From: Candidatus Desulfaltia bathyphila
GTDB lineage: Bacteria; Desulfobacterota; Desulfobacteria; Desulfobacterales; ETH-SRB1
DNA length: 41,210 nt
Direction: 5' to 3'
NCBI GenBank assembly: GCA_014381545.1
Contig: JACNLL010000010.1
Location: 1 to 41,210, forward strand
Numbering within the stretch: the stretch's first letter is position 1; each line of letters starts with the position of its first letter. The position numbers and the translations under genes are program-made. The notes under the pieces were generated by a model that searched no databases, had not been told where the DNA came from, and was given only the letters and a program-made list of their open reading frames with translations. Below are positions 1-41,210 of the stretch, piece after piece.

Positions 1-2
1 GA

Positions 3-80
3 AAAGAAACCGAAAAAGAACTGGGCAGAAGCGTTATTTCGCAACAGAATCTTCTGGATAAGGATAATAAATTGTTTTAA
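3..80 (+). CDS. C-terminal end of an unidentified gene cut by the window edge
   Basis: One frame is open from the window edge to a TAA at 78-80 and reads as a charged tail ending in DKDNKLF. It stops 18 bp before the ATG of the next gene on the same strand, which suggests the two are co-transcribed. Only about 25 codons are visible and no domain can be recognised. A second frame is also open through this stretch to the TGA at 100-102, so the choice of frame is a judgement from spacing and composition. Confidence 0.35.
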   Translation, partial: KETEKELGRSVISQQNLLDKDNKLF

Positions 81-98
81 AAACGATAGAGAAAAACA

Positions 99-440
99 AT
101 GATTAACAGATCCGCCGTTATTTTAAAATATAAAGAACCATTTGTACGATGGATTAACGAGGCTGATCCTTATGAAGATGATCCTGGGATAACGACAGAA
201 AACGCTAATGAGGATCGAACAGTATATTTGATAACAGTTGATGATGGTGAAAACATTGAGAAATGGATATCATTAAATTTCAAAACACTCTTTGAAAATG
301 AATTAGAGGATTGGTATACCGACGAGTCGCTTTGGCCCAAAAAGAGGCATAGAAAAATATTCAATGAATGGTTTGATGTTGAATGTCATACTATAATAAT
401 AGATACCGTCGAAGATACAATTGAAGATGATGAAACATAA
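99..440 (+). CDS. Small acidic hypothetical protein
   Basis: This 113-residue protein is not one I recognise. It has no membrane segment or signal peptide and is rich in Asp and Glu. The acidic residues cluster around residues 22-50 (PYEDDPG) and at the C-terminus (VEDTIEDDET). Aromatic residues (several Trp, Phe and Tyr) between residues 56 and 95 suggest a compact folded core. It begins 18 bp after the preceding partial gene, which suggests an operon, possibly a two-gene regulatory or toxin-antitoxin-like pair, although nothing in the sequence proves that. The ribosome-binding site is weak (GATAGAG about 10 bp upstream). Confidence 0.6.
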   Translation: MINRSAVILKYKEPFVRWINEADPYEDDPGITTENANEDRTVYLITVDDGENIEKWISLNFKTLFENELEDWYTDESLWPKKRHRKIFNEWFDVECHTIIIDTVEDTIEDDET

Positions 441-553
441 CATTTAACTAAACTCGACGGGCTACAAATCGGTAATTCGAGGCGAGAAGCTATCAAAGGC
501 TAAGAAATATTCGCTAACCGGCAAATAAGTTTATAAGTTTAATATGTCCCCTT

Positions 554-1975
554 TCAGTCCCCTTTTCGAGCTGCTTTCGAGGCATTCCTTATATACTCGA
601 CAAAAAAGGCGAGGAAAATCGCAAAGAAAAGCCCGACAACTGCGGCAAGAAGCGCTGTTTTTTTCAGGTTCCCCGATCTTGTTTCAAAGGTTTCAGGATC
701 CTTGATGATCTGAACAGCGCCGTCCACCGATCTTTTCAGGTATTCCATATTCAGCTCATTTGCCCTTTGCGACAGAAGGCGGATTTTATCCTGTATGGCC
801 TTTAAAGATTTCTGTATGCAGGCAATGTTTTCTTTCTCCTTTCCATCTTTCTTTTCCTTTAATATGACAATCTTTTTCTCCAGGGACTCCTTATCAACTT
901 CCAGGTTCTTTGCCTCTACCTCTGCCTTCAATGCCGTCTTCAGAAGAGATGAAAAATAGTCGTTCTTTATCAGATTTTCAATGAATGAAGAATCGAGAAC
1001 CAGACTTGTCCCTTTTTCGCTGCTCGCACCCTTCGACAGTTCATACCTGCCGGTCTGCCTCATCTCCTTTAGCAGTCTATGAGCAACTGATGCCTCCTTC
1101 TCTTTTTTTCTTTTCCGGATCTCAATCTTTCTGATATTATATTTATATTGGTTGATAAGATCCTCTTTATTTTTGGTAAGTTTTAAGGTCCCGATGATCG
1201 CCTCTGTTTTTGAAAGCTCAATATTTCTGAGTGACTCAGCATCACTTTTGATGTCTATAAACGAAAGCTCAGTTTTTTGAGATCTGAAAAACCCGGCCTT
1301 TTTTACTTTTGAGTCCAGAAACTTGATAAAGGTGTCTATTTTTGTTTTAAATGTGTCGACAACCTCGCCATAGTCATATTTTGCAAGGAAATCGTCAGGG
1401 AAACTGATTGCCACTAAAGGTTTTTCCCCGTATTTTCGTTCAAATTCTGTTCGATATTCGTCCACTATCGAAAGCAAAATCCGGCTATTTTCCTCTTCCG
1501 AAAAAATATCTTTCTGTTCTGTAGAAAGGGTCAGGCTGAACTGGTTTGGGAAAAAAGCATATGATTCTTTTCTCTTTTCAGCCTTTTTTATCTCCTCTTG
1601 AACCTCAGGCGGCATTATAGCTTTTATAGCTATCATTCCCCTTAGACTCACGACCTCTTCTTTCTGAAGAGAGGCGGCAGCCCTTGACAGGATTGCCGGG
1701 GTGACAATCTGATTCTTGTCAAACAGAGTGTTATCCGGATTCCGGTGTTTTTCTATTCCCGGAAAATTGAGTGAAATAATGCATTCGGTCGCATATTTCG
1801 TGGAATATTTTACCATTGTGATTCCAATGGCTGCTCCGGCACATATCACAACCATAAGCACTATAAAAACTTTCCACTTCCATAAAACCCGGAGATAATC
1901 GATAAGATTAATTTCATCTTCTCGGTATTGATAATCTTCTGGATATTGCTTCTGCCGGGATGCTTCTTGATCCAT
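554..1975 (-). CDS. Wzz/GNVR-type polysaccharide chain-length determinant protein
   Basis: The protein has 473 residues with the layout of a polysaccharide co-polymerase. A short cytoplasmic N-terminus carries the family signature INLIDYLRVLWKWK, followed by a first membrane helix at about residues 35-55. A long, charged, coiled-coil-rich periplasmic domain follows (about 60-435), then a second membrane helix at about 440-462 (AALLAAVVGLFFAIFLAFF) and a short basic tail (RNASKAARKGD). Proteins of this family set the chain length of O-antigen or exopolysaccharide made by a Wzy-type polymerase. No tyrosine-kinase domain is fused and no glycosyltransferase is visible nearby, so the polymer is unknown. 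An AGGTGGG ribosome-binding site precedes the ATG. It could equally serve an exopolysaccharide or an O-antigen system. Confidence 0.85.
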   Translation of the reverse strand: MDQEASRQKQYPEDYQYREDEINLIDYLRVLWKWKVFIVLMVVICAGAAIGITMVKYSTKYATECIISLNFPGIEKHRNPDNTLFDKNQIVTPAILSRAAASLQKEEVVSLRGMIAIKAIMPPEVQEEIKKAEKRKESYAFFPNQFSLTLSTEQKDIFSEEENSRILLSIVDEYRTEFERKYGEKPLVAISFPDDFLAKYDYGEVVDTFKTKIDTFIKFLDSKVKKAGFFRSQKTELSFIDIKSDAESLRNIELSKTEAIIGTLKLTKNKEDLINQYKYNIRKIEIRKRKKEKEASVAHRLLKEMRQTGRYELSKGASSEKGTSLVLDSSFIENLIKNDYFSSLLKTALKAEVEAKNLEVDKESLEKKIVILKEKKDGKEKENIACIQKSLKAIQDKIRLLSQRANELNMEYLKRSVDGAVQIIKDPETFETRSGNLKKTALLAAVVGLFFAIFLAFFVEYIRNASKAARKGD

Positions 1976-2082
1976 CTTTTCCCACCTTGCATTCAGGTAA
2001 TAATTCCCTTTGCTTTCTAAAAATCTTGTTTTGGGGCATTTTAAGGGGACCTTTTTGCTTTACTCTGCCATGTTTCGTTAAG

Positions 2083-2328
2083 TTAAGGTAACGTAAAGTC
2101 TTTTTTTTCTGGTCCTGTTCTTCTCATTTTTCCACTGTTCGCCTGTTTTTTTATCCCTCCTATGCCTTTCAACGCAAAAAATACGAATAAGGTTGCCCCA
2201 ATAACGCCAATTAGCTTAAGATAAATAATTTCAACACCTTTACTAATATAATACCCTGGACCAGCCCAAACTATCCAAATCAAAGCCACGGCACCTATCA
2301 TCAAGACAATCCGTTGCCATTCGTTCAT
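2083..2328 (-). CDS. Small two-helix membrane protein, function unknown
   Basis: This 81-residue protein has two clear hydrophobic helices, at about residues 8-28 (VLMIGAVALIWIVWAGPGYY) and 36-54 (YLKLIGVIGATLFVFFALK). A basic tail rich in Lys, Arg and Gly follows. An AGGGGA Shine-Dalgarno-like stretch precedes the ATG. No family is recognised. It is a single gene lying between the chain-length protein and a long intergenic region. Confidence 0.55.
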   Translation of the reverse strand: MNEWQRIVLMIGAVALIWIVWAGPGYYISKGVEIIYLKLIGVIGATLFVFFALKGIGGIKKQANSGKMRRTGPEKKDFTLP

Positions 2329-2340
2329 ACAGCATCCCCT

Positions 2341-2684
2341 TTTTTAGCTAATGGTCTTAGTGTTTCACCTTACACTCCTGTGTCAAACCCGTTATAACCT
2401 CACTAATTGACTTCCTCCTATAGCACATTTTACCTTTAGCTTTTTGTAAAGATTCTCTGGGATTCTGGAGGAAAATTGCTTTAGTTTCTCGTGTTGTGTT
2501 TCTTTTTATTAACAGACACAGGTAATTTGAGTATTATCTCTTCCAAAATTCACGAAAAAGACTGCTTGGCATTTTGAACCCTCCCATTAAGATAGATAAT
2601 ATGTCTCAATATCTACCTTTTAGATATACCATGCTACCCAAATCATAGAATTTGTCAAGATATTTCTAATAGGCTGTGTGTTCA
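2341..2684. other. Intergenic region with short TAGATA/TATCTA motifs
   Basis: There is no convincing gene here. The last part contains TAGATA (2593-2598), its complement TATCTA (2610-2615) and TAGATA again (2621-2626), spaced roughly one to one and a half helical turns apart, upstream of the XRE regulator at 2732. Such clustered half-sites could be operators for that regulator, but this is inference. The rest is AT-rich sequence in which I see nothing definite. Confidence 0.3.
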
Positions 2685-2730
2685 ATGTCCTCCATAAAAA
2701 ATGATATTTGTAAAAATAAATGGAGGATAT
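2685..2730 (+). promoter_or_regulatory. Hairpin enclosing the ribosome-binding site of the XRE gene
   Basis: ATGTCCTCCAT at 2685-2695 can pair with ATGGAGGATAT at 2720-2730 (10 Watson-Crick pairs and one G-U), with a 24-nt AT-rich loop. The GGAGG Shine-Dalgarno sequence (2722-2726) of the downstream gene is entirely inside the 3' arm. In RNA this would hide the ribosome-binding site. In DNA the same dyad could be an operator for autoregulation. Confidence 0.5.
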
Positions 2731-2731
2731 G

Positions 2732-3055
2732 ATGAAAGAAATAAAAGGCTTATTTGGAAAGAGGATAAAAGAATTGAGGAAGAATCTGGGATTGTCTCAA
2801 GAAAAACTCGCAGAAAAGGCTGAGATTAGCTCCAGATACCTGAGCAGGGTAGAGATGGGACAACACTTTCCATCTATTGATACCCTTGTAAAACTGGCCA
2901 ATGCCCTAAATGTAGAACTAAAAGACTTCTTTGAATTTGCCCATGAAACCCCAAACGCACGAGAGTTGAAAGAAACCTTAGACGGTTTACTTAAAGAGGC
3001 GGATGAGGATAAATTAAGGTTACTGGTGAAGGTTGTGAGGGCAGTGGTGAGGTGA
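2732..3055 (+). CDS. XRE-family helix-turn-helix transcriptional regulator
   Basis: The 107-residue protein has a Cro/CI-type HTH domain at about residues 5-65. It reads RIKELRKNLGLSQEKLAEKA, then ISSRYLSRVEMGQHFPSIDTL in the recognition-helix region and LVKLANALNVELKDFF. A short C-terminal helical segment rich in Lys, Leu and Asp (ELKETLDGLLKEADEDKLRLLVKVV) probably mediates dimerisation. An in-frame ATG at 2720 is too early because it overlaps the Shine-Dalgarno GGAGG. I chose the ATG at 2732 (5-nt spacing); the ATG at 2729 is also possible. The ribosome-binding site lies inside a hairpin, so expression is probably controlled at translation or by autorepression. The target genes are not evident. 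Confidence 0.85.
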   Translation: MKEIKGLFGKRIKELRKNLGLSQEKLAEKAEISSRYLSRVEMGQHFPSIDTLVKLANALNVELKDFFEFAHETPNARELKETLDGLLKEADEDKLRLLVKVVRAVVR

Positions 3056-3350
3056 AGGAAGGGAAGGTGCATGGGTCTCGCTCGATCAAAGAAAAAGGGG
3101 ACAGGTGAATTATTATTGATGCGTTGATGTTGAAAATGGCTGGAGATACGGCCCGGTAAAGGAGGCGCTTTACGGCCGAAAGGGGAGGGCTGGCCCGTTT
3201 GATTTGGGAGCCCAGAGGGACACCCATGATTTTATGCGTTTCTCATTATATTTTAGGGGATATTCGGACATACTAAACTATTCAACTTAATTTAATTCAT
3301 GATGTGCAATATGTTATTCGGGTTATATGCCGAGAAAATTACGAATCGAT

Positions 3351-3389
3351 GCCCGCCCGCCTCGCCTGAGCTCGAGATGGCGGGCAGGC
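3351..3389. repeat. GC-rich hairpin in a gene-poor region
   Basis: GCCCGCCCGCC at 3351-3361 is complementary, with one mismatch, to GGCGGGCAGGC at 3379-3389. It is a GC-rich stem in otherwise AT-rich sequence. It resembles the small dispersed REP-type palindromes of proteobacteria and lies close to a remnant of a REP-associated transposase. From 3056 to 3633 I see no intact gene. Confidence 0.45.
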
Positions 3390-3496
3390 TCCGGTGGAAA
3401 TTGCAACCCAATTTTGCCCCCCTCATTAATTTGAACAAAAAATATCCATTACCAACAAAGCCATCAGTTTTTTGTCTATATAGGATGCTCCTCAGT

Positions 3497-3577
3497 TTAT
3501 AAGTTTATATCGTCAAGAAATGAATATTGATTTTCTTTTGCAATTTTCTTCCTGTCTTTAGACAAACTCTGAAAGAA
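3497..3577 (-). pseudogene. C-terminal remnant of a REP-associated (IS200-like) transposase
   Basis: Read on the minus strand to the TAA at 3497-3499, the sequence gives SLSKDRKKIAKENQYSFLDD followed by INL and stop. It matches the SLSVKRGEKIAKENQYSILD segment of the fragment at 17097-17357, both in residues and in DNA (TCAAGAA.TGAATATTG.TTTTC). Only the extreme C-terminus survives and nothing upstream can be joined to it. It is therefore a decayed relic, and two such relics in one window show that the family was once active here. Confidence 0.5.
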
Positions 3578-3633
3578 ACAGGTGGGTTTTTATGTTTTTT
3601 GATCTTTGATCAATTTGAAACGCTTATTTTAGG

Positions 3634-3975
3634 TTAAATATTGTGTAAAATTATTATGCCTATAAAAAGGAAGATCGGAACACCAACTAATGCTATGTAC
3701 TGCACATTCTTTTTAAATATACTTGTCATTAACTGAGCTAAGCAGAAACCAATAATAAGTACTATAAATGGGCTCCACCACTGAAACAGGTAAACAGAAG
3801 CGAGTGCTGAACCTGGTAAAGAAATAAAGCCGGCAATTTTTATCAGAGAAGTATTTTTTTCATACCATTTGCTAATATGCCAGTTTTTAAGTTTAGCATA
3901 ATGATCATAGGAAAGCACGACCCATGAAAAACTGGCGAGCAGAGTAAAAATACTGATTACAGTATAAGGATTCAT
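3634..3975 (-). CDS. Four-helix membrane protein, function unknown
   Basis: This 113-residue, strongly hydrophobic protein has about four membrane segments: residues 6-23, about 45-65 (IAGFISLPGSALASVYLFQWW), 68-86 (FIVLIIGFCLAQLMTSIF) and 93-111 (IALVGVPIFLFIGIIIL). A charged loop (DHYAKLKNWHISKWYEKN) separates the first two. An AGGAG sequence 8 nt before the ATG supports the start. No family or partner is recognisable. Its neighbours are decayed genes, so it may be part of an old insertion. Confidence 0.6.
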   Translation of the reverse strand: MNPYTVISIFTLLASFSWVVLSYDHYAKLKNWHISKWYEKNTSLIKIAGFISLPGSALASVYLFQWWSPFIVLIIGFCLAQLMTSIFKKNVQYIALVGVPIFLFIGIIILHNI

Positions 3976-4244
3976 TATGCGACTCCTTTCTTTATTAAGA
4001 AGTTTGAACCCAGGTTGACTATATCCCTGATCGCCCGAAGTAATCTACCAGAAGACTTCGGTATCAAATCTTGATTAGCGCATTAGCTGACATCTGTTTA
4101 GGCAGATACGTCAAAAAAACATATCAAGGCCATGGAGAATGGAGTTTAAAGATATAGTTTCCAATTCCGATCTTTTCGGGATCTTTCCGTAAAACAACAT
4201 AAATACGATCTCAACCCTCAAGGCATGGAACTTTCAAAAGCAAG

Positions 4245-4555
4245 CTATATTAGTCCACATAGGAACCTGTCCGCAGAAACAATACGAATCCCGTTTATCA
4301 GCCGGTCCACACCGGACTTTTTTACTACCTGGTAGCAATATGGAATATTGAGCTTATCCCTGTAATAATGAAGATGATCAAGACATTTTGGTGGTTATTA
4401 GCTGAGCAAATCTATGGCAAACCCGAAAGCCACTGGTATGCAAGGAAAATGTACCGTGTCCAATATCGTTCCATGCTGTAACCGCCCGATACAGTTCCAC
4501 GGCCACCATATTTTCAAACCTGGCCGCTGGTTCCTTATATTGAAAAATAGTCAAG
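4245..4555 (-). pseudogene. Remnant of a DUF4143-type AAA ATPase
   Basis: Minus-strand reading gives KEPAARFENMVAVELYRAVT and then WNDIGHGTFSLH. This is the typical start of the C-terminal DUF4143 domain of ATP-binding proteins. After a disrupted stretch and a frame change it resumes as HYRDKLNIPYCYQVVKKSG, followed by RIVSADRFLCGLI and a TAG at 4245-4247, the usual C-terminal end of the same family. The AAA module is missing and the frame is broken, so it is non-functional. The rest of 3976-4635 holds nothing else I can identify. Confidence 0.6.
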
Positions 4556-4635
4556 ACGATTTTGCAACAAACTGAAATATAGTCGAGGTGTCTTTTCCCT
4601 AAAAGCCTTTAGCCTATCCACCTGAGTAGTTATTA

Positions 4636-5341
4636 TTATCCCAGCAGTGTTATTACGCCAATTCCCATAAACATGAGGACTGCTCCCAACATTCTGCTTT
4701 TGATATCGGTTTCCTTGAATAGAAACCAGCCGTATATAACGGCAAATAGAACACTCATCCGCTTGACGGATATCATATAAACCGCTTCAACCATACTGAT
4801 GGCAAGGACATGGAGCAGTATGTGTAAATAGAGAATAAACCCAACGCATAACCCTCTGCCGGGCATTTTAAACAAAGCATTCCACTTAATTCTTGAGAGC
4901 AACGGGAAGAGGATTAATATTATGATATTGACGGAGGCAAGGAAGAAAAAACCGAAAAATATCGGAGAGGAATGCTGGATCGCCTTTTTGCCCAAAACAG
5001 CTAAAATCGAATAGAGCAAAGCAACGACAAGCATCAACCAGGATCCAGGCTCTTTGCGAATAGCACGAAATGGAGCAAGGTATCCATGCTTTATCTTTAA
5101 ACTATACAATACATAACTTCCTGCCACCACAAATAAGATTCCGCAAACCCCCCAGAGATTCGGGATTTCATCCAGAATGAGGAAGCCGGTTAATATCATA
5201 AAAACAGGAGTAAAAGACAAAAAGGGGATTGAAAGTGAAAGTGGTGAAAGTTTGAGAAAAACGACCAAAGAACTTTTTTGTTAAAGCATCTCCGGTGGCA
5301 ACGCAAAATGCTGTTGCAAAAGCAAGAATGAACCAGAGCAA
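4636..5341 (-). pseudogene. EamA/DMT-family transporter, frameshifted with an apparent internal deletion
   Basis: A TTG at 5341-5339, preceded at good spacing by GAGGT, opens a frame reading LLWFILAFATAFCVATGDAL and then TKKFFGR, the usual first helix of an EamA drug/metabolite transporter. The match then moves to another frame. That frame runs to 4636 and continues with KLSPLSLSIPFLSFTPVF and the complete second EamA repeat. In relatives about 65-70 residues (helices 2-3) separate these two motifs; here almost none do. The gene therefore seems to have suffered a deletion of roughly 200 bp plus a frameshift. The 3' part (about 210 codons, six to seven helices) is still open but lacks the first half of repeat one. 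It follows the acyl-CoA ligase by 10 bp. Confidence 0.65.
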
Positions 5342-5351
5342 CGGGCTTACC

Positions 5352-7061
5352 TCATTTGCTTTCCTGTTTTTTTCTTTTTATCATATCTTCTTCTCTGAGA
5401 ATCTTTTTTAATATTTTGCCTACATTGGTTTTGGGCAGCTCTTTTCTGAATTCGATCTCAGTTGGAAATTTGTACTTGGCCATCTTGTTTGTGCAAAATT
5501 CAAGAAGCTCTTCCTGTGTTGCAGTTTCGCCTTCTTTTAACACAACAAAAACTTTAATTGCCTCGCCTCTGGTTTGATGCGGTATTCCGATGGCACATGC
5601 CTCTTGTACCTTTGAGTGCTCATAAAAGACTTCTTCAATATTGCGCGGATATACATTTAAACCGCCGGATGTAATCATATCCTTTTTGCGGTCAACAACA
5701 AAAAAGTAGCCGTCTTCATCCATTTTGGCGATATCCCCTGTATAAAGCCAGCCGTCAACCAGGGTTTTTTCTGTTTCTTCAGGCATGTTCCAGTAACCTT
5801 TCATAACCTGTGGGCCTTTAATAAGAAGTTCCCCTGTCTCTCCAACAGGAACATCTGTTTTCCCCTCAACCAGGTCAACTATGCGGCACTGTGTATCAGG
5901 AATAGGCACGCCGATGCTTCCAACTTTTCTCTTGCCATCGACAAAGGGGTTTACATGGGTTACAGGGGTGGCCTCGGTTAAACCGAATCCTTCTACAATA
6001 ACAGCCCCTGTCTTTTGTTCAAAATTTTTAATAACTTCAATGGGAAGAGGAGAGCTCCCGGAAAAGCAGCCTCTGATTGAAGTGATATCCGCCTTAACAA
6101 TATCAGGATGATTAAGCATTCCGATTATCATTGTTGGAACAAATGCCACAATGGTCGGCCTGAATTTATTTATGGAGTCTATCAAAGGTTTTGGTTGGGG
6201 TTTTGGGACAAGAATAATTTCCCATCCCATGTGTATAGACCAGTTCATGCAAGGCGAAAGACCAAAAGCATGGAAGAATGGAAGACAGCCGAGCATTATT
6301 TCATTCCCTTTTTTGAATGTCGGAAACCATGCTGAAATCTGTTGGATCTGTTTGCTCAGGTTTGCATGTGTCAGCATTACACCCTTTGAAACACCGGTTG
6401 TTCCGCCGGTATACTCGTACATGGCAACATCATCAAAAGAGATGTCCACGGGATGTGGCTTTGAAGAATATTTTGCCAGAACATCCTTCCATTTATAAAG
6501 ATTGCCGGCAGGTTTAACATCTGCTGCAAGTTTTTTCTTTTTGGCGACAAGCTTAAACAGCAAATTTTTTGGGAAGGGAAGATAATCGCCGATAGATGTA
6601 TAAATGATCTGCTTTATATTTGTTTTCGGCCTGAGATCAATCATTCTGTTGGCAAGCAGATCAAGGGTGATGAGAATTTTTGATCCTGAATCATTGAATT
6701 GATGATGAAGTTCCCTGTCTGAATACAGGGGGTTGTTCATGACAACTATTCCGCCTATCTTCAATATGGCGTAATAGCTGACAACACAGGGAATAAGATT
6801 CGGGAGAAGTATGGCTACACGGTCACCCTTTTTTATTCCAAAGTCATTTAAGCAGGCGGCAAAACCGTTGACCATATCATTCAGCTCGCGATATGAAACC
6901 TTATATCCCTGGAAGCTCAGCGCTGTTTTATCCGGGAACCTTTCAACCGATCTCTCGAGAAACTCCACAATGTGTGTTTCTTCGTATTCCAGTGTTTCCG
7001 GGACATCCTTTCCATAATGAGCCAGCCACGGTTTATCCTGATATCCGGTTCCATTTGCCAT
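5352..7061 (-). CDS. fadD: Long-chain acyl-CoA synthetase (AMP-forming)
   Basis: This 569-residue enzyme of the ANL superfamily activates fatty acids to acyl-CoA using ATP. The P-loop-like motif YTGGTTGVSKGVMLTH lies at about residues 215-230. The A5 motif GFGLTEATPVTHVNP and the YTGDIAKMDEDGYFFVVDRK motif with its hinge and ribose-binding Asp follow. The GLNVYPRNIEEV segment and the adenylating Lys in NVGKILKKIL near the C-terminus are present. The length matches FadD-type ligases. The start has AGGAG 7 nt upstream. It diverges from the Fe-S oxidoreductase/etf genes, which fits a role in feeding acyl-CoA into beta-oxidation whose electrons leave through that ETF. Chain-length specificity cannot be read from sequence; an aromatic-acid or medium-chain ligase is less likely but possible. 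Confidence 0.9.
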   Translation of the reverse strand: MANGTGYQDKPWLAHYGKDVPETLEYEETHIVEFLERSVERFPDKTALSFQGYKVSYRELNDMVNGFAACLNDFGIKKGDRVAILLPNLIPCVVSYYAILKIGGIVVMNNPLYSDRELHHQFNDSGSKILITLDLLANRMIDLRPKTNIKQIIYTSIGDYLPFPKNLLFKLVAKKKKLAADVKPAGNLYKWKDVLAKYSSKPHPVDISFDDVAMYEYTGGTTGVSKGVMLTHANLSKQIQQISAWFPTFKKGNEIMLGCLPFFHAFGLSPCMNWSIHMGWEIILVPKPQPKPLIDSINKFRPTIVAFVPTMIIGMLNHPDIVKADITSIRGCFSGSSPLPIEVIKNFEQKTGAVIVEGFGLTEATPVTHVNPFVDGKRKVGSIGVPIPDTQCRIVDLVEGKTDVPVGETGELLIKGPQVMKGYWNMPEETEKTLVDGWLYTGDIAKMDEDGYFFVVDRKKDMITSGGLNVYPRNIEEVFYEHSKVQEACAIGIPHQTRGEAIKVFVVLKEGETATQEELLEFCTNKMAKYKFPTEIEFRKELPKTNVGKILKKILREEDMIKRKKQESK

Positions 7062-7116
7062 ACCGATCTCCTTTTCGGTTGTTTAAAAACAGCTTTTATA
7101 TTATAATTTTGGTGTT

Positions 7117-7134
7117 TTGGTGTCTTAGTGGCTA
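7117..7134 (+). repeat. Dispersed motif TTGGTGTCTTAGTGGCTA (copy 1, shortened)
   Basis: The sequence matches the longer copies at 22858-22885 (plus) and 17031-17060 (minus), with an internal gap in this copy. All three lie 25-75 bp upstream of a start codon and in the orientation of the downstream gene. This copy is in the divergent intergenic region of the acyl-CoA ligase and the Fe-S oxidoreductase. Confidence 0.4.
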
Positions 7135-7143
7135 ATAATATGA

Positions 7144-7172
7144 TCAATATGATTAAATAAAATGTTTGTCAA
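7144..7172 (-). promoter_or_regulatory. Candidate sigma-70 promoter of the acyl-CoA ligase gene
   Basis: On the minus strand a perfect TTGACA (7172-7167) is followed after 17 nt by TATTGA (7149-7144). The start codon at 7061 is about 75 nt further on. The -35 box is canonical and the -10 box is weak. The region also holds the promoter of the divergent operon, which I cannot place with confidence. Confidence 0.45.
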
Positions 7173-7207
7173 CCAAATGTAAAACTTTTGTAAAAGGATA
7201 GGGTAAA

Positions 7208-9277
7208 ATGGATACCGCTTTGATTCCTCCGGCCGGCGCTTATGTTCTGAGTATACCCGCTGTTGTTTTTTCTGTTTTGATTCTGGTTGCCGGAACAGGC
7301 ATATTTGCATACATCATTGAAAAACGGATAGCCCCCCTTTTTTCCGCAGCCCCTGATCCCCGCCTGGATCATTTTAAAAAACGTTTTATATTTATGTTGA
7401 AATATGCGGTCGGCCAGTATCGTCAGCCCAGATATCTGCTTGCCGGAATTATCCATATTGTAATCTTTGCCGGTTTTATGATCCTGTCCATTCACTCGGC
7501 ATCCCTTGTGCTGACAGGAATATCAGAAGATTTTGCGGCGTCTGTTTCAAATTCTATAGTTGGTCATATTTATGGAGCATTGAAGGATGTTGCATCCACA
7601 TTTGTTTTGCTGGCATGTGTGATAGCAATTATCCGGAGAGGTATTTTTAAGCCAAAAAGATATTCAGTGCCTCCTGAGTACGGCAAAGACCACACAAAGG
7701 AAGCGATATTTGTGCTGATGCTTATTTCGACTCTTATGGTATGTGATATGTTGTTTGAAGCAAGCCTAACCGCTGCCGGCATCCAAAAAGGGTTGGACAC
7801 GGAGCTCCTTGTGCCCGGCACAGGCACAAGGCTTGCTGCCGGAATATTGCTCACAATGTCGTCTGTAAAACTGCAAACCATCCATCTAGTTTCATATTTT
7901 ATACATGATTTAACCTTTTTCTTTTTCCTTTGTTTTTTGCCGATGGGCAAGCATTTTCATGTAATTACCTCTCTTCCGAATACATTTTTTATGAAACTCG
8001 ACAAAGGAACGGTTAAACCGGTTGTATGGGGCGTTGAAGAAGAAAAGCTTGACGACCTTGATTCTTTTGGAGTTAAGAAGTTTTCGGATTTTACATGGAA
8101 GCATATGCTCGATTTTTATACCTGCGCTGATTGCGGAAGATGTTCAGACCAGTGTCCTGCCAATGCTGTCGGCAGGCCCTTGTCTCCTCGATTTATCTCC
8201 ATCAAATGTCGTGACTATATCTTCAAAAATTACCCCCTACTTGGGAATGCGGCCACAAACAAGAAGAATTTGATCGGCAACATATTTACAGAAGATGAGA
8301 TCTGGTCATGCACCACATGCGGCGCCTGCGAAGCAGAGTGCCCTCTCATGATTGAGTATATTGATAAGATTGTTGATTTAAGAAGGGGTATGGTTGATGA
8401 CGGCATTGTGCCGCAGTCGTTGCAGAAACCGCTGCGCGCGCTTGAAAAACGGGGCAATCCCTATGGAAAGATGGAGAAAAAGCGTTCTGACTGGACCAAA
8501 GAAAAGGGGTTTTCTGAAAAGTACAAAGTAAAGATTATCGGAAAGAAGGAGACGGCAGATGCGCTTTACTTTGCTGATAGCATAACATCCTTTGATGACA
8601 GGATGCAGGAGATTGCCAGATCCGCTGTTAGAGTTCTTCATGCAGCCGGTGTTGACTTCGGGATATTGGGGCCTGCTGAGAAGGACAGCGGCAATGAAGT
8701 AAGAAGATTTGGCGAGGAGATGCTTTTTCAGGAATTAAAAGATCAAAATACCGATGCCATCCTTAACTCAGGCGTTAACAAAATTGTTACCACGGATCCG
8801 CATGCTTTTAACTCCTTGAAGAATGACTATAAAGATATTCCGCAGGTGGAACATATAAGCCAGGTGATTGCAAGGGAAATAAAGTCCGGCGCTATCCGGC
8901 TAAATGGCGTGGAAGACAGTTCCGCAGTTTACACATATCATGATCCGTGCTATCTGGGACGGCATAATGGGATTTATGATGCGCCAAGAGATGTGATAGA
9001 CGCTATCCCGGGCATAACAAGGGTTGAGATGGACAAAAGCAGCGACCGTTCCTTCTGCTGCGGAGGAGGCGGCCTGATGCTTTTTTATGAACCCATAGAG
9101 GAAAAAAGGATGGGACAGCTAAGGGTTGAGATGGCGAAAGAGGCCGGCGCAACCGTAATTGTTACGGCCTGCCCCTTTTGTATGGCCAATATTGAAGATG
9201 CCATTAAGACAAGCGGTCTGGAAGGGAAGATGGAGGTTATTGACCTGGTTGAGCTGATTGATCGGCATATAAAATAA
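7208..9277 (+). CDS. Membrane Fe-S oxidoreductase, ETF:quinone oxidoreductase type (HdrD/FadF-like)
   Basis: The 689-residue protein starts with a NarI-like membrane domain of about five helices (residues 10-36, 77-106, 121-147, 166-188 and 228-256), expected to carry haem b. A ferredoxin domain follows with two 4Fe-4S motifs (C306/C309/C312/C316 and C368/C371/C374/C378), then two HdrD-type CCG domains. The second CCG motif is complete: C581, C617-C618, C655 and C658. At the equivalent positions of the first motif the cysteines are gone (S458, K492-D493, D530, A533). Family members next to etfBA pass electrons from reduced ETF to menaquinone during anaerobic beta-oxidation. The gene precedes etfBA on the same strand but is separated from it by a 193-bp palindrome. 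The TAA stop runs directly into a GGGATTAA repeat. Confidence 0.88.
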   Translation: MDTALIPPAGAYVLSIPAVVFSVLILVAGTGIFAYIIEKRIAPLFSAAPDPRLDHFKKRFIFMLKYAVGQYRQPRYLLAGIIHIVIFAGFMILSIHSASLVLTGISEDFAASVSNSIVGHIYGALKDVASTFVLLACVIAIIRRGIFKPKRYSVPPEYGKDHTKEAIFVLMLISTLMVCDMLFEASLTAAGIQKGLDTELLVPGTGTRLAAGILLTMSSVKLQTIHLVSYFIHDLTFFFFLCFLPMGKHFHVITSLPNTFFMKLDKGTVKPVVWGVEEEKLDDLDSFGVKKFSDFTWKHMLDFYTCADCGRCSDQCPANAVGRPLSPRFISIKCRDYIFKNYPLLGNAATNKKNLIGNIFTEDEIWSCTTCGACEAECPLMIEYIDKIVDLRRGMVDDGIVPQSLQKPLRALEKRGNPYGKMEKKRSDWTKEKGFSEKYKVKIIGKKETADALYFADSITSFDDRMQEIARSAVRVLHAAGVDFGILGPAEKDSGNEVRRFGEEMLFQELKDQNTDAILNSGVNKIVTTDPHAFNSLKNDYKDIPQVEHISQVIAREIKSGAIRLNGVEDSSAVYTYHDPCYLGRHNGIYDAPRDVIDAIPGITRVEMDKSSDRSFCCGGGGLMLFYEPIEEKRMGQLRVEMAKEAGATVIVTACPFCMANIEDAIKTSGLEGKMEVIDLVELIDRHIK

Positions 9278-9307
9278 GGGATTAAGGATTAAAGGATTAA
9301 TTCAAAA

Positions 9308-9500
9308 TTGATGGCATCGTAAAAAGTACGATTTGTTCGCTCCGTGAGCATTTTTGGGATTCAGATTAATCCTGTCTAAATTGCAAGAACTCGGCCTAAC
9401 GGCCTCAAACAGCTTGCAATTTTTAACGTCAGGCTCAATCTGAATCTTTTTCCAAAACTGCTCAATCTCGCTCACAAATGACTTTTTACGAAACCGTCAA
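9308..9500. mobile_element. 193-bp imperfect palindrome (MITE-like) between the Fe-S oxidoreductase and etfB
   Basis: The outer arms TTGATGGCATCGTAAAAAGT and ACTTTTTACGAAACCGTCAA are inverted copies. Symmetry continues inward through ATTTGT...GAGCATTTTTGG against CCAAAACTGCTC...ACAAAT, GATTCAGATT against AATCTGAATC, and AATTGCAAG against CTTGCAATT, centred near 9404. The whole unit could fold into one long hairpin. It has no coding capacity and resembles non-autonomous miniature inverted-repeat elements. It ends about 30 bp before the etfB start, so it would lie in the mRNA if the genes are co-transcribed. Confidence 0.65.
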
Positions 9501-9531
9501 AATTATTCAGCAACTATTCTGGAGGATTAAC

Positions 9532-10323
9532 ATGGAAATTTTGGTATGTATCAAAAGGGTTCCGGATACATCGGAAAATGAAATCAATGTCAACAGGGAC
9601 GGCACCGATATAGAGCGGGATGATCTTGTGTACTCGGTAAATGAATGGGATAATTATGCGGTTGAAGAGGCAATCCAGATCCGCGACAGGGTGTGTGGCT
9701 CAGTAACCGTTGTTACAGTTGGCGACGAGGAAACAGAGGAAGTTGTTAGGAGGGAGATGGCTATGGGCGCTGATAAAGGCGTCCTCCTTTCGGATGAAGT
9801 ATTTAAGAACTCTGACGGGAGAGGAATTGCAGGCATTATTAAAGCCGAAGTTAAAAAAGGGAAATATGATCTTATCCTCACGGGCGCTCAGGCAGATGAC
9901 GGGGCAGGACAGGTGGGAGGCATGCTGGCAGCAATGCTTGATTGGCCATATGCATCTCTTGCAACCCTCATTGAAGTAACAGACGATAAAAAAATCAAAG
10001 TGGGCAGGGAAATCGAAGGAGGCAACCTGGAGATGCTTGAGATAGATCTTCCGTGCGTGCTTTCGATTCAGACCGGTATCAATGAGCCGCGTTATGTAGG
10101 AATCCGCGGAATAAGAAAAACAGCATCTGCGGAGATTCCTGTTCATGGCGCAGGGGATCTTGGTTTGTCACCGGAATCGGTTGGCAAATCCGGATCAAAG
10201 ATAAAACAACTGGATTACTTTGTGCCTGATGCCGGTGAAGGAGCCGAGATTCTCGAAGGAAGCGTTGATGAGATAGCTGAAAAACTGGTTGAACTGTTAA
10301 AAGCCAGAGGAGGAATTAAATAA
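9532..10323 (+). CDS. etfB: Electron transfer flavoprotein, beta subunit
   Basis: The 263-residue protein has the EtfB fold signature. It begins MEILVCIKRVPDTSENEINV, followed by VNEWDNYAVEEAIQIRD, the AMP/FAD-site region LILTGAQADDGAGQVGGMLA, and the family motif LPCVLSIQTGINEPRYVGIRGI. EtfB forms a heterodimer with EtfA and carries electrons from acyl-CoA dehydrogenases. I chose the ATG at 9532 because GGAGGATTAAC precedes it. An in-frame ATG at 9478 lies inside the upstream palindrome and would add 18 residues that the family lacks. The stop codon TAATG overlaps the start of etfA by one base, which indicates tight translational coupling. Whether this ETF is of the bifurcating type cannot be settled by eye. 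Confidence 0.93.
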   Translation: MEILVCIKRVPDTSENEINVNRDGTDIERDDLVYSVNEWDNYAVEEAIQIRDRVCGSVTVVTVGDEETEEVVRREMAMGADKGVLLSDEVFKNSDGRGIAGIIKAEVKKGKYDLILTGAQADDGAGQVGGMLAAMLDWPYASLATLIEVTDDKKIKVGREIEGGNLEMLEIDLPCVLSIQTGINEPRYVGIRGIRKTASAEIPVHGAGDLGLSPESVGKSGSKIKQLDYFVPDAGEGAEILEGSVDEIAEKLVELLKARGGIK

Positions 10324-11306
10324 TGGTTAGACAGGTTTTTGCATATATTGTTCATAAGGAAGGGGTCGCTGATGACACGGCCCTTGAAATGGTTGCGGCA
10401 GCTAAGAGGATAGATTCTGATGCTTCAATTACCGCAATTGTTGCTGGAACCGGCGCCGATCTTAATGTGGTATGCAATGAAATTGCTTCTTCTTATCAAG
10501 AGGTCTGGAAGATAGATAGTGAAGCGCTTTCCTATCCAAATGCAGAAGCGATCAGGACGCTTCTTGTCCGCATTTTACCAAAAGAAGGGCTAATCATAGC
10601 GCCTCACGATACATTTGGAATGGATCTGGCCCCTGGTTTATCCATAAAGCTTGATGCCGCATATCTTCCCGATGCTGTCGATATAGAGGGGGTTGATGAA
10701 AATCGGCTGAAAGCTGTCCGCCAGGAGTACAGCGGACAGGTCAGCACACATGTTGTTTGCGATATCTCCGGCGGCGCTGTAATTACAGCCCGGCCAGGAT
10801 CGTTTAAGGCGGATGAGAGCAAAGGGGCAGGCGGTCAGGTTGTTGATAAAACAGCCGAAGCCCTGGAAGGAGGATTCCCGGAAACCGGTCGTAGGTTTAT
10901 CGAGGTTGCTGAAGCCGAAGTCGGAGATGTTGATATAACCAAGTCCGATATTCTTGTGTCTGTGGGCAGGGGAATCGAAGATGAGGATAATCTGGAAATT
11001 GTATATGATCTTGCCAGGGCTATGGGCGGAGATGTTGCATGTTCCAGGCCTGTTGTGGATGCAAGATGGCTTGAAAAATCACGTCAGGTCGGCACCTCAG
11101 GAAAAACAGTTAAACCAAAAGTCTATATGGCTTTAGGTATAAGCGGTTCATTTCAGCATCAGGGAGGCATAAAAGGCTCGCCTTTTATGGTAGCGATAAA
11201 TAAGAATCCAAAGGCTCCAATCTTTCAGGCCGCAGACGTCGGGGTTGTAGCGGATATACTCGATTTTGTCCCGGAGCTTACCGATAAGATAAATGGTAGC
11301 CGTTAA
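10323..11306 (+). CDS. etfA: Electron transfer flavoprotein, alpha subunit
   Basis: The 327-residue protein has an N-terminal EtfA/B-like domain (about residues 1-190). The characteristic C-terminal FAD-binding domain reads VSVGRGIEDEDNLEIVYDLA, then CSRPVVDARWLEKSRQVG, TSGKTVKPKVYMALGISGS and FQHQGGIKGS. These are the classical FAD contacts of EtfA. Its start overlaps the etfB stop (TAATG). No extra ferredoxin domain is fused to the N-terminus, unlike some EtfA proteins of anaerobes. With EtfB and the upstream Fe-S oxidoreductase it forms the route from beta-oxidation dehydrogenases to the quinone pool. Confidence 0.94.
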   Translation: MVRQVFAYIVHKEGVADDTALEMVAAAKRIDSDASITAIVAGTGADLNVVCNEIASSYQEVWKIDSEALSYPNAEAIRTLLVRILPKEGLIIAPHDTFGMDLAPGLSIKLDAAYLPDAVDIEGVDENRLKAVRQEYSGQVSTHVVCDISGGAVITARPGSFKADESKGAGGQVVDKTAEALEGGFPETGRRFIEVAEAEVGDVDITKSDILVSVGRGIEDEDNLEIVYDLARAMGGDVACSRPVVDARWLEKSRQVGTSGKTVKPKVYMALGISGSFQHQGGIKGSPFMVAINKNPKAPIFQAADVGVVADILDFVPELTDKINGSR

Positions 11307-11533
11307 CGGCTTGAAACTTGAAATTGGAAAGTAGAAATTTGGGAGAGATGACACGAGATTACGAGCTGGCAGAAGCGTTATCAGATATGGTCTGGCACGA
11401 CTTTGATAATAGGCGTAAAAGTTCAGAAACCTTGGGTTTCCTGGTTAGATTAAAGCAATTGTTTGTTTTTTTCAATATGTTAACACTTAACACCTGGCAC
11501 TTAACACGTTTCATATTACCGGAGAGTTAGATA

Positions 11534-12808
11534 ATGAAAAAAGGTTTTATGTTCAAATCAATGCGGGTTGTCGTGGTTCTTGCTTTGTCTCTAACTGTAG
11601 CGGTGCTGCTTATAACGCTGCGACCCAAAGCACAGCGCCAGGTTAAAACGGAGACAGGGCGTCTTGTTGAGGTTTTAGCTGTTAAAGCCAAAGATTTGAA
11701 TATGATTATAGATGGTTATGGCACAGTTAAGCCAATGGAGACGCTAAAACTTGCAGCAGAGATCAGGGGGCGGATAATTGATACACATTCATCCTTTAAA
11801 GAGGGATCCTTTATCAAAAATGGTGTGGTTCTGATTAAAATAGATCCGCGTACATACCGGTTGGAGGTTGACAGGCAAAGTATACAGATAGAGCAAACCG
11901 AAGCTGAGATAAAAAAATTGGAGCAGGAGATAAAAAACCTTGATGCCAGCATTAAAATTTCAAAGGCGGATGCAGCCCTGTCCAAGACCGACTTTGCGAG
12001 ATTGAAAAAACTTTCCATCAGAAATGTGGTGGCCAAAACCACGCTTGACCAGGCAGAGCAGAGATATCTTGCAAGTCTTGAGCGTCTGCAAGGGCTTGAA
12101 AATCAGTTAGCTTTAACCGGGCCTTTAAAAGAGCGGCTTAAAGCGCAGCTTGATATGGGCAAGGTCATGCTTTGCCAGGCAAAACTCGACCTTGAGAAAA
12201 CAGGCATTATTGCTCCGTTTGATGGCTGGGTGCTTATAAAGGATGTTGAAAAGGGCCGGCATGTAAGTGCAGGGCAATATATGGGCAGTATTTACAAAGA
12301 CGGCGCCCTTGATGTTGAGATTCGCATACCAGCAAAAGATCTTAAATGGTTTGCAACCGATTGGAAGCAGGATGCCATGCCTGATGTTGAAATAATTTTC
12401 AGGGACAACAGCTCATATAAATGGAAAGGCCGGGTCGCGAGAATAAAGGCGCAGATGAATGAAAAAACACGGACGCTTCCGGTTGTAGTGGAAATCGACA
12501 CGGATTCAATAAAAGATAAAATCAAAAGCGGCATTCGGTTAAGACCGGGCATGTTTGTGACTGTATTGATAAAAGGAAAAAAGATAAAGCAGGTATTTGT
12601 GCTTCCGCGTCATGTGGTTCATACCGGTGATGTGGTCTATATTATGACCGATAATTGTTTAAAGATAAGGCCGGTCAACATTTTGCGCAGCGTCAGGGAT
12701 TTGGTCTATATTGACAAGGGGCTGTCGGACGGCGATCTGGTGATCAAATCTCCATTATCCGGCGCAGTGGACGGAATGAAGGTTAGAATTAACAAGGAAA
12801 ACAGATAA
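11534..12808 (+). CDS. RND efflux periplasmic adaptor (membrane fusion protein)
   Basis: The 424-residue protein has an N-terminal membrane anchor at about residues 8-30 (VVVVLALSLTVAVLLITLRP). A lipoyl-like half with the GYGTVKPMETLKLAAEIRG signature comes next, then a long coiled-coil hairpin at about 105-215. The second lipoyl half (KTGIIAPFDGWVLIKDVEKG) and the beta-barrel and membrane-proximal domains (LRPGMFVTVLIKG, LPRHVV) follow. There is no lipobox Cys, so it is anchored by its helix. It lies 8 bp upstream of the RND pump gene and will be co-expressed with it. No outer-membrane TolC-like gene is present, so the exit channel is encoded elsewhere. Substrates are unknown. The 227 bp before it hold degenerate repeat-like sequence. 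Confidence 0.9.
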   Translation: MKKGFMFKSMRVVVVLALSLTVAVLLITLRPKAQRQVKTETGRLVEVLAVKAKDLNMIIDGYGTVKPMETLKLAAEIRGRIIDTHSSFKEGSFIKNGVVLIKIDPRTYRLEVDRQSIQIEQTEAEIKKLEQEIKNLDASIKISKADAALSKTDFARLKKLSIRNVVAKTTLDQAEQRYLASLERLQGLENQLALTGPLKERLKAQLDMGKVMLCQAKLDLEKTGIIAPFDGWVLIKDVEKGRHVSAGQYMGSIYKDGALDVEIRIPAKDLKWFATDWKQDAMPDVEIIFRDNSSYKWKGRVARIKAQMNEKTRTLPVVVEIDTDSIKDKIKSGIRLRPGMFVTVLIKGKKIKQVFVLPRHVVHTGDVVYIMTDNCLKIRPVNILRSVRDLVYIDKGLSDGDLVIKSPLSGAVDGMKVRINKENR

Positions 12809-12816
12809 CAGGCCTC

Positions 12817-15800
12817 ATGGAATCTTTAGGAAAATGGTCGATAAATAATCGTGTTACAGTAAATTTAATCATGATTTTTATCATTGTAGCCGGACTCATC
12901 ACTGTGATGAATATGCGCAGAGAGCTTAATCCCCAGTTTGCTCTTGATATGATAAATGTAAGCGTTGTTTATCCGGGGGCAAGCCCGGAGGATGTCGAGG
13001 AGGGTATATGCATTAAAATCGAAGAAAAACTCAAGGGGATTGAGGGCATAAACCGCACATTTTCCAATGCTTACGAAGGCAGGGGATCGCTTACGGTTGA
13101 ACTTGATTCAGATGCAGATGACCGGAGAGTACTGGATGATATCAAGGCAGAGGTTGACCGTATCGACACCTTTCCGGAGGATGCCGAGGACCCTGTTATC
13201 ACTGAAATAATAAACCGGAATCCAGCTATAACTGTTGCTGTATATGGTGATGTTTCCGAGAAACTCTTAAGGGAGATTGCTGAAAGGATCAGGGACGATC
13301 TTACCGACACCAGATCCATCTCCCTGGCAGATCTTGTGGGGGTGAGAGACTACGAGATATCCATAGAGGTGTCGGAAGAAAATCTTCGTCGATACGGCAT
13401 TTCATTCGATGATGTTGTCAGAGCCGTTAAAACCGGCAGTGTTGATCTCCCGGGCGGAAATATCAAGACTCTTCAGGGGGAAATCCTCATAAGGGCCAAG
13501 GGGCAGCTTTATATCGGCAAAGAATTTGAAGAGATTCCTCTTATTACACTAAAAGACGGCGCTATCGTTAGGCTCGGACAGGTTGCAACTGTTATCGATG
13601 GCTTTGAAGATATTGATATGAAAGCAAGGTTTAACGGCCAACCCGCAGCCCTTGTCCAGGTCAACAGAACAAACATGGAAGATCTTATACAGGTTTCAAG
13701 AACTGTCAGGGATTATGTGGAAAAATGTAGAGATACAATGCCTGAAGGAGTCAAGCTTGCCACATGGTTTGATCTGGCGCCGCTTGTTCAGGACAGGATT
13801 GACATGCTTCTTAGGAACGGGGCTCAGGGAATTGTGCTTGTTTTTATTGCCCTGGCGCTGTTTTTAAACCTGCGCCTGGCATTCTGGGTCTCTGTCGGCA
13901 TACCCATATCCTTTATGGGAGCCTTTCTAATTCTCGACTATAACGGTGAAACCATAAACATGATCTCCCTTTTTGCTTTTATCATGACCCTCGGAATACT
14001 GGTTGATGATGCAATAATAATTGGAGAGAACATATATACGCATTTCAACAGGGGGAAGTCGCCTGCAAGATCTGTGATCGACGGCTTAAAGGAGGTTGGC
14101 GGTCCGGTTGTAATGGCTGTTAGCACCACTATAGTCGCATTTATACCATTGCTGTTTATTACAGGTATAATAGGCAAATTTATTGCTGTTATGCCCAGGG
14201 CAGTTATAGCGATCCTGATAATATCATTAGGAGAAGTGCTTATCATACTTCCGGCCCATTTGAGCGGCGCTCTGACAAGATCGGCGCTAAAAACAGACAG
14301 CAAACCCTCCTGGCACGATCGGATAAGACTTAAGGTTGACCATTTGCTTAATATTGTGATTGAGAAGTATTATACTCAGGCTTTAAAGTATGTAGTAAAG
14401 AACAGATACTTTACTTTTGCTGTTGGTTTGGGGGCGCTTATAATAAGTCTTGGCATTGTAGCCGGCGGTTATGTGCCTTTTGTATTTTTTCCAAAAGGTG
14501 AAAGCGACTGGATTATTGCAGAGGTCGGCTATCCCCTTGGAACACCATATAAAGTAACCGAGGGAGCAATCGAACATCTGGAACAACAGGCTTTTAAATT
14601 AAACGGTTATTTTGGCAATCGTTCAGGAGATAATGGCGACCTGGTAATAAATACATTTGCGCTGGTCGGTATGATTCCAAGAAGAGACTGGAAGCCGGGT
14701 GAGACCGGCGGGCACTGCGGGGAGGTCTGGATAGAACTGGTCCCATCGGAAAAGAGGCGTGATCTTTCTGTAAATATGGTTTTAAACAAATGGCGAGGTT
14801 TAACCGGAGAAATTCCGGGCCTGGAAACGCTGACCTTTACAACTCTGGAGGGCGGGCCAGGGGGCAATCCTATTGAAATACAGCTTATCGGCGCCGACTT
14901 TAAGCAATTGAGACAGGCCGCAGATGAATTGAAGGCCGAAATTCGAACTTATCCCGGCACCTTTGACATTATGGATAATTTTAAACCGGGAAAGGAGGAA
15001 AAGCAGGTTAAGATAAAAGAGGGGGCGAGATCTCTGGGAGTAACCATGAGCAATATTGCAAGACAGCTTCGCCAGGCATTTTATGGAGATGAGGCTCTCC
15101 GGATTCAGAGAGGCAGAGATGATTTAAAGGTGATGGTCAGATATGCGGAATCAGACCGGCGGAGTATTTCAGGCATTGAGGATATGCGCATTCGGACAAT
15201 TGACGGCCAGGAGATTCCAATCGAAGAGGTTGCGGATATTACCTATGGAAGAGCCTATTCCGTAATTCGCAGGGTTGATAGAAAACGTGTGATAACCGTT
15301 ATTTCGAATCTTGATGAATCAATTGCAAATGCAAGCAAGATTGTGGCTGATATTAACAAAGATTTTCTTCCAAAACTGATTGAGCGCTATCCTGGATTAG
15401 AATACGATTTGGAAGGTCAGGAGAAAAGGACCAGAGAATCGCTTGGCAGCCTGAAAAATGGATATGTGCTCGCTCTTATGGGGATATTCCTTTTGTTAGC
15501 GAGCCAGTTCCGTTCTTATATTCAGCCTGTTATTATAATGATGGCCATACCTTTCGGCCTGATAGGGGCTATTGCAGGTCATCTTATTATGGGTTTGCAG
15601 ATTACGATGATAAGCATTTTCGGTATTGTGGCCCTGTCAGGCATAGTTGTAAACGATTCACTTATACTGATAGATTTTATTAACAGGGCGGCTCGAAATG
15701 GTGCGGAAATTGAAACAGCTGTTGTGGAATCCGGAAAAGTCAGATTCCGGCCTGTATTGCTTACATCAATAACAACCATTGCAGGGCTTCTGCCCCTTCT

Positions 15801-15984
15801 CCTGGAGCGGAGTTTTCAGGCGCAATTTCTTATACCCATGGCAGTCAGCATAAGCTTTGGACTTCTTGTCGCCACAGTTTTGACACTTTTATATGTTCCA
15901 GCCCTTTATCTTATTGTAAGAGATGTCAGTAATGTTTTTGAAGGCCTATCGACAAAAAAACCAACCCTGACCCCCAACCCCTGA
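12817..15984 (+). CDS. RND-family efflux transporter permease (AcrB/hydrophobe-amphiphile type)
   Basis: The 1055-residue inner-membrane proton antiporter has the expected two-fold repeat of twelve helices and two large periplasmic loops. Recognisable segments are the first helix after NNRVTVNLIMIFIIVAGLI, the porter motif YPGASPEDVEEGI, the TM4 region TLGILVDDAIIIGENIYTHF with the paired Asp of the proton relay, and the late motif ALSGIVVNDSLILIDFIN. Spacing from the adaptor gene is 8 bp with no strong ribosome-binding site, which implies translational coupling. The last residues (TLTPNP) and stop come from a CCCTGACCCC-type intergenic repeat, so the native C-terminus may be shorter. A 125-bp inverted-repeat element follows 16 bp downstream. 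Substrate class is not deducible. Confidence 0.92.
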   Translation: MESLGKWSINNRVTVNLIMIFIIVAGLITVMNMRRELNPQFALDMINVSVVYPGASPEDVEEGICIKIEEKLKGIEGINRTFSNAYEGRGSLTVELDSDADDRRVLDDIKAEVDRIDTFPEDAEDPVITEIINRNPAITVAVYGDVSEKLLREIAERIRDDLTDTRSISLADLVGVRDYEISIEVSEENLRRYGISFDDVVRAVKTGSVDLPGGNIKTLQGEILIRAKGQLYIGKEFEEIPLITLKDGAIVRLGQVATVIDGFEDIDMKARFNGQPAALVQVNRTNMEDLIQVSRTVRDYVEKCRDTMPEGVKLATWFDLAPLVQDRIDMLLRNGAQGIVLVFIALALFLNLRLAFWVSVGIPISFMGAFLILDYNGETINMISLFAFIMTLGILVDDAIIIGENIYTHFNRGKSPARSVIDGLKEVGGPVVMAVSTTIVAFIPLLFITGIIGKFIAVMPRAVIAILIISLGEVLIILPAHLSGALTRSALKTDSKPSWHDRIRLKVDHLLNIVIEKYYTQALKYVVKNRYFTFAVGLGALIISLGIVAGGYVPFVFFPKGESDWIIAEVGYPLGTPYKVTEGAIEHLEQQAFKLNGYFGNRSGDNGDLVINTFALVGMIPRRDWKPGETGGHCGEVWIELVPSEKRRDLSVNMVLNKWRGLTGEIPGLETLTFTTLEGGPGGNPIEIQLIGADFKQLRQAADELKAEIRTYPGTFDIMDNFKPGKEEKQVKIKEGARSLGVTMSNIARQLRQAFYGDEALRIQRGRDDLKVMVRYAESDRRSISGIEDMRIRTIDGQEIPIEEVADITYGRAYSVIRRVDRKRVITVISNLDESIANASKIVADINKDFLPKLIERYPGLEYDLEGQEKRTRESLGSLKNGYVLALMGIFLLLASQFRSYIQPVIIMMAIPFGLIGAIAGHLIMGLQITMISIFGIVALSGIVVNDSLILIDFINRAARNGAEIETAVVESGKVRFRPVLLTSITTIAGLLPLLLERSFQAQFLIPMAVSISFGLLVATVLTLLYVPALYLIVRDVSNVFEGLSTKKPTLTPNP

Positions 15985-15999
15985 TCCCTATGAACCGGC

Positions 16000-16124
16000 T
16001 ATAGACTTTCAGATAATTCATTTCACAAGGCTAGAGGGAGGACTTCGAGTAAGGCGTACATGTTAGTACGTCGTCGAGAAATCCGACCGATAACGCGGTG
16101 AAATTATTTATCTGAAAGTCTATA
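16000..16124. mobile_element. 125-bp MITE-like inverted-repeat element, copy 1
   Basis: The ends TATAGACTTTCAGATAATTC and GAATTATTTATCTGAAAGTCTATA-like sequence form terminal inverted repeats of about 27 bp. The interior (GGACTTCGAG...GTACATGTTAGTAC...CGAGAAATCC) is itself nearly palindromic. The unit differs from copy 2 (20026-20150) at only three positions and lies in the same orientation. TA at both ends fits a TA target duplication, as made by IS630/mariner-type enzymes. No transposase is encoded. Its right end supplies the TAG stop of the lsrF-like gene on the minus strand. It also sits between convergent genes, where it could terminate transcription from both sides. Confidence 0.8.
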
Positions 16125-17001
16125 ATTGGTTCTTTATAGTATTATAGAAATCAAAAGCCTTTTCCGGCGTTTCATTATCATGGACAACAGCCCGCACAGC
16201 CTGGATCATCGCGATTGGGGACTCAGACTGGAAGATATTGCGTCCCATATCAACCCCGCTGGCGCCCTGCTGGACTGCGTTATAAGCCATTGTTAAGGCG
16301 TCAAGTTCAGGTATTTTCTTCCCCCCGGCCATGACAACAGGAATAGGGCAGGAGGATGTGACGGTTTCAAAGCCTTTTTCAATATAGTATGTTTTTATGT
16401 AATGTGCTCCTAATTCAGCGCAGATCCTGGCAGCGAGTCTGAAGTAGCGCGCATCGCGGTTCATATCCTTGCCGACTGCGGTCACCGCCAGGGTCGGAAT
16501 TCCATAACGCATTCCCATATCCACCATGGTGGTCATGTTTTTGATCGATTCCCTTTCATGTTCGCCGCCGATAAATACCTGGACAGCCATGGCGCAAACA
16601 TTGAGACGTATGGATTCCTCGATATCCACGGCAATATCTTCGTTGGAAAGTTCCTTTAGTATGCTTGTTCCGCCGGAAACTCTCAGGACAATGGACTTTG
16701 TTGTTGTCGGAGGAACAATGCTCCTTAATATACCCCGTGTTAACATAAGTGTGTCCGCATAAGGAACCAGAGGAAGAATATTTATGTCAATCCGTTCCAG
16801 GCCTGTGGTCGGGCCCTGGAAATAGCCATGGTCTATGGCTAACATGACTGTGCGGCCGGATTCAGGGTTAAAGATCCGGGCAAGCCGGTTTTTAATACCC
16901 CAGTCCAGAGAATTTGATCCTTTTAGAAAAAACCCTTCCGTCTTTTGCGGAATATCTGAATAAAACTTTTTAGCCTCTTTTATTTCATCTACATCAGGCA
17001 T
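16120..17001 (-). CDS. lsrF: LsrF-like class I aldolase/thiolase (DeoC/FbaB superfamily)
   Basis: The 293-residue protein matches enterobacterial LsrF closely along its whole length. Shared blocks are [20 protein letters not shown] followed by [64 protein letters not shown], and [17 protein letters not shown]. The Schiff-base lysine falls at K203, the same number as in LsrF. In Escherichia coli LsrF is a thiolase acting on 3-hydroxy-5-phosphonooxypentane-2,4-dione in autoinducer-2 breakdown. Here no lsrK, lsrG or lsr transporter gene is nearby. The gene instead follows metK and ahcY of the methyl cycle, so its substrate may differ. AAGGAGG precedes the ATG. The TAG stop lies inside the adjacent 125-bp repeat. 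Confidence 0.85.
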
Positions 17002-17030
17002 TTTTCAAAAGCCTCCTTTCTGTGTAATAG

Positions 17031-17060
17031 TTCAGCTGCTAAAGCACAAAGACACCAAAA
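17031..17060 (-). repeat. Dispersed motif TTGGTGTCTTTGTGC...AGCTGAA (copy 2)
   Basis: Read on the minus strand, this is a close copy of the 22858-22885 sequence, located about 30 bp upstream of the lsrF-like start codon. All three copies in the window lie just upstream of genes and in their orientation. Confidence 0.45.
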
Positions 17061-17096
17061 CCAAGAAAGCACAACCCAACCTACGGACCAAGTTCC

Positions 17097-17357
17097 TTAC
17101 TCTAAAAGTTCTGCAATATAGTCATATTTATGTTTCCGCATGTCAAGAATTGAATATTGGTTTTCCTTTGCGATTTTTTCACCACGTTTAACAGATAAAC
17201 TCACGGCAGGTTGAGATAATTTCAGTCTGAGTAAAAGTTCCGACATCCGCATCCCCAGCTCCCTCACAGCCCAAGGGAGCGTACAGCGGAACGCCCATGA
17301 TTTTATGCGCTTCTCATTTTTATTTTTTGTCTCTCGCGGGGCTGCAGCGAGTTTCAA
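17097..17357 (-). pseudogene. C-terminal fragment of a REP-associated (IS200-like) transposase
   Basis: The 86-codon open frame contains WAVRELGMRMSELLLRLKLS followed by QPAVSLSVKRGEKIAKENQY. This is the helix-turn-helix tail found at the C-terminus of REP-associated tyrosine transposases. The catalytic HUH and tyrosine domain is absent. The first ~25 residues (KLAAAPRETKNKNEKRIK) look like unrelated sequence read in frame. It sits between ahcY and the lsrF-like gene on the same strand, 2 bp after ahcY, and has probably been inactive for long. A shorter relic of the same family is at 3497-3577. Confidence 0.6.
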
Positions 17358-17359
17358 TT

Positions 17360-18832
<1,473 letters not shown>

Positions 18833-20002
18833 TTACAACCCGGCTTTTTCTCTGAGCAGATCAACCATATTGGTTTTCTCCCATGTGAATTCCGGTTCAT
18901 TTCTTCCAAAGTGCCCATATGCTGAAGTCTTGAGAAAGATGGGTCGCAGGAGATCGAGATATTCGATTATTGCAGCAGGTCTTAGATCAAAAACCTCAAG
19001 GATTATCTCTTTAACCCTCTTTTTTGGTATAACTCCGGTTCCCATAAGAGATACCATAACAGACACAGGCTCTGCCACACCTATCGCGTAAGCTATCTGC
19101 ACCTCGCATTTTTTTGCGATGCCGGCTGCAACAACGTTTTTTGCAATGTGCCTGGCCATATATGAAGCGCTGCGATCAACTTTGGAAGGATCCTTGCCGG
19201 AAAAGCATCCTCCTCCATGACTCCCCTGGCCGCCGTAAGTATCAACAATTATTTTGCGACCTGTAAGACCACAGTCTCCCATGGGTCCCCCGATAACAAA
19301 CTTTCCTGTAGTATTTATAAAATAACGGGTGTCACCATCGGTCATCTCTTTTGGTATAATCTTTTTTATAACCGCTTCTATAATAGCGTCTTTCAAATCT
19401 TCATATGTAACATCCGGCTTATGCTGTGCAGCGATTACCACATTATCAACACGTTTCGGCTCGCCGTTTTCATACTCTATCGTCACCTGGGACTTGCCGT
19501 CGGGCCTCAGGAAATCAAGAGATCCGTTCTTCCGTACTTTTGCAAGACGTTTGCATAACTTGTGGGCATATATTACAGGCATGGGCATTAATTCAGGCGT
19601 CTCATCAGAGGCAAAGCCAAACATAAGCCCCTGATCTCCCGCGCCTTGATCCTCGAACAGACCCTCACCGATATTTACTCCCTGAGCAATGTCCGGTGAT
19701 TGGTGGTCAATGCTGGTAATTACCGAGCAGGTCTGCCAGTCAAAGCCCATCTGTGATGAATGGTATCCTATTTCACGTATTGTATCCCTGACAACCTGAG
19801 GAATATCAACATAACATTCTGTTGTGATTTCGCCGGCAATAAAGGCCAGGCCGGTTGTAACAAGAGTCTCGCAGGCAACCCTGCAGTTTTTATCTTTTTC
19901 AATAATGGCGTCCAGGATGGAATCCGATATTGCGTCGGCAACCTTGTCCGGATGCCCCTCTGTGACGGATTCAGATGTAAAAAAGAATTGTTCTTTTCCC
20001 AT
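18833..20002 (-). CDS. metK: S-adenosylmethionine synthetase
   Basis: The 389-residue enzyme makes S-adenosylmethionine from ATP and methionine. Visible signatures are [20 protein letters not shown], the hexapeptide motif [12 protein letters not shown], and the [20 protein letters not shown] loop with the catalytic Lys and Asp. I chose the ATG at 20002, giving [12 protein letters not shown], because GGAGA lies upstream at suitable distance and family members begin here. The frame is open for 15 more codons into the neighbouring 125-bp repeat. No SAM riboswitch is visible upstream: the repeat element fills the space back to panC. It is co-directional with ahcY and the lsrF-like gene. Confidence 0.97.
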
Positions 20003-20025
20003 AATAATTGTGTCTCCTTTGTTTG

Positions 20026-20150
20026 TATAGACTTTCAGATAATTCATTTCACAAGGCTAGAGGAAGGACTTCGAGTAAGGCGTACATGTTAGTACGTCGT
20101 CGAGAAGTCCGACCGATAACGCAGTGAAATTATTTATCTGAAAGTCTATA
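20026..20150. mobile_element. 125-bp MITE-like inverted-repeat element, copy 2
   Basis: This element is identical to copy 1 (16000-16124) except at three positions: GAGGAAGG for GAGGGAGG, GAGAAGTCC for GAGAAATCC, and ACGCAGTG for ACGCGGTG. In this copy GGACTTC and GAAGTCC pair perfectly. It lies between panC and metK on the minus strand. One end supplies the TAG stop of panC and the other end is about 24 bp from the metK ATG. The full-length fold could affect read-through from panC into metK. Confidence 0.8.
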
Positions 20151-20994
20151 GTATCATGTTGTCGATCAGGCGGGTTTTGCCCACGTTCACTGCAAGAGCC
20201 ATCAATGCCGGCCTGTCAATTGTTTCCATATCAGCAAGGGTTTCAGGATCGCAGATGGCGATATAATCTATCGCTGTCTCCGGATGTGATTTGATCAAAG
20301 CATATGCCGCATCAATTATCCTTTTTGCATCCTTAATTCCGCTTTCGACAAGTTCTTGAGATTGCTTTAATGATTTATAAAGGCAGACTGCATTAATTCT
20401 CTGCTCAGGAGTAAGATAACTGTTTCTTGAGCTCATGGCAAGACCGTCAGGCTCCCTTACTGTCGGAAATCCGACAATTTTTATATCAAAATTCAGATCG
20501 CGCACCATCCGGCGAATGACCGCAAGCTGCTGGTAATCTTTCCCGCCGAATATGGCAATATGCGGTCTTACAATATTAAACAGCTTTGTAACAACTGTCG
20601 CAACCCCCCGAAAAAATATCGGCCTGGAAATTCCGCAAAGATGGTTCGGAAGATTTTCCAGCTCTACATATGTTTGGAAGCCATCCTGATAAAGCTCATC
20701 TTCATTTGGAGAAAAAATTACATCTACCCCCTTTTTTTGCAATAGCTTAAGATCTTTGTCAAAATTTCTTGGGTATGATTCAAAGTCTTCTTCCGGAGAA
20801 AACTGGGAGGGATTTGCAAAAATGCTGACAACCAGATCATCTCCGAGTTTGCGTCCCTCCTTTATCAGCGCCAGGTGTGCTTCATGCAGAGCCCCCATGG
20901 TCGGCACAAAAGCAATAGTTTTGCCGAGACCCCGCATACGCTTGGAATGTTCCCGCATCTCTGTTACCCTGATAATAACCTTAATAGCATGCAT
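20146..20994 (-). CDS. panC: Pantothenate synthetase
   Basis: The 282-residue enzyme condenses pantoate and beta-alanine with ATP in coenzyme A synthesis. Family motifs are FVPTMGALHEAHLALI with the HIGH-like nucleotide site, ANPSQFSPEEDFESYPR, FRGVATVVTKLFNIVRPHIA followed by IFGGKDYQQL, and VREPDGLAMSSRNSYLTPEQ with the KMSKS-like segment. The C-terminus VGKTRLIDNMIL is as in relatives, but the TAG stop itself belongs to the end of the adjacent 125-bp repeat. The usual partner panB is not in view. It is the first gene of the minus-strand group that continues with metK, although the repeat may uncouple them. Confidence 0.95.
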   Translation of the reverse strand: MHAIKVIIRVTEMREHSKRMRGLGKTIAFVPTMGALHEAHLALIKEGRKLGDDLVVSIFANPSQFSPEEDFESYPRNFDKDLKLLQKKGVDVIFSPNEDELYQDGFQTYVELENLPNHLCGISRPIFFRGVATVVTKLFNIVRPHIAIFGGKDYQQLAVIRRMVRDLNFDIKIVGFPTVREPDGLAMSSRNSYLTPEQRINAVCLYKSLKQSQELVESGIKDAKRIIDAAYALIKSHPETAIDYIAICDPETLADMETIDRPALMALAVNVGKTRLIDNMIL

Positions 20995-21135
20995 CTTAAA
21001 TTCATCCTGCAGCAGTGCTCAAAAGAATAATATTATAAACGGCTGGAATAAATGTCAACTCAAGTTTGATGGCGCCGTCAAAATATGATAAAGTATTAAA
21101 AAATCGGGTCGTATAATTATGAAAGACGTTGAAAA

Positions 21136-22704
21136 TTGCAAACCCAAAAAATTAACAAACTAAAATTATGTCTGGCAATATTAAGCGGATTGCTCCTTAC
21201 CGGCTCTTTCCCCAAACCCGGTATTAGCTTGCTTGTCTGGTTTGCCCTTGTTCCATTCCTGGTTGCCATAAGAAATCTTTCTCCAAAAAGAGGTTTTATC
21301 CTTGGTTTTATTGCAGGACTTGTTCATTATCTGACACTTTTATACTGGTTTGTATATACAATGCATACATACGGTCATCTTCCCATGGCGCTATGCGTGT
21401 TTATACTCATTCTTGCTTCTGCCTTTCTTGCCCTTTACCTGGCGGCATTTTCAGCAACCCTGTTAAACTTATGCGCAAAGCCTGCGATTTGTATATTTGC
21501 GGTTCCTGTTTTATGGGTTTCATTTGAATATATGCGCAGCCTTTTTTTTCTTGCGTTTCCATGGGAACTTATCGGTTATTCTCAATATAATAATTTACTC
21601 CTTATACAGATTTCAGATATATTTGGAGTTTACGGTGTATCCTTTTTAATTGGCTTATCAAACGCGGCAATTTTTCTGGCATTTCTTTATTTAGCTGGAA
21701 AAGACTGGAAAAGGAAAGCCGTAACAAAAAGGGTCGCTGTTGGATCGATATCTGTTTTTGCGTTGATTGTTGTCCTTGTATTGTCTTATGGAAAATGGCG
21801 AATAGATTCAATCGACAGACTTGTCTGCTCTTCTCCATCAATTAACGTCGCAGTTGTTCAGGGGAATATTGATCAGGCTATAAAATGGAATCCTGAATTT
21901 CAACGATCAACTGTAAAAAAATATATTAAGCTTTCACTTTTATCAAAAGCTGATAATCCTGACATTGTTGTTTGGCCTGAAACCGCTACCCCCTTTTATT
22001 TCCTTTATAATATCGGGCTCTCAAACATGGTTAAAAAAGGGATTAATGATACAGGGACAACATTTCTGTTCGGCAGCCCTTCATTTATTTCCGGAAAAGG
22101 GGTTGTTGAATATTACAATACCGCTTACCTGGTCAGCCGGGATGGAAAGGTATACGGCAAATATGACAAGGTGCATCTTGTTCCATTCGGAGAATACATC
22201 CCTTTTAATAAATGGTTGCCATTTGTCGGCAAAATGGTGGAAGGGGTCGGTGATTTCAAGTCGGGTATTAGAGGCAAAACCATTCAGTGGGGTGACTATA
22301 GTTTAGGTTTGCAGATCTGTTATGAGATTATTTTTCCGGACCTTTCCAGAGCTATGGTAAAAAACAATGCAACATTACTCGTAAATATTACCAATGATGC
22401 GTGGTTTGGCACAACCAGCGCTCCCTATCAGCATTTTTCCATGGCAATATTTAGAGCTGTAGAAAACAGGCGAGCCCTTGTCAGGTCGGCCAATACAGGA
22501 ATAAGCGGCTTTATCGATCCTGTCGGCAGAATTATTAAAAAAACAGACCTTTTTAAGGAGGCGGTGATTACACGTTCTGTGCCTTTAATGGGCATGACAT
22601 CCTTTTATACCCGTTTTGGAGATCTGTTTGCAATAGTCTGTATGTTTGCAACAGCTATTTGCTTTGTGTTAAAATATGTTTATAATATAAAATTAAGGGA
22701 TTAA
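21136..22704 (+). CDS. lnt: Apolipoprotein N-acyltransferase
   Basis: The 522-residue inner-membrane enzyme adds the third acyl chain to lipoproteins. About six to seven N-terminal helices (residues 8-220) are followed by a nitrilase-type domain. The catalytic triad is visible as E282 (WPETATPF), K345 (YDKVHLVPFGEYIP) and C395 (ICYEIIFP). The motif TNDAWFGTTSAPYQHF and the final helix at about 495-515 complete the family pattern. The start is uncertain. The first codon of the frame after a stop is TTG at 21136 with no clear ribosome-binding site, and the nearby ATG at 21119 is in another frame. The last codons (KLRD) and the TAA are part of a GGGATTAA repeat tract. Confidence 0.92.
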   Translation: MQTQKINKLKLCLAILSGLLLTGSFPKPGISLLVWFALVPFLVAIRNLSPKRGFILGFIAGLVHYLTLLYWFVYTMHTYGHLPMALCVFILILASAFLALYLAAFSATLLNLCAKPAICIFAVPVLWVSFEYMRSLFFLAFPWELIGYSQYNNLLLIQISDIFGVYGVSFLIGLSNAAIFLAFLYLAGKDWKRKAVTKRVAVGSISVFALIVVLVLSYGKWRIDSIDRLVCSSPSINVAVVQGNIDQAIKWNPEFQRSTVKKYIKLSLLSKADNPDIVVWPETATPFYFLYNIGLSNMVKKGINDTGTTFLFGSPSFISGKGVVEYYNTAYLVSRDGKVYGKYDKVHLVPFGEYIPFNKWLPFVGKMVEGVGDFKSGIRGKTIQWGDYSLGLQICYEIIFPDLSRAMVKNNATLLVNITNDAWFGTTSAPYQHFSMAIFRAVENRRALVRSANTGISGFIDPVGRIIKKTDLFKEAVITRSVPLMGMTSFYTRFGDLFAIVCMFATAICFVLKYVYNIKLRD

Positions 22705-22797
22705 GGGATTAAGGGATTCAGGAATTGAGGGATTGAGGGATTAAAATCAATAGGATACCTTCAATTCCTTAATTCCTGAATCCCTTAATTCGCAATT
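22690..22797. repeat. GGGATTAA tandem tract with an inverted copy, after lnt
   Basis: AATTAAGGGATT is followed by repeats of AAGGGATT and then TCAGGAATTGAGGGATTGAGG. Near 22760-22797 the complementary order appears (CCTTCAATTCCTTAATTCCTGAATCCCTTAATT), so the tract can form a long AT-rich hairpin. It begins inside the last lnt codons and contains the lnt stop. A similar GGGATTAAGGATTAAAGGATTAA tract follows the stop of the Fe-S oxidoreductase at 9277. It may work as a terminator, although it lacks a typical U-run. Confidence 0.6.
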
Positions 22798-22857
22798 AAG
22801 CGAGGCGAACCCCTAAATTCCCAAATTATAATATAATCCCTACCTGCCGCAGGCAAG

Positions 22858-22885
22858 TTGGTGTCTTAGTGCCTTTGTGGCTGAA
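22858..22885 (+). repeat. Dispersed motif TTGGTGTCTTAGTGCC...GGCTGAA (copy 3, longest)
   Basis: This is the 28-nt motif also found at 7117-7134 and, on the minus strand, 17031-17060. It lies 22 bp upstream of the prfB start codon and immediately follows a small CCTGCCGCAGG palindrome. Confidence 0.45.
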
Positions 22886-22907
22886 CAAATACAATGGAGG
22901 AAATAAT

Positions 22908-23997
22908 ATGTCTATAGAACTTGAGCAAACGATAAAGGAACTTTTCGTGAAATTAGTACAATTGCGAGGTTATCTTTGACATTGCCGGCAAAGAAAAAAG
23001 GCTAAAGGAAATTGAGCGACTAATTGCAAAAAAAGATTTTTGGGACAATCCCGAAGAGACCAGGCTTGTTTTAAAAGAGCGAACATCTATTACCAATAAA
23101 ATCGAAAGATGGAAAAGGCTCTGCAATGACCTTGAAGAAAGTAAAATCCTGCTTGATCTTGCCAGGGAGGAAGCAGACGCTGATACAACTGAAGAAGCAA
23201 TCCAGCAAGTTCAGGACATCAAGGAAAGAATAAAAAAATTTTCGCTCGACCTGACCTTAAGCGCTGCAGACGACCGGAACAACGCCATTGTTTCCATTAA
23301 CGCCGGAGCCGGTGGAACTGATGCCCAGGACTGGGTTGAGATGCTCTTTAGAATGTATACGAGATGGGTTGAACGGAAAGGCTTTAAAATCAGTATAATC
23401 GATTATCAACCCGGCGATGAAGCAGGCATTAAAAGTGTTACCTTCACAGCAAACGGAGAATATGCGTACGGCTACTTAAAAACAGAAAACGGGGTGCACC
23501 GCCTCGTGAGAATTTCACCGTTTAATGCGAGCGGAAAACGGCATACCTCCTTTGCTTCTGTATTTGTCTATCCGGAGCTTGACAAAGAAATTAAAATCGA
23601 TATTGACGATAAAGATCTGCGTATAGATGTTTTCAGGGCGAGCGGCGCCGGAGGACAACATGTCAATAAAACAAGCAGCGCTGTCCGTATTACACACCTT
23701 CCAAGCGGGATTGTTGTCCAATGCCAGCAGGAAAAATCCCAGCACAGGAACAAAGAGATGGCCATGAAGGTGTTAAAAGCCAGGCTTTACCAGCTTGAAA
23801 AGCTGAAGCAGGACGAAAAAATGCAGCAACTGCATGAAAGCAAAGATGAAATAGCCTGGGGAAGCCAGGTCAGATCATATGTTCTGCAACCATATCAGAT
23901 GGTTAAGGATCACCGGATAAATCTTGAAATCGGCAACGTATATAATGTTTTAGACGGAGCAATCGATCCTTTTATAGAGGGAGTGCTTCTTTCATAA
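22908..23997 (+). CDS. prfB: Peptide chain release factor 2, expressed by programmed +1 frameshift
   Basis: RF2 ends translation at UGA and UAA. The gene starts at ATG 22908, 7 bp after GGAGG, and reads 23 codons to an in-frame TGA at 22977-22979. After a +1 shift on CTT-T it continues with GAC at 22978 to the TAA at 23997, giving about 362 residues, the usual RF2 length. The stop-codon recognition tripeptide is S203-P204-F205, typical of RF2 rather than RF1 (PxT). The peptidyl-tRNA hydrolysis motif G248-G249-Q250 sits in RASGAGGQHVNKTSSAVRI. RF2 shortage favours the shift, so the gene regulates itself. It is followed after 3 bp by an HD-domain gene. The UGA being read by RF2 matters in a genome that also uses UGA for selenocysteine. 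Confidence 0.96.
22966..22980 (+). promoter_or_regulatory. RF2 programmed +1 frameshift site
   Basis: GAGG, an internal Shine-Dalgarno-like element at 22966-22969, is followed by TTATCTTTGAC. The slippery CTT-T and the in-frame TGA followed by C make the poor termination context typical of this site. The layout equals the classic AGGGGGTATCTTTGAC of Escherichia coli with a weaker internal Shine-Dalgarno sequence. Confidence 0.93.
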
Positions 23998-24000
23998 TTC

Positions 24001-24567
24001 ATGAATTGTCTTGATATCATAGGTGAATATTACGAACACGGTTCCAGACTGTATGAAATTCTCATACAGCACGGTGAAAATGTTGCAAAAAAGGCTCTTG
24101 ATGCAGCTAAAAATGTGTCCCACCTAAATCCTGATCTTGACTTTATCAGGGACGCCGCCATACTCCATGACATCGGTATTTTCCTTACAAATACACCAAA
24201 GCTGGGTTGTACGGGCAGGCATCCTTATATCTGTCACGGGTATTTAGGTCGTAAGATACTGGAAAAGAAAGGGATGCCCAAGCTCGCGCTTGTATGTGAA
24301 CGGCATGTCGGCGTTGGAATAACGCCCGAAGATATAAGACAGTATAATCTTCCGCTTCCTGAACGTAATATGGAGCCGGTCTCAATAGAGGAACAGATTA
24401 TATGCTATGCCGACAAGTTCTTTTCTAAAAACCGTAATTCAGGTTCAAAGGAAAAATCTGTTGAAGATATCAAGCTCGTCCTTGAGCAATATGGTCATGA
24501 TAAGGTTATGAAATTTCAGTCATGGGTTGATATATTTGAAGGAGGTTTAGGTGCCAGAACTGTTTGA
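24001..24567 (+). CDS. HD-domain protein (putative metal-dependent phosphohydrolase)
   Basis: This 188-residue protein has the HD signature: H24 in IQHGENVAKKAL, H56-D57 in AAILHDIGIFL, then HGYLGRKILEKKG and a further His-rich segment CERHVGVGI. Asp in ICYADKFFSKN completes the metal site. Such proteins hydrolyse nucleotide or cyclic-nucleotide phosphoesters, but the substrate is not evident. It starts 3 bp after the prfB stop with no ribosome-binding site of its own, so translation is probably coupled to prfB. Its end overlaps the GTG of the next gene by 17 bp. The tight packing implies a single operon. Confidence 0.88.
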   Translation: MNCLDIIGEYYEHGSRLYEILIQHGENVAKKALDAAKNVSHLNPDLDFIRDAAILHDIGIFLTNTPKLGCTGRHPYICHGYLGRKILEKKGMPKLALVCERHVGVGITPEDIRQYNLPLPERNMEPVSIEEQIICYADKFFSKNRNSGSKEKSVEDIKLVLEQYGHDKVMKFQSWVDIFEGGLGARTV

Positions 24568-25675
24568 AGCAACAAATATAAACGGCATGATTATCAAGAA
24601 CCGGTTTGTCCGGTCTGCTACCTGGGAGGGAATGGCAGAAGATGACGGAATGTGCTCCAAAAGGCTGGTCGATTTAATGTCACAACTGGCCAAAGGAGAG
24701 GTAGGCCTCATTATTACAGGTCACGCTTATGTCCAGAAAAAGGGTAAAGCAGGTCCTTGGCAAATAGGCATATATGAAGACCGGCTTATTCCCGGACTGC
24801 GTGAAATGACAGATGCCGTGCATAAAAGAGACGGCAAAATCGTACTGCAGCTTGCACATGCGGGCATGTATGCAAATACCGGCATTAAAGGGGATATACC
24901 TTTTGCTCCTTCACTTGTCAGCGGTTTTAGAAAGTCCGCGATACAGGAGATGACTCTGCAGGACATACAGGATGTAGTTGAAGCATTCGGTCTGGCAGCA
25001 AAGCGGGCGAAAATAGCTGGTTTTGACGGTGTTCAGATTCATGCGGCACATGGGTATCTTTTGAGTCAATTCCTTTCCCCTGCCTTTAATAAACGGCAGG
25101 ATCAATATGGGGGAAGCATTGAAAATAGAGCTGCTGTCCTGCTTGAGATTTTGAAAAGCATAAGAAAGCGTGTTGGTCAGAGCTACCCTGTGCTGATCAA
25201 GATGAACACACGGGATTTTTTAGAGGGCGGCCTTAAGCTTGATGATTCCATAAAAGTCGCTGTAATGATGGAAAAGGCAGGGATAGATGCTGTTGAACTA
25301 AGCGGAGGAACCATTGCATCAGGAAAGGAGGGACCTGTAAGAACAGGAATTGTATCAGGAAAAAATGAAGCCTATTTCAAGGACGCAGCTTCTGCCTTTA
25401 AAGAAAAGATTGATCTTCCGATTATGCTTGTGGGCGGGATCAGGTCTTTTTCTCTTGCGCAGCAGTTAGTTAACGATAATGTTGCGGATTATATATCCAT
25501 GAGCAGGCCCTTTATCAGAGAGCCTGATCTGATAAAACGCTGGAAGGCCGGAGATCATAATCAAGCTGCCTGCCTTTCCGACAGCAAGTGCTTTATTCCA
25601 GCAATGGGTGGAAAAGGAATATATTGCGTGGTTGAAAAAAAGAAGTCGAGGAAAAAAAATGAAAAACAGATCTAA
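24551..25675 (+). CDS. NADH:flavin oxidoreductase, old yellow enzyme family
   Basis: The 374-residue FMN-dependent TIM-barrel reductase carries IKNRFVRSATWEGMAEDDGM at the N-terminus and QLAHAGMYAN. The OYE signature FDGVQIHAAHGYLLSQFLSP and the segments NKRQDQYGGSIENRAAVLLE and VLIKMNTRDFLEGG follow. The final GGIRSFSLAQQLV and DYISMSRPFIREPDLIKRW carry phosphate-binding residues. There is no C-terminal 4Fe-4S/FAD half as in 2,4-dienoyl-CoA reductase, so it is the short form. It starts with GTG 6 bp after GGAGG and overlaps the HD gene upstream and the thioredoxin-like gene downstream. The natural substrate, presumably an activated alkene, is unknown. Confidence 0.9.
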   Translation: MPELFEATNINGMIIKNRFVRSATWEGMAEDDGMCSKRLVDLMSQLAKGEVGLIITGHAYVQKKGKAGPWQIGIYEDRLIPGLREMTDAVHKRDGKIVLQLAHAGMYANTGIKGDIPFAPSLVSGFRKSAIQEMTLQDIQDVVEAFGLAAKRAKIAGFDGVQIHAAHGYLLSQFLSPAFNKRQDQYGGSIENRAAVLLEILKSIRKRVGQSYPVLIKMNTRDFLEGGLKLDDSIKVAVMMEKAGIDAVELSGGTIASGKEGPVRTGIVSGKNEAYFKDAASAFKEKIDLPIMLVGGIRSFSLAQQLVNDNVADYISMSRPFIREPDLIKRWKAGDHNQAACLSDSKCFIPAMGGKGIYCVVEKKKSRKKNEKQI

Positions 25676-26147
25676 ACGATCAATTAACTCCCTGTTCATA
25701 ATTACAATTATTGCGCTCATCATGTTACCGGCCACCCATGCTAAGGCCGGCCCAATAAAAATTGAAAACATGACATCCGCTTCTTTTGATCAGCTAATCA
25801 ATGACCAGGACAACAAGTATCTGATTGTTTTTATGACATCATGGTGTGCCCCCTGCCGGAAAGAGCTGCCCACATTAATCAAACTACATAAAAAATACAG
25901 AGATAGAGGGCTGAAAACAATCGGTATCAGCCTTGACTTAGATTGCCCTAAGACAATGCAACCTATTTTAAGCATGTTAAAGCTTAATTTTCCATTTTAC
26001 TGTGTTAAAGAAAGGGTGGCAACTAAATATAAAATTGTTGCCGTGCCGATGCTTTTTTTAGTAAAACATGGCGAAATCGTTGAAAAAATTATCGGCGAGA
26101 GATCTGAAAAGTATATAAATAAGAAAATAAATATTTTTTTGGAATAG
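25659..26147 (+). CDS. Thioredoxin-like protein (TlpA/ResA type), exported
   Basis: The 162-residue protein has an N-terminal signal or anchor (basic start, then SLFIITIIALIMLPATHAKA). A thioredoxin fold follows with the redox motif WCAPC (C63, C66) in VFMTSWCAPCRKELPTL, and the cis-Pro region VPMLFLVKHGEIV. It should act as a thiol-disulfide reductant outside the cytoplasmic membrane, for example in cytochrome c maturation. I chose the ATG at 25659 because CGAGGAAA precedes it and a signal peptide results. A longer frame starts 17 codons earlier but gives no sensible N-terminus. It overlaps the end of the flavin oxidoreductase gene by 17 bp and converges with the polyferredoxin gene 11 bp away. 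Confidence 0.88.
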   Translation: MKNRSKRSINSLFIITIIALIMLPATHAKAGPIKIENMTSASFDQLINDQDNKYLIVFMTSWCAPCRKELPTLIKLHKKYRDRGLKTIGISLDLDCPKTMQPILSMLKLNFPFYCVKERVATKYKIVAVPMLFLVKHGEIVEKIIGERSEKYINKKINIFLE

Positions 26148-26158
26148 AAGTGATGAGT

Positions 26159-27082
26159 TCATCGCCACGGCGGGGCTTTGCTTGTAATGACGTGATCCCT
26201 GACACCTGATCCTTGATCCTCAGGCTTGATGACAGGCATACCGGCAATCTCATAAGATATAGCTCCAAAACGGCATGATTCATGGAGACATTTTAAGCAC
26301 CTAATACAATCATACTGGTTAGGCCCTTCATAGAACTTAATCCCCATTGGACAATTATTGTAACATTCCTGGCAGTGCGTACATTTATCAGGATCGTGAA
26401 TCATCTTGAAAACGCTGTGTTTGTTAAAGAGCGAATAGATAGCGCCCAGAGGACATGCTACACGACAAAACGGCCTGCGGCTCAATATCATCCATACGAT
26501 AAAAATGATCAATATCGTCAAGTTAAAGTAAAATAGTGCTCCGATTAACTCTTTTAATTCAGGTTGCAAAAATATCAATGGAATACCGGCTTCCAGAGTG
26601 CCGGCAGGACATATAAACTTGCAAAACCATGTCGTTCCGTAGCTATAGTCATCTATGACCAGCGCAGGAAGAATAAAAATAAATAGCGCCAGGAACAGAT
26701 ACTTTATATAGGTTAGAGCTTTTGGAATCTCGAACTTAGGTGAAGGGATTTTATGAATGAGTTCCTGCAGAAGACCAAAGGGGCAAACCCAGCCGCAGGG
26801 CATGCGTCCCACCAGACTTCCGGTTAAGCCCAGTGTCCCGATAATATATGCGCCAAAATGATAATTACCTGCTTTAATAGCCGGCCGCAGGCCTGCAATC
26901 ATGCTCTGTAATGAACCAAGAGGGCAGGCGCCTGTTGCAGCAGGGCAGGAATAGCAGTTAAGACCCGGCACACACATTGATTTAAGCGTGCCCTGATATA
27001 TTCCTTTTGTATGTGGAAACATCCAGTAGGCATTACTTAAAACAGTCGCAACGATCTGTATCAATCGCCTTAAAACCGGCAT
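26159..27082 (-). CDS. Membrane-bound polyferredoxin (NapH/YccM-like 4Fe-4S protein)
   Basis: The 307-residue protein has about five membrane helices. The paired cysteine motifs of the NapH family lie between helices: CGWVCPFGLLQELIHKI, CKFICPAGTLEAG and CRVACPLGAIYSLF, with an early CxxC-type cluster (CYSCPAATGACPLGS). Two ferredoxin motifs follow near the C-terminus (CTHCQECYNNCP and CIRCLKCLHESC). It probably moves electrons between the quinone pool and periplasmic or cytoplasmic partners; its place after fdhE suggests a link with formate metabolism. I chose the ATG at 27082 with AGGGG upstream rather than TTG at 27109. The last ~12 residues (VITSKAPPWR) come from a dispersed repeat, so the native end may differ. 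Confidence 0.85.
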   Translation of the reverse strand: MPVLRRLIQIVATVLSNAYWMFPHTKGIYQGTLKSMCVPGLNCYSCPAATGACPLGSLQSMIAGLRPAIKAGNYHFGAYIIGTLGLTGSLVGRMPCGWVCPFGLLQELIHKIPSPKFEIPKALTYIKYLFLALFIFILPALVIDDYSYGTTWFCKFICPAGTLEAGIPLIFLQPELKELIGALFYFNLTILIIFIVWMILSRRPFCRVACPLGAIYSLFNKHSVFKMIHDPDKCTHCQECYNNCPMGIKFYEGPNQYDCIRCLKCLHESCRFGAISYEIAGMPVIKPEDQGSGVRDHVITSKAPPWR

Positions 27083-27229
27083 TACCCAACCCCTATACAG
27101 TCCAGGCAAATCTTCGTTGCTTTTTCCATGACTGTTGAGACTTCGCCAAGGTTAATGCCGAGGAGAATAAGGATGAGAAAAAGTATTATCAATAAAAAGG
27201 GAAATGCTCTTTTAGGGGGAATCGGGGAA

Positions 27230-28105
27230 TCAGGCAAAATGTATTCCGCTTTCATACTTCATTTCCTTAGCCTTTATGTCAAGATGCAGCGTCGCCACCT
27301 GTTCAAGGGGAGGATAAATAATACGCTCTGCCTTTCTTGTATCTACTGTTTTTATGTACTTTTTGCACCCATCACAAAGATCAACCCTGTATTCTTTTTC
27401 ATCTTCACTAAAGAAATAGTTGAGTGTCTTGGTATCGGTGTTGTCGCAAAAGGGACAAAAAATTCTGTTGGAAGCCCATTTATGCCAGCAGAAACCGCAA
27501 ATCAAAAAGCGCTCCCCTTCTCCCTGAAACATGGAAAGCCCCGGAGAGCTTCCGCATATAGGGCAGTACCCCTTTCCCCATGGTTTATCCTTATCCAGAT
27601 AGGCTGAAAGCTGCTCAGCGCACATGGATAGAGATGGTTTTAAACTGTTGTATGCAATAAAAGCCAGGGCCTTCTTTTCGATTTCAAGTTCCTTTGCCGT
27701 GTTTTCAAAAAAGGCATCATCTTCGTTAAGAAGGCTGGCAAACAGTTCTTTTTGATCAAATTTTCCTGCTTCAATTGCTTTAAGAACGGTCTGGTTTGTA
27801 GAAACCATGTCTCCACCCGCCTTTTTGACAATATCGCAAATCCTTATTAATAAATTACCGGCTTCTTTTGCATCAATGGCGAATTCCGACATGTTTATCA
27901 GCGGAAAATTCTCCTCTGCCTTTATTGAAAGCATTTCTTCAGAGATCTGTATCGGGTCGATATGTAACTTGCATTTTGAATCTTCCTGGGCAACAAATAT
28001 TTGTCCATAAAAATCTAAAATCGTACCGTAAACCGGCCTCAGCTCCTTTAACGACTCAACAGCCTTCATAATCTGATTCGATGTAATGGTAATATTTTCT
28101 GACAT
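27230..28105 (-). CDS. fdhE: Formate dehydrogenase accessory protein FdhE
   Basis: The 291-residue protein has the rubredoxin-like zinc/iron fingers of FdhE in order: CPICGSSPGLSMF, CGFCWHKWASNRIFCPFC and a later CDGC, in the C-terminal half. The helical N-terminal half is also typical. FdhE is needed for assembly of selenocysteine-containing formate dehydrogenases before Tat export. This fits the Tat signal of the FdhA protein encoded just upstream. AAAGGAG precedes the ATG. It is separated from fdhB by about 200 bp that hold a terminator-like hairpin and an inverted repeat, so it may have its own promoter. The polyferredoxin gene follows 147 bp downstream. Confidence 0.93.
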   Translation of the reverse strand: MSENITITSNQIMKAVESLKELRPVYGTILDFYGQIFVAQEDSKCKLHIDPIQISEEMLSIKAEENFPLINMSEFAIDAKEAGNLLIRICDIVKKAGGDMVSTNQTVLKAIEAGKFDQKELFASLLNEDDAFFENTAKELEIEKKALAFIAYNSLKPSLSMCAEQLSAYLDKDKPWGKGYCPICGSSPGLSMFQGEGERFLICGFCWHKWASNRIFCPFCDNTDTKTLNYFFSEDEKEYRVDLCDGCKKYIKTVDTRKAERIIYPPLEQVATLHLDIKAKEMKYESGIHFA

Positions 28106-28160
28106 ATAATCTCCTTTACAACTGTATTGGCTATGGGTTCACGGTTACCACAACACAAAT

Positions 28161-28228
28161 AAACATATCTAACACTTTAGTTGTTTTAAAATTTGTTTTT
28201 TAAATAACTAAAGTGTCACAAACATATC
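28161..28228. repeat. Inverted repeat CACTTTAGTT/AACTAAAGTG flanked by AAACATATC direct repeats
   Basis: CACTTTAGTT (28173-28182) and AACTAAAGTG (28206-28215) are perfect inverted copies. Nine-base direct repeats AAACATATC at 28161-28169 and 28220-28228 flank the unit. It lies 56-123 bp upstream of the fdhE start codon. It could be an operator or terminator upstream of fdhE, or a 50-bp miniature element with a 9-bp target duplication. The sequence alone does not decide. Confidence 0.5.
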
Positions 28229-28245
28229 ATAATTTATCAAAATAG

Positions 28246-28282
28246 AAAAGGGGAAGAAGATAAAAAATCCCCTCCCCCCTTT
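28246..28282 (-). terminator. Candidate rho-independent terminator after fdhB
   Basis: On the minus strand AAAGGGG pairs with CCCCTTT across a 20-22 nt loop. The 3' arm runs into TTTTCTATTTT. It begins 26 bp after the fdhB stop. The loop is larger than usual and a GGGGA stretch inside it gives an alternative pairing, so strength is uncertain. Confidence 0.5.
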
Positions 28283-28307
28283 ATTTTAATTGTTCACTTA
28301 GCTGTCC

Positions 28308-29027
28308 TTAAAGCAGACGTGAAGTAATATTCGTCAAAGGACGAATCATCCGCTTTAATGCCATCTGCCTTGTAATGTCAAAAACAGCATTTGAGGCCAT
28401 AGCATTCTTGCAGTACAGCTTCGGCTCATAACCAACGAGATAAATAACACTTACATCATCGGCATCTATGAGCATGGCCTTCGGGTATTTCTTTTTAGCA
28501 ACTGCGAGCTGTTTTCTGGCAAGGGCAAGCATTTCATCACGATTTCCGAAATTCATTGCTCCTGTCGGGCATGTCGCAACACATGCCGGAACCAATCCGT
28601 TTTCAACCCGGTCTATACACATGTCACACTTGGCAAGTGTGCCATCAGGGCCCTTGCGGGGTATATTATACGGGCATGACTCGATAATCTCCGCTGCATT
28701 CAGACGCTTTGTATTTGCAGTAAAGATAATCGCTCCAGTTTTAGGATCTTTATAAATGGCTCCCGGATCGCCTGCCGTCTCAAGGCACGGAGCCTCGATA
28801 CAATGCCGGCACTGTTCAGGAAAGAAAAGCCAGTTTAACTTTCTATTAATAACCTCTTCACGCATTCTGACAAGTTTATACGTGTCAAATGAAAGATCAG
28901 CCGGATTTTCATAAGTTCCCCGGTTTATGGTCTTCTCTGCGGGGAGATCATGCCATTGCTTACAGGCTACCTGACATCCTCTGCAGGCCGTGCAAAGAGT
29001 CGTATCTATTAAAAAAGACTTACTCAT
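28308..29027 (-). CDS. fdhB: Formate dehydrogenase iron-sulfur subunit
   Basis: The 239-residue electron-transfer subunit has ferredoxin motifs as in FdnH/FdhB: CTACRGCQVACKQWHDLP near the N-terminus, CRHCIEAPCLETAGDPGAI, then CDMCIDRVENGLVPACVATC with PTGAMNFG. It should hold four 4Fe-4S clusters. There is no C-terminal membrane helix, unlike FdnH of Escherichia coli, and no cytochrome b subunit gene follows. The enzyme is therefore probably a soluble periplasmic FdhAB dimer that donates to cytochrome c, as in Desulfovibrio. A strong GGAGGTGAT ribosome-binding site precedes the ATG. It lies 16 bp after fdhA. Confidence 0.93.
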   Translation of the reverse strand: MSKSFLIDTTLCTACRGCQVACKQWHDLPAEKTINRGTYENPADLSFDTYKLVRMREEVINRKLNWLFFPEQCRHCIEAPCLETAGDPGAIYKDPKTGAIIFTANTKRLNAAEIIESCPYNIPRKGPDGTLAKCDMCIDRVENGLVPACVATCPTGAMNFGNRDEMLALARKQLAVAKKKYPKAMLIDADDVSVIYLVGYEPKLYCKNAMASNAVFDITRQMALKRMIRPLTNITSRLL

Positions 29028-29043
29028 CTATGATCACCTCCTT

Positions 29044-32000
29044 TTATTTCTTGGTTACGTTGACCATAAAGGCCTTGGATTCAGGTATCCTGGTGTTTGG
29101 ATCACCGGTCGACGGGGTGAGCAGGTTAGCGCTCTCCTCTGTGCCGGTTTCAGGCCAGCGCCATCCAAAATTCCAGGGAACACCAACCTGGTGAACAGTT
29201 TTTCCGGCTATCTTGAAAGGTTTAAAACGCTTTGTTACAATAGCCGTACATTCCAGAGATCCACGTGCAGATGAAACCATTACACGCTCAGCGTTCTTGA
29301 TCCCCTTCAGTTTTGCAAGCTCTTTGCTCATTTCCACAAAAACCTGCGGTTGAAGTTCAAGCAGCCACGGCTGAGGACGTGTCATGAGACCCGACTGCCA
29401 GTGTTCTGATACACGGTATGTTGAGCAGACAAACGGGAACCTGGGATCGCATGTCGCGTATGCATCAGCATCTGTTCCATATACAGGCGCTACAGGACTC
29501 ATGCGCTGTTTGCCCATGAGGTTCTTTTCAATAGGACATTCCAGCGGCTCATAGTGTTCCGGGAACGGACCATCAGCGCGGCCAGGACCGAATATTTGCG
29601 CATGCCCATGTTTTCTCATGATAAAGGCATACTTGGCATCTTTTCTCTTTGTTCCGTCAGGATTCTCCTGCGGATACCAGCCTCCGTCCGGCACATCACC
29701 GATCCATTTCTTTGATACATACTTGCCGTTTTTGACCTTTCCTGCGAACCTGACAACCCAGTCTTTCTTGTCCCACGGCTGTCCTTTGAGATCTACAGAA
29801 GCGCGGTTGTAAATAATTCTCCGGTTTACAGGCCAGCACCATGCAAAGTTCGGATACAGACCGATATTGTTCGGAGCATCTACTTTGCTGCGCCTGGCTG
29901 ACATGTTTCCCTTTTCCGTGTAGCTGTGGCAGTAGAGCCAGTTTGCAGATGATGTTGAACCATCAGCCTGCAGCCAGCCGAAACTCGGCACGAGCGTACC
30001 TTTCTTGCAGAGCTTGCCCTTAACCTTGACGTCGCGTGTAAAGTAGCCGTTTATCTCTTTGGCCACCTTGTGCGGGTCATACAGGCCGTCTGTCATATAA
30101 TCCCATTTCAGGTTGAGTATGGGCTCAGGAAAAGCGCCGCCTTCCTTGTAAACCTCTTTGAGTTTAAGACCAAGTTCCATTATGATGTCGCCGTCAGAAA
30201 GGCTGTTTCCAAGCGGTTTTGGCCCCTGATAACGCCACTGCATCCATCTGCCGCTGTTGGTAATGCTGCCTTCCTTTTCAACCGACACACATGCCGGAAG
30301 CATAAAAACTTCGGTCTTTATAGTGGAAGCATTCATGCCCGGGCCCTTCCAGAACGAGCCTGTCTCATTGTCAAAAATGTTGACATTGACCATCCAGTCA
30401 AGATTTTCCATGCCCTTGCGCACCTTATTTGAATTTGCGCCACTACAGGCCGGATTCATACCCCAGGCAAATAAACCCTTGACAGTACCCTTGTACACTT
30501 CATCAAAGAGGGTCAACCATGAATAATCGGTCCCATCATCCACCTTTGGCAGCCAGTCATACCCGAAACCGTTCGCTTTAGTGGCCTTTTCGCCGAAGAA
30601 CGATTTTAAGAGGCTGACTGAATACTTTGGATAATTCTGCCACCAGTTTGCAGAAAGCGGATCATTACTCTTTGGAGTCCACTTTTTGTTATACGCGGCA
30701 AGGGACACATTTGAAGCCCTTGGAGTCTTAAGATATCCGGGCCAGATATGCCACAGCAGACAATGATCTGTAGAACCCTGCACGTTTGATTCGCCTCGCA
30801 GTGCATTAACACCACCACCGGCAACGCCCATGTTGCCAAGAAGAAGCTGTATCATCGCCATTGTCCGGATATTCTGGACGCCTACCGTATGCTGGGTCCA
30901 GCCCATGGCATACATAATTGTGCCGGCTTTTCCCCTGGCGCCGGTAGCGGCATATGTCTTGTAAACCTCAACAAGATCAGCTTCCGGAGTTCCGGTAATC
31001 TTGGAAACCAGTTTGGTATTATACCTGCTGAAATGTTTCTTCAGGAGCTGAAGAACACAGCGGCTGTTCTTTAAAGAGCGATCCATTTTCGGGATGCCCT
31101 TTGAGTCCATATTAAAAGCCCACTTGCTCTTGTTATATTTCCTGTTTTTTGCATCATAGCCGGAAAAAACACCATTGCTGAATTTAAATGCCTTTTCAAC
31201 AACAAACGGCGCATTGGTATAGTTGGCTACATACTCCTTATTATATAGCTTTTTATCGAGTATGTACTTGATCATACCTCCCAGAAAGGCGATATCCGTA
31301 CCTGAACGAAGGGCTGTATAAAAATCCGCCTTTGAGGATGTCCTTGTAAACCGGGGGTCAACACTGATCAGCTTGGCTCCCTTTGCCTGTGCTATCTGAA
31401 CATACTTAAATGATATGGGATGGTTCTCTGCTGCATTGCTTCCCATAATCAGTATGCAGTCACTGTTTCCGATGTCGATCCAGTGATTAGTCATTGCGCC
31501 ACGTCCGAACGACTCTGCCAGAGCCGCAACAGTTGCGCTATGTCAGATACGGGCCTGATGTTCAACATATACAAGCCCGAGAGCACGCACCATTGCCTGA
31601 TAAATCCAGCACTCTTCATTGTCCATGGCTGCGCTTCCAACCGAAACAATGGCTGTTGTCCGATTTACCACCTGTCCTTTGGCATTTTTGTGCTCAAATG
31701 ATGCATCCCTTGTTTTTTTCACTCTTTTGGCGATTTCCGTCAGCGCCCAGTCCCATGAAACCTTTTCCCATTTTTTGGAATAGGGGGCTCTATGCATCGG
31801 TTCAAGAAGACGGTTGTCATTCTCTGTCAATTGTGACAGGGAAGCGCCTTTTGAACAAAGAGAGCCTCTGCTGATTACATGATCCGGATCACCTTCGATG
31901 TTGATGACACGACCGTCACCTTTCTTGCTGGTATGCACAATAGCCCCGCAACCTACCGCACAATAACAGCAGATTGTGGTGGTCTCCTTGGCATACTTGG

Positions 32001-32118
32001 TCTTGAGCATCTGCGCATGGGATTTGATCGGCGTAAGATCGAATCCCAAACTGCTTACAGCAAGACCGGCAGCAGAGGCACCAGTAATCTGGATAAACTT
32101 CCTTCGAGTAACATTCAT
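29044..32118 (-). CDS. fdhA: Selenocysteine-containing formate dehydrogenase, catalytic alpha subunit
   Basis: The enzyme oxidises formate to CO2 (or the reverse) at a molybdenum- or tungsten-bis-MGD site. The 1024-residue reading frame holds one in-frame UGA at 31545-31543, codon 192, in VEHQARI-U-HSATVAALAES. This is exactly where related formate dehydrogenases carry the metal-binding selenocysteine, followed by the conserved FGRGAMTNHW. The N-terminus has a Tat signal (TRRKFIQITGASAAGLAVS), then a 4Fe-4S motif C50/C53/C57 and a later Cys in GSLCSKG. Length fits periplasmic FdhA/FdnG. AAGGAGGT precedes the ATG. The gene is flanked by moaA upstream and fdhB downstream. Annotated without Sec it would appear as two broken genes. 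Confidence 0.97.
31510..31545 (-). promoter_or_regulatory. Selenocysteine UGA and candidate bacterial SECIS hairpin
   Basis: The UGA codon is at 31545-31543. Starting 17 nt after it, CGGCTCT pairs with AGAGTCG (one G-U) around the loop GGC, occupying 31526-31510. Bacterial SECIS elements lie immediately downstream of the UGA with an apical hairpin at this distance, so position and shape fit SelB binding. Exact base pairing of the lower stem was not modelled. Confidence 0.65.
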
Positions 32119-32161
32119 AAACTCTACCTCCTTAATTAGTCCTGGTTAATATTAACAAACA

Positions 32162-33184
32162 TCACCCACCAATTGCCGACATCCGGCCCGCAACCATGAC
32201 AGGCTGATTGCAGATCACATTGTGGTCAAATGGCTTGTGACTCACAGCTCTCAGAAAAACATCGGCCAGCTCGCTGTCTAAACATCCTCTTCTAAGAGGG
32301 CCTTTAAGATCCTCCTGACGATCTGACAGAAGACATGCTCTCAGCTTTCCGCTTGCCGTTAATCTCAATCGATTACATTCATTGCAAAAATGTTTGCTTA
32401 GAGCATGAATAAAACCTATTTCTCCTTGAGCGCCTTTAAATTTATAACGTTCTGCAGGGCCGTCATTAATTCCTTTTTCAACAGGAATCAATTCACCTAA
32501 AACTTTTATCCGTTTCTGTATTTCAGGCGCCAGCAGATGTGTACCTGTATTAATACGAGAGGTTCCAATAGGCATATATTCGATAAATCGTATATGCAGC
32601 GGAGATGAAAAGGAGAGTCTTGCAATCTCAATTAATTCATCATCGTTGATCCCTTCAAGGGCTACAACATTTATCTTAATCGGATTAAAGCCCTGGCTTT
32701 GCGCTGATTCTATACCTTCCCAGACCTGATCAAACATGTCGTACCCGGTTATGTCTTTATATTTTTGTCTGTTTAATGTATCCATACTGACATTGATTCT
32801 TTTTATACCGGCTGATTTAATTTTTTTAATATTATCTTTCAGCACAACACCGTTGGTTGTTAGAGACACATCTACAAGGCCGTTTATCTTAGTTAACTCG
32901 CCAAGAAAATCATAAACCCCTTTTCGTATAAGCGGTTCTCCACCGGTAATTCGGACCTTGGATATTCCCAGACGCGCCCCGATTCTGACAAGACGCAGGA
33001 TTTCTTCATATCTTAGAATTTCTTTGTGTGGAAGGCGCCGATGTAGATCATCAGGAACGCAGTATATGCATCGCAGGTTGCAACGGTCGGTAATAGATAT
33101 ACGTAAATAGTTCAGACGTCGATCGTATTTATCGATTAATTGTAAATTTGGCAATTTTATTAAACCGTTGTTACGCTTATACAT
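32162..33184 (-). CDS. moaA: GTP 3',8-cyclase, molybdenum cofactor synthesis
   Basis: This radical-SAM enzyme performs the first step of molybdopterin synthesis. The SAM-cluster motif CNLRCIYC lies in LRISITDRCNLRCIYCVPDD. It is followed by KVRITGGEPLIRKGVYDFL and the C-terminal cluster CNECNRLRLTASGKLRACL. The protein ends in Gly-Gly, which MoaA needs for activity. I used the ATG at 33184 (340 residues); a TTG at 33211 is also possible and neither has a strong ribosome-binding site. It lies 43 bp upstream of fdhA on the same strand, so cofactor synthesis is probably co-transcribed with the enzyme that uses it. Confidence 0.95.
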   Translation of the reverse strand: MYKRNNGLIKLPNLQLIDKYDRRLNYLRISITDRCNLRCIYCVPDDLHRRLPHKEILRYEEILRLVRIGARLGISKVRITGGEPLIRKGVYDFLGELTKINGLVDVSLTTNGVVLKDNIKKIKSAGIKRINVSMDTLNRQKYKDITGYDMFDQVWEGIESAQSQGFNPIKINVVALEGINDDELIEIARLSFSSPLHIRFIEYMPIGTSRINTGTHLLAPEIQKRIKVLGELIPVEKGINDGPAERYKFKGAQGEIGFIHALSKHFCNECNRLRLTASGKLRACLLSDRQEDLKGPLRRGCLDSELADVFLRAVSHKPFDHNVICNQPVMVAGRMSAIGG

Positions 33185-33266
33185 CAACTTGTCTTTTCGA
33201 TATATTTGCAATTAGAGATAACAATGAAAAACCCGAAGATAAATAATGACTATTTAAGCAGTTTAT

Positions 33267-33296
33267 TTAATACTATATATAACAAAGGTATGTCAA
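33267..33296 (-). promoter_or_regulatory. Candidate sigma-70 promoter of the moaA-fdhA-fdhB operon
   Basis: On the minus strand TTGACA (33296-33291) is followed after 18 nt by TATTAA (33272-33267). The -35 box is perfect and the -10 box good. It is about 80 nt upstream of the moaA ATG. A direct repeat of GAGACCGGTAA (plus strand, about 33346-33368) lies further upstream and could bind a regulator. Confidence 0.55.
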
Positions 33297-33388
33297 TAAA
33301 TTATTTTTAATCGATTTCCGCATATATATCCTCTTCGTAAAACATGAGACCGGTAACGAGACCGGTAATGATTTTACATGCAAAATAG

Positions 33389-33859
33389 TCAATTTGTTTC
33401 TTCAGAATCAGCCATATCGTCGTCCGGTTCATCATCTGCCACTTTAATGGAACAATTAGTTTTTAGTGGTTTATGATCGTCAAAATCATCCTCAAGCAAT
33501 TCATCCTCATCAGGTATCTTATCTACAACCTCTTCTAAATCTGCAATGTCTTCTACTATTCTTGAAAACGATATAGCATCATCAAAAAGAAGTTTAATGG
33601 GTTCTTTGTATTCTGTGCCATACATACTTATAATCGATTCGGCTAATTTGTCTGCATATAACCAAACAGGAAACATATTATTTGTTCTCAATATAGAAAC
33701 CAGCTCCTTCCTGTCTTTTGCAATAGCCGATTCTATATCATTGTTATCGTATGTTTCCTCGCAGACAAGTGAAAACATTTCTTTATTTATTTCAAGGAAC
33801 TCTCTAATTATCAACTCGTTTTTTTCGTTATTTTTAAGGATTAAATATTTTTGTTTCAT
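33389..33859 (-). CDS. Acidic hypothetical protein
   Basis: This 156-residue protein is not recognised. Residues 1-105 look helical and mixed in charge. The C-terminal third is very acidic (VDKIPDEDELLEDDFDDHKP, then ADDEPDDDMADSEETN) and is probably disordered. There is no membrane segment. AAAGGCG lies before the ATG. It follows the merR-like gene of the pheST cluster on the same strand after 180 bp in which I see neither a tRNA nor a clear terminator, and it precedes the moaA promoter. It may be the last member of the translation operon or stand alone. Confidence 0.6.
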   Translation of the reverse strand: MKQKYLILKNNEKNELIIREFLEINKEMFSLVCEETYDNNDIESAIAKDRKELVSILRTNNMFPVWLYADKLAESIISMYGTEYKEPIKLLFDDAISFSRIVEDIADLEEVVDKIPDEDELLEDDFDDHKPLKTNCSIKVADDEPDDDMADSEETN

Positions 33860-34038
33860 TGTTCGCCTTTCAAATTTTTTAGAAAATAAACTGCAAGAGC
33901 AAATCCAAAAATAGCAGCCTTACAATCGAACCGCAATAGCGAGCGAATTCCCCGTAGGAATTTTCAAATCACAAAAAGCAATGCGTGTCAACAAACAATG
34001 ATTATCCAAAATCCAGTTCAAATGTCTTACTTTAATGA

Positions 34039-34386
34039 TCAGGTCAGAAGATCACGGATGCTTTTAAGTTCTGATCGGATATCATCGAGTATGTTTGGCG
34101 AAGAATCGGTCTCTTTTTCAGGCTTTTTGGATTTAAGATATTGCCTTGTGCCCTGGATGGTATATTTTTTGTCATGTAAAAGATGTTTGATTTTCAGGAT
34201 CAGCTCAATATCGTTTTTGCTATACAGTCTCTGGCCTGAAGATGTCCTTTTTGGTTTTATCTTCGTGAACTCGGTTTCCCAGAACCTTAATACATAGGTT
34301 GGAAGCTCTGCAATTTCGCCGACCTCTCCGATCTTAAAGTATAATTTGTCCGGCAATTCTTTTTGATATGGCCTGTTGTTTTTCAT
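34039..34386 (-). CDS. MerR-family transcriptional regulator
   Basis: The 115-residue protein has an N-terminal MerR HTH: LYFKIGEVGEIAELPTYVLR, then FWETEFTKIKPKRTSSGQRLYSK with the wing, and a coiled segment NDIELILKIKHLLHDKKYTI. The C-terminal effector domain of classical MerR proteins is missing, leaving a short charged tail. It lies 15 bp after pheT. A small MerR-like gene at the end of the pheST cluster is a common arrangement in deltaproteobacteria. Its target is unknown; the operon itself is a reasonable guess. Confidence 0.88.
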   Translation of the reverse strand: MKNNRPYQKELPDKLYFKIGEVGEIAELPTYVLRFWETEFTKIKPKRTSSGQRLYSKNDIELILKIKHLLHDKKYTIQGTRQYLKSKKPEKETDSSPNILDDIRSELKSIRDLLT

Positions 34387-34401
34387 CGTAACAACGATTA
34401 A

Positions 34402-36828
34402 TCAGGCAGGAAGTATTGCATCAAACTCCTTTATCAATCTGCCTGTAATGTCCTTGTGAAGTGAATTTATCGTTTCATCCTCAAGTGTTTCAAAAGCCGA
34501 TCTGTATGTTATTCTCAATGAGATGCTTTTTTTGCCGGCAGGGATAGGACTGCCTTCATAAACATCAAATAAATGTAAACTTTCTACCAGATTTTCGTTA
34601 AGGACTTCAACACTTTTTATAATATTAAACGCCTCGATATCCTTATCGACAATCAGGGTAACATCTCTGGATATTGACGGAAACTTTGGCAGCGGTTTTG
34701 CCGACTTAATATCAGGTATAAGCTCAATGATATTGTCGGCATTAAGTTCAAAAATATACGCCCGTTGTTTTAAGTCATAATTCTTAAGCACCTGAGGAAG
34801 AACCTCTCCGAGAATGCCTATTGATTTATTTCCAACAAAAAGTTGGGCTGTATATCCGGGTTTTGTATAGCAGCAGTTTTCAGGAAGCATGCGGGTAAAC
34901 TTTATGTTTGTTATGCATAGATTTCTTAAAAGCTCTTCAACAGCCCCTTTTATATCATAAAAATCACAGTGTTCCTCCCTGAAAAGCCAGGAGTCTTCCA
35001 TCCTTTTTCCAGTCCACAGGCCAGCTAACATTTCAACCTCATCAGGCCGGCTGTCCTCTTTGCCGGTATTGAAAAAGACATTGCCAATCTCAAACAGCTT
35101 AAGATCCTTGTTCTGCATAGTTATGTTGTAATGCATTGTTTCAAGGAGGCCTGGAATAAGTGATGTACGCAAAACCGATTGATCCTCTGCAATTGGATTT
35201 AATACGTTCATCAAACGTCTTTTTGGATCATCTGATTTAAGTTCGAGACGATCGCATGACAATTTGTTGATAAAACTGTAAGTTATCGTTTCGGTAAAAC
35301 CAAAACCCACAAGCAGGCGCTTGATATGATACCTTGAATCGATTTTTTTTGACGGCTCAGCAGCTTCGGCCGGTATAAGCGGAAAAGTTGTTTCAATATT
35401 GTTATAACCGTAAAGACGCGCAATTTCCTCTGTAAGGTCTTCAAATGTACTTATATCAACCCTGAAAGATGGCGGAATAACCCGGAGGTTATCGTCATCG
35501 ATCTTTTCAACCTTAAATTCAATAGAACATAAGTATTGCTTAATATCATTTTGGCTTAACTTAGTGCCCAGCCTGCGATTTGTAGAATCGACGCTAAAGG
35601 TAATTACCCTTTCGGGCACAGGTTTTGGATATTCATCGATTATGCCGTGAATTATTTTGCCGCCGCAAATTTCTGCAATGAGTTGCACTGCCCGGTTTAA
35701 TGCCGTGATCGTGCCGTTGGGATCTGTTCCGCGTTCAAAACGATGGGACGCATCTGTGGCAAGCCCTGTTTTTTTAGAAGTTCTGCGAATACAGACAGGA
35801 TCAAAATATGCGCTTTCAAGCAGAATCCTTGTCGTGGACTGTTCAATTTCAGAATTTAATCCACCCATAACGCCTGCAAGAGCCACCGGTTTTTCACCGT
35901 CACAGATCAGGAGCATTCTTGTGGTAAGGAGCCGTTCTTTCTGGTCAAGGGTTGTAAATTTTTCACCTTCTTCAGCCGCCCTGACAACGATTCTGTTTTC
36001 TGCAAGGCGGTCAAAATCAAAGGCATGAAGCGGCTGGCCGGTTTCCATCATTACAAAATTGGTGATATCGACAATGTTGTTGATCGGTTTTAAACCCACG
36101 GAAATAAGACGGTCCTGAAGCCAGAAAGGAGAAGGCTCAATCTTAATATCAAAAACAAGCCTTGCGGAATATCTCGGGCAAAGATCAGGGTCAATTATGG
36201 TAACAGAGCTAAAGTCTGAAACACCTCCCGTACTATCCGGTGATTCAGGAAGGCTAATTACAGGGTAGGTTAGTTTTGTTTTTTGAAATGCCGCAATTTC
36301 CCGTGCCGTCCCAATTACACTGAGGCAGTCCGGCCTGTTTGGGGTAAGGTCGATTTCAAGCACTGGGTCTGACAGGTTAAGGGCTTGATGAAGCTTATCT
36401 CCAACAGCAAAATTTTTTTTGAGCTCCATTATGCCGTCGCTGTTTGCTCCAAGTCCTAATTCAACAGCGCTGCAAAGCATGCCTTCCGATACCTCTCCTA
36501 TGATAGAACGTTTTTTTAGTATGGTTCCGTTTGGAAAAACAGTGCCGGGCAGAGCGCATGGTGCAAGAATACCGTTTTTTGCATTTGGCGCGCCACAAAC
36601 AACAGGAATAACCCGGTTGCCTATATCCACATGACAAAGTTTAAGCTTATCGGCATCGGGATGTGTTTTGATTTCGACAATACGGCCTATGACAACACTG
36701 TTGAGATAGCTGTATCTGTCTGAAACAGATTCGACTTCAAGCCCGGCCATGGTAAGAGCATCGGCTAAGTCATCAATATTCTTATCAATGGAGATATAGT
36801 CTTTTAACCAGCTTACACTAACCTTCAT
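34402..36828 (-). CDS. pheT: Phenylalanine--tRNA ligase beta subunit
   Basis: The 808-residue subunit has the full domain order of bacterial PheT. The N-terminal EMAP-II-like tRNA-binding domain reads VVIGRIVEIKTHPDADKLKL, then CHVDIG and the VVCGAPNAKNG motif. The B3/B4 editing domain, the B5 domain (around SFRVDISTFEDLTEEIARLYGYNNIE) and the catalytic-like core (VLNPIAEDQSVLRTSLIPGL) follow. The C-terminal anticodon-binding FDX-ACB domain reads PKFPSISRDVTLIVDKDI and ends LEDETINSLHKDITGRL. It starts 1 bp after pheS and forms the alpha2-beta2 enzyme with it. Nothing is unusual in length. Confidence 0.97.
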   Translation of the reverse strand: MKVSVSWLKDYISIDKNIDDLADALTMAGLEVESVSDRYSYLNSVVIGRIVEIKTHPDADKLKLCHVDIGNRVIPVVCGAPNAKNGILAPCALPGTVFPNGTILKKRSIIGEVSEGMLCSAVELGLGANSDGIMELKKNFAVGDKLHQALNLSDPVLEIDLTPNRPDCLSVIGTAREIAAFQKTKLTYPVISLPESPDSTGGVSDFSSVTIIDPDLCPRYSARLVFDIKIEPSPFWLQDRLISVGLKPINNIVDITNFVMMETGQPLHAFDFDRLAENRIVVRAAEEGEKFTTLDQKERLLTTRMLLICDGEKPVALAGVMGGLNSEIEQSTTRILLESAYFDPVCIRRTSKKTGLATDASHRFERGTDPNGTITALNRAVQLIAEICGGKIIHGIIDEYPKPVPERVITFSVDSTNRRLGTKLSQNDIKQYLCSIEFKVEKIDDDNLRVIPPSFRVDISTFEDLTEEIARLYGYNNIETTFPLIPAEAAEPSKKIDSRYHIKRLLVGFGFTETITYSFINKLSCDRLELKSDDPKRRLMNVLNPIAEDQSVLRTSLIPGLLETMHYNITMQNKDLKLFEIGNVFFNTGKEDSRPDEVEMLAGLWTGKRMEDSWLFREEHCDFYDIKGAVEELLRNLCITNIKFTRMLPENCCYTKPGYTAQLFVGNKSIGILGEVLPQVLKNYDLKQRAYIFELNADNIIELIPDIKSAKPLPKFPSISRDVTLIVDKDIEAFNIIKSVEVLNENLVESLHLFDVYEGSPIPAGKKSISLRITYRSAFETLEDETINSLHKDITGRLIKEFDAILPA

Positions 36829-36829
36829 A

Positions 36830-37837
36830 TTAAAACTGCCTTAAGAATCTTAAATCATTCTCATAGTATTTGCGGATGTCATCAATTCCGTATTTCAGCA
36901 TGGCAATCCGTTCTATCCCCATCCCAAAGGCAAATCCTGTGAAAACGGATGTATCGTATCCGACATTTTCAAATACAGCGGGGTGAACCATGCCGGCGCC
37001 GATTATTTCGAGCCATCCTGTTTGTGAGCAGACCCTGCACCCCTTTCCCCTGCACATGACGCAGCGTATATCGACTTCGGCGCTCGGTTCTGTAAAAGGG
37101 AAGAAACTGGGGCGGAATCTCAGGCTTGTCTGGTCGTCAAAAATCTGGTGAATAAAAGTGGTAAGTATCCCTTTGAGATCTCCGAAAGACACCCGCCTGT
37201 CCACAAGAAGGCCCTCCACCTGCTGAAACATCGGGGTGTGTGTCAAATCGGAATCACACCTGTAAACCTTGCCGGGAGCAATAATCCTTAATGGAGGCTT
37301 CTGCTTTTCCATTATTCTTGGCTGAGTCGGAGAGGTATGAGTGCGCAGAACTATATTTTGTGATATATAAAAGGTATCCTGCATATCCCTGGCAGGATGA
37401 TTTTTCGGAATATTAAGGGCTTCAAAATTATAATAATCTGTTTCAACTTCAGGCCCTTCAGCTATAGCAAAGCCCAGCCTGGAAAAAATATCACATATTT
37501 GCCGGGTAATTTGTGTAATGGGATGCAAAGAACCATGGTTTACAATTCTTCCGGGTAGCGAAACATCAATGCTGTCTTCAATTGCCGCTGACCTGGTTTC
37601 TATCTGTATTAATGCTTCCTTGAATGCTTTATCCAGGCTCTTTTTTGTTTTATTAGCCTTTTTACCCGCCTCTGCTCTTTTTTCCTTTGGCAGGCTCGCA
37701 ATGGTTCTTAAGAATTGAGTAACAGCTCCTTTTCGCCCCAGATATCTTACTGAAAGATCATTGATCTTTTTGCTGTCAGAAGCGGCTTCAATCTCTTTAA
37801 GCGCATCCTCCTTAATCTGTTCTATGGTTTTATTCAC
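36830..37837 (-). CDS. pheS: Phenylalanine--tRNA ligase alpha subunit
   Basis: The 335-residue class II synthetase subunit has an N-terminal coiled coil (about 1-85), then motif 1 around HPITQITRQICDIFSRLGF and the sequence NHPARDMQDTFYI. Motif 2 lies near LRTHTSPTQPRIME and VYRCDSDLTHTPMFQQVEG. The phenylalanine-site region SFFPFTEPSAEVDIRC is present, and motif 3 is GFAFGMGIERIAMLKYGIDD. A CxxC...CxxC insert (CVMCRGKGCRVCSQTGW) is found, as in many PheS proteins. It is co-directional with rplT and pheT. The 210 bp between it and rplT contain a REP-like palindrome. Confidence 0.97.
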   Translation of the reverse strand: MNKTIEQIKEDALKEIEAASDSKKINDLSVRYLGRKGAVTQFLRTIASLPKEKRAEAGKKANKTKKSLDKAFKEALIQIETRSAAIEDSIDVSLPGRIVNHGSLHPITQITRQICDIFSRLGFAIAEGPEVETDYYNFEALNIPKNHPARDMQDTFYISQNIVLRTHTSPTQPRIMEKQKPPLRIIAPGKVYRCDSDLTHTPMFQQVEGLLVDRRVSFGDLKGILTTFIHQIFDDQTSLRFRPSFFPFTEPSAEVDIRCVMCRGKGCRVCSQTGWLEIIGAGMVHPAVFENVGYDTSVFTGFAFGMGIERIAMLKYGIDDIRKYYENDLRFLRQF

Positions 37838-37920
37838 TTATTACCTTACATCCTGAGACCTTTGCCGGAGGGTATACAAAAATTGTAACCGTTTTCAAAA
37901 GTGATGCATTCCTAAAAAGT

Positions 37921-38000
37921 CGTCACTCCGGTGAAAACCGTAGTCCAGATGGTCTGCAACTGCTTGAAAAGACTGGATTCCGGCTTTCGCCGGAATGACG
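37921..38000. repeat. REP-like palindrome between rplT and pheS
   Basis: CGTCACTCCGGTGAAAACCG at the left is an inverted, slightly diverged copy of GGATTCCGGCTTTCGCCGGA plus ATGACG at the right. The right copy itself holds a perfect hairpin ATTCCGGC-TTTC-GCCGGAAT. The sequence is the widespread proteobacterial repeat GTCATTCCGGCGAAAGCCGG. Outer AAAAAGTC and GACTTTT segments extend the symmetry. It sits inside the ribosomal protein/pheST operon and would be transcribed. Confidence 0.7.
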
Positions 38001-38047
38001 GAAAACGGTATTTTTGGACTTTTGACGAAGCTATCAAAGGTCTCAAT

Positions 38048-38398
38048 TTATATCTGTTGCGCAGCCAGGCTGGCTATCTGTGTAAATGCTAAGGGATCGG
38101 ATATTGCCAGCTCTGCAAGAACCTTGCGGTCAAGCTCGATATTTGCAACTTTTAATCCGTGGATGAATTTACTGTATGACATGTCATTCATGCTGGTTGC
38201 CGCATTAATCCTGAGAATCCAGAGTCTGCGAAAATCCCTTTTGCGAACTCTTCGATCACGATAAGCATACATAAGCGCTTTATCTACAGCATCAGCAGCA
38301 GTGCGAAATAATTTGCTGCGGCCTCCACGGAATCCTTTGGCCATTTTTAAAACCTTATTGCGACGTCTTCTTGCTTTAAAACCTCTCTTAATGCGCAT
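38048..38398 (-). CDS. rplT: 50S ribosomal protein L20
   Basis: The 116-residue, highly basic protein starts [20 protein letters not shown], followed by [20 protein letters not shown] and [15 protein letters not shown], all hallmark L20 segments. L20 binds 23S rRNA early in 50S assembly and in many bacteria represses its own operon by binding mRNA. Here the 184 bp between rpmI and rplT hold two inverted repeats, so the usual tight rpmI-rplT spacing is broken. Confidence 0.98.
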
Positions 38399-38465
38399 AA
38401 TTTATTCCTCAATAATATTCAGTTCGGCTGCTACTTATAGAACTTAGCTCCACTTCGTTCCGCAA

Positions 38466-38576
38466 TTGGTCGAGTGGTCAAGTGGTTGATTGGTTTAAGG
38501 GCCTTACGACTCGACAACTCGACTATTTAACTACTCGACCAAAGTCGCTGGAATTTCAATAAGTTGTAGAAATTCC
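38466..38576. repeat. Two inverted repeats between rpmI and rplT
   Basis: TTGGTCGAGT (38466-38475) and ACTCGACCAA (38533-38542) are perfect inverted copies, and the space between them holds further GTCGAG/CTCGAC variants. Next to it GGAATTTC (38550-38557) pairs with GAAATTCC (38569-38576). The second hairpin is 6 bp from the rpmI stop. They may be insertions of repeat DNA or structures for operon control. Confidence 0.55.
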
Positions 38577-38582
38577 GAGACG

Positions 38583-38780
38583 TTATGTATTAGGAAGAAG
38601 CAGCCGTACTCCCTTCTTGTTGGATTTGTCGATAATCTGGCCCTGCCTCAAAGACCTCTTACGCTTGGTGGTCTTTTTTGTTAGTATATGACTTGCATTC
38701 GATTTTGAAAAGACGAATTTGCCTGTGCCTGTTTTCTTGAAACGCTTTGCAGCGGCTCTATTTGTTTTGATCTTTGGCAT
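38583..38780 (-). CDS. rpmI: 50S ribosomal protein L35
   Basis: The 65-residue basic protein shows the L35 pattern: [20 protein letters not shown], followed by the [20 protein letters not shown]-type C-terminal half. AAAGGAG precedes the ATG. A hairpin with 11 perfect pairs lies 30 bp upstream, between infC and this gene. Confidence 0.97.
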
Positions 38781-38809
38781 GTTATATTTTCTCCTTTACA
38801 GCTCAAAAA

Positions 38810-38852
38810 TCGATGGCGTGAACGATCGACAAATGCCGACCCACGCCATCGA
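38810..38852 (-). promoter_or_regulatory. Strong hairpin in the infC-rpmI gap (attenuator or L20 leader candidate)
   Basis: TCGATGGCGTG (38810-38820) and CACGCCATCGA (38842-38852) are perfectly complementary over 11 bp with a 21-nt loop. On the transcribed (minus) strand the stem is followed by TTTTTGAGC, so it resembles a weak intrinsic terminator. It is immediately upstream of the rpmI ribosome-binding site. L20 binding sites are often found in this part of the operon, but I cannot show the specific L20 fold. Confidence 0.5.
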
Positions 38853-39002
38853 AACCTTTAAAAAATGTTCAATTTTGCCTGCCCGCTTTGTTTTTATATT
38901 GTATATTGAACAGGGGTTCAAGTTCAAGGAAGGCGAAAATTTGAGCCTAAATTTGTTATCGTATTAGGGATTATTAATAATAAATAATCCGGTTTCCGGT
39001 TA

Positions 39003-39542
39003 TTATTTTGGCGATAAAATCATCATCATGCTGCGTCCCTCAAATTTGGGATGCTGCTCAACAAATGCTATGTCATCGATTTCTTCGGCAATCTGTCCTA
39101 ACAAATCCCTGCCGCGCTGAGATAGCATAATTTCACGGCCTCTGAAAATGACGGTTACCTTGACCTTATCCTTTTTGCCTATAAATTTCTTTATATGACC
39201 TATCTTGGTCCTGAGATCATGATTCCCGGTCTTTGGACGTATCTTTATCTCTTTTACCTGAAATGAGCTTTGCTTTTTTTTTGCTTCCTGCAATTTCTTG
39301 GTTAGTTGATACTTATACCGCCCATAATCCATTATTTTGCAAACAGGAGGGTTTGCATTAGGAGAAACTTCTACCAGGTCAAGACCAAAATCCCCGGCCG
39401 TTGCTAACGCCTTATAAGTTGGAATAATGCCGATCTGATTGCCGTCAGGATCTATCACCCTTACCTCTCTTGCTCTTATCCTATTATTAATGTTTATTCT
39501 GCTTGATCTGGCTGGTCTATTTGTGTGTCTGAATATTGCTAT
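39003..39542 (-). CDS. infC: Translation initiation factor IF-3, probable AUA start
   Basis: The 179-residue factor contains NNRIRAREVRVIDPDGNQIG, then LVEVSPNANPPVCKIMDYGR, KEIKIRPKTGNHDLRTKI and VTVIFRGREIMLSQRG, typical of IF3. No ATG, GTG or TTG exists upstream of the conserved NNRIRAREVRV. The first GTG (39458) would remove that block. AGGAGG (39555-39550) lies exactly 7 nt before an ATA codon at 39542-39540, giving the N-terminus (M)AIFRHTNRPARSSRININN. infC normally uses AUU so that IF3 can repress its own translation, and AUA would serve the same end. The customary upstream thrS is absent; a deaminase gene lies there instead. Confidence 0.93.
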   Translation of the reverse strand: MAIFRHTNRPARSSRININNRIRAREVRVIDPDGNQIGIIPTYKALATAGDFGLDLVEVSPNANPPVCKIMDYGRYKYQLTKKLQEAKKKQSSFQVKEIKIRPKTGNHDLRTKIGHIKKFIGKKDKVKVTVIFRGREIMLSQRGRDLLGQIAEEIDDIAFVEQHPKFEGRSMMMILSPK

Positions 39543-39560
39543 GCCTTTACCTCCTGATGT

Positions 39561-39579
39561 TGCAGTTCAATCAACTGCA
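39561..39579 (-). promoter_or_regulatory. Small hairpin just upstream of the infC ribosome-binding site
   Basis: TGCAGTT and AACTGCA (7 bp, 5-nt loop) end five bases before the AGGAGG of infC. A weak promoter-like TTGCAT...TATATG pair (39645-39640 and 39624-39619, 15-nt spacing) is upstream. Together they define a short leader that could take part in infC control. Confidence 0.4.
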
Positions 39580-39677
39580 GTAAATCTTAATTTTCAATCC
39601 TTATTTGCAAAACTATCGCATATATAACAACATTAAGAAATGCAAGAAAAAAATACGATTTAAAACCTTGATTTAAA

Positions 39678-39767
39678 TACAGCGCAACTTTTGCCCATGA
39701 CGTACTATCCGCAGTTGATCAATTCCTAAATTATCCGTAGTACTGAAAAGCAAGAACTTGCGCTGTA
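39678..39767. repeat. 90-bp palindromic unit next to the deaminase stop codon
   Basis: TACAGCGCAA (39678-39687) and TTGCGCTGTA (39758-39767) are perfect inverted ends. Symmetry continues inward (CTTTTGC against GCAAGAA, GTACTATCCG against CCGTAGTAC). It begins 3 bp after the stop of the deaminase gene. It is not related in sequence to the 125-bp elements but has similar design and position. Confidence 0.55.
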
Positions 39768-39770
39768 GTA

Positions 39771-40277
39771 CTATTGTATAAGTGTATAGTCGGCTAACAG
39801 GCTTCCCGCCCAGTAAGTATTATTCGGATTTGAAAAATATTGCCTGAAAAGTCTCAGGCTCTTTGCACGTAATATATTTGGAATAATTGAAATTTTACTA
39901 TTTCTATACAAAGGGGATAATTTTGTCAAATCAGACCTTGTGAATCCTCCCATTACATCTTCATACGCATAAACAATTTTGCCAACATTGCTTAAAACAA
40001 GAGCGCAGTAGCACATAAGGCACGGTTCCAGTGTGCAGAACAGAGTTATATCTTTTTTGTTTAAAACCCCTTTAAAATCAGCAAGACGCCTTAAAGCAAC
40101 TATCTCTGCATGGTCTATTTCATTTGCGGAGGTTTCTGAGGTGCCTGCCCGGGATCCGGTTGCGACAATCTTATCCTGATGCACTATCACACATCCTACA
40201 GGGAATTCTCCGGCTGACAATGTTTTTTTTGCCTGGTCAAGCGCTTTTTCCATAAAATAATTATAAAGTCGAGTCAT
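39771..40277 (-). CDS. Cytidine/deoxycytidylate-type nucleoside deaminase
   Basis: The 168-residue protein has the zinc-dependent deaminase site: H56-A57-E58 in NEIDHAEIVALRRL, and C86-C89 in CTLEPCLMCYCALVLS. The fold start reads AGEFPVGCVIV. It resembles TadA (tRNA adenosine deaminase) and guanine deaminase. However, the residues after the zinc motif (YCALVLSNVGKIVYAYEDVM) and the missing conserved Asn before HAE differ from genuine TadA. I therefore call it only a nucleoside or base deaminase. Its ATGA start overlaps the stop of the upstream HsdR-N-like gene by 4 bp, so the two are translationally coupled. A palindrome abuts its stop. Confidence 0.82.
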   Translation of the reverse strand: MTRLYNYFMEKALDQAKKTLSAGEFPVGCVIVHQDKIVATGSRAGTSETSANEIDHAEIVALRRLADFKGVLNKKDITLFCTLEPCLMCYCALVLSNVGKIVYAYEDVMGGFTRSDLTKLSPLYRNSKISIIPNILRAKSLRLFRQYFSNPNNTYWAGSLLADYTLIQ

Positions 40278-40804
40278 ATTGAGCAGCTTCCATCAATTTC
40301 AAATGCATAAACAATTCTTGCTTCCATCATGGCCTGCTTTTCCGAAATCGACGTAAAACCAGCATGTCCGGAAATTTCGAGGATCTCAAGTTTTGAAGGT
40401 ATTGAATCAAGGCCGTGTGAAATTATCTTTCCTGTTGAACCATCAATAATTTCTGCATCCTCTCCGTTTGATACAACAACGACAGGCACCTGATAACCGG
40501 AAACAAGTCTTGATACGGCAAGAGCGGGCCGGCGTCTGGTTACCAAGGAACCGGGGCCGTATTTTATTATCATACAGATCCTGCCTGATAAAGTAACCAT
40601 GAAATCAACATTTATAACAGACCTTTTATCTCCCGCATTTACAAGAAGTTGATGGCGAACTTTAATTTCATTTTTTTGATAACCCTTATCATCGACAAGC
40701 AAACGGGCTAATTTTTGTCTATAGCGCTCGTCATGGGTGGCTTTTATGGTTTTGCCGGTGATATAATCTGTAAGTTCACCAAGCACCAGATAACCTTTGC
40801 CCAT
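40274..40804 (-). CDS. Stand-alone HsdR N-terminal-like protein (PD-(D/E)xK fold, probably inactive)
   Basis: This 176-residue protein is similar to the N-terminal nuclease-like domain of type I restriction HsdR. It reads EIKVRHQLLVNAGDKRSVIN, then VDFMVTLSGRICMIIKYGPG and SLVTRRRPALAVSRLVSGYQ with VPVVVVSNGEDAEIIDG. The Asp of the nuclease motif is present (VDFMV), but the acidic residue expected two before the Lys is Ile (MIIK), so cleavage activity is doubtful. There is no helicase part, and no complete modification or specificity gene is present. It overlaps the deaminase gene (ATGA). The upstream ribosome-binding GGAG is inside a RhuM-like fragment. Its function is unknown. Confidence 0.75.
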   Translation of the reverse strand: MGKGYLVLGELTDYITGKTIKATHDERYRQKLARLLVDDKGYQKNEIKVRHQLLVNAGDKRSVINVDFMVTLSGRICMIIKYGPGSLVTRRRPALAVSRLVSGYQVPVVVVSNGEDAEIIDGSTGKIISHGLDSIPSKLEILEISGHAGFTSISEKQAMMEARIVYAFEIDGSCSI

Positions 40805-40897
40805 TTAATTTCTTAACTCCTTTTCAAGACGCACCTCTATTTTTGTCTGACCACTTTCTGTTTGATAGATGAGAATTTGGGAATTGATTTTTTTCAT
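40805..40897 (-). pseudogene. N-terminal fragment of a RhuM-like protein
   Basis: The 30-codon frame reads MKKINSQILIYQTESGQTKI and then EVRLEKELRN before TAA. The first ~22 residues match the usual start of RhuM/Fic-associated proteins (IIIYQTEDGQTKIEVR), after which the match stops. Its ATG overlaps the stop of the methyltransferase fragment (ATGA). It is a truncated remnant, and its 3' end now directly abuts the HsdR-N-like gene. Confidence 0.55.
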
Positions 40898-41010
40898 TGT
40901 TTTTTCCCTCCCACCGTCACTTCCACTATCCTCATGGTGTCATCGCCAAAAATATCCACCACCTTTACCGCTATCTTGCGCCGCCCAGGCGGGCATTCAC
41001 AAAATATGCT
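40894..41010 (-). pseudogene. C-terminal fragment of a DNA methyltransferase-like gene
   Basis: The minus-strand frame reads GRRKIAVKVVDIFGDDTMRI and then VEVTVGGKKQ before TGA at 40896-40894. The IAVKVVDIFGxDTMxxVEV ending is that of type III-like Mod methyltransferases and related helicases found with restriction systems. Upstream the frame is closed by a TAA at 41013-41011 and no more of the gene follows. With the neighbouring RhuM-like fragment it marks a lost restriction-type island. Confidence 0.5.
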
Positions 41011-41013
41011 TTA

Positions 41014-41210
41014 ATAAATAGGGGGCTACTTTTGACTCTTAATGGGAATCCCCAAGGGTCAAACGTAGACTTGACCCCCCACCTTAAAAAATGTAATGGC
41101 AAGGATGAGCCGCAAGGTATGGCTTGTTGTGTGTACCTCGTCGGCTCAATCCTCTTGTTCAAGTAAGCCGCTACGCGGCAGCTTGTTTTCAGATAGCGTT
41201 CATGGTATTC
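41014..41210. repeat. Cluster of short inverted repeats at the window end
   Basis: Three palindromes lie close together: GGGTCAA/TTGACCC (41056-41062 and 41071-41077), GGATGAGCCG/CGGCTCAATCC (41103-41112 and 41142-41152) and GCCGC/GCGGC (41167-41171 and 41175-41179). No gene is supported here. The pattern could be the end of a mobile element or structured RNA continuing outside the window. Confidence 0.4.

What the first reader, a model, noticed from the sequence alone, without database searches (positions are those of the whole stretch)
39003..39561. infC appears to start at AUA
No ATG, GTG or TTG precedes the conserved N-terminal block. A perfect AGGAGG is spaced 7 nt from ATA at 39542, and the product has normal IF3 length (179 residues). 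AUU is the classical start that lets IF3 repress its own gene. AUA is rarer and would be a variant of the same control. A 7-bp hairpin lies 5 nt above the Shine-Dalgarno sequence. Automatic annotation would truncate the protein at GTG 39458.
Basis: partly seen in the sequence, partly recalled or inferred. Interest (0 to 1): 0.5.

Follow-up and report, generated by a model that had tools for sequence, protein, structure and literature searches.

The report
IF3 gene starting at AUA codon
The gene for the translation factor IF3 begins at the weak start codon AUA, which almost all of the examined relatives share and which most likely lets IF3 limit its own production; this is a well-known kind of control, and AUA has already been seen at this gene in Staphylococcus aureus.

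Summary
infC (39003-39542, minus strand) has no ATG, GTG or TTG between the in-frame TGA (39569-39567) and the conserved IF3 block. ATA at 39542-39540 sits 7 nt after a perfect AGGAGG; the product has 179 residues. It is no sequencing error: of 55 order genomes with a full infC, 54 have ATA at the aligned start and one ATC. The third base of that codon changes once on the IF3 tree, against 15-18 times at conserved internal Ile codons. Downstream rpmI and rplT start at ATG in 37 of 37 and 29 of 29 loci where they were found. IF3-mediated autorepression, as known for E. coli AUU, is the natural mechanism (inferred, not tested here). The 7-bp hairpin exists but is not conserved. AUA at infC is already reported in S. 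aureus by initiation profiling (PMC13009471), and other bacteria use AUU or AUC, so this is a new member of a known kind. Less expected is how fixed AUA is across the order, which suggests that AUA, AUU and AUC are not interchangeable.

The parts
39003..39542 (-). infC, translation initiation factor IF3, 179 residues read from ATA
   Evidence: TIGR00168 213.7 bits; Pfam IF3_N 18-87 and IF3_C 95-179; 10 PDB sequences of IF3 at E up to 1e-10
39540..39542 (-). ATA start codon
   Evidence: no ATG/GTG/TTG between upstream in-frame stop and conserved block; 54 of 55 order genomes ATA here; third base changes once on the tree
39550..39555 (-). Shine-Dalgarno AGGAGG, 7 nt from ATA
   Evidence: sequence; AGGAGG within 22 nt upstream in 46 of 54 order genomes, GGAGG in 51 of 54 (L128 not in this count)
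39567..39569 (-). in-frame TGA that bounds the frame upstream
   Evidence: sequence
39561..39579 (-). 7-bp hairpin TGCAGTT-GATTG-AACTGCA, present here but not conserved
   Evidence: pairs formed in 7 genus genomes: 7,5,6,5,3,6,6 of 7; leader z-score 0.58
39456..39458 (-). GTG (Val29) at which an ATG/GTG/TTG-only gene finder would start; internal codon
   Evidence: the ORF listing gives 39003..39458; it lies inside Pfam IF3_N
38583..38780 (-). rpmI (L35), ATG start; comparison gene
   Evidence: TIGR00001; aligned start ATG in 37 of the 37 order loci (of 55) in which it was found
38048..38398 (-). rplT (L20), ATG start; comparison gene
   Evidence: TIGR01032; aligned start ATG in 29 of the 29 order loci (of 55) in which it was found

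Best explanation
infC is translated from AUA by the ordinary initiator tRNA, giving an N-terminal Met, guided by a strong Shine-Dalgarno sequence. AUA pairs imperfectly with the initiator anticodon, so IF3 bound to the 30S subunit tends to reject the complex. High IF3 lowers its own synthesis and low IF3 releases it, as with AUU in E. coli. Shown here: the place of the start and its conservation. Inferred from known biology: decoding by initiator tRNA, and repression by IF3.
For: No ATG/GTG/TTG is available before the block. In the order, ATA at the aligned start in 54 of 55: 53 by script, L128 by eye, one ATC (L104). In 38 of these 55 no ATG/GTG/TTG lies between the in-frame stop and the block (codons at least 7 before the anchor, stop found within 45 codons); of the 38, 37 are ATA and 1 ATC. 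Internal Ile codons of 54 of these genes mix freely (277 ATA, 307 ATT, 260 ATC). Third-base changes on the tree: 1 at the start, 15-18 at six internal Ile columns. Exact SD match is longer at infC (median 8) than at rpmI or rplT (median 6) in the same loci, though infC starts were chosen partly by SD, which favours infC. Literature passages: S. aureus infC AUA mapped by retapamulin profiling (PMC13009471); IF3 represses non-canonical starts, and infC is ATT in E. coli and ATC in Streptomyces (PMC5472188).
Against: No ribosome profile, proteome or reporter for this organism was available. Autorepression was not tested. A 16S 3'-tail pattern was not found in the draft genome (0 of 1 genome), so SD pairing rests on general knowledge. 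In the phylum sample 3 of 70 have SD-supported ATG/GTG/TTG starts and 1 more only an SD-less GTG, so the control is not indispensable everywhere. Within the genus, changes in codons 2-28 show no third-position excess (4, 10 and 6 variable sites at positions 1, 2 and 3).
Confidence: 0.9

Rival explanations
1. The gene starts at the internal GTG 39458 (Val29) and the upstream part is leader.
For: It is where the ATG/GTG/TTG-only ORF list starts the frame.
Against: It would remove 11 residues of Pfam IF3_N, which starts at residue 18. Of 10 PDB IF3 sequences, 5 align from query residues 11-18; the other 5 align from 44 or later. The motif at residues 22-30, which a GTG start would cut, is found by the pattern in all 55 order loci.
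Confidence: 0.02
2. ATA is a sequencing or assembly error for ATG, or a one-off mutation.
For: The window comes from a draft genome in 107 contigs.
Against: The same ATA is in all 7 genus genomes examined and in 54 of 55 genomes of the order.
Confidence: 0.01
3. AUA is the start but is only a weak start with fixed low output; there is no feedback by IF3.
For: Weak starts lower output without feedback: S. aureus AUA/AUU reporters of three other genes gave about 10% of AUG in poor medium (PMC13009471 passages). Nothing here measures feedback.
Against: IF3 is the factor that rejects such codons, and feedback at infC is stated as established for E. coli (PMC5472188 passages); non-AUG infC starts recur across lineages.
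Confidence: 0.08
4. The ATA is kept because ATAG/ATAA overlaps a stop codon and couples infC to a short upstream frame.
For: All 54 ATA starts in the order are followed by G (51) or A (3), making TAG or TAA. In the window a TTG-initiated 11-codon frame (39574-39539 with its stop) ends at that TAG.
Against: Five of the 7 genus genomes have a stop (TAG in CATTAGGAGG) in that frame just upstream. A second codon beginning with G is expected anyway (Ala or Val; recalled).
Confidence: 0.03

Closest known systems
E. coli infC (AUU start) autoregulation by IF3
   Same: IF3 gene with an AUH start codon that is subject to IF3 discrimination; rpmI-rplT downstream (E. coli gene order recalled; ATT start and autoregulation seen in PMC5472188 passages)
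   Different: AUA instead of AUU; the next gene upstream here is a TadA-like deaminase, not thrS as in E. coli (thrS recalled); feedback not tested here
Staphylococcus aureus infC (AUA start), PMC13009471
   Same: Same gene and same start codon, with an extended SD; there mapped by retapamulin ribosome profiling (passages read)
   Different: Unrelated lineage; here the start is inferred from sequence and conservation
Streptomyces infC (ATC) and sigR (GTC), PMC5472188
   Same: Non-canonical start repressed by IF3 (sigR tested there); infC misannotated in most Streptomyces species according to that paper (passages)
   Different: Different codon
Listeria monocytogenes infC (ATT), PMC13068326
   Same: Fixed non-canonical infC start, said to be experimentally confirmed (passages)
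   Different: ATT; that paper's rsbW reporter shows ATG > ATA > ATT, so AUA and AUU need not be equivalent

Membership tests
infC (translation initiation factor IF3) | Near full-length match to IF3 models | tested here: met
   TIGR00168 213.7 bits, cut-off 60, positions 4-168 of 170; IF3_N and IF3_C
infC genes with non-canonical start | No usable ATG/GTG/TTG before the conserved block | tested here: met
infC genes with non-canonical start | Near-cognate codon with SD at proper spacing, conserved in relatives | tested here: met
   54 of 55 ATA in the order; AGGAGG in 46 of 54
IF3-autoregulated infC | Extra IF3 lowers, and IF3 shortage raises, translation; lost on change to AUG | not testable with these tools
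   needs reporter or profiling; known for E. coli (titles of Butler 1987 and Sacerdot 1996 seen in a reference list)
IF3-autoregulated infC | Product initiates with fMet at this codon | not testable with these tools
   needs N-terminal proteomics
Structured leader control (hairpin near SD) | Hairpin conserved or with compensatory changes | tested here: not met
   all 7 pairs formed in 1 of 7 genus genomes; leader z 0.58; in the order 1 of 55 leaders has a perfect stem longer than its own base shuffles at 0.05

The most novel reading that the evidence does not exclude
AUA, AUU, AUC and CUG are not interchangeable at infC. Each lineage keeps its own codon because the codon sets the gain or resting level of the IF3 feedback loop. 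In this order the third base is held at A (one change on the tree, against 15-18 at internal Ile codons; in the order-plus-phylum sample 12 against 32-39 on the same rows). The codon would then be an inherited tuning of translation fidelity.
Probability: 0.4. Interest if true: 0.5.

Novelty: new member of a known kind. Interest (0 to 1): 0.3.

Why it matters
It corrects a gene model that ATG/GTG/TTG rules truncate (151 instead of 179 residues), and it shows that in the sampled genomes of a whole order the IF3 start is AUA rather than the textbook AUU. The strong fixity of AUA against AUU/AUC raises a testable question: does the choice among weak start codons set the IF3 level, and with it initiation fidelity?

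Tried and rejected
Hairpin as regulatory element: rejected, not conserved. Out-of-frame short ORF ending at the TAG within ATAG: 5 of 7 genus genomes have a stop in that frame just upstream; set aside. Rfam leaders: 0 matches at gathering scores in the whole window, and 2 matches, both to microRNA models at E 3.4 and 4.1, in 38000-39900, taken as chance. 16S tail in own genome: pattern not found. Motif rarity alone: AGGAGG-N5-9-ATA occurs 5 times in the window against 1.68 expected, so not decisive by itself. Codon-position bias of changes in codons 2-28 within the genus: 4, 10 and 6 variable sites at positions 1, 2 and 3, so no third-position excess and no coding signature at genus level. SD length at infC against rpmI and rplT: the infC starts were picked by the best SD among candidates and the others were fixed by alignment, so the difference is biased towards infC; a supporting point only. 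The ATG result for rpmI and rplT was read at the aligned first residue and is not a test of the start-calling script. Start calls for the other six groups (180 loci) rest on SD matches as short as 4 nt and are only indicative, above all in the groups around L046 and L050.

Full report
What is there. On the minus strand the order is a TadA-like deaminase gene (40277-39771), infC, rpmI (38780-38583), rplT (38398-38048), then two ORFs that look like pheS and pheT (names recalled from sequence, not run). infC read from ATA 39542 gives 179 residues, matches TIGR00168 at 213.7 bits, Pfam IF3_N at 18-87 and IF3_C at 95-179, and 10 PDB sequences of IF3 at E up to 1e-10. Between the in-frame TGA at 39569-39567 and the ATA there are eight codons, none of them ATG, GTG, TTG or another ATN/NTG near-cognate. 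The ORF list, limited to ATG/GTG/TTG, starts the frame at GTG 39458, inside the IF3_N domain. AGGAGG lies 7 nt before the ATA. The nearest named records are Desulfobacteraceae/Desulfobacterales metagenome genomes.

Conservation in the order. One search covered 58 genomes (own genome included) and found infC in 56; G016 and G053 had none. One of the 56 (G023) was a 30-residue fragment and was dropped, leaving 55, all examined (L001, L082-L135; stretches). A script anchored on the IR..EVR.I motif looked for start codons with an SD match. It called ATA in 53, ATC in 1 (L104), and an SD-less ATG in 1 (L128). Read by eye, L128 has GGGGGGAATAAGT-ATA-GCT, whose SD is not an exact substring of the script's reference, so I count 54 of 55 ATA. 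In 38 of 55 no ATG/GTG/TTG lies between the stop and the block (37 ATA, 1 ATC); in the other 17 at least one such codon exists or no stop was met within 45 codons, and there the ATA call rests on the SD.

Is it a start codon and not a plain Ile codon? (a) The third base: internal Ile codons in 54 of these genes use ATA, ATT and ATC in similar numbers (277, 307, 260), yet the start is ATA in 54 of 55. On an IF3 tree built from the anchor onward, without the start codon (FastTree), the start codon changes once and six conserved Ile columns change 15-18 times. (b) The SD: exact match to the anti-SD complement is longer at infC (median 8) than at rpmI (37 loci, median 6) or rplT (29 loci, median 6); paired tests p 9e-7 and 3e-5. 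The genomes are related, and infC starts were chosen partly by SD, so this is a supporting point only. (c) Neighbouring genes: the codon aligned to residue 1 is ATG in 37 of 37 rpmI and 29 of 29 rplT found in the 55 loci. Against: within the genus, codons 2-28 show 4, 10 and 6 variable sites at codon positions 1, 2 and 3, so there is no third-position excess.

Wider sampling. One search covered 296 genomes of the phylum and 290 had infC; its list of places was cut at the weaker end. I examined 70 of these 290: the 30 best-scoring loci plus 40 picked by me from the listed rows, from 32 families, one of them (L200) in the same order. The calls were 40 ATA, 18 ATC, 5 ATT, 3 CTG, 3 SD-supported ATG/GTG/TTG (L139 GTG, L148 TTG, L187 ATG), and 1 where the script found only an SD-less GTG (L201). 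On the tree of the 124 scored genomes of both samples the start state changes 16 times against 28.8 on average in 200 shuffles (minimum 24). With only AUH starts counted (118) there are 12 changes, against 32-39 at four internal Ile columns on the same rows. Around six other genomes (by record titles: Fictibacillus L072, Mycobacterium L071, a Rhodothermales L046, Roseovarius L027, L039, a cyanobacterium L050; L039 is titled Comamonas but is a 9-Mb genome that I take to be myxobacterial, untested), I took 30 loci each, 180 loci from 178 genomes. Of the 180, 90 have no ATG/GTG/TTG before the block. The script ATC, 50 ATT, 38 ATA and 1 CTG, 7 canonical with SD, 17 canonical without SD, and 13 none. 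These calls are indicative only, because weak SD matches were allowed. Of the 80 loci the script ATA, 17 ATC, 6 ATT, 5 CTG and 5 canonical. That search used a peptide pattern containing the first residue as Ile, so it may favour AUH starts, and it partly overlaps the other samples; I do not rely on it.

How it works. [quoted passage not shown] coli and ATC in Streptomyces, and that IF3 thus autoregulates its translation, is stated in PMC5472188 (passages). S. aureus infC starts at AUA by retapamulin profiling, and its authors also infer autoregulation (PMC13009471 passages). L. monocytogenes infC has a fixed ATT start, and an rsbW reporter there ranks ATG > ATA > ATT (PMC13068326 passages). 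In a reconstituted system IF3 favours strong pairing at the third codon base and excludes weak pairing (PMC10158994 abstract and passages). By analogy the present gene is repressed by its own product. This last step is inferred.

What does not hold. The hairpin at 39579-39561 is real in this genome but forms 7, 5, 6, 5, 3, 6 and 6 of 7 pairs in the seven genus genomes. The leader is no more stable than shuffles. It is best treated as incidental. AUA is not a rare variant in this lineage.

Novelty. I searched the held library for infC with AUA start codon, with AUU/IF3/non-canonical, for IF3/AUA/autoregulation, for infC with AUC/AUA/AUU, with ATA start/annotation, with Desulfovibrio, with Gvozdjak/non-AUG, and with initiation codon/AUU/AUC/evolution. 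Among the listings and the passages I opened I found the S. aureus AUA report and no statement on this order; most subscription papers are not held. Gvozdjak and Samanta (arXiv 2008.10758) on genes preferring non-AUG starts in bacteria was seen only as a reference title; that it lists infC is recalled. The finding is a new member of a known kind; the fixity of AUA is the part worth a follow-up.

Noticed in passing
window 39618-39650 (minus strand): A non-coding block TTTTCTTGCATTTCTTAATGTTGTTATATATGC upstream of infC is nearly invariant in the 7 aligned genus genomes, while the sequence around it diverges. A looser form with up to 3 mismatches occurs once in the own genome. Possibly the infC promoter, though the sigma-70 scan called no site there.
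   Followed up: partly
window 38811-38850 (minus strand): An inverted repeat GATGGCGTG...CACGCCATC in the infC-rpmI gap (read), where L20 leader control acts in some other bacteria (recalled); no Rfam leader matched.
   Followed up: no
L139, L148, L187: Three infC genes in the phylum sample with SD-supported GTG, TTG and ATG starts: lineages that may have lost start-codon control of IF3.
   Followed up: partly
window 40274-40804 (minus strand): A 176-residue protein whose one Pfam match is HSDR_N_2 (type I restriction R-protein N terminus), overlapping the start of the TadA-like deaminase gene by 4 bases.
   Followed up: no
L327 and L355 (both G495); G484, G499; L362 and L385 (both G531); G523, G528; G376: Some genomes carry a second infC-like gene: near full-length in G495, G484 and G499, to profile position 155-156 of 170 in G523, G528 and G531, and a weak one (94 bits) in G376.
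   Followed up: no
L039: The record is titled Comamonas sp. KCTC 72670, but its genome has 9 Mb and its infC start region gives the same candidates as that of the Myxococcus record L052: perhaps a mislabelled record.
   Followed up: no
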